From positions 551,012 through 615,011 of the forward strand of contig LT599018.1 in the NCBI GenBank assembly GCA_900079685.1: a stretch of 64,000 nucleotides of DNA, read 5' to 3'. Source of the DNA: an uncultured delta proteobacterium (lineage in GTDB: Bacteria; Desulfobacterota; Desulfovibrionia; Desulfovibrionales; Desulfovibrionaceae). Below the pieces are notes generated by a model. The model saw only the letters and a program-made list of their open reading frames with translations, was not told where the DNA came from and did not search any database. Shown here in pieces: positions 1 through 64,000 of the stretch. A program made the position numbers and the translations under genes. The stretch's first letter is position 1. Each line of letters begins with the position of its first letter.

Positions 1-511
1 TGTAGGCCCTGTTGCCCTTGAGCAGGGCGATAATTTCCTTGTAGCCGCCGGTGCCGGTATCGGAACTGGACATGATCTCGACCTTCCAGCCCTTGGATTC
101 GGCATAACGCGAATACATGCGGAACAGGTCGGCCGCGAACAGGGCGGCTTCATCCCCGCCAGTTCCGGCCCGGATTTCCAGGATGATGTTTTTTTCATCC
201 ATGGGATCTTTGGGAAGGAGCAGAACTTTCAGCTCCTGCTCAAGCTCGTCCATGGATTTTTCCAGCTCTTTGGCTTCCTCAAAGGCCATGTCCCGGATTT
301 CGGAGTCCGGGTCGTTCTGCATGGCTTTGCTTTCCGCAAGCTGGGCGCGCAGTTCCTTGTATTTTTTAAAGACGTCCACGACCTCGCGCAAATCCGCGTG
401 GGCCTTGGTCATTTTTCTATACCGCTCCTGGTCGTTCAGAATGTCCGGCGAGGAGAGCTGCTGCTCAAGATCGGCAAAGCGCCGTTCAAGATTTTCAAGT
501 TTGGCAAACAT
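1..511 (-). CDS. prfA: Peptide chain release factor 1 (RF1), N-terminal part
   Basis: RF1 releases the finished peptide at UAA and UAG codons on the ribosome. About 170 N-terminal residues lie in the window; the rest, including the GGQ catalytic loop, runs off the left edge. Visible are the MFAKLENLERR start, the helical N-terminal domain typical of class-I release factors, and the family signature AGTGGDEAALFAADL near residues 115-130. The ATG shares its A with the TAA stop of the upstream DUF1385 gene (TAATG), which suggests translational coupling. Gene order rpmE-DUF1385-prfA is familiar from Desulfovibrio genomes. RF1 rather than RF2 is inferred from the N-terminal sequence and the start, since the tripeptide anticodon region is not in the window. 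Confidence 0.93.
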   Translation of the reverse strand, partial: MFAKLENLERRFADLEQQLSSPDILNDQERYRKMTKAHADLREVVDVFKKYKELRAQLAESKAMQNDPDSEIRDMAFEEAKELEKSMDELEQELKVLLLPKDPMDEKNIILEIRAGTGGDEAALFAADLFRMYSRYAESKGWKVEIMSSSDTGTGGYKEIIALLKGNRAY

Positions 512-1485
512 TACACCGACTCCATCTTGCTGTAGGCCGGGACACGAATAGGCACGGCGCTCTCGTCGCCAAGGGCCTCATGCAGGGCGACCATGGCGAC
601 TTCAAGCTGTGAGGGGTCCGGCTCACGCGTGGTCAGCCTCTGCAACATCATGCCCGGCGCGCGTAAAACAAAGGCCACGAATCCCGAATTGATTTTTGCC
701 GCGTACCGTATGGCCTCGTAGGCGATGGCGCTTATCGGGATCATCAGGAACAGCTTGAAGACAACGATGCCCGCATGTTCGAGAACGGCGTTGCCCGGCT
801 TCCAGAATACCAGAACCAGCGGCACAAGGACCGCATGCAGAATAATGGAAATGGCCATGACGAACAGCATGAAGGTTGTGCCGCAGCGGGGGTGCAGCCT
901 GCTTTGGCGCATGGCGGATTCCACGGTAATTTCGTCCTCGCGGCTCTCGTACGCCCAGATGACCTTGTGCTCCGCGCCGTGATACTCAAAAACGCGGCGG
1001 ATGTCCGGGAGGCGCGAGATGGCCACGATATAGCCGACAAAAATGGAGGCCTTGAAAAACCCGTCCCAGAGATGGAAGGTCAGCCCCTTGAGGCCGCTTG
1101 CAAACCCGAGCAGGTTCATAACAATGGTCACCAGGTGCGGCAGAACGACAAAGAGCAAGACCGCGAACCCGACGGCGGCCGCCAGGGTCAGCGCGAGCTG
1201 CCAGGGTTTGAGTTCCTCGCCCTCGGCCTCTACCGCGACCTCGGCGGAAAAATTCAGCGCTTTGATGCCGTTGACCAGCGTCTCCAGCAGAACGGGAAAC
1301 CCGCGAACGAACGCCTTGCGCATGAAGGCGAACCGCAGCAGGGTGAACCAGGGCCGCTGCCGGGCGATAATGGCGCCGTCGGGCTTGCGGACGGCGATGG
1401 ACAGCGTGTCGTCGTTACGCATCATGACGCCTTCCATGACGGCCTGACCGCCGACGGCAAGGCTTTCACATTCTTCGGACGTCAC
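511..1485 (-). CDS. DUF1385 (YqhQ-like) integral membrane protein
   Basis: This is a DUF1385 membrane protein of unknown biochemical function. The family hallmark GGQAVMEGVMMR sits at the N-terminus, followed by about four hydrophobic segments and the conserved EYHGAEHK and HPRCGTTF motifs. I prefer the GTG start giving MTSEECESLAVGGQAVMEG, preceded by an AGGAG about 13 nt upstream. An in-frame ATG 35 codons further up (1590) has no ribosome-binding site and adds non-conserved sequence. The gene sits between rpmE and prfA and overlaps the prfA start by one base, so it is probably co-expressed with translation genes. Function is not inferred. Confidence 0.88.
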   Translation of the reverse strand: MTSEECESLAVGGQAVMEGVMMRNDDTLSIAVRKPDGAIIARQRPWFTLLRFAFMRKAFVRGFPVLLETLVNGIKALNFSAEVAVEAEGEELKPWQLALTLAAAVGFAVLLFVVLPHLVTIVMNLLGFASGLKGLTFHLWDGFFKASIFVGYIVAISRLPDIRRVFEYHGAEHKVIWAYESREDEITVESAMRQSRLHPRCGTTFMLFVMAISIILHAVLVPLVLVFWKPGNAVLEHAGIVVFKLFLMIPISAIAYEAIRYAAKINSGFVAFVLRAPGMMLQRLTTREPDPSQLEVAMVALHEALGDESAVPIRVPAYSKMESV

Positions 1486-1626
1486 GAACCAGGCAAGACT
1501 CCTGGCCGCCAAACGGCGCGTTTTCGACACGGATAACTCCACGGTGTGAAATAAGCCACATACGGGAGCCGGAACACCGTCCCCCTTCATGGCTTTGTAT
1601 CAGCCTGTCTGCAAAAGACAATAAAG

Positions 1627-1651
1627 GCTCCCCGGAGGATGGCCGGGGAGC
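1627..1651 (-). terminator. Rho-independent terminator after rpmE
   Basis: A perfect 9-bp stem (GCTCCCCGG / CCGGGGAGC) with a 7-nt loop lies just downstream of rpmE. On the minus strand it is followed by a U-rich stretch (CTTTATTGTCTTTT). It would partly separate rpmE from the DUF1385-prfA pair. Confidence 0.75.
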
Positions 1652-1681
1652 GACAAGTATTGGACTATACTGGAAAAACCA

Positions 1682-1891
1682 CTATTTTTTCGCGGCGGCG
1701 TACTTTTTACGGAAACGGTCAATGCGGCCGGCCGTATCCACAAAACGCTGTTTGCCGGTATAAAACGGGTGGCAGTTGGAGCAGATTTCCACGTGCACGT
1801 TGTCGCCCTTGGTGGAAAGCGCTTCAATTTCGTACCCGCAGGCGCAGTTGATTTTCGCGGTGTACGTTTTGGGATGAATACCTTCTTTCAT
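1682..1891 (-). CDS. rpmE: 50S ribosomal protein L31
   Basis: L31 is a small protein of the large ribosomal subunit at the intersubunit bridge. The product is 69 aa and begins [16 protein letters not shown]. It is of the zinc-binding C+ type: CACG near residues 16-19 and [12 protein letters not shown] near 37-48. The start is the ATG preceded by GGAGG with a 5-nt spacer; an upstream in-frame ATG ten codons earlier lacks this and would add a non-conserved tail. A strong hairpin terminator follows the gene. The next gene upstream, tlyA, is divergent. Confidence 0.96.
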
Positions 1892-2092
1892 GATTTCCTC
1901 CGGTATCCGGCGGCTGGGCAAAAATGCTTGTACGCCGGGTAAACTATCGCATAATCCGGTTGCGGACCGGGACTAAAAAAGACACTATAGCGCTCGCGTT
2001 ACATCCGGTACATGCGAGTGACCGGACTTCCTACCGTGAATTATCCGGTTTGGCAAGGGAAATTCTTGCACGACACCATACAGGTAAGCATG

Positions 2093-2857
2093 ATGGCAAA
2101 AAAGGAAAGAGCCGACCAGCTCCTTTGTGAAAACGGCCTCGCGGACACCCGCGAAGGGGCGAAACGCTGCATTATGGCCGGCCTGGTTTTTTACGAGACA
2201 GCGGATGGCCGGACGGCGTTGGTGGAAAAACCCGGGACGAAGTATCCCCTGGACACTGTCTTTCAGGTCAAGGGACGCGAGCGGTTCGTCAGCAGGGGCG
2301 CGTACAAACTCCTGACCGCTCTGGAAGGGTTTTCCCTCCCGGTAGCGGGCGCCGTTGCGCTTGACGCCGGGGCCAGCACCGGCGGGTTTACCGACTGCCT
2401 TTTGCAGCACGGGGCCGTCAGGGTCTATGCCGTTGACGTGGGGCACAACCAGCTGCATGAAAAACTGCGCACCGATCCACGCGTCGTGAGCATGGAAAAG
2501 ACCAATCTGCGCGATGCCCCCGTGGATCTTCTGCCGGAGCTGGTCGATATCGTCACGGCGGACGTCTCCTTCATATCGCTCACCCTCGTGCTGCCAGGCT
2601 GCGTGCAGTTTCTCAAACCCGGCGGGTACGCGGCCGCGTTGATTAAACCGCAGTTCGAACTCGGCCCTGACGCGGCGCCCAAGGGCGTCGTGCGGGACGA
2701 GGCCCTGCAACTGGCGGCGGTGGAAAAAGTGACGTCCTTCGCGGCACGCGAACTTGCTCTTGAGCTGGTCGGCGTGCTCCCGGCGGCGGTCAAGGGCCCC
2801 AAGGGAAACCAGGAGTATATGGCCGTCTGGCGGAAGAGCGGCTCGGTTCTCCGCTGA
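2093..2857 (+). CDS. tlyA: TlyA family rRNA methyltransferase / hemolysin-like protein
   Basis: TlyA-family proteins combine an N-terminal S4 RNA-binding domain with a Rossmann SAM-dependent methyltransferase (FtsJ/RrmJ type). Characterised members 2'-O-methylate rRNA. Here the S4 part covers roughly residues 1-60 (ERADQLLCENGLADTREGAKRCIMAG). The methyltransferase begins FVSRGAYKLLTAL and carries the SAM loop LDAGASTGGFTDCLL, followed by DVSFISL and a C-terminal GPKGNQEY motif typical of the family. I choose the second of two adjacent ATGs (2090 or 2093); the longer frame from 2012 lacks homologous sequence. The ribosome-binding site is weak (AGGTAAGC). The gene is divergent from rpmE with about 200 bp between them. 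The haemolysin name is historical. Confidence 0.88.
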   Translation: MAKKERADQLLCENGLADTREGAKRCIMAGLVFYETADGRTALVEKPGTKYPLDTVFQVKGRERFVSRGAYKLLTALEGFSLPVAGAVALDAGASTGGFTDCLLQHGAVRVYAVDVGHNQLHEKLRTDPRVVSMEKTNLRDAPVDLLPELVDIVTADVSFISLTLVLPGCVQFLKPGGYAAALIKPQFELGPDAAPKGVVRDEALQLAAVEKVTSFAARELALELVGVLPAAVKGPKGNQEYMAVWRKSGSVLR

Positions 2858-2932
2858 TTATAATATGATTCTAATGGGTTCTCCGTTCGTATTTGCTATG
2901 CTCCTTGCAAACTATCACAACAGGGGGCTGTC

Positions 2933-3544
2933 ATGCAGGGGAGCACGCTGTCTTCCAAGCCCGATGCGTTCGGGCTTGCGTCAACTTTCAACTACCAGGT
3001 CTGCCGGGAATGGGGCTGGGTCGCGTTTCGCGGCGTTCTGGCGATTGTCTTCGGCGTTCTTGCCTTTTTCTGGCCCCTGGCGACGATCATGACCCTGGCG
3101 CTGTTCTGGGGTGCCTTCATGTTTATGGACGGCGTCGGCGCGGGCATCACCGGGTGGCGGCTGTACCGGCGCGGCGTTCGCTGGTGGCCGTATCTGGCGT
3201 TCGCCGTCATCGGCGTCCTTGCCGGGCTTGTTACGCTCGTCATGCCCGGCGTGACGGCCATCGCGTTGGTGTACGTCATCGCTTTTTGGGCCATGTTGGG
3301 CGGGGTCAGCCAGATCGCGGCAGCCTTCCGGCTACGGAAGGAGATTCAAGGGGAGTGGCTGCTCGCGCTCGCGGGAGCGGTGAGCGTGCTCTTCGGCCTG
3401 CTGCTTGCGTTCAGGCCGTTGCCGGAAGGCGTTGTAGCCATATCCTGGATGATCGGGGCGTACGCGCTGATGATCGGCGTGCTGAACATCATGCTGGCGC
3501 TCAAGCTTAGGGGAAAGGGCAGGGAGTGTGCCACCGTGCACTAA
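2933..3544 (+). CDS. HdeD family (DUF308) membrane protein
   Basis: The 203-aa product is mostly hydrophobic with about six membrane segments arranged as repeated pairs, and short basic connectors such as WRLYRRGVRWW. This pattern, with the phrases GVLAIVFGVLAFFWP, TIMTLALFWGAFMFMDGV and a second copy-like half, matches the HdeD/DUF308 family; E. coli HdeD is linked to acid resistance. The start gives MQGSTLSSKPDAFGL and sits behind CAGGGGGCTGTC. It follows tlyA by 75 bp in the same direction and may share its transcript. Function in this organism is not inferred. Confidence 0.8.
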   Translation: MQGSTLSSKPDAFGLASTFNYQVCREWGWVAFRGVLAIVFGVLAFFWPLATIMTLALFWGAFMFMDGVGAGITGWRLYRRGVRWWPYLAFAVIGVLAGLVTLVMPGVTAIALVYVIAFWAMLGGVSQIAAAFRLRKEIQGEWLLALAGAVSVLFGLLLAFRPLPEGVVAISWMIGAYALMIGVLNIMLALKLRGKGRECATVH

Positions 3545-3637
3545 ATAGCGGTATACAAACGAAGTTTTTTCTTGCGGCAGTCCACATCAGATGCATTTCA
3601 GTATGGCTTTAAATAACTTTATATTATTTATAAGTTT

Positions 3638-4297
3638 TTGGGTGTGAGGATATTTAACTACGGTGTTTTTTTTATCGGTTTCCTGCTTGTTCTAGGATTA
3701 GGATATGGCGGAAAGGGATATCTGGACGCTCTATCGGATGCAGCTAAATTGCGTAGGCGGGCTGATGCGTTGATCGCAATGGATCGCGGCGGTTCCTCGC
3801 TCGGAGCGGAGCATTTGGCTATCTTACTCGCAGTCGAAGACCCAAACTTCGCCGAGCATTCAGGGGTAGATTTTTCAACTATGGGGGCAGGGTTGACGAC
3901 AATCACGCAATCTGCCGCCAAGCGCCTTGCCTTTGATATATTTAGTCCGGGCTTTGCTAAGATTCGCCAGACTGGCTATGCGTTCGGATTAGAACGCTGT
4001 CTTTCTAAAGAACAGATACTCGCTCTGTGGCTGGACACCTTGGAAATGGGCAAGGGACCGGGTGGGTGGATGACCGGCTTCCATGCGGCGAGTTCAGCCG
4101 TCTATGGGCGACTACCAGCAGAGTTGAACAAGGCTGAATTCATTCGGTTGGTAGCGGTTCTTATCGCACCGGCATCATACGATCTTACGCGGAGCGATGC
4201 CGGACTCGATGATCGCGCTAGCAGGATCGAGCGTTTGGTTTTTGGGGAGTGCGCTCCATCCCGACTCTGGGATGTCTGGCTTGATGAGTGCCAGTAG
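3638..4297 (+). CDS. Monofunctional GT51-type peptidoglycan transglycosylase-like protein
   Basis: GT51 enzymes polymerise lipid II into glycan strands at the outer face of the inner membrane. The 219-aa product has one N-terminal membrane anchor (about residues 8-24) and then the GT51 motifs in order: EDPNFAEHSGVDF (catalytic Glu region), GLTTITQSAAKRLAF, GLERCLSKEQILALWLDTLEMG, and AASSAVYGRLPAEL. No transpeptidase domain follows, so it resembles stand-alone MtgA-type enzymes, though divergent. The start is uncertain: TTG at 3638 or GTG at 3644, neither with a clear Shine-Dalgarno. The 90 bp upstream are strikingly AT-rich and codon use differs from neighbours, which suggests lateral acquisition. 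A terminator hairpin follows. Confidence 0.75.
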   Translation: MGVRIFNYGVFFIGFLLVLGLGYGGKGYLDALSDAAKLRRRADALIAMDRGGSSLGAEHLAILLAVEDPNFAEHSGVDFSTMGAGLTTITQSAAKRLAFDIFSPGFAKIRQTGYAFGLERCLSKEQILALWLDTLEMGKGPGGWMTGFHAASSAVYGRLPAELNKAEFIRLVAVLIAPASYDLTRSDAGLDDRASRIERLVFGECAPSRLWDVWLDECQ

Positions 4298-4314
4298 CCA
4301 GGAGCAATCCACAC

Positions 4315-4342
4315 AAAAGGCCCGCCGTTTAGCGGGCCTTTT
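4315..4342. terminator. Bidirectional terminator between GT51 gene and lysC
   Basis: An 11-bp stem AAAAGGCCCGC / GCGGGCCTTTT with a 6-nt loop lies between two convergent genes. A or T runs flank both arms, so it can serve both strands. Confidence 0.85.
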
Positions 4343-4361
4343 ATGTGGCGGCAAAGGACGC

Positions 4362-5591
4362 CTATTCTTCGAAAGACTTTTGATCCAGGCCGAAGGTTTC
4401 ATGCAGGATGCGCACGGCCAGTTCCAGGTATTTTTCTTCGATCAGGCAGCTGATTTTGATTTCGGACGTGCTGATGAGAAGAATGTTGATGTTTTCGCGG
4501 TGCAGGGCGGCAAAGGCCTTGGCGGCCACGCCGGAGTGGTTGCGCATGCCGACCCCGATGGCGGAAACCTTGGCAATGTTGATGTCGTGCAGGACTTCAA
4601 TGTTGCCGAATTTTTTCTGCACCTCTTCCATGACGGCCAGGGTTTTCTTGAGGTCCTTGCGGGCCACGGTGAAGGTCATGTCCGTCACGCCGTCGCGGCT
4701 GGGGTTCTGCACGATCATGTCAACGCCGACATTGGCGGCGGCAAGGGGCGTGAACACGGCGGAAGCCACGCCGGGCGTATCAGGCACGGCGCGCAGGGTG
4801 ATGCGGGCCTGGTCTTTGTCATAGGCGATGCCGGAAACGAGTACATGTTCCATGTCGGAATCCTCCTGGGCCACGATGGTGCCCGGGGTATCGGTGAACG
4901 TTGAGCGGACGTGAACAACCACATTATATTTTTTGGCGAATTCAACGGAGCGGATTTCCAGAACCTTGGCGCCCATGCTGGCCATTTCCAGCATTTCCTC
5001 ATACGTGACCCGCTCAAGCTTGCGGGCGGAGGGGCACATGTTGGGGTCCGTGGTGTAGACGCCGTCCACATCCGTAAAGATGTCGCATCGCTCCGCCTTG
5101 GTGGCCGCGGCCAGAGCGACGGCGGAGGTATCCGACCCGCCGCGCCCGAGGGTGGTGATGCGGCCTTCCGCGGTGATGCCCTGAAAACCCGCGACCACGA
5201 GCACGTCGTGCGTTTCGAAAAGTTTGTAAATGGCGTCGCTGTCAATAGATTTGATGCGCGCCTTCATGTAGGTGTCGTTGGTGAGGATGGGGATCTGAAA
5301 GCCGAGGAGAGAACGGGCCTTTACCCCATGGTCTTTAAGCAGCATGGTAAACAGCGAAATGGAGACCTGCTCGCCGGTGGAAACCAGAGAGTCGCATTCC
5401 GCCGGGTCCGGAGTTTCCGACCATTCGTCGGCAAGGGCCAGAAGCTTGTTGGTGTCTCCCGATCGCGCGGAAAGAACCACCAGCATTTTGTAGCCCTCTT
5501 TCAAGCCCCCGAGGACCTTTTCCCGCACACGCAGCATCCGGTCACGATCAGCCACCGAGCTGCCGCCGAATTTCTGGACCAAAATACGCAT
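4362..5591 (-). CDS. lysC: Aspartate kinase (aspartokinase)
   Basis: It phosphorylates L-aspartate, the first step to lysine/diaminopimelate, methionine and threonine. The 409-aa length is normal for a monofunctional enzyme. The N-terminal kinase domain opens with VQKFGGSSVAD and includes STGEQVSISL, GFQGIT and GRGGSDTSAVALAA. Two ACT domains follow from about residue 265 (ITLRAVPDTPGVASAVF and VSAIGVGMRNHSGVAAKAF), the usual site of feedback inhibition. The gene ends the minus-strand operon acpS-nnr-tsaE-lysC, 16 bp after tsaE, and is closed by a strong terminator. The short gap leaves no room for a lysine riboswitch. dapB of the same pathway lies elsewhere in the window (39.7 kb). Confidence 0.96.
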   Translation of the reverse strand: MRILVQKFGGSSVADRDRMLRVREKVLGGLKEGYKMLVVLSARSGDTNKLLALADEWSETPDPAECDSLVSTGEQVSISLFTMLLKDHGVKARSLLGFQIPILTNDTYMKARIKSIDSDAIYKLFETHDVLVVAGFQGITAEGRITTLGRGGSDTSAVALAAATKAERCDIFTDVDGVYTTDPNMCPSARKLERVTYEEMLEMASMGAKVLEIRSVEFAKKYNVVVHVRSTFTDTPGTIVAQEDSDMEHVLVSGIAYDKDQARITLRAVPDTPGVASAVFTPLAAANVGVDMIVQNPSRDGVTDMTFTVARKDLKKTLAVMEEVQKKFGNIEVLHDINIAKVSAIGVGMRNHSGVAAKAFAALHRENINILLISTSEIKISCLIEEKYLELAVRILHETFGLDQKSFEE

Positions 5592-5607
5592 AGTCGTTCC
5601 TTGTGGT

Positions 5608-6111
5608 TTACGGGTTCCCCCGTGAAAATGCCCTATGGGAATCTAACGCCGAGCCCGCAGCCGCCAGCAGATTTTCCGCGTCACGGCCGAAGGCGGTAAG
5701 GCGCACGCGGCGCCCGTCCTTCGCGACAGTGATTTCGCAGGCAAGTCTGTCCGGGGGCAGGGCGTATTCCGGCAAGCGTTCCGCCCACTCAACCAGCACT
5801 AAATGCCGCTCTCCATCCAAAAAATCAAGCAAACTTTCATCAGCGGAACCATTTTCCTGACGGTACACATCAAAATGCGCGACCGGAGGCACGGTTGCGT
5901 ATATATTGCACAAGGTGAAACTGGGGCTGGAGGTTTCCGCGTTTTCGGCCCCCGGCAGGGCGCCCACCATGGCGCTGATAAGTGTTGTTTTGCCCGCGCC
6001 CAACTCTCCGTAAAAGAAAACAGGCAAAAGACGGGACTGCTCCGCCAGAAGAGAGCCGAGCACGCGGCCGAAATGACGCGTCGCGTCAAGATCGGAAAGA
6101 ACTGTTTCCAT
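5608..6111 (-). CDS. tsaE: tRNA threonylcarbamoyladenosine biosynthesis ATPase TsaE
   Basis: TsaE is the P-loop ATPase that works with TsaB and TsaD to make t6A37 in ANN-decoding tRNAs. The 167-aa product has the Walker A motif GELGAGKTT at residues 35-43, then SSPSFTLCNIY, HFDVYR and LVEWAERLP, all characteristic of the YjeE/TsaE family. The chosen ATG is preceded by GGAGG with a 7-nt spacer; the frame extends further upstream but without homology. It sits between nnr and lysC in one operon, with a 147-bp GC-rich gap to nnr that contains a small inverted repeat (GCGGGC / GCCCGC) without a U-tract. Confidence 0.93.
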   Translation of the reverse strand: METVLSDLDATRHFGRVLGSLLAEQSRLLPVFFYGELGAGKTTLISAMVGALPGAENAETSSPSFTLCNIYATVPPVAHFDVYRQENGSADESLLDFLDGERHLVLVEWAERLPEYALPPDRLACEITVAKDGRRVRLTAFGRDAENLLAAAGSALDSHRAFSRGNP

Positions 6112-6258
6112 GGTGGATCCTCCACGGCGGCATGGTACCGCCCGGATTGACGCCAACCCCGCAAGCCGGGGAATGCGGGCGCACGCCCGCTTCGGCGTGC
6201 AGCGCGGCAATGTGTGCCGCCTGTTTCCGGGGAGGTATAAAAAGACGCGGGCTGATCG

Positions 6259-7893
6259 TCAAGAATTGCTTTGCCCGGCGCTTCCCGCGACGCGGGGAAC
6301 GGCGTCGGCGATCTCCCGTGCGAGCGCGCCGCGATACGGGTATGCCGCATCAAGGAATTCCCCTGCTTTGCCATGCGTATACACGCCGAGGCAAACGGCG
6401 CGGAAGGTATCCTCAACCGGCGCGGGGCAGGTGATGCGCATTCTGGCGACAAACGCCGCGACAATGCCGGAGAGCACGTCGCCGGAGCCGCCCACGGCCA
6501 GGGAGGGTGAGGCGAAGGGCGCGACGAATATCGGGCTGTTTTTGCGCGCGATCAGCGTCCCCGCGCCTTTGAGCACGACAACGGCCTTTGTTTCGCGAAC
6601 CAGGGCGCGCAGGGAGGCGACGCGCGCGGCCTGGACGTCCTCGGTCGAGGTTTCAAGAATATGGGCGGCTTCACCGGGATGCGGCGTTATGCAGTCGTCC
6701 TCGCGAAGCTCCTGGAGCAGGGAACGGCCTTTGGCGCCGCCGAGCGGGTAGAGGCCGTCCGCGTCAAGGATGAGCGACGGTCTTTTTTTCTCCCGGATAA
6801 TGGTTTCAATCACGCCGCGCGTTTCCAAAGCCCGCCCCATGCCGGGGCCGGCCACCAGGGCGGCGGCGCGGGGCAACTCGGTGACGGTTTTGACGCAGTC
6901 GGGCACAAGGGCGTTGGCCCACGCGGCGCCGGTACCCATGGGCACGGTCATGATTTCCGGAAACGCGGGGCGCACCTGCGGTTCCACGCCGCCGGGGCAG
7001 GCCACGCTCACAAGCCCCGCTCCGGCCCTGAGGGCGCCGAGGGCCGCAAGAGCGGGAGCGCCCGTAAGCCCGGGGCTGCCCCCGAAAATGACGACGCGCC
7101 CCGCCCGCCCTTTGTGCATGTCGGGCGCATTGGCCGGCCAGGCGCGCGGGCAAGGCTCAAGCAAATAAAAAGAAGCGGGGTACAGCGTGTGGACGGCTGT
7201 CGGGATGCCGATCCGGCGCGTGTGCACCGTTCCGGTGAATTCTTTGGCCTGGGGAAGCGCAAGGCCGGTTTTGGGGGCTTCGAACGTCACGGTGTGTTTT
7301 GCCCGCACCGCTTCCGGGCGCGGCGCGCCGGTGAGGCCGTCCAGGCCCGAGGGGATGTCCAGGGAGACGACGGGCGTGGATTCGCCCATCCTGTTCATGA
7401 ACCGGATGATGTCACGTTCGTTTTCTCTGAGGGCGCCGGTAAAGCCGGTGCCGAGCAGAGCGTCCACAATCAGGTGCGGGCTGTGGGCGATGAGGCGGTG
7501 TTCCGGCGGCGTTATCAGGCGGTTATCCGCCAGCGCCAGCGGGATAAAGGGAACGCCGTTTTTGACGGCCATGGTAATGTGCTCGCCCAGCGGGGAGGAG
7601 CCGGTATCCAGCGGTTTGGCGTGGCAGACCAGCACGCGGTGCCCCGCGTTCAGAAGGTGGCGCGCGAGCGCGGCGCCGTCGCCGCCGTTATTGCCGCCGC
7701 CCATGATGACAAGAATGCGCCGTTCGGGTTCCAGCATGGCGTTGATGACGTGAAACGCTTCTCTGCTGGCGTTTTCCATGAGCACCACGCCCGGAATACG
7801 GAAATCGTTCATGCTGGCCGCATCCCAGAACGTCATTTCTTCCGGAGTGGGCAAAGGGAGACCCAGGATCTGGTACGTCGAGGCTGGACTCAT
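6259..7893 (-). CDS. nnr: Bifunctional NAD(P)H-hydrate epimerase / ADP-dependent NAD(P)H-hydrate dehydratase
   Basis: This fused repair enzyme epimerises damaged NAD(P)H hydrates (R to S) and dehydrates the S form back to NAD(P)H. The 544-aa chain has the YjeF N-terminal epimerase domain in the first 230 residues, with GGGNNGGDG at 65-73 and LLGTGFTGALRE. The C-terminal ribokinase-like dehydratase spans about 260-540, with GGSPGLTGAPALAALGALR, VLDADGL-like DADGLYPLGG, TPHPGEAAHI and GSGDVLSGIVAAF near residue 470. It lies 28 bp after acpS and upstream of tsaE; the nnr-tsaE pairing is common in bacteria. Confidence 0.95.
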   Translation of the reverse strand: MSPASTYQILGLPLPTPEEMTFWDAASMNDFRIPGVVLMENASREAFHVINAMLEPERRILVIMGGGNNGGDGAALARHLLNAGHRVLVCHAKPLDTGSSPLGEHITMAVKNGVPFIPLALADNRLITPPEHRLIAHSPHLIVDALLGTGFTGALRENERDIIRFMNRMGESTPVVSLDIPSGLDGLTGAPRPEAVRAKHTVTFEAPKTGLALPQAKEFTGTVHTRRIGIPTAVHTLYPASFYLLEPCPRAWPANAPDMHKGRAGRVVIFGGSPGLTGAPALAALGALRAGAGLVSVACPGGVEPQVRPAFPEIMTVPMGTGAAWANALVPDCVKTVTELPRAAALVAGPGMGRALETRGVIETIIREKKRPSLILDADGLYPLGGAKGRSLLQELREDDCITPHPGEAAHILETSTEDVQAARVASLRALVRETKAVVVLKGAGTLIARKNSPIFVAPFASPSLAVGGSGDVLSGIVAAFVARMRITCPAPVEDTFRAVCLGVYTHGKAGEFLDAAYPYRGALAREIADAVPRVAGSAGQSNS

Positions 7894-7921
7894 GGAGACT
7901 CCTTACTGGCGCTGGGGCGTA

Positions 7922-8308
7922 TCAGGCTGTTCTTTCAAAAATAACCACAGCGGCAACTGTTTCCCTTCCATGGGTAAGGGAGAGGTGCGTGGTGTCGGCT
8001 CCCATCCGCTGAAAGCGTTCGCGCGCCATGCCGTGCAATTGCAGAACCGGGCGGCCTCCGGGGAGACTGGCAACCGCGATGTCGACGGGAAGAACGCCCT
8101 CACTGAACCCGGTGCCCAGAGCCTTGACGGCGGCTTCCTTGGCCGCGAAGCGGGACGCCAGAAACTGGACCTTGGAACCGCCCAATTGCTCCAGGCGCGC
8201 CATCTCGTCGGGATGGAGTATCTTTTGGGCAAACCGGATGCCGAATTTGTCCCAGACACGCGCTATGCGTGATAATTCGGTAACATCAAGCCCAAGGCCG
8301 AGTATCAT
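7922..8308 (-). CDS. acpS: Holo-[acyl-carrier-protein] synthase
   Basis: AcpS transfers 4'-phosphopantetheine from CoA to the serine of apo-ACP, activating fatty-acid synthesis. The 128-aa product is full length. It shows the two metal-binding acids of the family: D8 in GLGLDVTEL and E58 in [12 protein letters not shown]. The start ATG follows AAGGAG with a 6-nt spacer. It is the first gene of the operon acpS-nnr-tsaE-lysC. A 22-bp perfect palindrome lies in its predicted leader, and a good sigma-70 promoter starts about 70 nt upstream. Confidence 0.94.
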
Positions 8309-8330
8309 GTGCATCTCCTTGCCAATACCG

Positions 8331-8352
8331 GCAACACGGCATGCCGTGTTGC
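8331..8352. promoter_or_regulatory. 22-bp perfect palindrome in the acpS leader / upstream of ugd -35
   Basis: The two arms are GCAACACGGCA and its exact complement TGCCGTGTTGC with no spacer. It lies 22 bp before the acpS ATG and 10 bp before the ugd -35. As RNA in the acpS leader it could form a hairpin just ahead of the Shine-Dalgarno; as DNA it has the size of a dimeric-repressor operator. Which applies is not known. Confidence 0.6.
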
Positions 8353-8362
8353 GGACGGGGCG

Positions 8363-8389
8363 TTGACGCCGCTGGTATGGCAATATAGT
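8363..8389 (+). promoter_or_regulatory. Predicted sigma-70 promoter for ugd
   Basis: A -35 TTGACG (8363-8368) and a -10 TATAGT (8384-8389) are separated by a short 15-bp spacer, about 50 nt upstream of the ugd start. The -10 overlaps the -10 of the opposing acpS promoter. Confidence 0.5.
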
Positions 8390-8414
8390 ATATGAGGATT
8401 GTACCATCTGACAA
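8387..8414 (-). promoter_or_regulatory. Predicted sigma-70 promoter for the acpS operon
   Basis: Read on the minus strand: -35 TTGTCA (8414-8409), 16-bp spacer, -10 TATACT (8392-8387). Transcription would start near 8380 and give a leader of roughly 70 nt carrying the 22-bp palindrome. Its -10 overlaps the ugd -10 by three bases. Confidence 0.55.
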
Positions 8415-8441
8415 CCATGCGCTATCGAGGAATGTGGATTT

Positions 8442-9767
8442 ATGAATCTTTGCATTGTTGGAACCGGATATGTGGGGCTGGTCAGCGCGGCGTGTTTCGC
8501 GGAAATGGGTAACACGGTCACGTGCGTCGACGTCAATCCGGCGGTCGTGGAACGGTTGCGGGCCGGTTCCGTGCATATTTTCGAACCGGGACTTGAAGAC
8601 CTTGTGCGGCGCAATACCGAAGGCCAGAGACTGCGCTTCACGACGTCGCTGGAAGAAGGCCTCGAGCGGGCGGAAATAGTGTTTATTTGCGTGGGAACGC
8701 CTTCGGGTGAAGACGGCTCCTGCGATCTTTCCTATGTTGACGCCGTCGCGCAATCCGTCGGCCGGGCCATGACAAAGCCGCTCATCGTGGTGGATAAATC
8801 AACGGTTCCGGTGGGAACGGCGGACAGGGTTCAGGGTATCATTGCGAAAGAACTTGAAAAACGGGGCGTTTCCATCATTTTCCATGTTGTTTCCAACCCC
8901 GAATTTTTGAAGGAAGGCGATGCGGTCAACGACTTCATGAAGCCGGACCGCGTGGTTATCGGCACGGAGAGCGCGGCCGCGGCCGGCGCCATGCGGGCCC
9001 TGTACGCCCCGTTCGCCCGCAGCCGGGAAAAGGTCATGGTCATGGGCACGCGGAGTGCGGAAATGACCAAGTACGCCGCCAACTGCATGCTGGCCACCAA
9101 GATATCCTTTATCAACGAAATCGCGGCGATCTGCGAGCATGTGGGCGCGGATGTGCGCGACGTGCGCACGGGCATCGGGGCGGACCACAGGATCGGGTAC
9201 CACTTCATCTATCCCGGGCTCGGGTATGGCGGTTCGTGCTTCCCCAAGGACGTGAAAGCCCTTATCCATACGGCCAAAGAATCCGGGGTGGTTCCGGAGC
9301 TTCTCGAGTCCGTCGAGGCTGTGAACGCCCGCCAGAAAGTGGGCATGGCGCACCGCATTGCCGCGTACTTTGCCGACAAGGGCGGCGTGAAAGGGAAAAA
9401 TCTCGCCATGTGGGGGCTTGCGTTCAAGGCCAACACCGACGACATGCGCGAGGCCGCTTCCCTCAGCATCATCCGCGAGCTCACCGCCCAGGGGATGCGG
9501 GTTACGGCATACGATCCGGTCGCCATGGGGAACGCAAAAAAAATTTTGGAAGGCAACGCGTTGGTGTCGTTTGCCTCTTCCCAGAACAGCGCTCTTGAAA
9601 ACGCGGACGCGCTCCTTGTCGTGACGGAATGGAACCAGTTCCGCACGCCCGATTTCGCCGGGATCAAAGCGGCGCTTTCCAACCCGGTGATTTTCGACGG
9701 CCGGAACTTGTATTCACCTGCGTATCTCAAGGAAATCGGCTTAACGTATATCTGTGTGGGACGGTAG
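8442..9767 (+). CDS. ugd: UDP-glucose 6-dehydrogenase
   Basis: Ugd oxidises UDP-glucose to UDP-glucuronate, a precursor for envelope polysaccharides. The 441-aa product has the N-terminal NAD-binding motif GTGYVG (residues 7-12), the conserved [11 protein letters not shown] and [14 protein letters not shown] segments, the catalytic Cys266 in [10 protein letters not shown], and the C-terminal [15 protein letters not shown] domain. Length and motifs are normal. It is transcribed away from acpS from an overlapping promoter pair. A palindromic repeat element begins three bases after its stop codon, so the transcript probably ends in or near that element. Confidence 0.96.
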
Positions 9768-9770
9768 TAT

Positions 9771-9894
9771 CCAGCGGCTCATTTTGTCCTGATACTGCGT
9801 CAGGCTCACTCCGTGCGAAGCTCGTGTATGTCTATATACACTTCGCTCCGCCCGGATTTCGCCTTCCTTGTCTAAGGCCAAACTGAGCCGCTAG
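9771..9894 (+). repeat. Palindromic MITE-like element, copy A
   Basis: About 124 bp, starting three bases after the ugd stop. The left end AGCGGCTCATTTTG and right end CAAACTGAGCCGCT are inverted repeats. Subterminal blocks TGATACTGCGTCAG (left) and CTTCCTTGTCT (right) are shared with copies B and C. The core is near-identical to copy B read in reverse and is itself an imperfect palindrome (GTGTAT / ATACAC at its centre). No open frame is present. The outermost bases are degraded and no flanking direct repeat is visible. Confidence 0.75.
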
Positions 9895-9936
9895 TGTTTG
9901 TATCAGGGGCTTGCCCAATTTAAGAAAAGCTGTCAC

Positions 9937-9963
9937 TAAAGAAAAATAAAATCGTGCCGATTC
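9937..9963 (+). promoter_or_regulatory. Predicted sigma-28 (FliA) promoter for cheW
   Basis: TAAA (9937-9940), exactly 15 bp, then GCCGATTC (9956-9963). This matches the FliA consensus TAAA-N15-GCCGATAA except for the last two bases. It lies about 130 nt upstream of cheW, in the gap after repeat copy A, and fits a chemotaxis gene outside any flagellar cluster. Confidence 0.65.
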
Positions 9964-10094
9964 TTTGAACGTATACGGGAATATCCTGTAAGACGGATCA
10001 CGGCCGGCGGCGTATTTGTACCGTTTTGCACGTTATTGGCCATGGCAGATGCCGCCGGTATGACATTGTTTTCCTGCTCGCAGGGGGAGAATGG

Positions 10095-10568
10095 ATGGAA
10101 CAATCACAAAGAAAAGATGATGAACTGTTGCAACTGGTGACGTTCAGCATCGGCGAAGAAGAGTTCGGGGTGGATATCCTGAAGGTACAGGAAATCATCC
10201 GCACCATGGAAATAACCAAAGTTCCCCGAGCCCAGGATTTTGTCGAGGGCGTCATCAACCTGCGGGGCAAGGTCATACCCATTATCGACCTGCGCCGCCG
10301 GTTCGGCTTTGCATCCAAGCCGCATGACAAGCACACCAGAATCATTGTTATTGAAATTAATAACATGATCGTCGGCTTTGTCGTGGACTCCGTGTCCGAG
10401 GTGCTCCGGATTCCGGCCGCCACGGTCGAGCCGCCGCCACCGGTTGTGGCGGGCGTCGAGTCCGAGTATATCAGCGGCGTCGGCAAGCTGGAAGACCGCC
10501 TGCTCATCCTGCTCGACCTGGACAAGCTGTTGTCCGGCGAAGACATGGAAGCTTTGTCACAGGTGTAA
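10095..10568 (+). CDS. cheW: Chemotaxis coupling protein CheW
   Basis: CheW links methyl-accepting receptors to the kinase CheA in the chemosensory array. The 157-aa product is a single CheW domain: LLQLVTFSIGEEEFGVDILKVQEIIR, VPRAQDFVEGVINLRGKVIPIIDLRRRFG, IVVDS-type VGFVVDSVSEVLRIP, and a C-terminal GVGKLEDRLLILLDLDKLL. The start ATG follows GGGGGAG with a 5-nt spacer. It is monocistronic: a FliA-type promoter lies upstream and a strong terminator follows. No other chemotaxis or flagellar gene is in the window, so its partner CheA is unknown. Confidence 0.95.
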   Translation: MEQSQRKDDELLQLVTFSIGEEEFGVDILKVQEIIRTMEITKVPRAQDFVEGVINLRGKVIPIIDLRRRFGFASKPHDKHTRIIVIEINNMIVGFVVDSVSEVLRIPAATVEPPPPVVAGVESEYISGVGKLEDRLLILLDLDKLLSGEDMEALSQV

Positions 10569-10590
10569 TACGGGGTTTGTCATCAGTCTG

Positions 10591-10626
10591 AAAGGCCGTT
10601 CCTCCCGGAACGGCCTTTCCTTTTTT
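10591..10626 (+). terminator. Rho-independent terminator after cheW
   Basis: Perfect 12-bp stem AAAGGCCGTTCC / GGAACGGCCTTT with a TCCC loop, followed by CCTTTTTT. Confidence 0.92.
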
Positions 10627-10704
10627 AGCACTGGACGCTGACGCTTCCGGAAGTATATAGATGTCACCACGATAGTGCCGTAGCGGCAATCTTTGGAGTA
10701 TTTT

Positions 10705-13700
10705 GTGGCGTTTGACGCGATAATCGGCAGCCTTTTGGGCGGAACGAAACAGGCGGCGCACATCAGCAGGTCCGGTCCGGCGACCAGAGCCAGGTTGGCG
10801 GCGCGGCTTTTGTCGCGCGGCCGCAACGTGGTTCTTGTCACGCGGGACGCCAAGGAACTGAACACCTGCCGCGCCCTTATCCGCCTGTTCCTGGCCGAAC
10901 ACTCGGCAACGGAGGCGGCTCAGGGCCAGGCCGTCTGGAACGACCCCATCCTTGTTCTGCCCCCGTTCAGCCCCGGACAGAAAAGCCCCGTCTACTGGGC
11001 GGACCGTATGGCCGCCCTCTATACCCTGAGCCAAAAAAAGGGCCCGGTCCCGATTCTTGTCCCCGTCGACGGGTTGCTCCCGCTGCTCCCGCCGACCGAT
11101 TTTTTCACCAACCATGAACTGCGCCTGACAAAGGGCGTTGACATGGACCCGGAACTCGTTCTGGAGCAGCTTGTCGGCTGGGGGTACACGCGGGTGCCCA
11201 TGGTTTCCTCCCCCGGGGAGATCGCCATGCGCGGGGATATTCTGGATATCGCCTGTCCCGGGTACCCCAAGCCGGTGCGCCTTGAATTTTTCGGCGACAC
11301 GCTGGACGATATCCGTATCTTTGACGGTGCGACGCAACGGTCCGTCACGGACATCCCCGAAGTGACCCTTATCCCGGTGTCGCCGTTCCTGCTGGACGGC
11401 AACGGCACGTCCGTGTCCGACCCGTACTGGAAGACCCTGCTTAAAGACGGCACCATTGATGACGAGGATATCCGCATCCTCCGCCGGGTTGCCGGGAGCG
11501 GCGGGAAAGATCTCCTGCCGGGCATGGCTTTCCCCGACGCGAGCCGTCTCGGCGACTGGCTGCCGAAAGACGCCATATTTTTGCTGCCGGACGCGCAAAA
11601 CCTCGCGCAGGCCGTGAAGGAAATTGCCGCGACCTGGGAAATGCACCTGGACGAAGACCGGGAAAGAACGGGCCTTAACCAGCCCCGCCAGCGCGTGCTG
11701 CACAAGACGGCGGACGTCCTCGCCTCGTTCGAGAACCGCGACCGGGCGTATTGCGACGACCTCATCGTGGCGGGCGCCGCCGCAAGTGAGGACTTGCCGG
11801 AACGCGCCATCCATTCGTTCCAGGAACTTTTTCCCGCGGCCACCGACGTGGAGCGCCCCTGGCAACGGCTTGTGGCCGCCATGCGCGAGTGGGCATCCCC
11901 CCGCAAAGAGGGCGAGTATGGCAGCGTGCTGCTTGCGTTTGCCACCGAGCGGGGCAGGGCGAAATTTCTGGCCCTCGCGGAGCAGGACGGCATCCGGCCG
12001 CAGTTGCGGTACACGCCTGACGAGAAAGGCCTTTTTGCCCTTGTTTCCCCGTTTCGCGGGGGGGCGCACCTTGTCTGGGACAAAACGCTCATCCTGGGCG
12101 AGGACGTTTTGCAGCCCCGTTCCGACCGGGGAACGCACCGCAGCGGCGGCGAAGCGTTCCGGGGGCTTGAGCGGTACGACGACCTTAAGGACGGGGATCT
12201 TCTCGTCCATCGCGACTACGGCCTCGGGCGTTTTGCCGGCTTGCACCACATGGACCTCGGCGGCGTTTCCAACGACTACATGCTCCTCATCTACGCCGGG
12301 GACGACAAGTTGTATCTGCCGGTTGACCGCATGGCGCTCGTCCAGCGGTACAAGGCCCCGGATGGAACCGTTGCCGCGCCGGACAAGCTCGGCGGCTCTC
12401 AATGGTTCTCCAGCAAGGAAAAAGCCCGGAAGGCCATTGAGAAAATCGCGGGCGACCTGGTGGAGATGTACGCGTACCGCAAGGTCGCCAAAGGCTTTAC
12501 GTATCACCCCGTCAGCGAGATGTACCGCGAGTTCGAGGCGTCTTTCGGGTTTGAGGAAACGCCGGATCAGGCCAGAGCCATCCAGGACGTCCTGAATGAC
12601 ATGGAAAAGCCCGAACCCATGGACAGGCTCGTCTGCGGCGACGTGGGGTTCGGCAAAACGGAAGTCGCCATGCGGGCGAGCTTCAGGGCCGCCCTTGAAG
12701 GCAGACAGGTTGCCCTGCTGTGCCCGACGACCATCCTTGCCGAGCAGCATTTCCAGACCTTCAAGGCCCGGCTGGCCAATTTTCCCGTGAACGTGGCGAT
12801 GCTCTCCCGTTTCGTGTCCCCGGCGAAGCAGAAGGAAATCCTGGCTTCGGCGGCAAAGGGGCAGGTGGATATTCTCATCGGCACGCACAGGCTGCTTTCC
12901 AAAGATGTTGCCTTGCCGAACCTCGGGCTGCTGGTGCTGGATGAAGAGCAGCGGTTCGGCGTCCGGCATAAGGAACGGTTGAAACAGATGCGGAAAAACG
13001 TGGACGTCCTGACGCTCACGGCCACCCCCATTCCGCGCACGTTGCAGCTTTCTCTTTCCGGCATCCGGGAGCTGTCCGTCATCGAAACGCCGCCGCCGGA
13101 CAGAAAGCCGGTCACCACGGCGATCATCAACCGGCAGGATGAAACACTTAAAGTGATACTTGAAAGAGAGATCGCCCGAAAAGGGCAGGTCTTCTGGGTA
13201 TACAACCGGGTGCAGGGGCTTGAACGGGTCGCGGAATATGTGCAAAAGCTCGTCCCCGGCGCGCGGGTGGGCATGGCGCACGGGCAGATGTCCGAGCGCG
13301 CGCTTGAAGACGCCATGCATAAATTCTGGCACGCGGAACTGGATGTGCTGGTCTGCACGGCCATTGTGGAATCCGGGCTTGATTTCCCCCGCGCCAACAC
13401 CCTTATTGTGGACCAGGCCCAGCTTTTCGGGCTGGGGCAGTTGTACCAGCTGCGGGGCCGCGTGGGGCGTTCGGACGTGCAGGCGTTCTCCGTTTTCGTG
13501 GTCAACGATGTGGACAAACTGGCCGAACTTGCCCGGCAGCGCTTGCGCATCATCCTGGATCTCGATTATCTTGGGGCCGGGTTCCAGGTCGCCATGGAGG
13601 ACTTGCGGCTTAGGGGAACAGGCAATATCCTGGGCGAATCGCAATCCGGGCACATGACCCGCCTCGGGCTGGACCTGTTCCTTGAAATGCTTGAGGAAGC

Positions 13701-14184
13701 CGTGGCCAAACTCAAGGGCGGCCCGATAGAGGAAGAGATAACCACCGAGATAACCCTGGGCATTGCCGCGCATATTCCCGATGACTACATCGAGGACCCC
13801 AAAACGCGGCTGCAATATTATAAATCCTTGTCCTCGGCAGTGGACGGGGTAGCCCAACAGGATATAGAATTGGAAATGCGCGACCGCTTCGGCCCCTGGC
13901 CGGAACCCGTGGCCAACTTCCTCGCGGTGCTGGTCTTTAAACGCTTCCTCGGCGGCCTGGGCGCCCTGAAGGCGGATTTGCATCCGGACCGCGTGCGCTT
14001 GGTGTTCGCGGAAAAATCGTCGGCGCTCGACCCGGAAAAGCTTATCAAATGGGTCACCGCGTCGCCGAAAAAGGCGCGCTTCCTGCCCCCGGCGGGGCTC
14101 GAAGTCGTTTTGCCGGAAGGCGCGGTCAGCGAGCGGTTTTCCTTTGTCCAGACAGAACTTTCCTCCCTGCGCAAGGCGGGGTAA
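10705..14184 (+). CDS. mfd: Transcription-repair coupling factor Mfd
   Basis: Mfd removes RNA polymerase stalled at DNA damage and recruits UvrA. The chain is about 1159 aa. It has the N-terminal UvrB-like region, the RNA-polymerase-interacting domain (around DDLKDGDLLVHRDYGLGRFAGL), then the RecG-like translocase with Walker A GDVGFGKT at 645-652, DEEQRFG near 745, and TATPIPRTL. The TRG/helicase end is ARANTLIVDQAQLFGLGQLYQLRGRVGRS-like, followed by the C-terminal TRCF domain. I take the GTG at 10705 as start because GGAG lies 6-7 nt upstream; a TTG four codons earlier is in frame. uvrB, its partner pathway, is at 34.8 kb. The next gene follows 16 bp downstream. Confidence 0.96.
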   Translation: MAFDAIIGSLLGGTKQAAHISRSGPATRARLAARLLSRGRNVVLVTRDAKELNTCRALIRLFLAEHSATEAAQGQAVWNDPILVLPPFSPGQKSPVYWADRMAALYTLSQKKGPVPILVPVDGLLPLLPPTDFFTNHELRLTKGVDMDPELVLEQLVGWGYTRVPMVSSPGEIAMRGDILDIACPGYPKPVRLEFFGDTLDDIRIFDGATQRSVTDIPEVTLIPVSPFLLDGNGTSVSDPYWKTLLKDGTIDDEDIRILRRVAGSGGKDLLPGMAFPDASRLGDWLPKDAIFLLPDAQNLAQAVKEIAATWEMHLDEDRERTGLNQPRQRVLHKTADVLASFENRDRAYCDDLIVAGAAASEDLPERAIHSFQELFPAATDVERPWQRLVAAMREWASPRKEGEYGSVLLAFATERGRAKFLALAEQDGIRPQLRYTPDEKGLFALVSPFRGGAHLVWDKTLILGEDVLQPRSDRGTHRSGGEAFRGLERYDDLKDGDLLVHRDYGLGRFAGLHHMDLGGVSNDYMLLIYAGDDKLYLPVDRMALVQRYKAPDGTVAAPDKLGGSQWFSSKEKARKAIEKIAGDLVEMYAYRKVAKGFTYHPVSEMYREFEASFGFEETPDQARAIQDVLNDMEKPEPMDRLVCGDVGFGKTEVAMRASFRAALEGRQVALLCPTTILAEQHFQTFKARLANFPVNVAMLSRFVSPAKQKEILASAAKGQVDILIGTHRLLSKDVALPNLGLLVLDEEQRFGVRHKERLKQMRKNVDVLTLTATPIPRTLQLSLSGIRELSVIETPPPDRKPVTTAIINRQDETLKVILEREIARKGQVFWVYNRVQGLERVAEYVQKLVPGARVGMAHGQMSERALEDAMHKFWHAELDVLVCTAIVESGLDFPRANTLIVDQAQLFGLGQLYQLRGRVGRSDVQAFSVFVVNDVDKLAELARQRLRIILDLDYLGAGFQVAMEDLRLRGTGNILGESQSGHMTRLGLDLFLEMLEEAVAKLKGGPIEEEITTEITLGIAAHIPDDYIEDPKTRLQYYKSLSSAVDGVAQQDIELEMRDRFGPWPEPVANFLAVLVFKRFLGGLGALKADLHPDRVRLVFAEKSSALDPEKLIKWVTASPKKARFLPPAGLEVVLPEGAVSERFSFVQTELSSLRKAG

Positions 14185-14200
14185 TGAGGGCTGCGCGGTA

Positions 14201-15211
14201 ATGAGTGTTGTGAGGCAACTGTCCCGTTTTTCTTTTTCGCCGTTTTTCGTGCTGACGGCGTGCTTGTTCGCGCTGGCTCTTGCGGGCTGCACGGACAATA
14301 TCTGGCGCGGGCAGGTTGCGACGGTCAACGGCAGGCCGATTACGCTGGACCAGGTCGCGGCGCTGCGCAACAGCACGCATTTTGACTGGACCTCCCCGTC
14401 GATGGCCGAAATGGACGTGATGCGCAAGCAGTACGGGGACGCCCTGACCAACCTCGTCGCCGTGGAGCTCGTCAAGCAGCACCTTGATAAAAAGAAGCTC
14501 GCCGTCAGCCGGGAAGAGCTTCTGGCCGAAGAAAACCACATCCGCTCGGACTACCCGCCGGGAACGTTTGAAGAGGTTCTGGTCAATGAGGCCATCGACC
14601 TTGATACCTGGCGGTTTCTGCTGCACAACCATCTTTCCGTGTTGCGGTTTCTGGATAAGGTCCTCCGGCCGGATATCGTGATTACGCCGGAAGAGGTCGA
14701 CGCGTATCTGAAAGCGCATCCCAAGGAATTCGTAAGACCCCCCTGGGCGTATTTTTTCCTTGTTTCCGGCATCAAGAAGGAGGATGTCACGGCATGCGCC
14801 AAAGATCTGGACGCGGACGGCGACCCGGTCGTGGTGCAGGAACGGCATCCGGATGCTACCATCCGCACGGTCCGGCTGGACACCAACAGACTTGACCCGG
14901 TGCTGGGCCAGGTCGTGGCGCGGCTGCGTCCCGGTGACCTTTCCCCGCTGTTTGCAATGGGCGGCGAGTTTCACCAGGTGCTGCTCCTTGAAACGCTGCC
15001 CGAGCGGCAGGCGGAACCGGACGAGGCGTACCTGCAAATCGAGGAAACGCTTGTGGCGCAAAAAGTGCAAGAGGCATATAACAAGTGGGTCCAGGGCCGG
15101 ATGCAGAAAGCGACCATCAAGATATCCGAGCAACTCCTCCCGCGTCTGCGCGGCACCGTGGAACCCCAGGACGCGGCGGTGCCCGGTCCCGCTCCGAACG
15201 ACCCTTCATGA
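14201..15211 (+). CDS. SurA-N/PpiC-type periplasmic chaperone lipoprotein
   Basis: The 336-aa product begins with a lipoprotein signal: a hydrophobic stretch ending in the lipobox LALAGC, so it should be anchored by a lipidated Cys. After it comes VATVNGRPITLDQVAALR, the usual opening of SurA_N domains, and a helical region. A divergent parvulin-like PPIase region follows (VITPEEVDAYLKAHPKEFVRPPWAYFFLVSGI onward). It probably helps fold or deliver outer-membrane proteins. The ATG at 14201 is chosen because it directly precedes the signal peptide; the frame extends upstream into the end of mfd. It is followed by a second SurA-like gene, and such tandem pairs next to mfd occur in Desulfovibrio-type genomes. 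Confidence 0.82.
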   Translation: MSVVRQLSRFSFSPFFVLTACLFALALAGCTDNIWRGQVATVNGRPITLDQVAALRNSTHFDWTSPSMAEMDVMRKQYGDALTNLVAVELVKQHLDKKKLAVSREELLAEENHIRSDYPPGTFEEVLVNEAIDLDTWRFLLHNHLSVLRFLDKVLRPDIVITPEEVDAYLKAHPKEFVRPPWAYFFLVSGIKKEDVTACAKDLDADGDPVVVQERHPDATIRTVRLDTNRLDPVLGQVVARLRPGDLSPLFAMGGEFHQVLLLETLPERQAEPDEAYLQIEETLVAQKVQEAYNKWVQGRMQKATIKISEQLLPRLRGTVEPQDAAVPGPAPNDPS

Positions 15212-15345
15212 ACGCCCGCTTTGTGAATGGCGCGCTATATGCGTCCAGCAGCCTGCTCCCGGACGGGAATGCAGCCTTGCAAGATGCCTGAAAACAGAGT
15301 ACAAAAGCAGCCCTATATGCCAGAGCCGGTTTCCGGCGCAGATGA

Positions 15346-15364
15346 TGCCGTTCGACGAACGGCA
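15346..15364 (+). promoter_or_regulatory. Perfect 8-bp inverted repeat directly upstream of the SurA Shine-Dalgarno
   Basis: TGCCGTTC-GAC-GAACGGCA abuts the AAGGAG used by the TTG-start surA gene. A second small hairpin, GCCGG-TTT-CCGGC, lies just upstream. In RNA the stem would sit immediately 5' of the ribosome-binding site and could modulate initiation. It has no U-tract, so it is not a terminator. Confidence 0.45.
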
Positions 15365-15375
15365 AGGAGAGCCTC

Positions 15376-16332
15376 TTGAAAACAATCCGTTGTTGCGTTG
15401 CAGCGCTGGTCTTTCTGGCGATGCCGTGTATTGCTTTTGCCGCGTCGAATGAGCTTCCCCAGCCGGTCGTTTTGAATAAAATCGCCGCCGTCGTTAACGG
15501 CGAGATCATTACCCTGCACGATTTGCGGCGCCATGCCGCCGCCGAATTCGTCCGCGCCGGAATAAACGCGTCCGATCCCGCGAACCGCGCCCAGATTGAC
15601 AGAATCATGAGCCGGGTGCTCTCCGTGATGATAGAGGACATCCTCCTCAGGCAGGAAGCGGAACGGCTGCAAATCAAGGCTTCCGACTCCGACGTCGACA
15701 ACGAGGTCCGCAAGCTCGCGCAACGCAACCAGATGAACATGAAGGATTTTGAAGCGCGGGTCGTTGCCCAGGGCGGCACCATGGAAATGCTCCGGGAACG
15801 GGTGCGGAACACCATTTTGAGCCAGAGAATCGTCAATATCCAGATCGCCCGTAAAACCGTCGTGACCGCGGAAGAGGTCAAAAAGTATTTTGACGCGCAC
15901 CAGAATGAATTCGCGGCGGAACGGTCCGTTGACGTTTCCCTGATCGTGTTCGCCCCTTCGGCGGACCCCCTTGACGTGTACAAAAAAATCACGGCCAAAA
16001 CCCTTTCCTTTGAGGATGCCGCCAAGAAGTTTTCCGAAGGGCCGTCTCCGGAAAACGGCGGGCGCCTCGGCATGATAAAATGGGATGATCTGGCCGCGCC
16101 CTTCAAAGCGCAAGTGGTGCAGCTGAAAGACGGCGAAATCAGCGAGGTGTTCCACGCCAACACGCGCGACTGTCTGATTAAGCTCAACGGTTCCACCAGC
16201 GGGCGCACCATGACCCTGGAAGAGGCGACTCCCGAGATCGAGCGGATCTTGCGTGAACCGCGCCTCCAGGAACGGTTCACGGAATATACCGACCAGTTGC
16301 GGAGCAGGGCGGTTATTGATATCCGGTTGTAA
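15376..16332 (+). CDS. surA: SurA-like periplasmic peptidyl-prolyl isomerase
   Basis: SurA-type chaperones guide unfolded outer-membrane proteins through the periplasm. The 318-aa product has a Sec signal peptide ending CIAFAAS, then the SurA N-domain (LNKIAAVVNGEIITLHDLRRHAA). One parvulin domain covers about residues 170-275 (VTAEEVKKYFDAHQNEFAAERSVDVSLIVF, FEDAAKKFSEGPSPENGGRLGMI). E. coli SurA has two parvulin domains, so this is the shorter single-domain form. The start is TTG, supported by AAGGAG six nt upstream and an immediate signal peptide. It follows the lipoprotein homologue by 164 bp with a small inverted repeat before the Shine-Dalgarno. Confidence 0.87.
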   Translation: MKTIRCCVAALVFLAMPCIAFAASNELPQPVVLNKIAAVVNGEIITLHDLRRHAAAEFVRAGINASDPANRAQIDRIMSRVLSVMIEDILLRQEAERLQIKASDSDVDNEVRKLAQRNQMNMKDFEARVVAQGGTMEMLRERVRNTILSQRIVNIQIARKTVVTAEEVKKYFDAHQNEFAAERSVDVSLIVFAPSADPLDVYKKITAKTLSFEDAAKKFSEGPSPENGGRLGMIKWDDLAAPFKAQVVQLKDGEISEVFHANTRDCLIKLNGSTSGRTMTLEEATPEIERILREPRLQERFTEYTDQLRSRAVIDIRL

Positions 16333-16365
16333 GTACTATCAGGGGGTCGCCGATACGGAGGGATC

Positions 16366-17340
16366 ATGACACCACAGGAGTTCGGAGAGCTCATCCGCGC
16401 GCACCGCGAGGCAAAAGGGCTGGGCATCGAGGAGTTGGCCTCGCGCTTCAAGCTTTCGGTCAGCACGGTTCGCGGGATTGAAGAAGGGTCTCTTGACCGC
16501 ATGCCGCACGCCGTTTACGCGAAAGGGTTTGTCCGCGCGTATGCCCAGGCGGTCGGCGTTTCGCCGGAGGATTTGCAGAACGGCCTCAGCACGCTTTTCC
16601 CCGAAGAGATGTTCGCGGACGTGCCGACCGTTCCCGGGCCCGTCAGCGGCAAAGCGCCCAGTCCGGGGAATCGCGGCCGGGCCGCTTCCATTTTTCTTTC
16701 ATTGCTCGTTCTTGTCCTGGTCGGCGCGGCCGGATGGTACGCGTTTTCGCATTTTGACGCCCTGAAAGGGTTGGTCACGCATTCTTTCTCCGCAGCCTCC
16801 CCGGAAAGCGATTCTCCCCGCCCGGGCAGCGGGAACGCCTCCGCGACCACGCAATCCGGAGCCGTGTCCCCTTCGGCGGGTTCCGTATCCGCCCATCCGG
16901 CATCCGCGGCCTCCGGTCCCGCTGTTGCCGCGCGGACCGTCCCGGCTCCGGAACCGCAGAGCCCAATGTCTCCCCCAACGTCTCCCCGGACGCAAGAGCA
17001 GCCCAGGGACACCCTTGCGCAGCAACCCGTTGCCGTGCAAGACTCCCCCAGAGACGCGCAGCCGGTTCCGCCCGCCGCGTCCCCTGCAACGGAAGCTCCC
17101 CTTGCGGGCGGGAAGCAGATAGCCCTTGACGCGACCGAAGAATGCTGGGTTCAGGCTTCGGTCGACGGCAGCCCCTCGCGCACGTTCACGGTGTATCCGG
17201 GGGAAACCTCGATTTTGCCTTACAAGACCAAGCTGGTCCTGGTCCTCGGCAACGCGGGCGGCGTGGTCATCACGCACAACGGCAAGCCCTATGCCCACAA
17301 CAGCAAGCGTAATGAGAAGAAGACCCTCACGTTTCAATAA
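16366..17340 (+). CDS. RodZ-like protein (HTH, single membrane helix, DUF4115)
   Basis: RodZ couples the MreB cytoskeleton to the cell-wall elongation machinery. The 324-aa product has the RodZ architecture: an N-terminal HTH_25 domain (residues 4-75, LIRAHREAKGLGIEELASRFKLS and AVYAKGFVRAYAQ), one membrane helix at about 106-127, a long Pro/Ser/Ala-rich periplasmic linker, and a C-terminal DUF4115 domain from about 245 (ATEECWVQASVDGSPSRTFTVYPGET). It lies 34 bp after surA and 12 bp before recO, so these genes probably share a transcript. Whether it acts in cell shape here is inferred from architecture only. Confidence 0.85.
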   Translation: MTPQEFGELIRAHREAKGLGIEELASRFKLSVSTVRGIEEGSLDRMPHAVYAKGFVRAYAQAVGVSPEDLQNGLSTLFPEEMFADVPTVPGPVSGKAPSPGNRGRAASIFLSLLVLVLVGAAGWYAFSHFDALKGLVTHSFSAASPESDSPRPGSGNASATTQSGAVSPSAGSVSAHPASAASGPAVAARTVPAPEPQSPMSPPTSPRTQEQPRDTLAQQPVAVQDSPRDAQPVPPAASPATEAPLAGGKQIALDATEECWVQASVDGSPSRTFTVYPGETSILPYKTKLVLVLGNAGGVVITHNGKPYAHNSKRNEKKTLTFQ

Positions 17341-17351
17341 ACCGGTACCCC

Positions 17352-18113
17352 ATGGAATTCACTGACAAGGTACTTATCCTGCGTGTCGGGCGGTTTCGCG
17401 AAACGGACCTTTGGGTCCGTTTTCTTTCGCCCAAGCGCGGGCTCATGTCCGCCTTCGCTTTTGGGGGATCGCGCAGCCGCCGCCGTTTTTCGGGCTGTCT
17501 CGATCTTTTCAACGAGGTGCTTTTCAGCGTCAAGACGACCCGGAACGGTTTGTATAACGCGTTGCAGGAAGGCGTTCTCATCCGCGCCCCGCGCAAACTG
17601 CGCGACGACTGGCGGCGCCTCGGGATAGCCGTCAACTGCGCCAAATTCGTGGAGGCTTTCGGCATAGCGCCGGACAGCGCGGAAAAGGCACACGCGGCGC
17701 TAAGCCATACCCTTGAGTTCCTGGAAGGAGATACGGGGCCTTTGCCAAGTTTTCCCGTGCTTTTCCGGGCGAAGATAGCCTTTGAGCAGGGCTACGCGCT
17801 GGATCTTGTCCGGTGTTCGCGGTGCGGCACGGCTCTGGCGGACTTTAGCCATGCCGGTTTTTCCGTGCGCGAGGGGGGCTTTTCCTGCGCGTCCTGCATG
17901 CGGCGGGAACGGGAAGGGAAATTTTTGTTTGTGGGGCACGAAACGCTTGACGCTTTGGCCCATGTGCAGGAATATTCCCCGTTGCACTGGAGCGAAGGCG
18001 CCATGGAATCGCTTTCTCCCAGGGGGCAGAGAGATTTCGCCCAGATCGTGGATGCGTTCATTGAGCATCACGTCGGGCTCAGATGGCATAACAACCGGTT
18101 CATCCGGGTTTGA
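17352..18113 (+). CDS. recO: DNA repair protein RecO
   Basis: RecO works with RecR to load RecA at SSB-coated gaps. The 253-aa product has the N-terminal OB fold (FTDKVLILRVGRFRETDLWVRFLSPKRGLMSAFAFG), a helical middle region and a C-terminal zinc motif CSRCG...CASC around residues 155-183. Length is normal. It starts 12 bp after the RodZ-like gene with no strong Shine-Dalgarno and is followed 28 bp later by glyQ. Confidence 0.9.
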   Translation: MEFTDKVLILRVGRFRETDLWVRFLSPKRGLMSAFAFGGSRSRRRFSGCLDLFNEVLFSVKTTRNGLYNALQEGVLIRAPRKLRDDWRRLGIAVNCAKFVEAFGIAPDSAEKAHAALSHTLEFLEGDTGPLPSFPVLFRAKIAFEQGYALDLVRCSRCGTALADFSHAGFSVREGGFSCASCMRREREGKFLFVGHETLDALAHVQEYSPLHWSEGAMESLSPRGQRDFAQIVDAFIEHHVGLRWHNNRFIRV

Positions 18114-18140
18114 TTTCGTCTTATCATTCAGGGAGCGGCC

Positions 18141-19025
18141 ATGTATTTTCAAAATGTCATTCTGACATTGCAGGATTTCTGGGCAAAGCGCGGGTGCGTC
18201 ATTGAGCAGCCCTACGACGTGGAGAAGGGCGCCGGCACGTTCAACCCGGCCACCTTTTTGCGGGCCATCGGGCCGGAACCCTGGAAGGTCGCCTACGTGG
18301 AACCTTCCCGCCGCCCCACGGACGGCCGGTACGGGGAAAACCCCAACAGGCTCCAACATTATTTCCAGTTCCAGGTCATCATCAAGCCGTCGCCGGACAA
18401 CATCCTCGAGATGTATCTGGACAGCCTCCGCGCCCTCGGCATCGACCCCGCGAAGCACGATATCCGCTTCGTGGAGGACGACTGGGAATCCCCCACCCTC
18501 GGGGCCTGGGGCCTTGGCTGGGAAGTGTGGCTCAACGGCATGGAAGTGACCCAGTTCACATACTTCCAGCAGGTCGGCGGCATTGACCTGCCGTCCGTGA
18601 GCGCGGAGATCACCTACGGCATGGAACGGCTCTGCATGTATCTCCAAGGGAAAGAGTCCGTGTACGACCTCGACTGGAACGAGAACGTGACCTACGGCGA
18701 TTTGTACCACCGGAACGAGGTGGAACAGTCCACATACAATTTTGAGGAAAGTTCTCCCCAGCTCCTTCTCGACCACTTCAGTGAATACGAACAGGAAGCG
18801 AAGCGGCTGACCGAGCGCGGCCTGCTCGCGCCCGCCTATGATTTCACCATGAAGTGCTCGCATACGTTCAACCTTCTGGATGCTCGCGGCACCATTTCCA
18901 TTACGGAACGCGCGGCCTATATCGGCAGGGTGCGCGCGCTGGCCTCCGGTGTTGCCCGTCTGTTCGCCGCCCAGCGCGAGGAAATGGGGTATCCGCTTAT
19001 AAAAAATAAGGAAACGACATGCTGA
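18141..19025 (+). CDS. glyQ: Glycine-tRNA ligase alpha subunit
   Basis: GlyQ is the catalytic subunit of the bacterial alpha2-beta2 glycyl-tRNA synthetase. The 294-aa product starts [26 protein letters not shown] and contains the class-II motif regions [12 protein letters not shown]-like [39 protein letters not shown] and [22 protein letters not shown]. All are near-invariant in GlyQ. AGGGAGC precedes the ATG. The stop overlaps the glyS start by seven bases, as expected for stoichiometric subunits. Confidence 0.97.
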
Positions 19026-21106
19026 GCTTCACTCTTGAAATAGGGGTCGAGGAATTTCCGGCCCGTTTTCTGCCCGGCCTGGAAAAAGAGCTGCGGGAAC
19101 GGTTCAGCGCGGCGTTTACCGAAGCCGGCGTTCCCTTTGACGATTTGCGCGTTCTGTCCACGCCGCGCCGTTCCGCCGTTCTGGCGCGGGTTGCGGCAAA
19201 TTCCGAACAACGCGAAGAACTGGTGATGGGGCCGCCCGTCAGGGTCGCCTATGACGGAAACGGCAACCCCACCAAGGCCGCCGAAGGTTTTGCCAAGACC
19301 CAGGGCGTCGCCATGGCGGCGCTGTTCCGGGAAACCACGGACAAAGGCGAATACCTGGCCGCCCGGAAAACGGTCGGCGGTGAAAAAACGGCCGACGTCC
19401 TCGCCCGCATCTGCCCCGAAATTATCGAATCCCTTTCCTTCCCCAAGAGAATGCACTGGGGGAACGGCACCTTTACCTTTGCCCGGCCCTTGCGCTGGCT
19501 TCTCGCCATGTTGGATAACGCCGTCATTCCCTTCACGGTGGGCGGGGTCGCCTCGGGCAATACGACCGTCGGGCACAGGGTGCATGGGTTCGGCCCCTTC
19601 ACGTTAAGCGCGGCGTCGGACTACCGGGCCGTCATCGCGGACAAGTGCGGCGTCACCGTTGATCCGGCGGAGCGCCGCGCCGCCATCATCAAGGGCGGCA
19701 ATGCCCTGGCGGAAAAGGCCGGCGGCGTTGTTCTGTGGAAGGAAAGCCTGCTGGATGAAGTGCAGGGCCTGACGGAGCATCCCGTACCGCTTCTCGGCGG
19801 TTTTGACGCCGGTTTCCTGGAGATTCCGCGCGAGGTGCTGCTGACCAGCATGGAAAGCCACCAGAAGAGTTTTGGCGTGGAAGGCAAGGACGGAAAGCTT
19901 CTGCCGCATTTTTGCACTGTTCTGAACATGACGCCGCCCGACGAGGACCTTGTCCGCAAAGGCTGGGAACGCGTGTTGCGCGCCCGGCTGGAAGACGCCC
20001 GGTTTTTCTGGAAAACGGACCTCGCTTCCGGCTTCGACGCCTGGCTCGCCTCTCTGGATGCGGTCATCTTCCTTGCCCCGCTGGGCAGCATGGGTGACAA
20101 GACGCGCCGTCTGGAAGCGCTGTGCCGGTACCTGGCGGAAACAACGGGGCTTGTCGCTCCGGATGATGCCGCGCGCGCCGGGCGCCTTTCCAAGGCGGAC
20201 CTTGTCTCCGGCATGGTGGGCGAATTCGATTCCCTCCAGGGCATCATGGGGGGCATCTATGCGGCGAAGCGGGGCGAAACACCCGTTGTGGCGCAGGCCC
20301 TGCGCGAGCAATACCTGCCCGCCGGGCCGGATACCCCCGTGCCCGCGAGCCTGTGCGGCGCGTTTTTGTCCCTCGCGGACAAGGCCGATACCATGGCGGG
20401 CTGCTTCGGGCTGGGCATGATCCCCACCGGGGCTGCGGACCCGTATGCCCTGCGGCGCTGCGCCCTCGGCATCGCGCGAATCATCGAGGAACACGGCCTT
20501 GCCCTTGATATCGAAGCCTTTTTCGCCAAAGCCCAATCCCTTTACAGCGGCATTGCGTGGAAGCTCCCGCAGCCGGAAGCCCTCGGCAAGCTGCTGGAGT
20601 TTTTCGCGACCAGACTTAAAAACCAGATGGTCGGGCAGGGGAACGACACGCTCCTCGTGGAAGCGGTGCTCTCCTCGGATTCCCGCGACGTGCGCGGCGC
20701 TCACGCCCGGTTGCACGCGCTGAAGGCATTCAGCCAAGAATCGGATTTCGCGCAGACGGCCATGACGTTCAAACGCGTGGCCAACATCGTGCGCAAGCAG
20801 GAACAGGAAGAGGGCGTGCATTTTTCCGGCACGTACGATGTCTCCCTGCTGGCGGAGGATGCGGAAAAAGCCCTGGCCGAAGCCGTTGCCGTGTTCGCGC
20901 GGGAATGTGACAGCTTGTGGGAGCAGGGCCGGTATGAGGAGCTTTTGCGCAAAGCCGGGGCGCTGCGCCCCTCGGTTGACGCCTTCTTCGACGGCGTGAT
21001 GGTCATGGTGGATGACGCGGCGCTGCGCCGGAACCGCCTGGAACTGCTCGCCGCCATTTTGCAGCGCATGGGACGGCTGGCGGACTTCTCCGCCCTGCAA
21101 ATGTAA
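19019..21106 (+). CDS. glyS: Glycine-tRNA ligase beta subunit
   Basis: GlyS is the tRNA-binding subunit of alpha2-beta2 glycyl-tRNA synthetase. The 695-aa product begins [25 protein letters not shown] and shows [42 protein letters not shown] and [14 protein letters not shown]-like [15 protein letters not shown], all typical. A C-terminal DALR-like anticodon-binding region is present. It overlaps glyQ by seven bases. No clear terminator follows; about 50 bp downstream a new promoter serves rpsT. Confidence 0.97.
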
Positions 21107-21155
21107 GCGCAGGGCCGCTGTTCATAACAGCGGTGCGGGCTAAGGATAAAATGTC

Positions 21156-21183
21156 TTGACAGGAGCCCGCCGGGGGATATAAA
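21156..21183 (+). promoter_or_regulatory. Sigma-70 promoter for rpsT
   Basis: Consensus -35 TTGACA (21156-21161), 16-bp spacer, -10 TATAAA (21178-21183). The predicted leader is about 70 nt. It is the best sigma-70 match I found in the window, as expected for a ribosomal protein gene. Confidence 0.75.
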
Positions 21184-21258
21184 TACCCCCTTTCGTGAAA
21201 CCAATTATTCCCGGCATACCAACCGCCGGTTTTATGTTGCTACTATTTGGAGGATACC

Positions 21259-21525
21259 TTGGCTAACCACAAGTCTGCGATCAAGCGTCACAAGCAAAGC
21301 CTGAAGCGCGCCGCCCGTAACCGCGCCGCCCGCACCCGCATCAAAAACGTGGTCAAGGCCGTGCGCCTCGCCGTCCTGAACCAGGACCGCGAAACCGCCG
21401 CCACCGCGCTGGTGACCGCCAACTCCGTGTTGGACAAGTATGCCGGTTCGGCTGTGCATTGGAAGAACGCTTCGCGGAAGATGTCTCGCCTCGCGAAGGC
21501 CGTCAACGCGATGCAAAGCGCGTAA
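21259..21525 (+). CDS. rpsT: 30S ribosomal protein S20
   Basis: S20 is a primary 16S rRNA-binding protein. The 88-aa, very basic product starts [30 protein letters not shown] and has the expected all-helical composition. The start is TTG, with GGAGG six nt upstream. A TTG four codons earlier is in frame but is not preceded by a ribosome-binding site. S20 genes using UUG are known (E. coli rpsT also uses UUG). It has its own promoter and a hairpin terminator. Confidence 0.95.
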
Positions 21526-21550
21526 CACGGTTTTTCTCCCCGCATATTTT

Positions 21551-21590
21551 GAGTCCGTCCCCTTGGGGGCGGACTCTTCTTGCTGTTTTT
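21551..21590 (+). terminator. Terminator after rpsT
   Basis: Twelve-bp stem GAGTCCGTCCCC / GGGGGCGGACTC (one G-T wobble) with a TT tip, followed by TTCTTGCTGTTTTT. Confidence 0.75.
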
Positions 21591-21628
21591 CGCCCGGTTG
21601 CGTTTTCGCGCGCAATTATTTCCGGCGG

Positions 21629-21754
21629 GGTAGCGGCTCAGTTTGGCCTCAGACAAGGAAGACGAGTTCCGTGCGGAGCGAAGTGTATCAAGACATACAT
21701 GAGCTTCGCGCGGGACGAGTCTGACGCAGTATCAGGGCAAACTGAGCCGCTACC
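21629..21754 (-). mobile_element. Palindromic MITE-like element, copy B (inverted relative to A and C)
   Basis: A 126-bp element bounded by perfect 17-bp terminal inverted repeats (GGTAGCGGCTCAGTTTG / CAAACTGAGCCGCTACC). It is flanked on both sides by the direct repeat TCCGGCGG (21621-21628 and 21755-21762), the size of a transposition target duplication. Read on the minus strand it aligns almost base for base with copy A. The whole element is an imperfect palindrome with no open frame. It sits between rpsT and the sirohaem synthase gene. Confidence 0.78.
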
Positions 21755-21806
21755 TCCGGCGGAAAGTGCTTTTCCCCCCATGGAGATATGCGCTATAGTC
21801 CTTCCC

Positions 21807-22484
21807 ATGCACTTGTATCCCGTGTTTCTTTCTCTTGCGGACAGCCGCGTTCTTGTGGCCGGAGCGGGCAAGGTCGGCAGACGGAAAATCGCCGGTCTTC
21901 GCGACGCGCGGGCCGGGGAAATACTGGTTTTTGATCCCGCTTTGTCCGAAACGGACCAGCGGGAGCTGCAAGCCCTTTCCGGCGTGCGCGTTTTGTGCCG
22001 CGCGGTCCGGGACGACGATATCGCGGGGTGCGCCCTGGTTTTCGCGGCCACGAGCGACAGGGCGGAAAACGAACGCATCGCGGCGGCATGCGCGGCGCAA
22101 GGCGTGTTGTGCAACGTCGCGGATGATCCGGATGGCGGCACGTTCCACGTTCCCGCCCATACCCGGCTCAACGGGTTGCTTGCCGCCTTTTCCACGTCCG
22201 GCGGAAGTCCGGCCCTGGCCGGGCGCATTCGCAAAGACGCGGCCGTGTGGCTGGAAGAGCGATACGGCCCGCTTCTCGTCTTCATGGGGCGGCTGCGTCC
22301 TTTGGTCTTAGCCATGGACGGAGAGGCGGACCAGCACGGGGAACTCTTCCGTTCCCTTGTGAATTCGGAATTGGGTGACTTCCTTGCGCGGCAGGACCGG
22401 CTGAAAATACGCGAAACCGTAACCGCGCTGCTGCCCGCATCGTTGCACGGCCATATTGAGGAGCTTTTGCATGGGCTTTGGTGA
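21807..22484 (+). CDS. Met8-type precorrin-2 dehydrogenase / sirohydrochlorin ferrochelatase
   Basis: Converts precorrin-2 to sirohydrochlorin with NAD, and in some members inserts iron to make sirohaem, the cofactor of sulfite reductase. The 225-aa product has only the CysG N-terminal module: MHLYPVFLSLADSRVLVAGAGKVG with the dinucleotide loop GAGKVG, ATSDRAENERIAAAC, LCNVADDPDGGTFHVPA and STSGGSPALAGRIRKD. It lacks the uroporphyrinogen methyltransferase half of E. coli CysG. The start ATG has no clear Shine-Dalgarno; an in-frame ATG at 21780 is an alternative. It overlaps the HemX/CcsA-like gene and precedes hemA. In sulfate reducers sirohaem is also the intermediate to haem. Confidence 0.88.
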   Translation: MHLYPVFLSLADSRVLVAGAGKVGRRKIAGLRDARAGEILVFDPALSETDQRELQALSGVRVLCRAVRDDDIAGCALVFAATSDRAENERIAAACAAQGVLCNVADDPDGGTFHVPAHTRLNGLLAAFSTSGGSPALAGRIRKDAAVWLEERYGPLLVFMGRLRPLVLAMDGEADQHGELFRSLVNSELGDFLARQDRLKIRETVTALLPASLHGHIEELLHGLW

Positions 22485-23295
22485 CGTTGTCCTTATTTGC
22501 TACGCTTTGGGCAGTCTGGGAGGGCTTCTCGGGCTGGTCCCGCGCTGGCATTGTTTGCGCAAACCCGCCGCCTGGGCCATTACCGCCGGGTTTGCCGCGC
22601 ACACGCTGCTGATTCTCCTGTCGCCGGGATTCCGGGATATGGAAGCGCTCAGCCGGGGCGAGTTGGTGCAGGTCATGGCCTGGAGCCTGGTGTTCGTCTA
22701 CTGCGTTACCTGGTGGCGGTTGCGGTCGCCTATTTTGGGGCTGACCGCCGGACCGCTGGCGCTCGCTCTCTTCTTTGCCTCCTCCGCGCTGGGCAATATC
22801 GAGGGTGGCCTGCCGGAACACATGACGGGCGCTTTTTTCGTGCTGCACCTTGTTGTGCTGTCCGTGAACTTTGCGCTCATAACCCTGGGGCTGGGGTCCG
22901 CGCTGTATTTTCTCAATTTGCGCCGGAAACTTAAATCCCGGAAAATCCTGCCCGAAGCGGGCGCGGATACTCCTGCCCTGTCCACGGTCGACCGCATCAA
23001 CAAGCTGATCGTGCTGTGGGGCTTTCCGCTCTTCACCCTGGGGCTCCTGACCGGATTCGCCTGGGCGCTCGGCTCGCGCGGGGCTGTGGTCACCTCCGAC
23101 CCCAAGGAAGTCGCCTCCATCCTGCTCTGGCTTTTGTACGCCCTGGTGTTCTCGCAACGCTTCGTGCTCGGCTGGTACGGGAAAAAGGCCGCCGTCATGT
23201 TGATCGTCCTTTTCGCGGCGACGCTGCTGTCCCTTGTCGGGGTCAATTTTTTCATGCACAGCCACCACAATTTTTTCCAGACCCCGGGGTTTTGA
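22471..23295 (+). CDS. HemX/CcsA-like integral membrane protein
   Basis: The 274-aa product has about eight membrane helices and matches the CcsA/CcmC/HemX superfamily of haem-handling inner-membrane proteins. GAGGAG lies seven nt before the ATG, and the start overlaps the sirohaem synthase gene by 14 bases. hemA follows by seven bases. In the superfamily a tryptophan-rich WGxxWxWDxxE loop binds haem. Here the matching segment is RGAVVTSDPKEV, so DPKE is kept but the tryptophans are not. This favours a HemX-like role near HemA over a true cytochrome c synthetase. The exact function is unknown. Confidence 0.75.
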   Translation: MGFGDVVLICYALGSLGGLLGLVPRWHCLRKPAAWAITAGFAAHTLLILLSPGFRDMEALSRGELVQVMAWSLVFVYCVTWWRLRSPILGLTAGPLALALFFASSALGNIEGGLPEHMTGAFFVLHLVVLSVNFALITLGLGSALYFLNLRRKLKSRKILPEAGADTPALSTVDRINKLIVLWGFPLFTLGLLTGFAWALGSRGAVVTSDPKEVASILLWLLYALVFSQRFVLGWYGKKAAVMLIVLFAATLLSLVGVNFFMHSHHNFFQTPGF

Positions 23296-23302
23296 GGCAG
23301 GC

Positions 23303-24616
23303 ATGAAAAGAACCGTCTACCTTTTCGGCCTCAACCACCGTTCGGCCGATGTCGCCGTCCGCGAGAGCTTTGCCTTGTCGGACGCAGAATGCCGGGTCTG
23401 CGACGTCATTCCCCTGGATGCCGCGATAACGGAGGCGCTCATCCTCTCTACCTGCAACCGGGTGGAAATTCTGGCCGTGGGCGAAGGGGAGGGCGTGCGT
23501 CAAAAGGTTCTTGAATGTTGGGCCGGACAGTGCGGGCGCTCCTGTGACGAGCTTGCCCCGCACGTCTATATGCATGAGGGAACCGACGCCGTGCTCCATT
23601 TGTTCCGGGTTGCGTCGGGCCTGGATTCCCTCGTGCTCGGCGAACCGCAGATCCTCGGCCAGTTAAAGGACGCCTACCGCAAAGCCTTGGAGCAAAAAGC
23701 GTCCAAGGTCATCCTCAACAGGCTTTTGCACAAGGCGTTTATGACCGCCAAGCGCGTCCGCACGGAAACCGGGGTCGCGTCCAGCGCCGTTTCCGTCAGT
23801 TACGCGGCAGTCTCCCTGGCCCGCCGGATTTTTGGCGATTTGCAGGGCAAAACCGTTTTGGTCGTGGGCGCGGGCGAAATGGCGGAACTCGCGGCTACAC
23901 ACCTGGCGGAGGGGCAGGGCGCGCATCTCGCCTTCACGAACCGCACATATGAGCGGGCCATGGTTCTGGCCACCCGCTTCAAGGGTTCCTCGTTTCCGTT
24001 CGACGAGTTGCCCGTGCGCCTGGAAGAGGCGGATATCGTCATCAGTTCCACCGGCGCGCCGGAACCCGTGATAACCCTGGAGATGATGCGCCCGGTCATG
24101 AAAAAACGCCGGGATAAGCCCTTGTTCTGTATCGATATCGCCGTGCCCCGCGACGTGGAAGACGCCGTGAGCACGCTCGATGAAGTGTACCTCTACAACA
24201 TCGACGACCTTTCCGAAGTGGTCGCATCAAACCGCGCGGCGCGCCAGGGGGAGGCCCGCAAGGCCGAAGGGATCGTAGCGGACGAGGCCGAGCGGTTCTG
24301 CGCCTGGATGCATTCGCTGGGCTTGCAGGGAACCATCGCGGATATCGTGCACCGGTCGGAATCCATCATGGAGGAAGAACTGGAGAAGACCCTGCGCCGG
24401 ATAGGGCCTGTCACGCCGGAAACGGCGGAAGCCTTGCGGCTGATGATAGCGGCCATGGCCAAAAAGCTGAATCACGACCCGATTACGTACCTGAAACGCC
24501 GGTACACGGAAGAAGACACGGGCATGCGGCTGGTTACGCTCGCCCGTTCCCTGTTCAACCTGGACGGGGAAAACGTGCCCGACGACGCCCACCTGGGCAG
24601 AAAAAGACGGCCATGA
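23303..24616 (+). CDS. hemA: Glutamyl-tRNA reductase
   Basis: HemA reduces Glu-tRNA to glutamate-1-semialdehyde, the committed step of tetrapyrrole synthesis by the C5 route. The 437-aa product has FGLNHRSADVAVRE, the nucleophile Cys51 in LSTCNRVEIL, HLFRVASGLDSLVLGEPQILGQ-type sequence, the NADPH site VVGAGEMAELAATHL, and a C-terminal dimerisation domain (IDDLSEVVASNRAARQGEARKAE). The ATG at 23303 follows GAGGCAGGC. It is part of the sirohaem synthase-HemX-hemA-tilS-adk run, and its stop overlaps the tilS start by four bases. Confidence 0.96.
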   Translation: MKRTVYLFGLNHRSADVAVRESFALSDAECRVCDVIPLDAAITEALILSTCNRVEILAVGEGEGVRQKVLECWAGQCGRSCDELAPHVYMHEGTDAVLHLFRVASGLDSLVLGEPQILGQLKDAYRKALEQKASKVILNRLLHKAFMTAKRVRTETGVASSAVSVSYAAVSLARRIFGDLQGKTVLVVGAGEMAELAATHLAEGQGAHLAFTNRTYERAMVLATRFKGSSFPFDELPVRLEEADIVISSTGAPEPVITLEMMRPVMKKRRDKPLFCIDIAVPRDVEDAVSTLDEVYLYNIDDLSEVVASNRAARQGEARKAEGIVADEAERFCAWMHSLGLQGTIADIVHRSESIMEEELEKTLRRIGPVTPETAEALRLMIAAMAKKLNHDPITYLKRRYTEEDTGMRLVTLARSLFNLDGENVPDDAHLGRKRRP

Positions 24617-25656
24617 CGGAACGCGCTCTTCCCCTGCGGCTGCGGGATCTTCCTTCCGGCGCGGCGCGGTTTTGCCTTGCCGTGGAACGGTTTTGCCGCG
24701 ACGAGCTTTTGTGCGATCTCACCGGTGAGTCCATGGTGGTCGCGTACTCCGGCGGCGCGGATTCCAAGGCGCTTTTGTTCGCCTTGTTTTTCCTGGCCCC
24801 CCGGCTTGACCTGACCCTGCATGCGGCCACCCTTGACCACGGGCTGCGGCCGGAATCCGGCGCGGAAGTCCGTGACGCGGCGGCGGTTTGCCGCCGCCTG
24901 GGCGTCCGGTTCCATACGGCGGAAAAGGACGTCGCCGGGTACGCGGCCGCAAACGGCGTTGGGTTGGAGGAAGCCGGGCGCATCCTCCGGCTGGAGTTTC
25001 TGAAAACCGTGCGCGCTTCCACGGGCTGCGGCCGGATAGCCGCCGGGCACCAGCTCAACGACCTGGCCGAAGACTGCCTCATGCGCATGACGCGCGGGGC
25101 CGGCTGGCCCGCGCTTGCCGGAATGGCGGGAATCGTGGACGATACCAGGATCATCCGCCCGTTATTGCTGACGCCGCGCGCCGCTATCGAGGCCTTTCTC
25201 CGGGAGATAGGCGAACCCTGGCATGACGACGCCATGAATGCGGATGACGCCTATTTCCGCAACCGGGTGCGCAACCATATTCTGCCCCTGTTTTTGAAGG
25301 AAAATCCGGCGTTTCTGGATACCGTGGCGGACCGTTGGCGCATGGCGCGGGACGACGCCGCCTTTTTCAAGGACGCTCTCGCGGCCATTCCTGCGGTACG
25401 CGTGGAAGACGGCATTTTTCTTTCCCGCAACGCGCTTGCCGGCCTGCCGCCGTCGCTCCGCGTCCGCAAGTACCGGGACATCGTCATGGAACTCGGCAAA
25501 GGGCAGGCCACGGCGGAGCATCTCGCCGCTCTTGACGCGGCCTGGCGGCGCAATGAGGGCGGCAAGGAAATCCAGTTTCCCGGCGGTAAAAAAGCCCGCA
25601 TCAAGGAGGGGGGCGTGTTTTTCTGCGCGGGGGGCCTGCCCGATTTGGGAAAATAA
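24613..25656 (+). CDS. tilS: tRNA(Ile)-lysidine synthase
   Basis: TilS converts C34 of the CAU-anticodon tRNA-Ile to lysidine so that it reads AUA. The 347-aa product has the PP-loop SGGADS at residues 46-51, LDHGLRPES, GHQLNDLAEDCLMRMTRG and RPLL..R..I (IIRPLLLTPRAAIEAFL), all standard. A C-terminal region of about 110 residues is short, so the protein resembles the compact TilS form. The start overlaps hemA (ATGA). Co-transcription with hemA is likely; no functional link is implied. Confidence 0.93.
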   Translation: MTERALPLRLRDLPSGAARFCLAVERFCRDELLCDLTGESMVVAYSGGADSKALLFALFFLAPRLDLTLHAATLDHGLRPESGAEVRDAAAVCRRLGVRFHTAEKDVAGYAAANGVGLEEAGRILRLEFLKTVRASTGCGRIAAGHQLNDLAEDCLMRMTRGAGWPALAGMAGIVDDTRIIRPLLLTPRAAIEAFLREIGEPWHDDAMNADDAYFRNRVRNHILPLFLKENPAFLDTVADRWRMARDDAAFFKDALAAIPAVRVEDGIFLSRNALAGLPPSLRVRKYRDIVMELGKGQATAEHLAALDAAWRRNEGGKEIQFPGGKKARIKEGGVFFCAGGLPDLGK

Positions 25657-25790
25657 CCCGTCCCGCGCGTCGGCGGGAAGGTTATTCCCATCCCCCTCAT
25701 TGACACGAAGCGCGGATGGCTGCACTATGCGCGGGATGCGGCGACGCAATCTCATCCATCACCGCAATCTCATTCACCAAGGAACTCGGC

Positions 25791-26462
25791 ATGAATATAC
25801 TTCTTTTCGGCCCGAACGGCAGCGGCAAGGGAACGCAAGGCGCTCTTCTGAAAGAGAAATATAATTTGGCCCACATCGAATCCGGCGCCATTTTCCGTGA
25901 GCATATCGGCAACGGCACCGCGCTCGGCAAGAAAGCCAAAGAGTACATGGACCGCGGCGACTTGGTGCCCGACGACATCACTATCCCCATGGTGCTGGAA
26001 ACCCTCAAGGAAAAAGGCAAAAACGGCTGGCTTCTGGACGGGTTCCCCCGCAACATGGTTCAGGCGGAAAAGCTCTGGGACGCCTTGCAAAAGGCCGGAA
26101 TGAAGCTTGATTACGTCGTGGAACTGTTGCTGCCCCGCCAGATCGCCAAGGACCGGATCATGGGCCGCAGGCTCTGCGCCACGGACAACAACCACCCCAA
26201 CAATATCCATATCGCGGCAATCGCGCCCAAGGGCGATATCTGCCGCGTGTGCGGCGGGGCGCTTTCCGCCCGCGCCGACGATCAGAACGAAGGCGCCATC
26301 AACAAGCGCCACGAAATTTATTATGACGAAAAAAGCGGCACCCTCGCGGCCGCGTATTTCTTCAAGGGCCTTGCCGCCAAGGGGCTGACGAAATATATCG
26401 AGCTTGACGGACAGGGCGACATCACTTCCGTGAAAGAAGCATTGATGCAACGACTTAAATAG
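25791..26462 (+). CDS. adk: Adenylate kinase, metal-binding Desulfovibrio type
   Basis: Catalyses ATP + AMP = 2 ADP. The 223-aa product has the P-loop GPNGSGKGT (residues 7-15) and the AMP-binding motif DGFPRN (83-88). Its LID domain carries Cys129-X5-His135-X15-Cys151-X2-Cys154. That ligand set and numbering are those reported for the Zn/Co/Fe-binding adenylate kinase of Desulfovibrio gigas, not the usual four-Cys zinc LID. The start ATG follows AAGGAA; the longer frame upstream has no homology. It is the strongest single clue to the lineage of this DNA. Confidence 0.96.
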   Translation: MNILLFGPNGSGKGTQGALLKEKYNLAHIESGAIFREHIGNGTALGKKAKEYMDRGDLVPDDITIPMVLETLKEKGKNGWLLDGFPRNMVQAEKLWDALQKAGMKLDYVVELLLPRQIAKDRIMGRRLCATDNNHPNNIHIAAIAPKGDICRVCGGALSARADDQNEGAINKRHEIYYDEKSGTLAAAYFFKGLAAKGLTKYIELDGQGDITSVKEALMQRLK

Positions 26463-26474
26463 TCGGGGAGGCCC

Positions 26475-27734
26475 GTGGCGCACCATCTCGTCATCCAGCT
26501 TGCCCGGTTCGGGGATACGATCCAGACGAAGCGTCTGCTTCTTTCCCTTGCGGCAACGCCCGGCGATACGGTGCATCTGGCCGTTGATCCCTCCCTGGCA
26601 GCGTTTGCCCGCCGGATATACCCTTTTGCCGTTGTGCATGAGGTCCGGGCGCACGCGACGAATCTAGCGGCGGCGGAAGCGTTTTCCCGTAACAGGAGCG
26701 TTTTCGCCGCCCTTGCCGAAATTCCTTTTTCTTCCGTGTATACGCTCAATTTTTCCGGCATGGCCCTGGCCCTGGCCGGTCTTTTTGATCCGGACTCCGT
26801 CCGCGGCTACAGCTGCCGGAACGGCCAGGCCTTCCGTTCGCGCTGGCTGCGCATGGGATTTCGCTGGATGGGCAACCGCCGTATGGCGCCCATGAACCTC
26901 GTGGATTTTTGGGCGTATCTGCACCCGGATCCCGTCGCCCCGTCAGCGGTCAACCCGGCAGCCAGGGCCGGAGGCGGCGGAAAAATCGCCGTCGTGGCCT
27001 CAGGCCGGGAGGCCAGGCGTTCGCTCCCGCCCGAAGTGCTCGCTCCTCTTGTGGAAGCGGCTTTCGTGGCCCACGGCGGGCCGGAAATCGTCATTCTGGG
27101 CAGCAATGCGGAGCGGGTTTTCGCCCGCAAACTGTCCCGCCTTTTCCGTCCGGCGGTGCTGCAAAAAGTGGATGACGCCTGCGGCAGAACGAGTCTGTCC
27201 GACCTGCCGGATATCCTCGCGGGGTGCGATCGTGTGCTGACGCCCGATACGGGCATCATGCACCTTGCCGCGCATATGGGCGTTCCCGTCCAGGCGTTTT
27301 TCCTGTCCTCGGCCTGGTGTTTTGAAACCGGCCCGTACGGAGACGGGCATACCGTGTTCCAGGCGACCCGATCCTGCGCGCCCTGCGTGGAAACGCGGCC
27401 CTGCCCGCACGCGGTGGCCTGTCTTTCCCCGTTTGCATCACCGGCGCTGCACCGCGCCGTTCAGGGAAAAGAGCCTGAAACCTGGCCGGAAGAGCTGGCG
27501 CGGTTCCGAACGCATTGCGACGCTTTCGGCTGCGACTATATCCCGGATGCCGGTACGTTGCCGGAACTGACCAAAAGGGCGGCTTTGCGGTCCCTTCTGG
27601 CGGAATATTGCGGCATCTTTGAGGCCGGAGCCGCTGCTTCCCGGTTCGCGGAAACGGTCTTTCATGAAACGGATTGGATGCTGCCGCCCGTGGACGAGAG
27701 CGGCAGGGCGGGCATTCTGCCGCAAGGGGAGTGA
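26475..27734 (+). CDS. Glycosyltransferase family 9 (heptosyltransferase-like)
   Basis: Family 9 enzymes transfer heptose or similar sugars from ADP-heptose to lipopolysaccharide core. The 419-aa product has the N-terminal LVIQLARFGDTIQTKRLL motif, typical of heptosyltransferases, and the C-terminal nucleotide-binding motif VLTPDTGIMHLAAHMGVPVQAFF. The start is GTG behind GGGGAGG with a short spacer. A C-terminal extension of about 100 residues is rich in Cys (CAPCVETRPCPHAVACLSP), a pattern also seen in other Desulfovibrio homologues. Only two bases separate it from the next glycosyltransferase. The acceptor is not known. Confidence 0.82.
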   Translation: MAHHLVIQLARFGDTIQTKRLLLSLAATPGDTVHLAVDPSLAAFARRIYPFAVVHEVRAHATNLAAAEAFSRNRSVFAALAEIPFSSVYTLNFSGMALALAGLFDPDSVRGYSCRNGQAFRSRWLRMGFRWMGNRRMAPMNLVDFWAYLHPDPVAPSAVNPAARAGGGGKIAVVASGREARRSLPPEVLAPLVEAAFVAHGGPEIVILGSNAERVFARKLSRLFRPAVLQKVDDACGRTSLSDLPDILAGCDRVLTPDTGIMHLAAHMGVPVQAFFLSSAWCFETGPYGDGHTVFQATRSCAPCVETRPCPHAVACLSPFASPALHRAVQGKEPETWPEELARFRTHCDAFGCDYIPDAGTLPELTKRAALRSLLAEYCGIFEAGAAASRFAETVFHETDWMLPPVDESGRAGILPQGE

Positions 27735-27736
27735 GG

Positions 27737-28990
27737 ATGCAGCGAGTTCTGGTGGTTTTGCCCTTTTACGGCGGTTCCCTCCCTATCGGGCGGTATTGCG
27801 TTGCCGCGCTGCAGGAGCTTGGCTGCCTTGTGGACGTGTTTGAATCCCCTTCCTTTTACGGCGCGTTGCGGGCCTGCAAGGAATTGAACGTTTCCATCGA
27901 GCGGCAGGAGTATCTGGAAAACAGCTTCCTGCAGGTCGTCACCCAGGCGGTTCTCGCCACGGTGGAGCGCTTTGAACCGGATCTGGTTTTGTGCATGGCC
28001 CAGGCGCCGCTCAGCCGTCAGGGCCTCTCCCGTCTGCGCAAGGACGGCGTGCCCACGGCCATGTGGTTTGTTGAGGATTACCGCCTGTTCACGTATTGGC
28101 GGGCCTTCGCCCCGCTGTACGACATTTTCGCGGTCATCCAGAAGGAACCTTTTTTGGGGGAACTGGCGCAAAACGGCGTTGCCAACGCGCTGTATCTTCC
28201 GCTTGCCGCGGACCCGAGCGTGCACAAACCTTTGGAGTTGTCCCCGGCGGACGCGCAGCGGTTCGGGGCGGAACTTTCCTTCATGGGCGCCGGGTATCCG
28301 AACCGCAGGGCCGCTTTCCGGCATCTTGTCCGCCACGGGCTGAAAATATGGGGAACGGAATGGGAGGGCGACCCCATCCTTGCCCCGCTGGTCCAGATGC
28401 AGGGAAAACGCATCAACACCGAGGACACGGTCCGGATCTTCAACGCCGCCGCCATAAACTTGAACCTGCATTCCAGCGTGAATGCGGAAGAGCTTGTGCC
28501 GCAGGGCGATTTCGTGAACCCCCGGACCTTTGAAATCGCCGCGTGCGGCGCTTTCCAGCTTGTGGACAGGCGTTCTCTCATGCCGGAACTGTTTGATGAA
28601 AGCGACCTCGCGACCTTTTCCAGCCTGCCCGAACTGGAAGAAAAAATAGCCTATTTCGCCGGGCATCCCGATGAACGGCGCGCCTATGCGGAGCGGGGCA
28701 GAGAACGCGTTCTCGCCGGGCACACCTATGCCGCGCGGATGCGGACGCTGCTCGAATTTGCGCAAAAGAGGCTGCCGCAACGGGCGAAACGGGTTGACCG
28801 GGACTGGCCCGACGATCTGCCCGAGGCGTTGCGCGGGGAACTGCATGCCTTGTACGGCGCGCTGGGGCTGCCCTCCGGGGCGGGGTTTTCCGATGTCGTG
28901 GCGGCCGTCCGGCGCAAGAACGAAAAACTGAGTTCCCTGGAAACCGCGATACTCTTCCTCGACGAGTGGAAGAAACAATATTCGCTCTGA
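27737..28990 (+). CDS. CgeB/DUF3880-type glycosyltransferase
   Basis: The 417-aa product looks like a GT4-fold glycosyltransferase of the CgeB type with an N-terminal DUF3880 region. Visible are VLVVLPFYGGSLPIGRYCVAALQELG at the N-terminus, WFVEDYRLFTYWRAFAPLYDIFAVIQKE, and the C-terminal FNAAAINLNLHSS, NPRTFEIAACGAFQLVDRR and an HTYAARMRTLL segment resembling CgeB C-termini. Homologues occur in glycan and spore-coat or LPS loci. It starts two bases after the GT9 gene and the pair likely acts on one surface glycan. A bidirectional terminator ends the unit. Confidence 0.8.
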   Translation: MQRVLVVLPFYGGSLPIGRYCVAALQELGCLVDVFESPSFYGALRACKELNVSIERQEYLENSFLQVVTQAVLATVERFEPDLVLCMAQAPLSRQGLSRLRKDGVPTAMWFVEDYRLFTYWRAFAPLYDIFAVIQKEPFLGELAQNGVANALYLPLAADPSVHKPLELSPADAQRFGAELSFMGAGYPNRRAAFRHLVRHGLKIWGTEWEGDPILAPLVQMQGKRINTEDTVRIFNAAAINLNLHSSVNAEELVPQGDFVNPRTFEIAACGAFQLVDRRSLMPELFDESDLATFSSLPELEEKIAYFAGHPDERRAYAERGRERVLAGHTYAARMRTLLEFAQKRLPQRAKRVDRDWPDDLPEALRGELHALYGALGLPSGAGFSDVVAAVRRKNEKLSSLETAILFLDEWKKQYSL

Positions 28991-29012
28991 TTGCACCCAT
29001 CCCGCGTATGCA

Positions 29013-29043
29013 AAAGAGCCGGTCCCGTCGGGACCGGCTCTTT
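29013..29043. terminator. Bidirectional terminator between the glycosyltransferase and TAXI genes
   Basis: Perfect 14-bp stem AAAGAGCCGGTCCC / GGGACCGGCTCTTT with a GTC loop between convergent genes. Confidence 0.9.
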
Positions 29044-29063
29044 GCGTTTACAGGCGGCGCGTC

Positions 29064-30020
29064 TTACTTAACGGCCATGCCCTTTTCCTTGTAGTACTTG
29101 GCGGCGCCGGGGTGCAGGGGCACGGTCAGGCCGTCAAGAGCCGTTTTCAGGTTGATTTCCTTGCCCTTGGCGTGGGAAGCGTGCACGTCGGCGATGTTGT
29201 CGAACATGGCCTTGGTGAACTTGTAGATGACGTCGTCGGGCATCTTGTCGTGGGTGACGAGAATGGCCATGACGGCGGGGGTCTTGGTGTCGGCCGTCAC
29301 ACCCTTATACGTGTTGCCCGGGATGGAGCTGGCCACGAAATACGGGTGCGCCTTGGAAAGCTTCGCCAGGAGGTCGTCGCTGAAGCTGAGCAGGCTGATG
29401 TCTTTCGTCAGGGCGAGGTCCATGACGGAGGCGGTGGGATACCCGGCGACAACGAACCCGGCGTCGATCTGGTTGTCCTTGAAGCGGCTGGTGGTCGCGC
29501 CGAAGTCGAGGAAGTCGACCTTCATGTCGTCATACTTCACACCGGCGAGGGTCAGGATGGCCTTGGCGTCGCCTTCGGTCCCGGAGCCGGGAGCGCCCAC
29601 GCCGACGCGTTTGCCTTTCAGGCTGGCAACGTCCGTGATACCGGCGTTTTTGGCGATGATGATCTGGATATGCTCGGGATACAGGGACGCGACGGCGCGC
29701 ACGTTGGTCAGGGGCTGCTTGAACATCTGCTCCCCTTTGTACGCCCAGTATGAAATGTCGTTTTGTACGAAGGCGATTTCAATATCGCCCTTGGCGATCA
29801 GGTTGATGTTGGCAACGGCAGCGTTGCCGGTTTCCGCCGTGGCCTGAATGTCGCTACCCTTGGTTACTGCTTGGGCGATGGCGCCCCCGATCGGGAAGTA
29901 GGTCCCGGAGGTGCCGCCCGTTGCGATGGAGACGTAATTTTTTGCCGCCAGGGCCATGCCCGCGGAAGCCAGAATCGTTGTGGCCGCGAGAGCAATGACA
30001 AGTACTTGTTTCATTTTCAT
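29064..30020 (-). CDS. TAXI family TRAP transporter solute receptor (copy 1)
   Basis: TAXI proteins are periplasmic binding proteins that feed TRAP permeases. The 318-aa product has a Sec signal peptide (to about residue 25, ASAGMALAAK) and the family start NYVSIATGGTSGTYFPIGGAIAQAV. It also has DIEIAFVQNDISYWAYKG, LKGKRVGVGAPGSGTEGDAKAIL, and a C-terminal PLHPGAAKYYKEKG end shared with copy 2. It overlaps the permease stop by four bases (ATGA), so the order is permease then receptor. TAXI ligands known so far include glutamate-like compounds; the ligand here is not predictable from sequence. Confidence 0.92.
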   Translation of the reverse strand: MKMKQVLVIALAATTILASAGMALAAKNYVSIATGGTSGTYFPIGGAIAQAVTKGSDIQATAETGNAAVANINLIAKGDIEIAFVQNDISYWAYKGEQMFKQPLTNVRAVASLYPEHIQIIIAKNAGITDVASLKGKRVGVGAPGSGTEGDAKAILTLAGVKYDDMKVDFLDFGATTSRFKDNQIDAGFVVAGYPTASVMDLALTKDISLLSFSDDLLAKLSKAHPYFVASSIPGNTYKGVTADTKTPAVMAILVTHDKMPDDVIYKFTKAMFDNIADVHASHAKGKEINLKTALDGLTVPLHPGAAKYYKEKGMAVK

Positions 30021-32026
30021 GACGCAAACTCTCCTGTTGTGGGTGTTGAAGGGGGTACATTCTTACGGCTCCGGTAGACCTGGATGCAGTGGATAAACAC
30101 CAAGACGCCGAGGCCGATAATGTCGGTCAGAGTTCCCGGGTCAAGCAGGCCGATGGCGCCGAGGAGCGCCAGGCCGCGCAGGGGCCAGTTCATATGCGTG
30201 CGGTAGAATCCGATGGTTGCCATGGACAGCAGGAATACGCCCACCAAGGCGGTTACTATGGCCTGCGCCATGGGGAGCGGCGTTGCGTCGATAAAAAGCA
30301 GCATGGGGTTGTATACATAAATGTAGGGCACGATCAAACCGGCGAGCGCCAGCTTGAACGACATCAGCCCCGCCTTGAAGGGGTCCGCTCCGGCAATGCC
30401 CGCTCCGGCATAGGCGGCCAGGGCGACAGGCGGCGTGAGGTCCGCCGCGATGCCGAAATAGAACACGAACATATAGGCCGCCATCGGGGGAACGCCGAGC
30501 TGCAGCAAGGCGGGAGCGGCCATGGTGCTGGTCACGATGAAGTTGGCCGTGGTGGGCAGGCCCGTGCCGAGCAGGATGCTGGCGCACATGGTCAGGAGCA
30601 GGGTGGGCAGCAGGAGGCCGCCGGAGAGCTCAATGATGCCGCTGGCGATACGCAGCGCAAGGCCCGTCAACGTGCCGGTACCCACGATCATGCCCACGCA
30701 GGCGCAGGCGCAGGCCACGCTGAGGGCCGAGCGCGCGCCGCTTTCAAACGCTTCCATGAGTTTTTTGGGGGTAAGCCGGGTTTCCTTGTTCAGGTAGGAC
30801 AGCGGAATGCAGGTAAGGATGCCGAAAAACGCGGCCATAAGCGGCGTGTAGCCCGCCATCAGGAAATAGATGATGGCGAACAGCGGGATAAGCAGGAAGC
30901 CCTTGGTCTTCAGCAGGAACACAATGCTGGGCAGGCGGTTTCTGGGAATTCCCACCAGCCCTTCCTTCCTGGCTTCGAAATGCACCTGGACGGCAAGGGC
31001 CACGTAATACAGGAGCGCGGGAACAATAGCCGCGACCGCTACTTCCAGGTAGGGCCGCCCGAGCATTTGGGCCATGATGAAGGCCCCGGCGCCCATGACC
31101 GGCGGCATGATCTGCCCGCCGGTGGACGCGGCGGCCTCAATGGCTCCGGCGGCTTCCGGCTTGTAGCCCACGCTTTTCATCAGCGGAATGGTGAACATGC
31201 CGACGGTGCAGACGTTGGCCACCGAGGACCCGGAAATGGTGCCCATAAGGCCGGACGCGACGACCGCCACTTTGGCCGGGCCGCCGACCGACCAGCCCGC
31301 CAGCGCCAGAGACAGGTCGATGATGAATTTGCCGATGCCGGTTTTATCCAGCACCGACCCGAAAAGAATAAACATGAAGACAAAGGTGGAGGAGACCTCC
31401 AGCGGAACGCCGAACAGGCCTTCCGTCCCGAGGTACATGTGGTTGATGATGCGTTCTATGGAAAAACCCCTGTGCGACATGAAATCCGGCAGGGATCGCC
31501 CCAGATAGCAATAGAGCAGGGCGAATATGGCCAGAGAGGACAACACCGGGTTGGATATGCGGCGGGTGGCTTCAAGCACCATGATGATGAGCAGAAACCC
31601 CATGGCGAGGTCCATCTCGGTCGGCAGGCCCGCCCGCTCGGTCAGGGCGATGTAGTTGAACACAAGGTAGAGAGCCGCCGTGGCCCCGAGGCCCGCCAGG
31701 ATAAAATCATAAAAGGGGATGGGGCTTTTTTTGTCCATCTTTTGCGAGCGCGGATACAGCAGCAAGGTCAGGACAAGCACCATGGCAAGGTGGACGGCCC
31801 CTTGCATCTGGATGGGGAGCAGGCCGAAACCGGCCGTGTACAGGTGAAAGCAGGACAGGGAGACGGCAAGGACCGTGATGAGAATCGATTGCCACCCCTT
31901 GGTCAGTCTGAAACGGGCCTCTGTGTCATATTTGCGCAGTAATTCGTCGAAATCTATCTGGCCATCGTCGGCCGGCGCACTCAGTTCTTTTTCCACGACA
32001 TCGTGAGATCCGCTTGACGGTTTCAT
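30017..32026 (-). CDS. Fused TRAP transporter 4TM/12TM permease (DctQM type, copy 1)
   Basis: This is the membrane part of a TAXI-TRAP importer, normally driven by an ion gradient. The 669-aa chain combines the small (about 4 TM) and large (about 12 TM) subunits. An N-terminal soluble stretch precedes the first helix near residue 50. The large-subunit signatures are MGTISGSSVANVCTVGMFTIPLMK, AAASTGGQIMPPVMGAGAFIMAQ, LLGTGLPTTANFIVTS and PPVALAAYAGAGIAGADPFK. It lies 223 bp after the DUF1850 gene and directly before its receptor. Short palindromes (32044-32056, 32099-32118) sit in the gap ahead of the start. Confidence 0.93.
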   Translation of the reverse strand: MKPSSGSHDVVEKELSAPADDGQIDFDELLRKYDTEARFRLTKGWQSILITVLAVSLSCFHLYTAGFGLLPIQMQGAVHLAMVLVLTLLLYPRSQKMDKKSPIPFYDFILAGLGATAALYLVFNYIALTERAGLPTEMDLAMGFLLIIMVLEATRRISNPVLSSLAIFALLYCYLGRSLPDFMSHRGFSIERIINHMYLGTEGLFGVPLEVSSTFVFMFILFGSVLDKTGIGKFIIDLSLALAGWSVGGPAKVAVVASGLMGTISGSSVANVCTVGMFTIPLMKSVGYKPEAAGAIEAAASTGGQIMPPVMGAGAFIMAQMLGRPYLEVAVAAIVPALLYYVALAVQVHFEARKEGLVGIPRNRLPSIVFLLKTKGFLLIPLFAIIYFLMAGYTPLMAAFFGILTCIPLSYLNKETRLTPKKLMEAFESGARSALSVACACACVGMIVGTGTLTGLALRIASGIIELSGGLLLPTLLLTMCASILLGTGLPTTANFIVTSTMAAPALLQLGVPPMAAYMFVFYFGIAADLTPPVALAAYAGAGIAGADPFKAGLMSFKLALAGLIVPYIYVYNPMLLFIDATPLPMAQAIVTALVGVFLLSMATIGFYRTHMNWPLRGLALLGAIGLLDPGTLTDIIGLGVLVFIHCIQVYRSRKNVPPSTPTTGEFAS

Positions 32027-32043
32027 TGACCCTCTCTTTATGG

Positions 32044-32118
32044 CTGAAACTTTCAGTGGTTATACCAAAGCAGGCAGCGTCTTGCAGCCATCTGATTTAA
32101 AATACAAAAATGTATTTT
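32044..32118. promoter_or_regulatory. Two short palindromes upstream of the TRAP permease gene
   Basis: CTGAAA-C-TTTCAG (32044-32056) lies 18 bp before the permease start. AAAATACA-AAAA-TGTATTTT (32099-32118) lies further upstream in an AT-rich stretch. They could be operators or part of a promoter for the permease-receptor pair; no clear -35/-10 pair was found and no U-tract follows either arm on the minus strand. Confidence 0.3.
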
Positions 32119-32249
32119 TGATGTGCGTTGGTACACTTCCCTCCTTTATATAACCAGCGGTTAGATTCCTTATGGTCCACTAATACACTTTTGAAGCAAA
32201 ATGACAAGGTACTGTCCGGCATTCGCGCCGGAACCGGGGAAACGGGCCG

Positions 32250-32783
32250 TTATAAACGGGCCGGAACGACGCTGAACACAAGCCGCGCACCCGGCATCTC
32301 CCGCCAAAGGTCCCGGCACGGCGACGGGGAGACGCAGAGCGTGTTCCTGCCGAGTTCCCCGGTGCCGACGCGGTACACAATGGTTTCCCAGGACTCTCCC
32401 GTTCCCTCGACGATCATCCAGGGCGGATCGTACACAAACCGGCCGCGCTCGGGTTTCAGGGACGGCAGCCCGGCGTTGTGCGACATGATCCTTTCCTGCC
32501 AGGTCCACAGGCGTCCTTCCTGAACCCGGTATTCGTCAATGACCGGAGTCAGTTGCACGGAGTGGATTATACCGGCCTGAACGGGACGGCCGAGAAGCGC
32601 GGGCGCGCGGAGCACCATACTGTCCCCGGCGCGCGATTCCGGCGTGGCGCGGGTAATTTCCAGGGCGTGAAGAGGCCAGCCGGGCAACATCGCGGAGAGG
32701 AGCGCGGCGGCAACGAGCGCCGTTGCAACAACGGTATGCCGGGGGCGGAACGGTGCCGCGAAGAGGGTAAGGACGCGGTGCAT
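32250..32783 (-). CDS. DUF1850 domain protein linked to TAXI-TRAP locus
   Basis: The 177-aa product has one N-terminal membrane segment (about residues 20-36) and an extracytoplasmic domain with HSVQLTPVIDEYRVQEGRLW, GLPSL and an arginine-rich end. This matches DUF1850, a small family encoded next to fused TAXI-TRAP permeases in many bacteria. Its job is unknown; a role in transporter assembly or ligand handling is inferred from neighbourhood only. AAAGGATATTCA precedes the ATG. The second TAXI-TRAP locus of the window has no such gene. Confidence 0.78.
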   Translation of the reverse strand: MHRVLTLFAAPFRPRHTVVATALVAAALLSAMLPGWPLHALEITRATPESRAGDSMVLRAPALLGRPVQAGIIHSVQLTPVIDEYRVQEGRLWTWQERIMSHNAGLPSLKPERGRFVYDPPWMIVEGTGESWETIVYRVGTGELGRNTLCVSPSPCRDLWREMPGARLVFSVVPARL

Positions 32784-32823
32784 TGAATATCCTTTACCAT
32801 GACTGGGATATAAATCAAAGGAG

Positions 32824-33016
32824 GGTAGTGGCTCATTTTGGCGTGATACTGCGTCAGCGTGCCGGATTTGCTCCGGTCATGGACCAAAAGTCCAGCGTTG
32901 CTCTCGATGCCCGTGAAGGCTCGAAGACTCGCCTAACGGGCACAAGCCCTCCGGGTCGGCTTCCCTATGCAAATCCGGCACGCTTCCTTGTCTGACGCTC
33001 AAACTGAGCCACTACC
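32824..33016 (+). repeat. Palindromic MITE-like element, copy C (variant core)
   Basis: About 193 bp. The ends GGTAGTGGCTCATTTTG and CAAACTGAGCCACTACC match copies A and B, but a C-to-T change in the left end is matched by a G-to-A change in the right, keeping the pairing. The subterminal blocks TGATACTGCGTCAG and CTTCCTTGTCTGA are conserved. The core differs completely: it opens GCGTGCCGGATTTGC and closes with its exact complement GCAAATCCGGCACGC. Inside are TGGAC-CAAAA-GTCCA and GCCCGT...ACGGGC hairpins. No open frame and no flanking direct repeat. It fills most of the gap between DUF1850 and the next gene. Confidence 0.75.
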
Positions 33017-33113
33017 CAAGAACGTTGCCTTTTCGCCAAAGCTTTGGCATTTTGGGAGAAGTGTCACAACAGAGTTCTCGTCCGGCAATTTTTATAATCC
33101 CGCGCGGACCCGT

Positions 33114-33848
33114 ATGACAGCGCTTTCTTGCATCGCCTATGCCGCATGGATATTTCTGGCCGCCTTTCTTTTTCGAGGCTGCTTGCCGCCGTTTGTGGGA
33201 AAAAACGATTCCGGCAGAGCAATGCGGCCGGTACGCGACATCGGGGTCGCCTGCCTGGCGGCGGGCGCTTTTTTCTTCGTGCCGCCGGGGAGTTTGCCGC
33301 CTTTTTTGAATTACCCATGGGGCGGCCTGGTTTTTCTGGGATGTCTCGCGCTTTCGGCGCTGCTGGCCCGGGAGCGCGCGAGCGCCGTGCCGTTGCTGCT
33401 GGCGGGCTGCGTCGCCCTCGTTTTTTTCTGGTATGCCCGGCAGCGGGGCATGCCCGGCAGCGCCGCCAACCTGGGTACGTTCACCGGCATGCCCGTCTGG
33501 GGAATAGCCCCGGCGCGGCACATCTGCGGGTTTCTCCTGCTGGCCGCCGGGTTTCTGGCGGCCGCCCGCGCGCTCTTTGACGGCTGCCGCTCTTCCCATG
33601 CCGCCACGCTGCGGTGCTTCGCCGTCTGCGCGCTGTTCGTGGCGCTCTTTGCGCCCTGGAATACGGCGCCGTATGTGCGCTGGCCCGATTCCCTTGTTGC
33701 CGGGTGCGACTTTATGCTTTTCTGGGGCAAGGTTTTCGGGGTTGCCGCCGTTCTTCTTTTGCTCCCTCCAGTTCAGGCGGGGGGGCGGCGTCTTTCCTTT
33801 TTCTGCTGCACCGTGGGGAGCGCCCTTATTATTATCCCGGCCGGGTAA
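33114..33848 (+). CDS. Hypothetical integral membrane protein
   Basis: The 244-aa product has about six or seven hydrophobic segments and I do not recognise the family. It starts MTALSCIAYAAWIFLAAFLFRGCLPPF. Inter-helix loops are short and Arg-rich (LLARERAS, WYARQRGMPG), and NLGTFTGMPVWGIAPARHI is the most distinctive polar stretch. The chosen ATG begins just before the first membrane helix; the frame extends back into repeat copy C, which is unlikely to be coding. No ribosome-binding site is obvious. It is followed by surE 103 bp downstream, on the same strand. Confidence 0.6.
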   Translation: MTALSCIAYAAWIFLAAFLFRGCLPPFVGKNDSGRAMRPVRDIGVACLAAGAFFFVPPGSLPPFLNYPWGGLVFLGCLALSALLARERASAVPLLLAGCVALVFFWYARQRGMPGSAANLGTFTGMPVWGIAPARHICGFLLLAAGFLAAARALFDGCRSSHAATLRCFAVCALFVALFAPWNTAPYVRWPDSLVAGCDFMLFWGKVFGVAAVLLLLPPVQAGGRRLSFFCCTVGSALIIIPAG

Positions 33849-33951
33849 CGCGCGTCCCTTGCTCCTTCCTCTCAGCTCTGGTACTTTCCTGGCGGTAATC
33901 GCGCGTATCCGGAGATAGATGCTTTCCGGGTACGGTAAGGAAAGCAGGCAC

Positions 33952-34749
33952 ATGAACAGACCTATGATTCTTTGCACCAACGACGACGGCATCGCTTCGC
34001 CCGGCCTGGCGGCCGCCGCCGAGGCTCTGCTGCCCCTGGGCAGGCTGGTCGTCGCCGCGCCGCTCAGGCAGCAGACATCCATGGGCCGGGCGCACACCGG
34101 CGACCCGGATGCCAGGTTTGAGCCGTATCCCTTGCGGATAGACGGCCACGATATTGAGGCGTATTCGCTGGATGCTTCCCCGGCCGCCGTTGTGCGGCAT
34201 TTTTTTCTGGCCATGCCCGACCGCAAGCCGGATCTGGTCGTGGCGGGCGTCAATTACGGGGAAAATATCGGCGTGAGCGTCACCAGTTCCGGCACGGTGG
34301 GCGCGGCGCTGGAAGCGGCCATGCGCGGCTCTCCGGCTCTGGCCCTGTCCCTCGAGACGGAGGTCGATTCGCAGCGGGAGTATTCCGACCAGGATTGGAG
34401 CGGGAGCATCCACTTCACCCGGTATTTCGCGGCCATGCTCCTGCGCCGGGGCATGCCCCCCGGCGTGGACCTTTTCAAGGTGGAAATCCCCGCCGGCGCG
34501 GGGGCAGAGACGCCCTGGCACATGACGCGCCTCTCGCCCTTCATGTATTACCATTCGGAGATTGCCGCGCCGTGCCTTGAAAGCCGCCGGTGCGACGTGC
34601 TGTTCCGCAAACAGAAACGGGATAACGAACCGCGCGATACGGACGCCTACGCCGTGCGCACGGCCCGGTGCGTCGCGGTTACGCCGCTCAGCCTGGACCT
34701 GACGGCGCGAACGCCGCTTGAGTCCGTACTTTCCTGGGTTAAGGATTAA
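33952..34749 (+). CDS. surE: 5'-nucleotidase SurE
   Basis: SurE is a metal-dependent nucleoside 5'-monophosphatase, also acting on short polyphosphates, important in stationary phase. The 265-aa product has the metal-binding start [21 protein letters not shown], then [45 protein letters not shown], and a C-terminal [23 protein letters not shown]. Each is typical of the family. The ATG at 33952 is favoured over one 11 codons earlier because the conserved region starts immediately. uvrB follows after five bases. Confidence 0.93.
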
Positions 34750-34754
34750 TTTTC

Positions 34755-36785
34755 GTGGCATCCATCTTCAATCTGCAAACCGGGTACGCGCCCGGCGGCG
34801 ACCAGCCCGAAGCCATCGACCAGCTGGCGGCCAACCTGGAGCAGGGCGTCACGGACCAGGTGCTGCTCGGCGTCACGGGGTCCGGCAAGACCTTCACCAT
34901 GGCCCAGACCATCGCGCGGGTGAACCGGCCCGCTCTCATCCTGGCGCCCAACAAAACTCTCGCGGCGCAGCTGTATAACGAGTTCCGCGGTCTTTTCCCG
35001 CATAACGCTGTGGAGTATTTCGTCAGCTACTATGACTATTACCTCCCCGAAGCGTATGTGCCGGCGGCGGATCTGTATATCGAAAAAGATTCGTCCATCA
35101 ACGACAATATCGAAAAGCTGCGCCACGCGGCCACCCATGCGCTCTTGACGCGGCCGGACGTCATCATCATCGCGTCCGTTTCCTGCATTTACGGCCTGGG
35201 CTCCCCGGACTACTACGCCAAACTCATCGTGCCGGTGGAGGCGGGGCAGCGGTTGTCCATGGATTCGGTCATCGAGCGGCTGGTGGATATCCAGTACACG
35301 CGCAACGATTACGACTTCCACCGCGGAACCTTCCGGGTACGCGGGGACGTGTTGGAAGTCATCCCGGCCTACCAGCACGAAAAAGCGCTGCGCCTTGAAT
35401 TTTTCGGCGACGAGCTGGAAGAGATCAGCGAAGTGGACGCCCTGACCGGGCAAAAGCTCGGCCGCATGACGAAGACCGTCATCTACCCCGCCAGCCACTA
35501 TGTGACGGACAGGGACAACCTCTCCCGCGCGGCGCATGACATCCGGGACGAGTTGCGCGAGCGGCTCACCTGGTTCAAGGAACAAAACAAGCTGGTGGAA
35601 GCCCAGCGCCTTGAGCAGCGAACCGTCATGGACCTGGAGATGATGGAGGAGATCGGCTACTGCAAGGGCATAGAAAACTACTCCCGGCACCTGGACGGGC
35701 GCGGCCCCGGCAGCGCCCCCTCCTGTCTTCTGGACTATTTCCCGAAGGATTTCGTGCTGTTCATCGACGAATCGCACATCACCGTGCCGCAGGTCGGCGC
35801 CATGTACAAGGGCGACCAGTCACGCAAAGGCACTTTGGTGGAGTACGGGTTCCGGCTGCCGTCCGCTCTGGACAACAGACCCCTGTGTTTTGAGGAATTC
35901 CTGGAGCGCATCCACCAGACCGTGTACGTTTCCGCAACGCCGGGCAAGTGGGAAATTGAGAGAGCCCAGGGCATTGTCGCGGAGCAGATCATCCGGCCCA
36001 CCGGGCTTATTGATCCGGTTGTGGAAGTCCGCCCGGTTACGGGGCAAATGGACGACCTGATGGCGGAGTGCAAAGCCAGGGCGGCGCGCGACGAGCGGGT
36101 CCTGGTGACCACGCTTACCAAGCGCATGGCCGAGGACCTGACCGAATATTTCCGGTCCATGGGGGTGCAGGCGCGGTATCTGCACTCGGATATCGACACC
36201 CTTGAGCGGATGGCCCTTATCAACGCCTTGCGCAAGAAAGAGTTTGACGTGCTCGTGGGCATCAACCTCCTGCGCGAAGGGCTGGATATCCCGGAAGTTT
36301 CCCTGGTCGCGATTCTGGATGCGGACAAAGAAGGCTTTTTGCGCTCGACCGGGTCGCTTATCCAGACCTTCGGCCGCGCGGCGCGCAACAGCAACGGCCG
36401 TGTAATTATGTACGCGGACGGCGTTACCGCGTCCATGCGCGCCGCCATGGACGAGACCGAACGCCGCCGGAAAAAACAGAGCGACTTTAACGAGGAGCAC
36501 GGCATAACGCCGGTGACCATCCGCAAGGATGTTGATACGCCCTTTGATTCCCTGTTCGCGCCGGATACCCAGGGAGGCGGCAAAAAACGCGGCAGGAAAG
36601 TCGGGCAGGAGAGCGTGCGGCCGAAAGCGGCGGAACTGCCGCCCATGTCCGCCGAGGAAATCGGCGTCCGGATACAGAAGCTGGAACGGGAGATGCGCGA
36701 CGCCGCCCGCGAGCTTGAGTTCGAACGCGCGGCTACGCTGCGCGACACCATCCGCGATCTGCGGGAAACACTGATCGGGTTGTAA
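34755..36785 (+). CDS. uvrB: UvrABC system protein B
   Basis: UvrB verifies DNA damage delivered by UvrA and prepares incision by UvrC. The 676-aa product has Walker A GVTGSGKT at 39-46, the beta-hairpin [27 protein letters not shown], the TATPGKWE-type [11 protein letters not shown] helicase motif, and [26 protein letters not shown]. The C-terminal UVR coiled coil ([31 protein letters not shown]) that contacts UvrC is present. The start is GTG behind AAGGA. mfd, which hands stalled polymerase to this pathway, is at 10.7 kb. Confidence 0.97.
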
Positions 36786-36800
36786 CAAACGGAGTTCCGC

Positions 36801-39640
<2,840 letters not shown>

Positions 39641-39663
39641 CTTTTTTGCCTGAGGATTTTTGT

Positions 39664-40458
39664 ATGCAAACGCCGATCATTGTCCCAATCATCGTCATGG
39701 GCGCGGCAGGCCGCATGGGATCAACCATTACCCGCCTGGTGCGCGAGGACGCTTCTCTGCGGCTCGCGGGCAGGGTTGAGCACGCCGCCCGGCTGGGGGA
39801 ACTGACCCCGGTTGAGGGATGCGCTGACGGCGACAGCCTTGAGGCTGTTCTTGCCGGTATTACCAAACCCGTCATCATTGACTTCACTTCTCCCGCCTCC
39901 AGCGTGGCCACGGCGAACATCGCGGCGAAACACGGCGCCGGGCAGGTTATCGGGACGACCGGCCTCACGGAGCAGGAACTCGCCGAGTTGCGGGCCTGCG
40001 CGGAAAAGACCCCGATTTTCTGGTCGCCCAACATGAGCGTGGGCGTGAACGTGCTGCTGAAAATTCTGCCGGAACTGGCCCGCTTGCTGGGCGAAAATTA
40101 TGATATGGAAATGGTGGAAATCCACCATAACAAGAAAAAGGATTCCCCAAGCGGCACCGCACTGCGCCTTGCCGAAGCCATGGCCAAGGCGCGGGACTGG
40201 GAGTTGAAGGACGTCGCCTGCTGCCACCGCGAGGGCATCGTCGGCGAGCGACCCAAAAAAGAAATGGGGTTGCAGACCGTGCGCGGCGGCGACGTGGTCG
40301 GCGTGCACACCGCGTATTTCCTGGGACAAGGAGAACGCATCGAAGTGACGCATCAGGCTCATTCGCGCGAGAATTTCGCCCAGGGGGCCTTGCGGGCGGC
40401 CAAATGGCTCGCCGCGCAAAAGGCGGGCGGGCTTTATTCCATGGAAGACATGCTGTAG
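39664..40458 (+). CDS. dapB: 4-hydroxy-tetrahydrodipicolinate reductase
   Basis: DapB makes tetrahydrodipicolinate for lysine and diaminopimelate. The 264-aa product has the NAD(P)H motif VMGAAGRMGS (residues 12-20), IDFTSPASSVATANIAA, GTTGLTEQEL, and the active-site segment EIHHNKKKDSPSGTALRLAEA. The C-terminal FLGQGERIEVTHQAHSRENFAQGALRAAKWL is also typical. The ATG follows GAGGATTTTTGT; a start six codons earlier is in frame. lysC, first enzyme of the same pathway, is at 4.4 kb in a different operon. Confidence 0.95.
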   Translation: MQTPIIVPIIVMGAAGRMGSTITRLVREDASLRLAGRVEHAARLGELTPVEGCADGDSLEAVLAGITKPVIIDFTSPASSVATANIAAKHGAGQVIGTTGLTEQELAELRACAEKTPIFWSPNMSVGVNVLLKILPELARLLGENYDMEMVEIHHNKKKDSPSGTALRLAEAMAKARDWELKDVACCHREGIVGERPKKEMGLQTVRGGDVVGVHTAYFLGQGERIEVTHQAHSRENFAQGALRAAKWLAAQKAGGLYSMEDML

Positions 40459-40506
40459 ATCGCGGCCCTCGGGACGATGCTGTAGCGCACGATAAAGGAG
40501 CCATTG

Positions 40507-42162
40507 ATGAAGATCGGCATACTCCAGAATAATCCCATAGCGGGTGACCTTACGGGAAATGCCGCCGCCCTGCTCGCGGCGGTCCGCAACGCGGCGTCCA
40601 CGGGCGCGGACGTATGCATTGCCCCGGAACTCGCTCTGTGCGCGCACCCGCCGTCTGACCTCCTGCTCAGTGAATCGTTCATCGTCGCCTGCGGGAAAAC
40701 CTTGCAGGCGATGGCCCAGACCTTACAGAGCGAATCGCTCCCGCCGCTTCTTCTCGGCGCTCCGGTTGCCAACCCGGTCCCCCAGGGCAAAAGCATCCAC
40801 AACGGCGCCGTGTTTTTGCGGGACGGCAAGGTTATCGTCATCTGCCGCAAGGTTTTGCTCCCCTGCGAAGGCAGCCGGGAAGACCAGCGCTATTTCGAGC
40901 CCGGGGTCGCCTGCGGCATGGTCCAGTACAAAGGCTGGCGGCTCGCCGTGACCATCGGTGAGGATATCTGGAACGACCGCACATTCTGGCACGGGCGGCG
41001 CACCTATGAGACGGACCCGGTCGCGGAAGCCATGACCAGCGGGGCCGACGGGTTGATTAACCTCGCGGCGCTGCCGTTCCAGATCGGCGGGGATTACCTC
41101 CACGAGCGCATGCTCGGCTGGTCCGCCGTCCGGTACCGGGTTCCGCTTCTCTGCGCGAACCAGGCCGGCGGCCAGGACGGGCTGATTTACGGCGGCAAGA
41201 GCGTCTGTTTCAGCCCCTACGGGGCCGTCACGGCCCGTGCGGCGGCCTTTGCCGAGGACGTGCTGCTTGTGGACCTGGTGAAACCCGGCGACCCCATTGA
41301 CGCGCCGGCCCCTTCGGATGAAGCCGATATCTGGGCCGCCCTGACGCTCGGCATCCGCGACTTCGTGCGCAAATGCGGCTTTTCCAGCGTTGTGCTCGGG
41401 CTTTCCGGCGGGATGGATTCCGCCCTGGTCGCGGCCCTGGCCGTGGACGCCCTGGGGCCGGAGAACGTGCTCGGTGTTCTGTTGCCGTCGCCGTTCACGT
41501 CCGGGGAAAGTATCGACGTTGCGGAAAAACTCGCGGCCAATCTTGGCATCAAAACGCACACCGTCCCGATCGAGCCCATGATGCGGGCGTTTGAGGGCGC
41601 GTTCGAACCCGTGTTCGCCGGCAGAAAACGGGATGTGACGGAGGACAACCTCCAGGCCCGGATCAGGGGCACGGTATTGATGTCTCTTTCCAACAAATTC
41701 GGTCACATGCTGCTGAATACGGGCAACAAGTCCGAAATCGCGATGGGGTACTGCACCCTTTACGGCGACAGCTGCGGCGCGCTCGCCGTTATCGGCGATC
41801 TGTACAAAACCCAGGTGTTTTCCCTGGCCCGGTGGTACAACCAGCGCCAAGGGCATGACCGCATACCACAGTTCATTATCGACCGTCCCCCTTCGGCGGA
41901 ACTGCATCCGGACCAGAAGGACGAAGACTCCCTGCCGCCTTATGACGTGCTGGACAAGATCCTGTATGACCATATCGAAATGCGGATGGGCTTCGATACG
42001 CTGTGCGAAGTGGGGCACGCCCCGGAAGTCGTCAAGCGGACGCTGCATCTTTTGACGATTGCCGAGTTCAAGCGCCACCAGGGTCCGCCCGCCCTGTGCG
42101 TGAGCCAGCGCGCCTTCGGGAGCGGCTGGCGTATGCGGATCGCCTGCAAACCGGCGCAATAA
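40507..42162 (+). CDS. nadE: NAD synthetase of the glutamine-dependent architecture, catalytic Cys absent
   Basis: NadE amidates deamido-NAD to NAD. The 551-aa chain has an N-terminal nitrilase-like glutaminase domain and a C-terminal synthetase domain with the PP-loop LGLSGGMDSALVAALAVDAL near residue 298 and NTGNKSEIAMGYCTLYGD. In the glutaminase domain Glu41 and Lys115 of the E-K-C triad are present, but the nucleophile position is Gly151 (IGEDIWND instead of ICEDIW; codon GGT at 40957-40959). As written, the domain should not hydrolyse glutamine, so the enzyme may use free ammonia. AAGGAG lies ahead of TTG-ATG; I take the ATG. A strong terminator follows. Confidence 0.94.
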   Translation: MKIGILQNNPIAGDLTGNAAALLAAVRNAASTGADVCIAPELALCAHPPSDLLLSESFIVACGKTLQAMAQTLQSESLPPLLLGAPVANPVPQGKSIHNGAVFLRDGKVIVICRKVLLPCEGSREDQRYFEPGVACGMVQYKGWRLAVTIGEDIWNDRTFWHGRRTYETDPVAEAMTSGADGLINLAALPFQIGGDYLHERMLGWSAVRYRVPLLCANQAGGQDGLIYGGKSVCFSPYGAVTARAAAFAEDVLLVDLVKPGDPIDAPAPSDEADIWAALTLGIRDFVRKCGFSSVVLGLSGGMDSALVAALAVDALGPENVLGVLLPSPFTSGESIDVAEKLAANLGIKTHTVPIEPMMRAFEGAFEPVFAGRKRDVTEDNLQARIRGTVLMSLSNKFGHMLLNTGNKSEIAMGYCTLYGDSCGALAVIGDLYKTQVFSLARWYNQRQGHDRIPQFIIDRPPSAELHPDQKDEDSLPPYDVLDKILYDHIEMRMGFDTLCEVGHAPEVVKRTLHLLTIAEFKRHQGPPALCVSQRAFGSGWRMRIACKPAQ

Positions 42163-42180
42163 CGCGCACCCGGACATAAC

Positions 42181-42230
42181 GCGTCCTCCGGGCATGGGGC
42201 GGTGGCCTCATGCCCGGAGGACGCGTTTTT
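42181..42230 (+). terminator. Terminator after nadE
   Basis: A 15-bp perfect stem (GCGTCCTCCGGGCAT / ATGCCCGGAGGACGC) that can extend by further pairs into a GC-rich loop, followed by GTTTTT. Confidence 0.9.
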
Positions 42231-42328
42231 GCGGTGGGGATCACAATGTATCCATCCCCCTTTGCACAATCCGCCGGTTTTGCGTAAACTAAGACTTTGG
42301 TTCCGGCACACATACGGAGGCGTAAACG

Positions 42329-42757
42329 ATGTCATTTCACAAAGTGGAAGTGTTCGGGCATGTCGTGTACAGCCCGGATCTGTCTTACGATGACCTTCTG
42401 GCGCGGGAGGAAGGGATCAAGGCCATGGTGCAGACCGTGCTTGAAAAAGCGGGCGGGGACTTTATCCATTTCGAGGCGCTGGGAGACGCGTTGCGGTTTC
42501 AGTGCGTCCTTACGGAAGAGCGCGAGGAAGCGTTCCATGCGATTTGCGATAACCTTGCCCCCGCGGTGAAAAACGGTCTTGACGCCCGGTTACTCATGGT
42601 GGATAAGGACTTGGACACGTTATATTTCTATTCGGTAACCGGCGGCAAATGGCAGGAGGCTCTCGTGGGGCTTCCTCCAGCGGGATACACGGCCCCGCCG
42701 CAGGCGGTAAAACTGGAAAAACCGCCGACGGACCACGCACGGTCGAAAAAGAAGTAA
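42329..42757 (+). CDS. Conserved hypothetical protein
   Basis: I do not recognise this 142-aa soluble protein. It starts MSFHKVEVFGHVVYSPDLSYDDLLAREEGIKAMV, has a mixed alpha/beta composition without Cys clusters or membrane segments, and ends in a Pro/Lys-rich tail (KPPTDHARSKKK). CGGAGGCG lies seven nt before the ATG. It stands alone between the nadE terminator and tRNA-Leu, eight bases before the tRNA. Mid-sequence features (KNGLDARLLMVDKDLDTLYFYSVTGGKWQEALVGLPP) look like a structured domain, so it is likely a real gene. Confidence 0.75.
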   Translation: MSFHKVEVFGHVVYSPDLSYDDLLAREEGIKAMVQTVLEKAGGDFIHFEALGDALRFQCVLTEEREEAFHAICDNLAPAVKNGLDARLLMVDKDLDTLYFYSVTGGKWQEALVGLPPAGYTAPPQAVKLEKPPTDHARSKKK

Positions 42758-42764
42758 CCCGCCC

Positions 42765-42851
42765 GCCCGGGTGGTGGAATTGGTAGACACAAGGGACTTA
42801 AAATCCCTCGGAGGAAACTCTGTACGGGTTCAAGTCCCGTCCTGGGCACCA
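42765..42851 (+). tRNA. tRNA-Leu (UAA anticodon)
   Basis: Complete cloverleaf with acceptor stem GCCCGGG / CCTGGGC, an anticodon loop CTTAAAA giving UAA, a long class-II variable arm, GGTTCAAGTC in the T arm, and an encoded CCA end. It reads UUA and UUG codons. A hairpin terminator follows. Confidence 0.97.
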
Positions 42852-42865
42852 TTGAAATAATTGAA

Positions 42866-42904
42866 AAAAGCGCCTTTCGCTGCCATCCGCGAAGGCGCTT
42901 TTAC
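42866..42904 (+). terminator. Terminator after tRNA-Leu
   Basis: Stem AAAAGCGCCTTTCGC / GCGAAGGCGCTTTT with one bulged T and an 8-nt loop, ending in TTTTA. Confidence 0.8.
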
Positions 42905-42920
42905 CTGACAAGGAGATGGT

Positions 42921-43958
42921 ATGCGCTTCTTCCGGTCCGATGCCCTCAAACCTCTCATCGCGGCAAATTTGAAAAAAATCGGTGTTTGTGACGACGGTTG
43001 TTTTCATGTTTCGGAATCCGTCATCCAGACGTCCTTACGCGGCGTCGATTCCCACGGGATAACCCTGTTCCCCCATTACCACGCGGTTGCCGTGTCCGGC
43101 CGCATCAATAAGAAACCGTCCTTTTCCCACGAGCGCACGGGCGCTTCCGTGGCCGTGTTTGACGCGGACTACGGCTACGGGCACCACGCCGGGGCCGAGG
43201 CCATGCGCCTGGCAACGGATATCGCTCACGAAACCGGCGTCGGGGTTGTTTCGGTCACGCATTCCAGCCATTTCGGCGCGGCGGCGTATTTCGGGTTTCT
43301 GGCGGCGGCACGCGACATGATAGGGCTTTCCTTCACCAACGCCCCGGCCTCGGTGGTGGCGTACAACGCGGCAACCTCCTTTTTCGGCACCAACCCCGTG
43401 TGCGTCGTGGTCCCGATGCGGGACGAGGGACCGTTCTGCCTCGATATGGCCACCTCGTCCATGTCCACGAACAAACTCGCCAATTACCGGCGGACGGACA
43501 CGCCCCTGGAACCGGGGTGGGGGTTCGACGCCCAGGGCAAGGGAACAGCGGACCCGCATGCCGCGAAATACGTGGGACCCTTCGGCGGATATAAGGGCTA
43601 CGGCCTCGGCATGATGGTGGAGATTTTCTGCGGCCTGCTGGCCGGCGGCCCGGTTGCCACACAACTGGAAACCATGCTCAAGGACCTTCACGTGCGGCGG
43701 TCTTTGAGCCAGTGTTTCATTGCGCTGGACATCGCGCGGTTTCAGGATACGGCCGCGTTCAAGGCGCGTTTGCAGGAGATGGCTGACGGTATTCGCGCAC
43801 TGCCGCGAGCCGATGCCGAGGTTCCCGTGATGATCCCCGGCGACCCGGAAAAGATATCGCATGCAAACCGCCTGGTCGCCGGGATTCCTGTGGACGACCC
43901 CATGTACGAAAGGTTCATCGCCATTGACCTGGCGTTTGAAACAGCTTTGATGCCGTAA
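42921..43958 (+). CDS. Malate/L-lactate (Ldh family) NAD(P)-dependent oxidoreductase
   Basis: This family (PF02615) includes malate, L-sulfolactate, ureidoglycolate and related 2-hydroxyacid dehydrogenases. It is unrelated to classical LDH/MDH. The 345-aa product has SLRGVDSHGITLFPHY near the N-terminus (conserved His), GYGHHAGAEAMRLA, VTHSSHFGAAAYF, FFGTNPVCVVVPM, and the C-terminal GPFGGYKGYGLGMMVEIFCGLLAGG. The start ATG is behind AAGGAG. It is flanked by terminators and monocistronic. The substrate cannot be set from sequence; in a sulfonate- or lactate-using anaerobe sulfolactate or malate are candidates. Confidence 0.88.
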   Translation: MRFFRSDALKPLIAANLKKIGVCDDGCFHVSESVIQTSLRGVDSHGITLFPHYHAVAVSGRINKKPSFSHERTGASVAVFDADYGYGHHAGAEAMRLATDIAHETGVGVVSVTHSSHFGAAAYFGFLAAARDMIGLSFTNAPASVVAYNAATSFFGTNPVCVVVPMRDEGPFCLDMATSSMSTNKLANYRRTDTPLEPGWGFDAQGKGTADPHAAKYVGPFGGYKGYGLGMMVEIFCGLLAGGPVATQLETMLKDLHVRRSLSQCFIALDIARFQDTAAFKARLQEMADGIRALPRADAEVPVMIPGDPEKISHANRLVAGIPVDDPMYERFIAIDLAFETALMP

Positions 43959-43980
43959 CTGCCCGCACCATTTGGCAAAC

Positions 43981-44016
43981 GCATAAGGCCGCCCACGGGC
44001 GGCCTTATGCGTTCTT
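43981..44016. terminator. Bidirectional terminator
   Basis: Perfect 13-bp stem GCATAAGGCCGCC / GGCGGCCTTATGC with a CACG loop, followed by GTTCTTTT on plus, between convergent genes. Confidence 0.88.
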
Positions 44017-44027
44017 TTGCGCCGTGA

Positions 44028-45659
44028 CTACCTGCTCCGTCCGGGCAGCAGAATTTTGTCCGCCGGGGCGGCAACCGTGACCTTGTGCTCAATGGTCCGC
44101 GCCTCGTTCGGCTGCAAGGTGAATTTCCAGCGATAGACCTTGGTGGCGCCGAGCTGGGCCGCTGTGACGGTTTTTTCCGGGGTGGGTTTGGATTCCACCG
44201 TGAGTTTGATGGCGGTATCCTGTTCGTCCGGAAGCGGGTCCTCCACCCAGACATCGACCGCCCGGCCGCGCGTGTTCCGGACGATGATCTCCCAGTGCCA
44301 GAGCATGTTCTGCTCTTTGCTGATAAAACCGGTTTCGCCGGTGCTGCGTTTCACGTCGCGCATGGTGGCGCTGACCTGCGGGTCCGTGCCGAAAAACAGC
44401 GTCGCCTTGCTGCCGTTGATCGAAAGGGTCTGTTCGCCGATGGCGACATCGTCCACGAACAGGCGGGCCTTGCCCTGGGGCAACTCAAGGGCTTTATCCA
44501 GCGAGAGGGAGGCCGTGAGGAACCCTTTCGGGTTGACGCTCGGCTGTATCGTGTAATGGTAGGATGCCGTGTAATCGTCTTTGGCAAGGGGCAGGGTCAC
44601 CGCGACATTGTTGTCTATGGTCTTCCTGCCCAGGCTCCAGAGGCGGAAGGTTCCCATTTCCTCCTGGACGGGCGCCGGAGCCCTTTGAGAGGCTTCCTTC
44701 ATGTCAAAAGCCTGCGACATCTGGGCCATGGGCTCGGCCATCATGTTCCGGCGGGGCGCGGGCGGCGGCGTATCCTTGGAGGTCAGGCCGATCTGCCAGG
44801 GCGTGAGGACCGAGGGCCGGATGGACGTGTCGCGGCGCGTGGTGGAGATATACACCTCGACGTCCGTCCAGGTTCCGCCGCTGTTCTGGGAGAGGGTCAC
44901 GTCCTGCTCGATGCGGAGCAGGTCCTTGGCCGGGTAGGCCGTCAAACGGTAAGACGCGCGGCTGGAGCCGGGCATGATGTAGCTGTAACGGACAAACGCG
45001 GGTTTGTTCTCGGGGCCGGAAAAGGGAATGACGGCCACGTTGCGGACATTGGCGGCATCGTAAGCCTGTAATTTTTTCTGGGCCTTGCTCATGGCGACTT
45101 GCAATTCTTCCAGCTCCCGCGCATCCAGGCTCTCTTCGGCGTAGAGTGCCGCAAGGCGCTCGGCATAGGCGGCATCCAATTTCATGATGTCGTCCGTCTT
45201 GAATTTTTCGGCGTTGGGATCAAGATTTTCCCACAGCGCGAGCCGGGTTTTCCGGGCTTTTATCCCGGCGTTTTTCCGGTCTATTTCCGTGCGGATGGAT
45301 TTGATGGCGTCAAGCAGGGTCTGGCGTTCCGCGTTTTCCCCCTCCGCCTGGCCGTCAGCGGCATTCATACGCGGAACCGGTTCCGCCGCGGGGTCCAGCC
45401 AGTAAAATCCGTTGGCGGGGGAATCGTTCACCGTCGCGAAAAACGTCGCCCGGGAAGCGTTCGCCGGGAGGATGACTTTCAGGCCCTGCCCTTTACCGGG
45501 GATGGATTCCGGCTTGATCCGTTCTTCCACGGTCAGATGAATTTCATTGGGGTAGAAAAGAGCCGCCACGGGCCGTGCGGGAGCGGTGGAAGCGACGGCG
45601 GCGCCGGGGAAGAGCAGCAGGGCGGCAAGGCCGAGCCGCAAGAGGAGAGAGTGTTTCAT
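44028..45659 (-). CDS. DUF4139 domain-containing exported protein
   Basis: The 543-aa product has a signal peptide (to about residue 24, PGAAVAST) and is otherwise periplasmic. The N-terminal part has a helical/coiled region (LLDAIKSIRTEIDRKNAGIKARKTRLALWE, ELEELQVAMSKAQKKLQAYDAANVRNVAV). The C-terminal half matches DUF4139, with SYTASYHYTIQP-like and NTRGRAVDVWVEDPLPDEQDTAIKLTVESKPTPEKT and a KVYRWKFTLQPNEARTIEHKVTV end. Members are often annotated as mucoidy inhibitor MuiA-like; the real role is unknown. It lies downstream of a terminator-like gap from the AEC gene. Confidence 0.8.
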   Translation of the reverse strand: MKHSLLLRLGLAALLLFPGAAVASTAPARPVAALFYPNEIHLTVEERIKPESIPGKGQGLKVILPANASRATFFATVNDSPANGFYWLDPAAEPVPRMNAADGQAEGENAERQTLLDAIKSIRTEIDRKNAGIKARKTRLALWENLDPNAEKFKTDDIMKLDAAYAERLAALYAEESLDARELEELQVAMSKAQKKLQAYDAANVRNVAVIPFSGPENKPAFVRYSYIMPGSSRASYRLTAYPAKDLLRIEQDVTLSQNSGGTWTDVEVYISTTRRDTSIRPSVLTPWQIGLTSKDTPPPAPRRNMMAEPMAQMSQAFDMKEASQRAPAPVQEEMGTFRLWSLGRKTIDNNVAVTLPLAKDDYTASYHYTIQPSVNPKGFLTASLSLDKALELPQGKARLFVDDVAIGEQTLSINGSKATLFFGTDPQVSATMRDVKRSTGETGFISKEQNMLWHWEIIVRNTRGRAVDVWVEDPLPDEQDTAIKLTVESKPTPEKTVTAAQLGATKVYRWKFTLQPNEARTIEHKVTVAAPADKILLPGRSR

Positions 45660-45721
45660 TGGGTATTCCTCGAAAGGTAGTGAGTAAACATCATCTTACG
45701 GCATGCCGGGGAGAGTATCAA

Positions 45722-45753
45722 GGCCGCCGCGCATGCCGGAAATACCGGCGGCC
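45722..45753 (-). terminator. Weak terminator-like hairpin after the AEC gene
   Basis: Stem GGCCGCCG / CGGCGGCC enclosing a small CCGG-N5-CCGG hairpin. On the minus strand it is followed by TTGATACT, so the U-tract is poor. Confidence 0.35.
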
Positions 45754-45794
45754 GTGCCGTCCGTTCCGGCATGGCGGAGAAGGAGGGGGACTCT

Positions 45795-46745
45795 TCAGTA
45801 CAGAAAAAGCACGATGAGCGTCATATACAACGGTATCGTTATGATGGAAAGCACTGTTGAAAAGCTGATGACGATCGTCGCATAGCGGATATCGGTTTTG
45901 TAGTAGGCGGAGATGATCGCTGCGTTTATCATGACGGGCAGGGAAGCCTGGATGATGAAAACGTTGCGCATAAGGGGCGGAACAGCGAAAAAATTCGTCA
46001 GAAGGATGATGAGCAGCGGGCTGACAAGGAAACGCCCCGCGAGCACGGCGACGATGTCTTTATCCAGCGCGATGTCTTCCCGTTTTATGGTGCTGACCAT
46101 CATGCCGACGTACATGGTGCCGAGCGCGACCACCATATCGCCGACGTATTTACAGGTTTTATCGAGAAAGGCGGGCAGCCTCACATCGAAATATACCAGC
46201 AGCAATCCCAGGCAGAAGCCGATCATGGGCGGAGAAAAAACGCGTTTCAGCGTCTCGCGGCTTATAAAAGAGACGGCCGTGCCCTGCCCGCTGCGGGCGA
46301 TGCTGTAACACCCCACGACCCAGAAAAAGGTGGCATTGCCGAAAAAATAGATCAGGGCATAGGGCAGGCCGGTCTCGCCGAACAGGGCGAGGTTGATGGG
46401 CAGCCCGATGGTCATGGCGTTGGAGGTGGCAAAGCCTGTCCGGAACATGCCTTTTCTGGCGGGTGCCGTGTGCAGGAGCCAGGTAAGGACGACGGCCAGG
46501 CTGAACGCCGTCAGCATGGAAATAAAGGGGATGCCCGTTCCGGCGAGCAGGGGGAGGAGCAGTTCCCTGTCCACGGTGGTCGTAACGGTGCGTAAAAGGA
46601 ACGGCGGCAACGCGACAAGTGTCAGAAAGCGGGGCAGCGCCGCCATGATTTCAGGCCCGGCATAGCCCCTGCGCGCAAGGATGAACCCGAGAAGCCCCAG
46701 CAGAAAAATGGTGGAAACACCGGAAAAAGCATTCAGAATGGTCAT
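45795..46745 (-). CDS. AEC family transporter
   Basis: Auxin-efflux-carrier-type proteins move small organic acids across the inner membrane. The 316-aa product has about ten membrane segments. It begins MTILNAFSGVSTIFLLGLLGFILARRGY, with TGFATSNAMTIGLPINLALFGETGLPYALIYFF mid-protein and a C-terminal YYKTDIRYATIVISFSTVLSIITIPLYM, both typical of the family. AGGGAAC lies ahead of the ATG. The longer in-frame extension (to 47039) overlaps a terminator and the next gene and is rejected. Substrate unknown; malate or similar is possible from homologues. Confidence 0.85.
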   Translation of the reverse strand: MTILNAFSGVSTIFLLGLLGFILARRGYAGPEIMAALPRFLTLVALPPFLLRTVTTTVDRELLLPLLAGTGIPFISMLTAFSLAVVLTWLLHTAPARKGMFRTGFATSNAMTIGLPINLALFGETGLPYALIYFFGNATFFWVVGCYSIARSGQGTAVSFISRETLKRVFSPPMIGFCLGLLLVYFDVRLPAFLDKTCKYVGDMVVALGTMYVGMMVSTIKREDIALDKDIVAVLAGRFLVSPLLIILLTNFFAVPPLMRNVFIIQASLPVMINAAIISAYYKTDIRYATIVISFSTVLSIITIPLYMTLIVLFLY

Positions 46746-46847
46746 GTGGTTCCCTTGGGGGATGTTTCCGAACATCCCGCCCGCGTAAAATCTGCTTTCA
46801 CATACGCCACCTTGCGTTGACTGGCAACCGGCGCGGCGGGTGAACGA

Positions 46848-46874
46848 AAAAACGCACCCATCAGGATGCGTTTT
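46848..46874 (-). terminator. Terminator between the Cys-protein gene and the AEC gene
   Basis: Stem AAAAACGCA / TGCGTTTTT with the loop closed further by CC/GG around ATCA. A and T runs flank both sides, so it can end transcription in either direction; on the minus strand it lies just after the 108-aa Cys-protein gene. Confidence 0.7.
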
Positions 46875-46897
46875 TGGGGGGATAGTCCGGGCGAACG

Positions 46898-47224
46898 TTA
46901 AAATACCGGAGGCAGGCGGTGCGTTCCTTGCCCGCATTGCGAGCAGGTGTCTTCGGAATCGGCTTCCTTTTCCGCCTCTTGCCAGGCGCATTCCTCGCAC
47001 GCCCGCAGCGCGTCGGGCGTGGGTATTCCCATGACCCATTCCGCAATATGGTCGACGATGCTCGAATGAGCGGGCACCCCGTCCAAGATTTGCAATGCCA
47101 TTGCCTCATCTATCCCGGCGTGTTTTTTCCATTCCTGGATGAGCCTTGGGCGAAGCGTCCGGTTGCCTTCCGCTTCCTGTTGCCTGAATGCTTCCAGCCA
47201 TAACGGCAAGGTGTGCGTGTCCAT
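46898..47224 (-). CDS. Hypothetical protein with two CxxC pairs
   Basis: The 108-aa soluble product is not a family I recognise. It begins MDTHTLPLWLEAFRQQEAEGNRTLRPRLIQEWKKHAG, is rich in acidic residues, and ends with two Cys pairs: CEECAWQEAEKEADSEDTCSQCG. This spacing could bind one zinc ion or an Fe-S cluster. GGGAG lies seven nt before the ATG. It is followed by a terminator and preceded by the RRM gene's terminator, so it is monocistronic. Confidence 0.65.
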   Translation of the reverse strand: MDTHTLPLWLEAFRQQEAEGNRTLRPRLIQEWKKHAGIDEAMALQILDGVPAHSSIVDHIAEWVMGIPTPDALRACEECAWQEAEKEADSEDTCSQCGQGTHRLPPVF

Positions 47225-47361
47225 GGTAATCTCCCGTCTGGTTTGGGAGAACATAAACCGCAAAATTTTTCCACGATAGGATAATCATGCCGAAAGGCGC
47301 GTCGGCGGAAGGGGGGATGGAGGAAAAAGCGGGAATTCCGCGCGGGATCGTTCCTTACACG

Positions 47362-47390
47362 CAAAAGCCCCGGCTGAACCGGGGCCTTGC
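47362..47390 (-). terminator. Terminator after the RRM gene
   Basis: On the minus strand: GGCCCCGG-TTCAG-CCGGGGC followed by TTTTGC, with extra closing pairs (GCAA / TTGC). Confidence 0.75.
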
Positions 47391-47409
47391 ATTGCATGTC
47401 ACAATACGC

Positions 47410-47676
47410 TTAGTAGCGCGGCTGGCGGGGGGCTTTGGGCTGGGCTTCGTTTACCTTCAGGTTGCGGCCGTCCATGCTGGTGCCGTCAAGGGCCTGGATG
47501 GCGCCGGCAGCGTCGGCATCAGCCATTTCCACGAAACCGAAACCACGGGCGCGGCCCGTTTCACGGTCAGTCACCAGGTTGACGGAGTTAACGGTGCCAT
47601 ACTGGGAGAAAAGGTTACGAACTTGATCTTCCGTCGCCGACCAGGGCAGGTTGCCCACATAAATAGACTTGCTCAC
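47410..47676 (-). CDS. RRM-domain RNA-binding protein
   Basis: The 88-aa product is a single RNA recognition motif: RNP2 IYVGNL (residues 5-10) and RNP1 RGFGFVEM (44-51), with the short basic tail PKAPRQPRY. Such small bacterial RRM proteins (Rbp-like) bind RNA and are often induced by cold or stress. The start is GTG behind GAGG with a six-nt spacer. The 240-bp AT-rich region upstream contains two inverted repeats that could form a leader structure. A good terminator follows the gene. Confidence 0.93.
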   Translation of the reverse strand: MSKSIYVGNLPWSATEDQVRNLFSQYGTVNSVNLVTDRETGRARGFGFVEMADADAAGAIQALDGTSMDGRNLKVNEAQPKAPRQPRY

Positions 47677-47711
47677 AAGAAACCTCGTTTAAAAAAGTTT
47701 TGCACATGATG

Positions 47712-47749
47712 TTTGCATCCATATGCAAAACAATTACGTACAATATTGT
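47712..47749 (-). promoter_or_regulatory. Inverted repeats in the RRM gene leader region
   Basis: TTTGCAT-N4-ATGCAAA (47712-47729) lies 36 bp upstream of the GTG start, and the palindrome ACAATATTGT (47740-47749) just beyond. A weak -35/-10 pair (TTGTGC, 17 bp, TATAGG) can be drawn upstream. They may be a leader hairpin and an operator. Confidence 0.35.
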
Positions 47750-47915
47750 GCCTATACTCGCTCTTCGCGATATGCACAAGCAAATAATTATGTTTTCGAC
47801 CGGATAACGGCGGCATCGCGCTCTGGATGAACGCGCCGTGCGGCAAAATGGGTAACAAAGACAGTAAACTGATGTCCCGGCAGCTGAATCCGGCGGCGGA
47901 AAAACAGCCGCAATG

Positions 47916-48281
47916 CTACCGGCCCGCTTCAGCCGGGCCGGACAGCAATTGCTGCGGGCAACTCTTGCGTTCCATCGCCTTGCACACAGCTTCTTTTTCT
48001 CCGCGCACTTCAGCAAGCTGGGTCGCTTCCACGCCGTCGCCTCTCCCGAAACCGGTGATGAACGCCCGCAACTGGCTGGAGTTCAGTCTTCTATCCTGCG
48101 CTCTGGCCAATTGCTCCTCCCGCCGTGAAAGAAACTGCAATTCGTCTGTCAACTGCGGGCAGTCGTACGACATATACTTGCTTTCTGAAACTTGGGTGCC
48201 TTTGACCTCTGCCGGAGGCGTGGTCATCATGCAGCCGCCGAGGCCGAGAACCAGGAGAAGGGCAGGCAGAAAGTAGCGCAT
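47916..48281 (-). CDS. Hypothetical lipoprotein
   Basis: The 121-aa product starts MRYFLPALLLVLGLGGC with a clear lipobox, LGLGGC, so it should be lipidated at Cys17. The mature part has SKYMSYDCPQLTDELQFLSRREEQLARAQ and C-terminal AVCKAMERKSCPQ, so three further Cys residues. It is helical and charged. No family is recognised, though small lipoproteins of this shape are common in Desulfovibrio. It lies 240 bp upstream of the RRM gene and at the edge of the tRNA-Arg-linked element, so it may be native. Confidence 0.65.
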   Translation of the reverse strand: MRYFLPALLLVLGLGGCMMTTPPAEVKGTQVSESKYMSYDCPQLTDELQFLSRREEQLARAQDRRLNSSQLRAFITGFGRGDGVEATQLAEVRGEKEAVCKAMERKSCPQQLLSGPAEAGR

Positions 48282-48545
48282 TGGTGCTCCGTTGTTCATA
48301 GTGTCAGGAACTATCGCCAAGGTGCCGCGAAGGAAAGCAGCCGTGCTGACGGCCTTTATTGCCTGATCTGAAATGCGTGAATGGTTGAACTGGTGCCCGA
48401 CAGCTAAATAACTAGCTCCGTATCACATTGAAATGTTGTTGCAAAATTGGGATGTGTTTTTCTTGTTGCCCCCAAAGTTGCCCCCGTTTTTTTCCGTTGC
48501 CCTATAGGTTGGGTCATCCTTTTTTTGGGGAACGGCACCAGATTG

Positions 48546-48893
48546 CTACCATTTAAGCTGCTCAATGGAAAGCTCCAAGGCGGCGGAAACTTTTTTCAAG
48601 GTGCTCATACGAGGCTTGGCTTCCGGTGCCTCCACCTGGGCAAAGGCGGATTGCGATACCTCCATGCGGGCGGCCACCTCAGCTTGGGTCAGACCCAAGT
48701 ATTCCCGCCAGGCGCGAATAGGGGATATCTGCTCTTTGAGCACACGGGCGGCCACTTCATGGGGTACCGTAGGCTCGTTTGCCTCTTGTGCGGTGGACCC
48801 GGCAAAGGCGGCGGCGTATTCGTCATAGGGCACCACCACGGCCACGGGCACGCCCTGGTGTGTGATAACCTGATGATTAGTAGGTATGTTCAT
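48546..48893 (-). CDS. HigA/Xre-type antitoxin
   Basis: The 115-aa product has a short N-terminal region like Phd/prevent-host-death proteins (TNHQVITHQGVPVAVVVPYDEYAAAF) and a C-terminal Xre helix-turn-helix (WREYLGLTQAEVAARMEVSQSAFAQVEAPEAKPRMSTLKKVSAAL). This layout fits antitoxins that bind their own promoter. It starts inside the toxin gene, overlapping by 17 bases, with GAGGAGG upstream. The order toxin-then-antitoxin is that of higBA. Transcription is from the toxin promoter at 49137-49165. Confidence 0.85.
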   Translation of the reverse strand: MNIPTNHQVITHQGVPVAVVVPYDEYAAAFAGSTAQEANEPTVPHEVAARVLKEQISPIRAWREYLGLTQAEVAARMEVSQSAFAQVEAPEAKPRMSTLKKVSAALELSIEQLKW

Positions 48894-49131
48894 CGCGTTT
48901 CTTGACCTCCTCTATGCGAACAACCAGGGGGATTCCCGCATGGACGGTGAACAAAACTCGGTAGCGTCCCACGCGCAGCCGGTAGCCGGGCTTGCCTTGC
49001 AGAGCCTTTACCTGTTCCACGTTCGGCCAGTCCCGCAAAGTCTCCACGGCATCGGCGATATTGCCTTGCTCCACCGCCGGGAGCTTGCGCGTCTGGCGAA
49101 GGGCCTTGGTTGTCCACTCGATATTGTTCAT
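48877..49131 (-). CDS. RelE/ParE-superfamily toxin
   Basis: The 84-aa basic product has the RelE/ParE fold signature: MNNIEWTTKALRQTRKLPAVEQGNIADAVETL, then LQGKPGYRLRVGRYRVLFTVHAG and a C-terminal RIEEVKKRDEHTY. Toxins of this shape cleave mRNA on the ribosome or inhibit gyrase. A near-consensus promoter ends only five bases before the ATG, so the transcript is probably leaderless, and no Shine-Dalgarno is present. The antitoxin follows immediately. It sits in the small element next to tRNA-Arg. Confidence 0.87.
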   Translation of the reverse strand: MNNIEWTTKALRQTRKLPAVEQGNIADAVETLRDWPNVEQVKALQGKPGYRLRVGRYRVLFTVHAGIPLVVRIEEVKKRDEHTY

Positions 49132-49136
49132 AAGTT

Positions 49137-49165
49137 TTTATAAGTAATAATAAACATGAGGTCAA
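49137..49165 (-). promoter_or_regulatory. Promoter of the toxin-antitoxin pair, leaderless
   Basis: On the minus strand: -35 TTGACC (49165-49160), 17-bp spacer, -10 TATAAA (49142-49137), then AACTT and the toxin ATG. The expected start of transcription is at or within a base or two of the ATG. Confidence 0.65.
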
Positions 49166-49617
49166 GGTGCCGGAGCGAACTCACTTTCCCAGCATTGAGC
49201 CGTGGCGAATAAGCAGCCCCGGAGGCAGGACAGATGGTAACGCACCTTGCCTGTCCTGCCCTCTTTCCCGCATTGCCCGATGATGTGCGATGGTAAAGAA
49301 GCGACGCGCACGGCCCATTTACGTTGCCTTTCGTTGGAACATGCCACGAATGGGCAATCTGGTGCCCAGGTGACGGCATCAGGCCGGAAGGCGGCGCTTC
49401 CCATAGCAACCACGTTCACCAGGTGCCCGGCCTCCTGGGCAATGCCGGTGTCCGCCGCAATGTACAGCATGGGCAAATTGTACAGCCCGAGCATGTTCAC
49501 GTGGCGGTTCGTGAGAAGATAGAGCGCGATGAACTGCGTGGATGCGCCGAGTTTACGCATCTCCTTACCTGTGCGGCCATACCAGAATTGGGGCGAGATT
49601 TTAGAGTAGTCACGCAT
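49162..49617 (-). pseudogene. Fragment of a phage-type replication protein gene
   Basis: The N-terminal part, MRDYSKISPQFWYGRTGKEM onward to about residue 60 (STQFIALYLLTNRHVNMLGLYNLPMLYIAADTGI), resembles the start of phage replication-initiator or DnaT-like proteins. GGAGG lies upstream of the ATG. Beyond that the reading frame continues for 90 residues (Cys-rich, for example PDCPFVACSNERQRKW) but I see no resemblance to the family, so the gene appears truncated by a frameshift or deletion. It lies between the toxin promoter and tRNA-Arg. It could also be a short functional protein of unknown kind. Confidence 0.5.
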
Positions 49618-49743
49618 GGTGTGCGAGTCCTCCGGGGAGGGGGAAGTTGTGCAGGGTGGGCAACCGGTGGGCAACCAATAGAAATAAGAGGCAGGAAAAC
49701 GCAAAAAAGGACACGCGAATAACCGCATATCCTTTTAAATAAC

Positions 49744-49820
49744 TGGTGTCCCCGACAAGAATCGAACTTGTGGCCTATCGCTTAGGAGGCGATCGCTCTG
49801 TCCAACTGAGCTACGGGGAC
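49744..49820 (-). tRNA. tRNA-Arg (CCU anticodon)
   Basis: On the minus strand: acceptor GTCCCCG / CGGGGAC, D arm AGCTCAGTTGGACAGAGC, anticodon loop CTCCTAA giving CCU (reads AGG), T arm GTTCGATTC, and an encoded CCA. tRNA-Arg(CCU) is a frequent integration site for mobile elements, which fits the degraded genes at its 3' side. A good promoter lies 11 bases upstream. Confidence 0.97.
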
Positions 49821-49831
49821 ACGTGGACTTG

Positions 49832-49858
49832 AGTATAGTTCAAAGCCCTGTCTGTCAA
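49832..49858 (-). promoter_or_regulatory. Promoter of tRNA-Arg
   Basis: On the minus strand: -35 TTGACA (49858-49853), 15-bp spacer, -10 TATACT (49837-49832), 11 bases before the tRNA. Confidence 0.6.
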
Positions 49859-49907
49859 GAGCCGGTTCGGGCCGGAGACGGTTGCCCCCGGCGCCGCGCG
49901 GAGCCTG

Positions 49908-50222
49908 TTAACAGGGTTTGCCCTTGCGGATGTCGTACTTTACGGTTCCACAGGGGCAGACCGCATGGTAGCAGTCCGCCGCCGGGTCAAAGTCGAGATC
50001 CGGGGTAAATACGTCGAACCGGGTCACGATGATCCAGGGATAGATGGCGTTGACCGCCGTAAGGCAGACCGGCCCTGTTGTCCGTTCATAGTTGATGATC
50101 GGGCCGTCCAGGATCATTTTGCTGCCCTTGGGCATTTTCGGGCACTCGGACTCCGTCACTTCAATTTCGATCGTTCTGTTTGCCGCCGCGCATTGGCAGT
50201 GGCAATCGCAGTTGGTTGTCAT
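49908..50222 (-). CDS. Small Cys-rich protein, TIGR04076-like
   Basis: The 104-aa product starts MTTNCDCHCQCAAANRTIEIEVTESECPKMPKG and ends DCYHAVCPCGTVKYDIRKGKPC. The Cys-rich start, the ECPKMPKGSKMILDGPIINYERTTGPVCL stretch and the C-terminal FDPAADCYHAVCPCG recall the TIGR04076 family of small uncharacterised proteins, found mainly in anaerobes. Eight or more Cys suggest a metal or Fe-S site. AAGGAGAACCGCT precedes the ATG. The function is unknown. Confidence 0.7.
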   Translation of the reverse strand: MTTNCDCHCQCAAANRTIEIEVTESECPKMPKGSKMILDGPIINYERTTGPVCLTAVNAIYPWIIVTRFDVFTPDLDFDPAADCYHAVCPCGTVKYDIRKGKPC

Positions 50223-50257
50223 AGCGGTTCTCCTTGTACCGGATTGTTTTACCCAAT

Positions 50258-51460
50258 TCAGTTACCGGGGCGCATCCCGGCGGCAATTTTGGGCAATTGT
50301 GTTTGCTCGAGCTTGTGGCTGCAAAGGACGACGCCCGCTGTGATGCAAAGTGTCAGCACAACGGTAAGCAGGATGCAGAGCCACGGTGAAAAGACGTTCA
50401 GCGTGTCCAGCCCCATGAAAACAAGAAGAACCGTGGGGGCATGGAAAAGGTAAAAACGGAAGGTGTTCTTTTCAAAAAACGCGTAGACGCCTGAAGCCTT
50501 TTTGGCCGGGAAGCCGATGCGGACGAACAGGAGGCTCAGCTGGTACGTGAGCAGCGCGCCAAGAACGCCGAGCAGCCAGGACAGCAGAAAATGCCCATGG
50601 CCGGCGGGCAGCAAAATGAGGAAGGCCGCCGCCGTCAGGGGGAAGATTTTTGCAAAATTTTTCCACAGGAAGGTGTCCAGCCAGTCGCGATGCCGATAGG
50701 CCAGCATGCCGCAATATACGAACAGGATGGGGCCGGCGGACTCATTGAAGCAATACCAGGTCAGATTTTTGCCGGCGACGCGCAGCACGATGGCGGCAAC
50801 AACGGCAAGGCCGATCCCCGCGAGGTCACGGGCAGGCACAACGGGGGATTCCCAATGCAGCCTGAACCACTCGGGATTGGCCCAGGCGGGTTTCAGGCTT
50901 TCCGCTTTTTCCCGGGCCTTTTCAAGCCAGGGAGCAAGGCCGGGTTTTGTGAACGCGGCGGGAAAGGCCGGATCCGGCGTGCGCTCCAGAAGGGGGCGGC
51001 AGATCATCCAGAAGAGCGAGGCCCAGAAAAGAACGAGCAGAAACCAGAGATGGTCGGTAAAACGGCCTTGCAACCCGGCGAGCAGGGTACCGCCGAACGA
51101 CGTCCCGGCCGGGCGGTTGTAGGCGGGAATGTCAAACAGCGTGTACAGCGGGACGAGCCAGAACAGCATTACCAGAAACCAGGGAGCGAGCAGCCTGTGG
51201 ATGCGTTTTTCCAGCAGCGCGCTGAAGGCGGGACCGCTTTGCATGGTTTTTTCCAGCAAAAAACCCGATGCGAAAATGAAGGAGGGAACCAGCGCGAAGG
51301 AGAGCGCCGTTGCGATATAGTCCCCGCCGGCAGCCTGGGTATCCGCGTAAAGCTTCCAGAAGGAAGACGGGGTCTGCGTTGTGAACGGAAGCAGCGCGTG
51401 GAAGACGATGATGCCGAAGAGGCACACGGTTTTTTGCAGGGTTATTTGCGGGTGGTGCAT
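50258..51460 (-). CDS. Acyltransferase 3 family membrane protein
   Basis: The 400-aa product is an integral membrane protein with about ten helices, of the acyltransferase-3 type (OafA/WecH-like) that O-acetylates or succinylates envelope glycans. It starts MHHPQITLQKTVCLFGIIVFHALLPF, where the early His in a FHALLPF context corresponds to the conserved catalytic His. SFIFASGFLLEKTMQ, FTDHLWFLLVLFWASL and a C-terminal ENTFRFYLFHAP match the family (here EKNTFRFYLFHAPTVLL). AAGGAG precedes the ATG, which overlaps the NFACT gene by 19 bases. The acceptor is unknown. Confidence 0.82.
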   Translation of the reverse strand: MHHPQITLQKTVCLFGIIVFHALLPFTTQTPSSFWKLYADTQAAGGDYIATALSFALVPSFIFASGFLLEKTMQSGPAFSALLEKRIHRLLAPWFLVMLFWLVPLYTLFDIPAYNRPAGTSFGGTLLAGLQGRFTDHLWFLLVLFWASLFWMICRPLLERTPDPAFPAAFTKPGLAPWLEKAREKAESLKPAWANPEWFRLHWESPVVPARDLAGIGLAVVAAIVLRVAGKNLTWYCFNESAGPILFVYCGMLAYRHRDWLDTFLWKNFAKIFPLTAAAFLILLPAGHGHFLLSWLLGVLGALLTYQLSLLFVRIGFPAKKASGVYAFFEKNTFRFYLFHAPTVLLVFMGLDTLNVFSPWLCILLTVVLTLCITAGVVLCSHKLEQTQLPKIAAGMRPGN

Positions 51461-53097
51461 GATTCTCCTTCCTTGGGGCGGGCGGTATTGTTGTCCGGCC
51501 GCAGCGATTGTTCCAGTGATGCTTCCAAAGAGACCAACAGGGTCTGCAGCCGCTCCTGCACCCGTACAGTGCCGGAAGCCGCTCCCTTTATGGGCTGTAC
51601 ATGTTTTGCCAGTGCCACCATGACCGGGGCCTTGGGGTCGTCTTTGCGCCAGCTTTTCAACCCTACCAGCGCGGCGGCCTCCCGGAGGGTCCGCTCGGGA
51701 ACCTCCTGGGCGGCATGGTCGCGGCGCAGCAACAGGTGGGCGCTCGGGCCGTCCTCTACGTGAAACCACAAATCGAACGGCCTGGCAAGCTTGAGCAACG
51801 CCCGGTTGCCTTCGGCGCTGCGGCCCCGCCATAAGGCGAAGCCGTCCGATGACACAAATTCCTGTATCAGCGACGGGGAGAATACCGTCTTTTTCCCCGT
51901 TTTCGGAGACGCTTTTTCCGGCAGCGGCCGCGCGGCGGCAGCCGGGGGCGGCGTATCCCGCAGAAGCGCGAGCCGCGCATCAAGCATGGCAAGGCCGCGC
52001 GCGGCTTTGGAGGCTTTCCGGAACATGGCCTGCATATTTTCCGTAACGGACATCAGGGAATTGAGCCGGATGGTCACCGTCTCGCCCTTGGGGGCGGCGG
52101 GATCGGCGGGCTTTGCGGGATCACGCGGCAGGGTGACGGCTTCAAGGCGCGCGTCCGGCTGCAATCGCCAGAGATTGGCTTGCAGCAGGCGGGCTTCGTC
52201 TCCTAAAAGGAGCATGGCGGCAAGCCTGTTTTTTTCCGTTTCCAGCGTAGCCAGGAGGCGTTTGTGCCGCCGCAGGGCGGATTTATCCTGTTTGATCGCG
52301 GGGGATTGCGTCTGGGCCTTGGCGCCGGCAAGCAGGAGAGGGAGCTGCATGGCTTCCAGCAGAGGCAGAACGGTCCCGGCCTCGGCGGGCGTTGCCGACT
52401 CCGCCATCCCGGCGCTTTCCTCGGCGCCGGGCGGCAGGGGCCAGGCGCAGACATGGCGGGGAGGCATGCTGTCCTCCGAAAGTGCCGAAGGGGCGGCGGG
52501 GGCGTACCAGAACAGATCGCCGTCGCCGGCTTCAAGGTCGACAAGAAGGGCGGCGGCATCTTCCGGGCTCAGAAGGGCGAGCGTCCGCCGCAGAAGCGGC
52601 GTAAGAACGCGGAACGCTTCCCACGGCGCATCGTGCTCGCCGTTTTGCCGCAAAAGCGCGGGGATATCCGCCGGCGCGGGCCATGGGGGAGGCGTGGAAA
52701 AATCCGGCGGCAGGCTTTCCAGAATGGCGGGGCCGTTTTTGCAATCCAGCAGCAGCCAGAAACAGCCGGACTCACCTTCGGGGTGGGGCAGGGCAAAGGC
52801 CAGCTGCCGTTCCACCCAATTGCAGCGGGCCTCGCCGAGAATTCGCCCTTCGGCGTATTTGCGCAACCGCATGACGGCGGCGGGGGGAAAGGCCGGGTTG
52901 GGAAGGGGAGATCTTTCCGTTATAAAAAGAAGGGGAACGGAACGGTGCCTGCGGCAAAGCAGGCACCGTTTTTCACCGGAAACATAGAGAGAAAAGGCCG
53001 TGACGCCCGGAACGGGCTCATGAATGCGCTCAAGACGCGCTTTGCACAGCACTTGGGCAAGAATGGCGCCAACGCGGCGAAAAACATGTGCGTCCAT
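51442..53097 (-). CDS. NFACT-domain protein (RqcH/Rqc2-like)
   Basis: Bacterial RqcH binds obstructed 50S subunits carrying peptidyl-tRNA and directs C-terminal alanine tailing; other NFACT proteins have been called fibronectin-binding. The 551-aa product has an NFACT-N domain (MDAHVFRRVGAILAQVLCKARLERIHEPVPG), a middle region with coiled-coil-like helices (KQDKSALRRHKRLLATLETEKNRLAAMLLLGDEARLLQANLW), and a C-terminal NFACT-R domain (FVSSDGFALWRGRSAEGNRALLKLARPFDLWFHVEDGPSAHLLLRRD). Length is typical. It lies 45 bp after dksA and overlaps the acyltransferase gene. Its coding sequence contains a strong 12-bp inverted repeat near 52941-52970. Confidence 0.87.
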   Translation of the reverse strand: MDAHVFRRVGAILAQVLCKARLERIHEPVPGVTAFSLYVSGEKRCLLCRRHRSVPLLFITERSPLPNPAFPPAAVMRLRKYAEGRILGEARCNWVERQLAFALPHPEGESGCFWLLLDCKNGPAILESLPPDFSTPPPWPAPADIPALLRQNGEHDAPWEAFRVLTPLLRRTLALLSPEDAAALLVDLEAGDGDLFWYAPAAPSALSEDSMPPRHVCAWPLPPGAEESAGMAESATPAEAGTVLPLLEAMQLPLLLAGAKAQTQSPAIKQDKSALRRHKRLLATLETEKNRLAAMLLLGDEARLLQANLWRLQPDARLEAVTLPRDPAKPADPAAPKGETVTIRLNSLMSVTENMQAMFRKASKAARGLAMLDARLALLRDTPPPAAAARPLPEKASPKTGKKTVFSPSLIQEFVSSDGFALWRGRSAEGNRALLKLARPFDLWFHVEDGPSAHLLLRRDHAAQEVPERTLREAAALVGLKSWRKDDPKAPVMVALAKHVQPIKGAASGTVRVQERLQTLLVSLEASLEQSLRPDNNTARPKEGESCTTRK

Positions 53098-53142
53098 ATC
53101 CGGCTCTGCCGGAAAAAGACGGTGCGCCGGCGGCAGAAGGCG

Positions 53143-53505
53143 TTAATCGCCGCGCAATTGTTCGTCTTCTTCCTGCTTGCTTTTGCAGTTGATGCACAGT
53201 TTGGTGACAGGCCGCGCTTTGAGGCGGGGAACGCCGATCTCTTCGCCGCAGTCTTCACAAATGCCGTATGTGCCGTTATCCAGGCGCGTCAGGGCACCGC
53301 GGATTTTTTTGATCAGTTTGCGCTCGCGGTCGCGGATGCGCAAGGTAAAAGCCCGGTCAGACTCCATTGTGGCGCGGTCCGCGGGGTCGGCGAATATTTC
53401 GGTGTTATCCGTCATATCCTCCAGCGTCATATCGCCCTGTTTCAGGGCTTCCTCCAATTGTCCGTTCAAAAGCGTACGGAAGTATTCAAGGTCTTTTTGA
53501 TCCAT
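53143..53505 (-). CDS. dksA: RNA polymerase-binding transcription factor DksA
   Basis: DksA enters the polymerase secondary channel and, with ppGpp, reprogrammes transcription. The 120-aa product has the coiled-coil tip motif DxxDxA (Asp40, Asp43, Ala45 in DPADRAT) needed for activity, and a C4 zinc finger (Cys83, Cys86, Cys104, Cys107 in CEDCG...CINC). The ATG at 53505 follows GGAGGG; an in-frame extension upstream has no homology. A probable relA/spoT gene, which makes its partner ppGpp, begins at the right end of the window. Confidence 0.94.
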   Translation of the reverse strand: MDQKDLEYFRTLLNGQLEEALKQGDMTLEDMTDNTEIFADPADRATMESDRAFTLRIRDRERKLIKKIRGALTRLDNGTYGICEDCGEEIGVPRLKARPVTKLCINCKSKQEEDEQLRGD

Positions 53506-54057
53506 GGTAACCCTCCAGAGCCGGGCAGGAACCCGTCGTATCGAACCGGATACGTATAACCCCTTTTTCAGAAAAGTAAAGGGAAAAACACGCAAGGTTA
53601 CAGATACTTCATTAGTGCGCCAAGGCGAAAGGAGTTTGAGGGGCCGGCGGGGTTGTCGGCGTAGCGGCTGCCTGCTCCTCGCGCTTGGCGGTTAAGGTTA
53701 TTTGTGTGAATATACTGTAGAGGGGCGAAAAAGAATAGAGGATATTGCCGAAAGTCTCCTATCGTAAACCATATATTCGGAAGAAGATCATGCGTGTTGC
53801 GCACCGTGTTTCATAGATAATGAAACAATGAAACGCATTGCAGGTTGCCATTATGCAAAAAATATTTAATATCAAATAGATATAGTGAATATGCATCTCG
53901 GCATATGATTTGCTTTCGTCGTTCCGCCAAAAGGAAGTATTATCCGGCAACGGATACCCGTCCCCCGGAAATTTTTCCGCGAGGAGAGGGCTTTGGCAGT
54001 GTGAGGAGTTACCGAATAGAGAAAAGCTTATTAACCGTTCCCTTGGGAGGATTGCCG
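53506..54057. other. Intergenic region between dksA and TAXI copy 2
   Basis: A 552-bp gap with no convincing gene; much of it is AT-rich (53690-53940). It must hold divergent promoters for dksA and for the TAXI-TRAP pair. The clearest element is a perfect inverted repeat at 53807-53827. The 53845-54057 open frame upstream of the TAXI start has no recognisable domain and is not taken as coding. Confidence 0.6.
53807..53827. promoter_or_regulatory. Inverted repeat, candidate operator of the TAXI-TRAP 2 operon
   Basis: TGTTTCAT-AGATA-ATGAAACA: perfect 8-bp arms with a 5-nt spacer. A further ATGAAAC half-site follows directly. It lies about 230 bp upstream of the TAXI gene and looks like a binding site for a dimeric regulator. 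Confidence 0.45.
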
Positions 54058-55011
54058 ATGCGTAAAATCTTTATAACAACTGTCCTGATGGCCGCCATGC
54101 TGTTCGCCGGTTCCGCCTTTGCGGCAAAAACCTTTATCCGCATCAGCACCAGCACGGTGGGCGGCGGGTTTTACCTGATCGGCAATACCATCGCCCAACT
54201 CGGCCAGGTGAAAATGGCCGACGAGATGAACTTCACGGCCGTTACCGGCGGCAGCATCAAAAACATGATGAACCTGGAAAAAGGGGAATGTGAGCTCGGG
54301 CTTACCCAATCCTCCACCCTTGCTCTGGGCATCGCGGGGGAGGCCCCTTTCAAAGCCCCGCTGAAAAAACTGCGGTACGTCACGTCCATCTACCCCATGC
54401 CCGCGCATATCTTGATAAACAAGCGCTCCGGCATCAAGAGCGTTGCCGACTTCAAGGGCAAGCGCATTGACTACGGCTCCGTGGGACAGGGGATTGAAAC
54501 GAACGTGCGCGAACTCATGAGCATGTACGGCCTTGAAGACAAGGACGTCAAAATTGAGCGTTTCGGCCGTTCGGAATTTGAGGAAGCGTTCAAGACCGAC
54601 CGGATTGAAGGAACTCTCTGGACGACCACAACGCCCAACGCGCAGATTTCCGACCTTATCCGCTCCGACGTTGTGGGCCTGCTCAGCATGGAAAAAGAAA
54701 AACTCGATGCAATGCTGAAGCGCTACCCGCATTATATCGCGACGACCATTCCCGGCGGCACGTACGAAGGGATTTCCACCGACACGCTCACATTCGGCGC
54801 GGTGGGTTCGCTTTTGACGCACGACGGCATGCCTGACGAGGTTATTTACAAGATTACCAAAATGCTGCACGAAAACAGCGATTTTTTGAAAGAGCGCCTC
54901 GGCAGCTATTTTGCCGGGTTTAATCTGGAATTTGCGCTTTCCGGTATGGGCGAAACGCTTCTGCACCCCGGCGCCGCCAAGTACTACAAGGAAAAAGGCC
55001 TGATTAAGTAA
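54058..55011 (+). CDS. TAXI family TRAP transporter solute receptor (copy 2)
   Basis: This is a periplasmic TAXI receptor of 317 aa. A Sec signal peptide covers about residues 1-22 (MLFAGSAFAAK). Family features are FIRISTSTVGGGFYLIGNTIAQLGQ, GGSIKNMMNLEKGECELGLTQSSTLALGI, FKGKRIDYGSVGQGIETNVRELM and the C-terminal LLHPGAAKYYKEKG. GGGAGG precedes the ATG. Its binding region differs clearly from copy 1, so the ligand is probably different. It is followed 79 bp downstream by its permease, the reverse gene order to copy 1. Confidence 0.92.
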   Translation: MRKIFITTVLMAAMLFAGSAFAAKTFIRISTSTVGGGFYLIGNTIAQLGQVKMADEMNFTAVTGGSIKNMMNLEKGECELGLTQSSTLALGIAGEAPFKAPLKKLRYVTSIYPMPAHILINKRSGIKSVADFKGKRIDYGSVGQGIETNVRELMSMYGLEDKDVKIERFGRSEFEEAFKTDRIEGTLWTTTTPNAQISDLIRSDVVGLLSMEKEKLDAMLKRYPHYIATTIPGGTYEGISTDTLTFGAVGSLLTHDGMPDEVIYKITKMLHENSDFLKERLGSYFAGFNLEFALSGMGETLLHPGAAKYYKEKGLIK

Positions 55012-55090
55012 GGCGTTCGTACGACAGTCTGTCATTCCGGCGCGGGGCGGATGCCCCGCGCCCGGAAGAGAACCATTTTATCAGGAGACA

Positions 55091-57070
55091 ATGATGTCAG
55101 AGGCCTCCTCCCCCATGGCCCCACAGGCTGCTCCCGAAGCCGCGGCGTCTGCCGTTCCGCCGTCCGGCGAAGCGCCCAAAAAGAAAAAAGGCAAGCGCCG
55201 CGCGTTTTCCGGCAACCTGAAGCTTTTCATCACGGTCCTGACCGTGGCGCTCGCCTGTTTCCATCTGTATACGTCCTTTTTCGGCCTGCTGCCCGCCATG
55301 CAGCAGAGAAGCTTCCACCTGGCGTTTATTTTGCCGCTTATTTTCCTGCTGTATCCCGCTGGGAAAAATTCGCCGTACGAAAGGCCTTCCGTTCTTGACT
55401 GGCTGTTTGCCGTATCCGTTGCCGGGTGTTCGCTGTATGTCTGCTTTTTCTATGAAGACATAGCCAACCGCGCCGGCATGTTCGAGGAGTATGAAATCTA
55501 CCTCGCGGCGCTGTTTGTGCTGCTGGTGTTCGAGGCGGCACGCCGGGTGCTGGGCTACATCCTGCCCGCGTTTTGCGCTTTTTTCCTTTTCTTCGCCTAT
55601 TTCGGGCCGTCCATGCCCGGACCTTTCGTGCACGCGGGCCTCTCCATCCCCCGCATTCTCGAGGAACTGTACCTGACCACCGACGGTCTGTTCGGCCTGG
55701 TTACGGGCGTTTCCGCCACGTATATTTTTATGTTCATTCTGTTCGGCTCCTTCCTCAGCTCCACGGGGACGGCCAACTTCTTCAACGACTTTTCCATGGC
55801 CCTCACCGGCCATCTGAAAGGCGGCCCAGCCAAGATCGCGGTGCTTTCCAGCGCGCTCATGGGCACTATTTCCGGGTCCACCTCGGCCAACGTGGCCACC
55901 ACCGGTTCCTTCACCATCCCGCTCATGAAAAAGGTCGGCTACCAGCCGCACTTTGCCGGGGCGGTGGAAGCCGCGGCCTCCACGGGCGGGCAGATCATGC
56001 CGCCGGTGCTCGGCTCCGCGGCCTTCATCATCGCGGACACCGTGGGCACCCCGTACATCAACGTGGTTGTCGCCTCGCTCGTCCCGGCGCTGCTGTATTT
56101 CTTCGGCATCTGGTGCAGCCTGTCCGTGGAGGCGAGCCGCGTGGGCCTGAAAGGCCTGCCCAAAGACATGCTGCCCAAGATCAAGCACGTCATCGTCAAG
56201 ACCGGGTACAAGGCCATTCCGCTGTTCGCCATCGTGATCCTGCTCTGCATGGGGCGGAACCCGCTGTTCGCGGCCTGCGTGGGCATCGTGTGCTGCGTGG
56301 TGCTCTCCTTCGTGGACAAGGCCGACCGGCTGAGTTGGAAGTCTCTGATCGCGACGCTTGAGGACGGCTCCAAGTCCGCCCTGTCCGTGGCCATCGCCTG
56401 CACCATCGTGGGGGTGGTCATCGGCATGATGGGCGCCACGGGCATTGCGTTGCGTATCGGCGACGCGATTTTGAGCTACACCCAGGGGATGCTCATCCCG
56501 ACCATGATCGTGACCATGATAATCTGCCTCTTGCTCGGCATGGGCATGCCGACCACGGCCTCCTACGTCATGGCGTCCGCCGTGGGCGTTCCGGCCATGA
56601 TCCTGCTCGGCTGCAACCCGCTGGACGCGCATTTCTTCGTGTTCTTCTACGCGGTGCTTTCGTCCGTCACCCCGCCGGTGTGCGTCGGCGCGTACACGGC
56701 CGCCGGGATAGCCGGGGCCAACCCCAACCAAACGGCGTTTACCGCCGTGCGGCTGGCGCTTTCCGGGTTTATCATTCCCTTTGTGTTTATCCTGAACCCG
56801 GAACTCTTGCTGACCAACGTGACCAACTGGCCCATGTTCGTGGTGACGCTGGCCTCGGCCATGGTGGGCATAGCCACCTTGTCCGTGGGGCTTGAGGGTT
56901 TTCTTTTCGTCAACTTGCGGATCTACGAGCGCCTCGCGCTGCTGGGCGCCGCGCTCTGCATGATAAAACCCGGCATGTATACCGATGCCGTCGGCCTGGG
57001 GCTCCTGGCCGCCGTGTATTGCCTCGCCAAGATGCGCAAAAAACCGGAACTGAAACCGGCAACCGAATAA
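55091..57070 (+). CDS. Fused TRAP transporter 4TM/12TM permease (copy 2)
   Basis: This is the membrane part of the second TAXI-TRAP importer. The 659-aa chain starts with an Ala/Pro- and Lys-rich cytoplasmic stretch (to about residue 40), then about 16 membrane helices. Large-subunit signatures are ALMGTISGSTSANVATTGSFTIPLMKK, AAASTGGQIMPPVLGSAAFIIAD, LLGMGMPTTASYVMASAVG and PPVCVGAYTAAGIAGANPNQTAF. Two ATGs lie in tandem (55091, 55094) behind CAGGAGACA. Strongly similar in layout to copy 1 but clearly diverged. A strong bidirectional terminator follows. Confidence 0.93.
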   Translation: MMSEASSPMAPQAAPEAAASAVPPSGEAPKKKKGKRRAFSGNLKLFITVLTVALACFHLYTSFFGLLPAMQQRSFHLAFILPLIFLLYPAGKNSPYERPSVLDWLFAVSVAGCSLYVCFFYEDIANRAGMFEEYEIYLAALFVLLVFEAARRVLGYILPAFCAFFLFFAYFGPSMPGPFVHAGLSIPRILEELYLTTDGLFGLVTGVSATYIFMFILFGSFLSSTGTANFFNDFSMALTGHLKGGPAKIAVLSSALMGTISGSTSANVATTGSFTIPLMKKVGYQPHFAGAVEAAASTGGQIMPPVLGSAAFIIADTVGTPYINVVVASLVPALLYFFGIWCSLSVEASRVGLKGLPKDMLPKIKHVIVKTGYKAIPLFAIVILLCMGRNPLFAACVGIVCCVVLSFVDKADRLSWKSLIATLEDGSKSALSVAIACTIVGVVIGMMGATGIALRIGDAILSYTQGMLIPTMIVTMIICLLLGMGMPTTASYVMASAVGVPAMILLGCNPLDAHFFVFFYAVLSSVTPPVCVGAYTAAGIAGANPNQTAFTAVRLALSGFIIPFVFILNPELLLTNVTNWPMFVVTLASAMVGIATLSVGLEGFLFVNLRIYERLALLGAALCMIKPGMYTDAVGLGLLAAVYCLAKMRKKPELKPATE

Positions 57071-57089
57071 CGGTCCTGTCCCATACAGC

Positions 57090-57126
57090 AAAACGCCTGC
57101 CGGGGTTCCGGCAGGCGTTTTTATTT
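57090..57126. terminator. Bidirectional terminator between TRAP 2 and lon
   Basis: Perfect 14-bp stem AAAACGCCTGCCGG / CCGGCAGGCGTTTT with a GGTT loop, followed by TATTT on plus. Confidence 0.92.
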
Positions 57127-57139
57127 GCGACATGGTTTT

Positions 57140-59593
57140 TTATTGCGCTGTCAGCGGCGGCTCATGGGCATCGTCGTGCCCTCTGAGGGATTGGTAGACG
57201 GGCGCCGCCGTCGCCCGGCCGGGGAAAATATCCCCCACGGAGGCTGTGAGCGCGATTTCCAGAACTTCGTCCGCGTTTTCAACAGGCTTGATGACAAGAC
57301 TTTTGAGAATTTCCGCCGGGACTTCCTTAAGATCCCGCTCGTTATCCTTGGGGATAATCACGGTATGTATCATACCGCGGTGGGCGGCCAGGAGTTTTTC
57401 CCGGAGCCCCCCGATCGGCAGCACGCGGCCGCGCAGCGTAATCTCGCCGGTCATGGCCACGTCGCTCCGCACGGGAATGCCGAGCAGGGCGGAGACAAGG
57501 GACGTTACGAGCGTAACCCCGGCGGACGGGCCGTCTTTGGGCGTGGCGCCCTCGGGCACGTGGACGTGGATGTCGATGGTCTTGTAAAAATCCCGGCGCA
57601 GGCCGAAGGCGTCGGAGCGCGACCGCACGTAGGAGAGCGCCGCCTGGGCGGACTCCTTCATGACGTCGCCGAGCTTGCCCGTGGTGTTGACGTTGCCCTT
57701 GCCGGGCATCAGCGCGGTTTCCACCACCAGCAGTTCGCCGCCGACCTCGGTGTAGGCGAGCCCCGTGCAGACGCCGATCTGGGAGTCGTGCTCCTTCTCG
57801 CCGTGACGGTATTTTTTCACGCCGAGTAAACCGGGAAGGCTGCTGCGGGAAATGTGGGCGGTTTCGAATTTTTCCTTTTCATCCACAACGCGCATGGCGA
57901 CTTTCCGGCACACGGTCGCGATTTCGCGTTCCAGGCTGCGCACGCCCGCCTCGCGGGTGTATGAGTGGATGATCTCCACCACCGCGTTTTCGGAAACCTG
58001 CATCTGCTCCGGAGTCAGGCCGTGCATTTCAATCTGCTTCGGGATCAGGAAGTTACGCGCGATATGGCGCTTTTCCGTTTCCAGGTAGCCGGGCAGCCGG
58101 ATAATTTCCATACGGTCCTGCAAGGGCAGGGGGATGGCATGGAGCGAGTTGGCCGTGGTGATGAAAAAGATCTGCGAGAGATCGTAATCCAGGTCCAGGT
58201 AATGGTCGTTGAACGCGCAGTTCTGTTCGGGATCAAGCACTTCCAGCAGCGCCGCCGAGGGGTCGCCCCGGAAGTCCATGCTCATCTTGTCAATTTCATC
58301 AAGACAGAACAGGGGGTTATTGAATTTTACCCGTTTCAGTGACTGGATAATCTTGCCGGGTAGCGCCCCTACGTAGGTGCGCCGGTGCCCCCTGATTTCC
58401 GCTTCGTCGCGCACGCCGCCCAGAGACAGGCGCACGTATTCCCGGCCCGTCGCGCGGGCCACCGATTTGACGAGCGATGTTTTGCCGACGCCGGGAGGGC
58501 CGACAAGGCACAAAATGGGGCCTTTGAGCTTGTTGACCAGCTTCTGCACAGCCAGATACTCAAGGATGCGTTCTTTCGGTTTTTCAAGGCCGAAATGGTC
58601 GGCATCGAGGATTTCCCGGGCCGCCCCGATATCAATGGTCGTCTCTTTCAACGAATTCCAGGGCAGGTCGAGAATCCAGTCCACATAGTTGTGTACAACC
58701 GTGTATTCCGCGGAGGAGGGGGGCATCTGGCGGAGTTTTTTCACTTCGCGCAGGCCTTTTTCCCGTGCTTCTTCGGGCATGTCCTTTTCCGCGAACCGTT
58801 TTTCCAGTTCGGCCACTTCCTGCGTGGGGTCGTCTTCACGCCCCATTTCCTTGTGGATGGCCTTTATCTGCTCGTTGAGATAGTACTCGCGCTGGTTGCG
58901 CTCCATCTGGCTTTTGACGCGGCCTTTGATGCGCCGTTCCATGGAGGCGATGTCGATTTCCGCCTGGAGCAGTTCGTAGACCTTGGTCAACCGTTCCACG
59001 GGGTCAAGCGTTGCAAACACTTCCTGTTTTTTGCGGTAGTCGAGCTTCAAATGCCCCATCACGGCGTCGGCAAGGTGGCCGGGAGTGGCAACGGCGCCAA
59101 GGGCCTGGAGAATGTCCGGCGAAATTTTCTTATTGTTTTTGGCGTAATCGCGCAGGCTTTCCATGGCCGTGCGCATGAGCGCTTCCCCTTCCGGGGCCGC
59201 CGTGACCATCTCCGGGATGGGGGTAACGCGGACCTGGGAGAAATCTCCGCCGTCCTCCAGCACTTTCGAGCTGCCTTCCGGCCGGAGCCAGGTGGCTCTG
59301 TAAAGCCCCTCGAACAGCACTTTGATGGTGCCGTCCGGCAGGCGAAGGAGTTGCAGGATGCGGCAGACCGTGCCGATTTCAAACAGATCGCCGAAACCCG
59401 GCCGCTCCACGTTGGAATCCCGCTGCGGCACGAGCATTATCTGTTTGTCGAAGTCTGAAGACGCGCGCTCTATGGCGCGTATGGAAGCCTCCCGCCCCAC
59501 GAAAAGCGGTGTGATGGACTTGGGAAACATCACCACTTCCCGGAGTGACATCAACGGGAGCATATGCCCCTTGTCGTTCGGCTCAATGTTCAT
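57140..59593 (-). CDS. lon: ATP-dependent protease La (Lon)
   Basis: Lon degrades misfolded and regulatory proteins in the cytoplasm. The 817-aa product has the N-terminal substrate-binding LAN domain (LPLMSLREVVMFPKSITPLFVGR), the AAA+ module with Walker A GPPGVGKTSLVKSVA, and the protease domain with catalytic Ser near residue 690 in PKDGPSAGVTLVTSL and the Lys in PIGGLREKLLAAHRG. Length is typical. It is the third gene of the clpP-clpX-lon cluster, 76 bp after clpX, and is ended by a strong terminator. Confidence 0.97.
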   Translation of the reverse strand: MNIEPNDKGHMLPLMSLREVVMFPKSITPLFVGREASIRAIERASSDFDKQIMLVPQRDSNVERPGFGDLFEIGTVCRILQLLRLPDGTIKVLFEGLYRATWLRPEGSSKVLEDGGDFSQVRVTPIPEMVTAAPEGEALMRTAMESLRDYAKNNKKISPDILQALGAVATPGHLADAVMGHLKLDYRKKQEVFATLDPVERLTKVYELLQAEIDIASMERRIKGRVKSQMERNQREYYLNEQIKAIHKEMGREDDPTQEVAELEKRFAEKDMPEEAREKGLREVKKLRQMPPSSAEYTVVHNYVDWILDLPWNSLKETTIDIGAAREILDADHFGLEKPKERILEYLAVQKLVNKLKGPILCLVGPPGVGKTSLVKSVARATGREYVRLSLGGVRDEAEIRGHRRTYVGALPGKIIQSLKRVKFNNPLFCLDEIDKMSMDFRGDPSAALLEVLDPEQNCAFNDHYLDLDYDLSQIFFITTANSLHAIPLPLQDRMEIIRLPGYLETEKRHIARNFLIPKQIEMHGLTPEQMQVSENAVVEIIHSYTREAGVRSLEREIATVCRKVAMRVVDEKEKFETAHISRSSLPGLLGVKKYRHGEKEHDSQIGVCTGLAYTEVGGELLVVETALMPGKGNVNTTGKLGDVMKESAQAALSYVRSRSDAFGLRRDFYKTIDIHVHVPEGATPKDGPSAGVTLVTSLVSALLGIPVRSDVAMTGEITLRGRVLPIGGLREKLLAAHRGMIHTVIIPKDNERDLKEVPAEILKSLVIKPVENADEVLEIALTASVGDIFPGRATAAPVYQSLRGHDDAHEPPLTAQ

Positions 59594-59669
59594 ACAAATC
59601 CCCTTGTCCCCTTACACTGTCCCCCGACGTTGTGCGCCGCGACGGGCGCGAAAGGCGTGATGATGATGC

Positions 59670-60923
59670 TCAGGCGGTTTCGCTCTGCGCGTCGGTGTCG
59701 TAAATGTAGAGCGGTTCCTTGCCTTTCTCTATCACGGCGGCATTGACAACGCACTCCCGCACGTTCTCACGCGAGGGGAGGGAATACATGATATCCATCA
59801 TGGCGTGTTCCATGACGTTACGCAAGCCTCTGGCTCCAGTTTTACGCTTTATCGCCAGATGGGCAATAGCTTTGAGAGCGTCCTGCGTGAACCGCAAGGT
59901 TACGTCATCCAGAGAGAAAAGTTTCTGGTACTGTTTCACCAGAGCGTTCTTGGGTTCGGTCAGCACGCGGATAAGATCCTCTTCCGAGAGATCGTCGACA
60001 TACGTGACCACCGGAACACGGCCGACAAATTCGGGGATAAGGCCGAATTTCACCAGATCGTTGGGGTGCACTTCGGAGAGGATGGCGCTGGTTTCCTTGG
60101 TTTCGGAAATTTTGGCGCCGAACCCGAGCGAGCGCCCGCGCAGCCGCTGTTCCACAATTTTATCAAGGCCGACGAAGGCGCCGCCGAGGATGAACAGGAT
60201 ATTGGAGGTATCCAGGCGGATGTATTCCTGCTGGGGGTGCTTCCGGCCGCCTTTGGGCGGGATATTCGCTTCCGTGCCTTCGATGATTTTCAAAAGGGCC
60301 TGCTGCACCCCTTCCCCCGAGACGTCACGGGTGATGGACGCGGAATCGCCCTTGCGGGAAATTTTATCGATTTCGTCAATATAAATGATGCCCTTACTGG
60401 CGGATTCAAGATCGTAATCCGCATTCTGCAGGAGCTGCACCAGGATATTTTCCACATCTTCGCCCACATACCCGGCTTCCGTCAGGGTGGTGGCGTCGGC
60501 GATGGCAAAGGGCACGTTCAGCGTGCGGGCAAGGGTTTTGGCAAGCAAGGTCTTGCCGCTGCCCGAAGGCCCGATAAGCAGGATGTTGCTTTTTTCCAGC
60601 TCCACGTCATTGCCGAGGGCTTCGCTGAAAAAGACGCGCTTGTAATGGTTATGCACGGCAACGGCCAGAGCTTTTTTGGCGTTGGACTGGCCGATGACGT
60701 ATTCGTCAAGTTTCGCGGACAGCTCCTGGGGGGTGAGGAGTTTGCCCTCCTCACGCACTTCCTGTTTTATCTGGTCCGCAATGATTTCCGTGCACAGGGC
60801 TATGCACTCGTCACAAATGGAGACGTTGCCGGGCCCCGCGATGAGGCGGCGGACGGCATCTTCGCCTTTGTCACAGAAGGAGCAGCGTATCTCCTGGCCC
60901 TGTTTGGTATCTGTATCGCTCAT
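59670..60923 (-). CDS. clpX: ATP-dependent Clp protease ATP-binding subunit ClpX
   Basis: ClpX unfolds tagged substrates and feeds them to ClpP. The 417-aa product has the zinc-binding domain (Cys14, Cys17, Cys37, Cys40), Walker [16 protein letters not shown], the DEIDKI-type Walker [11 protein letters not shown], and the pore-loop region [15 protein letters not shown]. The C-terminal region ([28 protein letters not shown]) is typical. The ATG at 60923 starts [17 protein letters not shown] and is preferred over one five codons upstream. It lies 57 bp after clpP. Confidence 0.97.
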
Positions 60924-60980
60924 AATGCTATCCTGCATGTGCGCGCGGGGTGGCCCGCGCTATTTTTTCGCGTGAACCCG

Positions 60981-61586
60981 CTATTTTTCGACGGACGATG
61001 CGAGGTCTTCGCGGGAGACGAGCACTCTGTCGATGAGGCCGAAGGTTTTGGCTTCCTCGGCGGACATAAAGTTATCGCGTTCCGTTTGCGTCGCTATGAC
61101 ATCTATTCCCTGACCCGTGTGTTTGGCCATTATTTCATTTAAGGCGGCCTTCAACCGCAGGGTTTCGCGGGCGTGGATCTCTATGTCCGTCGCCTGCCCC
61201 CGGAAACCGCCCGACGGCTGGTGGATCATGATCCGGCTGTTCGGGAGCGAGTAGCGCAGGCCCGGTGTGCCGGCCGCCAGAAGAAGCGCGCCCATGCTGG
61301 CCGCCTGGCCCATGCACAGCGTCGCCACGGGGCAGGTGATGTACTGCATGGTGTCATAAATGGCGAGGCCCGCGGTAACGACGCCGCCGGGAGAGTTGAT
61401 ATACAGATAAACTTCCTTTTCCGGGTCTTCGGATTCCAGGAACAGGAGCTGCGCGCAGATGAGCGAGGCGGTATGGTCATCGACCGCGTCTCCCAGCAGG
61501 ACGATTCTGTCTTTCAGCAGGCGGGAGTAAATATCGTATGCGCGCTCGGCGCGCCCGGTCGTCTCGATTACCATTGGTATGGGCAT
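60981..61586 (-). CDS. clpP: ATP-dependent Clp protease proteolytic subunit ClpP
   Basis: ClpP forms the double-ring serine protease chamber. The 201-aa product has the catalytic triad Ser97 in GQAASMG, His122 in IMIHQPSGG and Asp171, and starts [24 protein letters not shown]. The start ATG follows AAGGAGAGAAC. It heads clpP-clpX-lon. The upstream gap contains a hairpin that probably ends the tig transcript, so clpP likely has its own promoter there. Confidence 0.97.
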
Positions 61587-61679
61587 GTTCTCTCCTTAAA
61601 ACTGACATCCTAAGTATTATCGGCACAAAATGGAAAAAGTCCAGACCATGAGAGATGGCCGTGGGATACGGACAGACAA

Positions 61680-61711
61680 ATGGGGAAGGGGTCGCTTGAC
61701 CCTTCCCCATA
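61680..61711 (-). terminator. Terminator-like hairpin between tig and clpP
   Basis: Stem ATGGGGAAGGGTC / GACCCCTTCCCCAT on the minus strand with one bulged base and a short loop. The following bases (TTGTC) are only weakly U-rich. Confidence 0.55.
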
Positions 61712-61746
61712 CGTTTACACAAGGTATACCGAAGGTAAAGACAAAC

Positions 61747-63138
61747 TTATTCGGAGTCATTCTCGCTTTGCGCGGACCCCTCGTCAGTGGTTTTTTCCGC
61801 CTTTTTGGCCTTGGCCGGTTTGGCGCCGTCCGTATCCGCGCCCGCCATGTCCTCGCCGGAAGCCTTGTCGTAGATGCGGTCCATGGCTTTGTCCGCGAGG
61901 ATTCTATCGCGCAGGGCGGGGTAGAGGTTGTTCCGGGAGTAATGCTCCTGAACTTCCTTGATGTCGTGCCCGTTGCGGGACGCGATCTGCCGGAGGGCGG
62001 CGTTCATTTCCTGCGGGGTGGCCTCAAGGCCTTCTTTCTTGGCGACGGTCAGAAGGAAGAGCTGGGTTTTGGCGAAGTTCGCCGCTTCCTTCTGGGCTTC
62101 TTCCTTCATTTTGGTGAAGTCGTCCTCGACAAGGGTCGCCAGGTCCTTGCCCTCGCGGGAAAGCTCCTGCACTCTGCCGTGCATGATGTTCTGCGTATAG
62201 CGCTCGACCATGCCTTCGGGCAGGGGGAAGTCCATATTCTCGAGCAGTTTTTCAAGGAGCAGGCTCTGGGCTTTGGCCTTGACCATTTCCTTGCGGTTTT
62301 TCATGTAGGTTTCTTTGATATTGTCGCGCATGGCGGCAAGGGAATCAAGGCCACCGGCCTTTTTGGCGAATTCGTCGTCAAGTTCCGGCAGTTTGCGGGC
62401 TTGCAGGGACTTGGCGGTGATCTTCATGGTTACGGTTTTCCCGGCAAGGGGCTTGTGGCCGTAATCTTCGGGGAAGGTAACCTTGCCCTCGCCGGAGTCG
62501 CCGGGCATGATGGTGCGGGCCAGGGCTTCAAAATCCGGGATGACCTGGCTATCGCCGATGGCGACCTGGAAATTCTCTCCGGAAACGCCTTCAACGGGTT
62601 CGCCGTTTTCGTCAAAACCGGCAAAATCCATGGTGACCACGTCGCCGTCGCCGGGCAGGCGCTTTTCCTCGACAGGGGCGCGTTCCGCCATGCCGCGGCG
62701 CACGCGTTCAAGCACGTCGTCAATTTCCTTTTCTTCAACGACCGGCGTTTCTTCTGCAACGCCGATGCCGTCGTATTCCGGCAGGGTCATTGCCGGCATG
62801 GTTTCGAAGGAAAAAGCGTAGGAAAAGGCCTCGCCGCGCTTCAAAGGAGCGTTGTCCCCGTCAAAGGAGAGGTCCCCGAGGGGGTCCACGTCCATCTCCC
62901 GCAAAATTTCGCCGATGTTGCCGTTAACCAGTTCGTTCACGGCATCGCTGTAGATATCCTGGGAGAAGCGTTTTTCGATCATGGCCATCGGAGCCTTGCC
63001 CTTGCGGAACCCGGGCAGAGCGACGCGCGAACGGTATTGGGCGATGGTGCGGTTTAAAACGGCATCCACTTCTTCGGCGGGCACGGTGACCGCCACCTTT
63101 TTTTTGACAGGGGAAAGATCTTCCACCGTATGCTGCAT
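61747..63138 (-). CDS. tig: Trigger factor
   Basis: Trigger factor is the ribosome-bound chaperone and peptidyl-prolyl isomerase. The 463-aa product has the ribosome-binding N-domain with GFRKGKAPMAMIEKRFSQDIY (the GFRxGxxP signature), the FKBP-type PPIase domain in the middle (DGDVVTMDFAGFDENGEPVEGV, FPEDYGHKPLAGKTVTMK), and a helical C-domain ending in an Ala/Lys-rich acidic tail. AAGGAG precedes the ATG; a longer frame upstream is not conserved. The order tig-clpP-clpX-lon is common in bacteria. Confidence 0.96.
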   Translation of the reverse strand: MQHTVEDLSPVKKKVAVTVPAEEVDAVLNRTIAQYRSRVALPGFRKGKAPMAMIEKRFSQDIYSDAVNELVNGNIGEILREMDVDPLGDLSFDGDNAPLKRGEAFSYAFSFETMPAMTLPEYDGIGVAEETPVVEEKEIDDVLERVRRGMAERAPVEEKRLPGDGDVVTMDFAGFDENGEPVEGVSGENFQVAIGDSQVIPDFEALARTIMPGDSGEGKVTFPEDYGHKPLAGKTVTMKITAKSLQARKLPELDDEFAKKAGGLDSLAAMRDNIKETYMKNRKEMVKAKAQSLLLEKLLENMDFPLPEGMVERYTQNIMHGRVQELSREGKDLATLVEDDFTKMKEEAQKEAANFAKTQLFLLTVAKKEGLEATPQEMNAALRQIASRNGHDIKEVQEHYSRNNLYPALRDRILADKAMDRIYDKASGEDMAGADTDGAKPAKAKKAEKTTDEGSAQSENDSE

Positions 63139-63329
63139 GGCAAAGACTCCTTGGGAATAACGGCATTCCGGCTTGCGTACCGCAAACATGCCGTGGGATA
63201 GCCCTAAACGGAGGCGAAAGCGCACAAAAACAGTGACCGGCCCGCCGTCAGGGAACTGATGTCTCTATCAGGTGTGGCAAGAATATGCAAGCCGTCGGCG
63301 ACAAAAACGCGCGGCGGCCCGCCGGGGTT

Positions 63330-63743
63330 TTACGCCTTTTGGGCTGCCCGTTCGGCGACCGCGCGCAGGAGGTCGTTGACGGAGCTGAACCAGGCATCGA
63401 CCATGTGGCGCATAAGGCCGACTTCCTCGGCTTTCGCCAGCAGCCCCAGAACCGGAACGCCTGAGCCGTGCGCGGCGCCCACTTCCGCCCAGGCGTCGCA
63501 CCCGGAGGGGCCGAGATAGATCACAAGATCGGCTTTGGTCGCGGAATCCACGCAAAACGTGAAGATGCGCCGCCCGTCATCGGAATTGATGAACCCCGCG
63601 AGTTCGCGTTTGGATAAAAACGCTTCCTCCGGCCTTCCTTCGCGCAGCCAGGAGAGGATTTCATGGCCCATGTCCTCAAGGCGCTCCGTAAGCATCTCCA
63701 CGGCATGCTGGTGCTTCCACGAAGCCGCGATATAAATCCGCAT
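63330..63743 (-). CDS. Nucleoside 2-deoxyribosyltransferase-like protein
   Basis: The 137-aa product starts MRIYIAASWKHQHAVEMLTERLEDMGHEILSWL and has ATKADLVIYLGPSGCDAWAEVGAAHGSGVPVLGLL. This is the pattern of nucleoside 2-deoxyribosyltransferase-like (TIR-related) folds: an N-terminal beta strand with a small-residue turn, a D/L-V-I/Y strand (Asp72), and a conserved Glu in WAEVGAA (Glu87). Whether it hydrolyses nucleotides or transfers bases is unknown. AGGAAAAGACC precedes the ATG; an upstream extension is not conserved. It stands 190 bp from tig and is divergent from the relA-like gene. Confidence 0.7.
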   Translation of the reverse strand: MRIYIAASWKHQHAVEMLTERLEDMGHEILSWLREGRPEEAFLSKRELAGFINSDDGRRIFTFCVDSATKADLVIYLGPSGCDAWAEVGAAHGSGVPVLGLLAKAEEVGLMRHMVDAWFSSVNDLLRAVAERAAQKA

Positions 63744-63931
63744 GGTCTTTTCCTTGTAACGCCCGTCGCGCATCCGCGCCCGGCAGGGTTGTCCGTCGAA
63801 TGGAATGCAGCTTTGGCTATCATAGTGGAAGGCCGCTGTCGATAGACAAATCAGGCTGTATACAACTGACTCTCTCCCTGATATCATCATCTTTTTACTC
63901 GCTACTTTCTCCCGCCGGGGTGGGGCTCCAC

Positions 63932-64000
63932 ATGATTCGCATTCAGGATATTCTCGATACCATTGCCGCCTACAACCCGGAGGCGGATCTCGCTCTGGTG
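63932..64000 (+). CDS. Probable (p)ppGpp synthetase/hydrolase, first 23 codons
   Basis: Only MIRIQDILDTIAAYNPEADL and three further residues lie in the window. This start closely resembles RelA/SpoT bifunctional enzymes of Desulfovibrio-like bacteria, whose hydrolase domain would follow. The call rests on N-terminal similarity only. dksA, whose product acts with ppGpp, lies at 53.1-53.5 kb. GGGGCTCC before the ATG is a poor ribosome-binding site. Confidence 0.55.
   Translation, partial: MIRIQDILDTIAAYNPEADLALV

Follow-up and report, generated by a model that had tools for sequence, protein, structure and literature searches.

A fused NAD synthetase of Desulfovibrionaceae with a probable pseudo-glutaminase domain and predicted dependence on ammonia

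The nadE gene of the window (the whole 64,000-nucleotide stretch of DNA analysed here) encodes a two-domain NAD synthetase, the glutaminase domain of which carries a glycine in place of its catalytic cysteine. The locus raises the question of where such an enzyme obtains the nitrogen for NAD, and why it has kept the domain. Most probably, this NadE depends on ammonia, its glutaminase chemistry has been lost, and the N-terminal domain is retained as a pseudo-glutaminase.

The nadE gene and its glutaminase site

The features of the locus are collected in Table 1. Pfam places CN_hydrolase at residues 2-257 (E 4.9e-17) and NAD_synthase at residues 276-525 (E 3.5e-72), and the NCBIfam model NF010588 (NAD+ synthase) gives the protein 598 bits, the cut-off being 479. 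Both the domain order and the score are those of the fused two-domain form, and the nitrilase fold of residues 1-262 sets the protein apart from the single-domain type N, which has no glutaminase domain. The synthetase motifs SGGMDS (at 300) and TGNKSE (at 405) are intact. An AlphaFold2 model built from a 31-row alignment (A2) has a mean pLDDT of 88.5 and a pTM of 0.90. The solved structure closest to it is 3n05_A (Z 40.9, rmsd 2.2, 518 residues); taken by themselves, residues 1-259 match nitrilase-family amidases with Z of about 30. The confidence of the model and the nitrilase-fold matches predict that the dead domain folds.

Table 1. Features of the nadE locus (window coordinates)
Feature	Position	Strand	Remarks
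dapB, just upstream of nadE	39664..40458	+	
nadE, two-domain NAD synthetase, 551 aa + stop	40507..42162	+	ATG 40507, TAA 42162
N-terminal nitrilase-fold (pseudo-)glutaminase domain, residues 1-262	40507..41292	+	Pfam CN_hydrolase; predicted-fold match to nitrilase-family amidases
Glu41, catalytic acid/base position	40627..40629	+	retained
Lys115, catalytic lysine position	40849..40851	+	retained
YRE loop, residues 121-126	40867..40884	+	EGSRED for YDVFDE; Tyr lost, second Glu to Asp
Gly151, catalytic Cys position, codon GGT	40957..40959	+	motif VTIGEDIW
Residues 187-195	41065..41091	+	AALPFQIGG for SASPFxxGK
C-terminal NAD synthetase domain, residues 268-551	41308..42159	+	Pfam; 66/73 canonical invariants kept
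ATP P-loop SGGMDS, at residue 300	41404..41421	+	intact

An earlier, sequence-only reading of this DNA had noted Gly for Cys at the nucleophile, in a full-length nitrilase domain that keeps Glu41 and Lys115. Each of these points is borne out: codon 151 is GGT within the motif GEDIW, Pfam finds the domain, and both residues are present. The glycine is no lone oddity, because further residues of the glutaminase site are changed (Y121E, F124R, E126D, S187A, S189L and K195G) and the state is lineage-wide. In the model, Gly151 is positioned where strand 144-150 meets helix 151-154. In the part of the source drawn on here (PMC6946656), the YRE loop is described as a glutamine contact, the second Glu of which sets the position of the catalytic Lys. 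The Ser/Lys segment 187-195 may contact glutamine as well. Among the marks of a working class IV amidotransferase, the protein thus has the Glu and the Lys and lacks the Cys nucleophile and the YRE loop.

The changes are concentrated in the glutaminase domain. When invariants are defined as the positions with a conservation of 97% or more across 75 canonical rows (L055, which starts in another frame, being left out), the window NadE has changed 13 of the 45 in the glutaminase domain, whereas only 7 of the 73 in the synthetase domain differ. No canonical row has more than 2 glutaminase and 4 synthetase invariants changed. Contigs of a viral collection served as a control: 80 NadE-like loci gave 38 two-domain frames of at least 440 aa (L223-L256 and others, some of them near-duplicates), and all 38 keep the Cys, the Glu and the Lys. 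This rules out the Cys as a freely varying residue of NadE.

NadE in relatives and the loss of the cysteine

A NadE match was found in 185 of 198 relatives. Part of these were fetched and, together with follow-up genomes, yielded a survey of 114 frames in 111 genomes. The window's own family, which is Desulfovibrionaceae by its named members, accounts for 95 frames, spread over 41 genera. Left out were L087 (distant, below the score limit), L078-L081 (duplicates or fragments) and L147 (a duplicate of L303). Position 151 is Cys in 85 frames, Gly in 11, Ala in three and a gap in 15; 76 frames were classed as canonical and 38 as degraded. Alignment of the relatives at residue 151, which the sequence-only reading had proposed, shows that a genome of the same genus and two other genera have Gly as well. 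The same-genus protein (G001) is 87% identical to the window's and encodes Gly151 by GGC; that of G011, 69% identical, has Gly151 too, as do G034, G098 and G062, and three g34 genomes carry Gly. The Cys-less fused NadE is therefore lineage-wide among the window's relatives, and it recurs in a second family. The degenerate domain occurs in Lawsonia intracellularis (G047 in genus g7, identified as strain PHE/MN1-00 by a 100% plasmid match). The pattern [x]GED[x]W has 15 sites in 395 genomes of the phylum and 16 in a reversed control, only the window's own site falls in NadE, and eroded variants (G192, G223) are missed.

The degraded proteins represent several stages. The Cys is kept and the YRE loop lost in g40 and g26; Gly or Ala stands at 151 in g1, g11, g34, g19, g17, g35 and g2; and the active-site region is erased in g42 and g39. 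In G007, G072 and G091 (g7) and G083 (g34), translated searches with 15 glutaminase domains detected no such domain in any frame of the fetched stretch. The synthetase domains of these four genomes are 55-60% identical to the window's, and in G083 the upstream sequence is present without a glutaminase domain. As the synthetase domain is of this lineage and its partner is undetectable, the domain has been lost there.

A canonical copy of NadE is found in five g34 and g19 genomes, where these copies form a supported clade of their own; three of the five also carry a Gly copy. Two second copies in g19 (L073 in G055, L074 in G094) have Gly at the nucleophile, open reading frames and a canonical copy in the same genome. 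Both of their domains are eroded, with 17 and 23 of the 73 synthetase invariants changed, and the dead glutaminase domain is the slower to change.

The residues of the old site have fared differently. Gly, Ala or Ser occupies position 151 in 22 proteins. E41 survives in 20 of the 21 that can be scored and K115 in 21 of 22, the lone exception being L113; the rows are related, so that these counts are not independent. They are nevertheless fairer than the 24 of 24 for both residues that results when eroded rows are set aside, which is biased. In the same 22 proteins Y121 is kept in three, K195 in six and S189 in six. Gly is over-represented among the replacements of the Cys (five of an assumed eight events; p 0.005 if one in six is expected), a rough figure because the number of events is an estimate.

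Several individual genomes of the survey deserve mention. L148 (G145) is a NadE that looks canonical except that Arg stands in place of the catalytic Lys115. L087 (G110, g34) is a short frame of 255 aa, about 24-28% identical to the synthetase domains of the window's protein and of a relative; no glutaminase domain was found near it, and a foreign NadE of the single-domain type has perhaps replaced the original here. In G087 (g41), which a plasmid match identifies as Desulfolutivibrio sulfodismutans, the NadE L084 is plasmid-borne (G087:C2, 51,725 bp; NZ_CP045505.1, 100% match), and a related Desulfolutivibrio copy is located on NZ_CP045507.1. No NadE of its own was found in G068, a genome of the same genus in a single contig of 4.16 Mb. 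In G026 and G118 (99% and 93% complete), a PF02540 search gave weak short matches only and no convincing NAD synthetase.

How often the Cys was lost was approached by trees. In a careful tree of the synthetase domain with 69 rows (45 of the 114, being long, near-duplicate or distant, were left out), the 28 degraded rows split from the 41 canonical ones (support 99/89). A quick RpoB tree covers 70 of the 78 genomes searched (G001, G002, G030, G069 and G091 are among those lacking a usable rpoB). It places the degraded genomes, G033 and G192 excepted, within one clade of 37 genomes (SH-aLRT 93), which also includes the canonical-only G065 (g38), G077 and G106 (g19) and two genomes without a detected NadE. 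The split would agree with a single loss in Desulfovibrionaceae, yet AU tests also allow the window clade to be joined to the canonical rows: p is 0.88 on the 114-row quick tree, the constrained tree being 24 log units higher, and 0.35 and 0.51 on the careful tree. The degraded NadE of G033 (L082), in which E41 is Ser and the YRE loop is lost, comes from outside the main RpoB clade, which suggests another, separate loss.

In the second family (f20, of the same phylum) the Cys is absent from 5 of 30 fetched NadE proteins, and from 9 of 32 rows (eight Gly, one Ser) when genus g73 is sampled more fully. In a careful f20 tree of 35 rows the Cys-less proteins fall at four points: five form a clade (100/99), two form a pair (100/100), and L350 and L312 stand singly among Cys rows. 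Both singles stem from incomplete assemblies (75% for L350, 68% for L312) and may be errors; the clade and the pair are not easily explained in this way. All other listed motif residues are kept in L350, and nearly all in L343 (S187A) and L312 (Y121F). Since these sites are otherwise intact or nearly so, the loss of the Cys was an early step there.

Selection on the domain and the source of ammonia

Compared with its same-genus relative, the window nadE gives a dN/dS of 0.070 for the glutaminase domain and of 0.093 for the synthetase domain. The ratio of glutaminase-domain to synthetase-domain distance (G/S) has medians of 0.66 (g1 with g11), 0.64 (g34) and 0.34 (g19, a single pair) in Cys-less groups; in g40, where the Cys is kept and the YRE loop lost, the median is 0.51. 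In 15 of 16 canonical genera the median lies between 1.14 and 2.48; in g38 it is 0.71. The degraded medians are lower than the canonical ones (Mann-Whitney p 0.0015 with g40 and 0.0043 without it). The full-length dead domain thus lags behind the attached synthetase domain in its rate of change, whereas most active enzymes show the opposite, and this argues against simple decay. Relative to RpoB, the near-pair medians of the synthetase domain are 4.70 in degraded and 2.04 in canonical lineages, an acceleration of about two-fold, so that a good part of the low G/S is due to the synthetase domain. When all near pairs are taken, the glutaminase domain is likewise faster in degraded lineages (5.22 versus 3.38), and within genera its RpoB-normalised values (about 1-4) resemble those of canonical pairs. 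It can be stated firmly, as a relative statement only, that within these genera the dead domain evolves roughly as fast as a live one, and its synthetase partner faster.

By combining these observations, it is possible to propose how the enzyme works. The C-terminal domain would adenylate deamido-NAD with ATP and then amidate it with free ammonia. The N-terminal domain, having no Cys, could not form a thioester and probably could not hold glutamine. Purifying selection maintains its fold, most likely because the domain is needed for assembly and forms part of the ammonia path to the synthetase site. The nucleophile and further residues of the site are gone, the synthetase motifs are intact, no other NadE was found in the genome, and the relatives are alike; taken together, this makes the reversion to ammonia, one of two suggestions of the sequence-only reading, the best-supported one on present sequences. 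An ammonia-rich habitat of the organism is plausible. From the sequences we infer that glutaminase activity is absent, that ammonia is the donor and why the domain is retained; a residual non-covalent hydrolysis of glutamine is formally still conceivable.

More tentatively, and with a low probability, the dead glutaminase might serve as an intake port for ammonia. The change of Cys to Gly would remove a side chain lining the constriction that separates the glutamine tunnel from the ammonia tunnel; the Glu41-Lys115 pair would capture ammonium and deprotonate it, and NH3 would enter the old tunnel. Such a port, if real, would explain the usual replacement by Gly, the survival of the Glu and Lys despite the lost glutamine contacts, and the conservation of the domain. 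Stability alone may account for the retention of the buried Glu-Lys pair, or the pair may handle ammonium.

It is possible, though rather unlikely, that the domain is instead a functionless vestige which drifts neutrally and is being lost. The erased genera g39 and g42, with G/S of 2.92 and 1.92, and the four genomes without a detectable glutaminase domain would fit such a course. The low dN/dS of the domain in the window's lineage, below that of the synthetase domain, and the retention of E41 and K115 in nearly all Cys-less proteins speak against it.

That a separate glutaminase or nitrilase partner feeds ammonia to NadE, as in the two-subunit enzyme of Thermus thermophilus mentioned in the portion of PMC3376133 used here, is improbable. 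The genome does have four other nitrilase-family domains, which on the NadE model are far under the cut-off of 479 or unscored (two reach 75.4 and 57.4 bits). By NCBIfam, however, they resemble general amidases, a nitrilase and Lnt, of which only Lnt passes its cut-off; none adjoins nadE, and NadE keeps its own fused domain. Genome-wide domain searches found no nitrilase, class I or class II amidotransferase domain adjoining nadE, so the other suggestion of the sequence-only reading, ammonia supplied by a partner, is not supported. In translated searches of 31 related loci (flanks of at most 1.5 kb, some ended by contig edges), dapB matches on the 5' side of nadE in 18.

All four class I amidotransferase matches in the genome (L179-L182) have an intact GxCxG motif. 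Three of the four class II matches above the cut-off start with MCGI; L336 gave no MCG match, and a fifth, L337, lies below the cut-off and outside this count. A genome-wide shift to ammonia is thereby ruled out, and the loss looks specific to NadE.

Loss of NAD synthesis altogether, with the protein in another role, is very improbable. It would agree with the accelerated synthetase domain of degraded lineages and with the two g19 second copies eroded in both domains. Against it stand the 66 synthetase invariants and the SGGMDS and TGNKSE motifs that are kept, and a genome search found no second NAD synthetase. The other, weak PF02540 match (C1:898558) is taken to be GuaA, because a GATase match with an intact Cys motif precedes it within a frame of the same length (543 aa). 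The genome also encodes NadA and four CTP_transf_like genes, a family that includes NadD. A sequencing or assembly error hiding an ordinary enzyme, for which it can be said that the codon is one base away from Cys, is ruled out in practice by relatives with Gly151, some with a different codon (GGC), and by the dozen more glutaminase positions that are changed.

Comparison with known NAD synthetases and amidotransferases

De Ingeniis 2012 (PMC3376133), in the parts considered here, sorts NadE into enzymes that use glutamine, whether fused or in two subunits, and single-domain enzymes that use ammonia. There, a fused protein with its interface elements is taken to signal the use of glutamine, and the distribution of the forms is accounted for without any further fusion or fission. 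Sections 15-17 of that paper contain no description of a fused NadE with a lost Cys, and none of the titles, abstract openings and best-ranked matches of the open-access literature revealed a two-domain NadE without the glutaminase Cys. By their sequences, the proteins described here would be a fused form of NadE without glutaminase chemistry. They present the switch back to ammonia at several stages (loss of the Cys alone, lost glutamine contacts, erased active-site regions and missing domains), and thus a series for how amidotransferases lose their glutaminase. The predicted nitrogen need for NAD synthesis is altered in a group that includes Lawsonia intracellularis. They also raise the question of why, measured against its catalytic partner, a dead domain should be better conserved than a live one.

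The window protein shares its domain order, family model (NF010588) and full-length fold with the type F two-domain enzymes (3n05, 4f4h, 5kha and 3dla), to which its predicted structure is matched with Z of 40.9 (3n05), 34.3 (5kha) and 34.0 (4f4h). The Glu and Lys of the C-E-K triad are common to both, whereas the Cys is Gly in the window protein, and its YRE loop and Ser/Lys region are lost. With the single-domain type N (1xng, 2e18) it would share the chemistry of ATP and ammonia; it differs in being of the fused form with a full nitrilase domain. The model also matches the C176A variants of Mycobacterium tuberculosis NadE (3sdb, 3seq, 3sez and 3szg), which are folded although the nucleophile has been removed. 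These are engineered single changes in an ordinary glutaminase site, unlike the window NadE.

The glutaminase of human carbamoyl phosphate synthetase I (CPS1) is of class I and not a nitrilase. Being of a different glutaminase class and a different pathway, CPS1 is an analogue and not a homologue of the window NadE. The parallel with carbamoyl phosphate synthetase I in animals lies in the outcome: as stated in the sections of PMC4655335 relevant here, human CPS1 has its glutaminase Cys replaced (Ser294), retains the glutaminase-like domain and uses external ammonia, and its frog relative is unable to use glutamine even though it has the triad. By analogy, the NadE proteins of g40 and g26, in which the Cys is kept, may resemble the frog enzyme.
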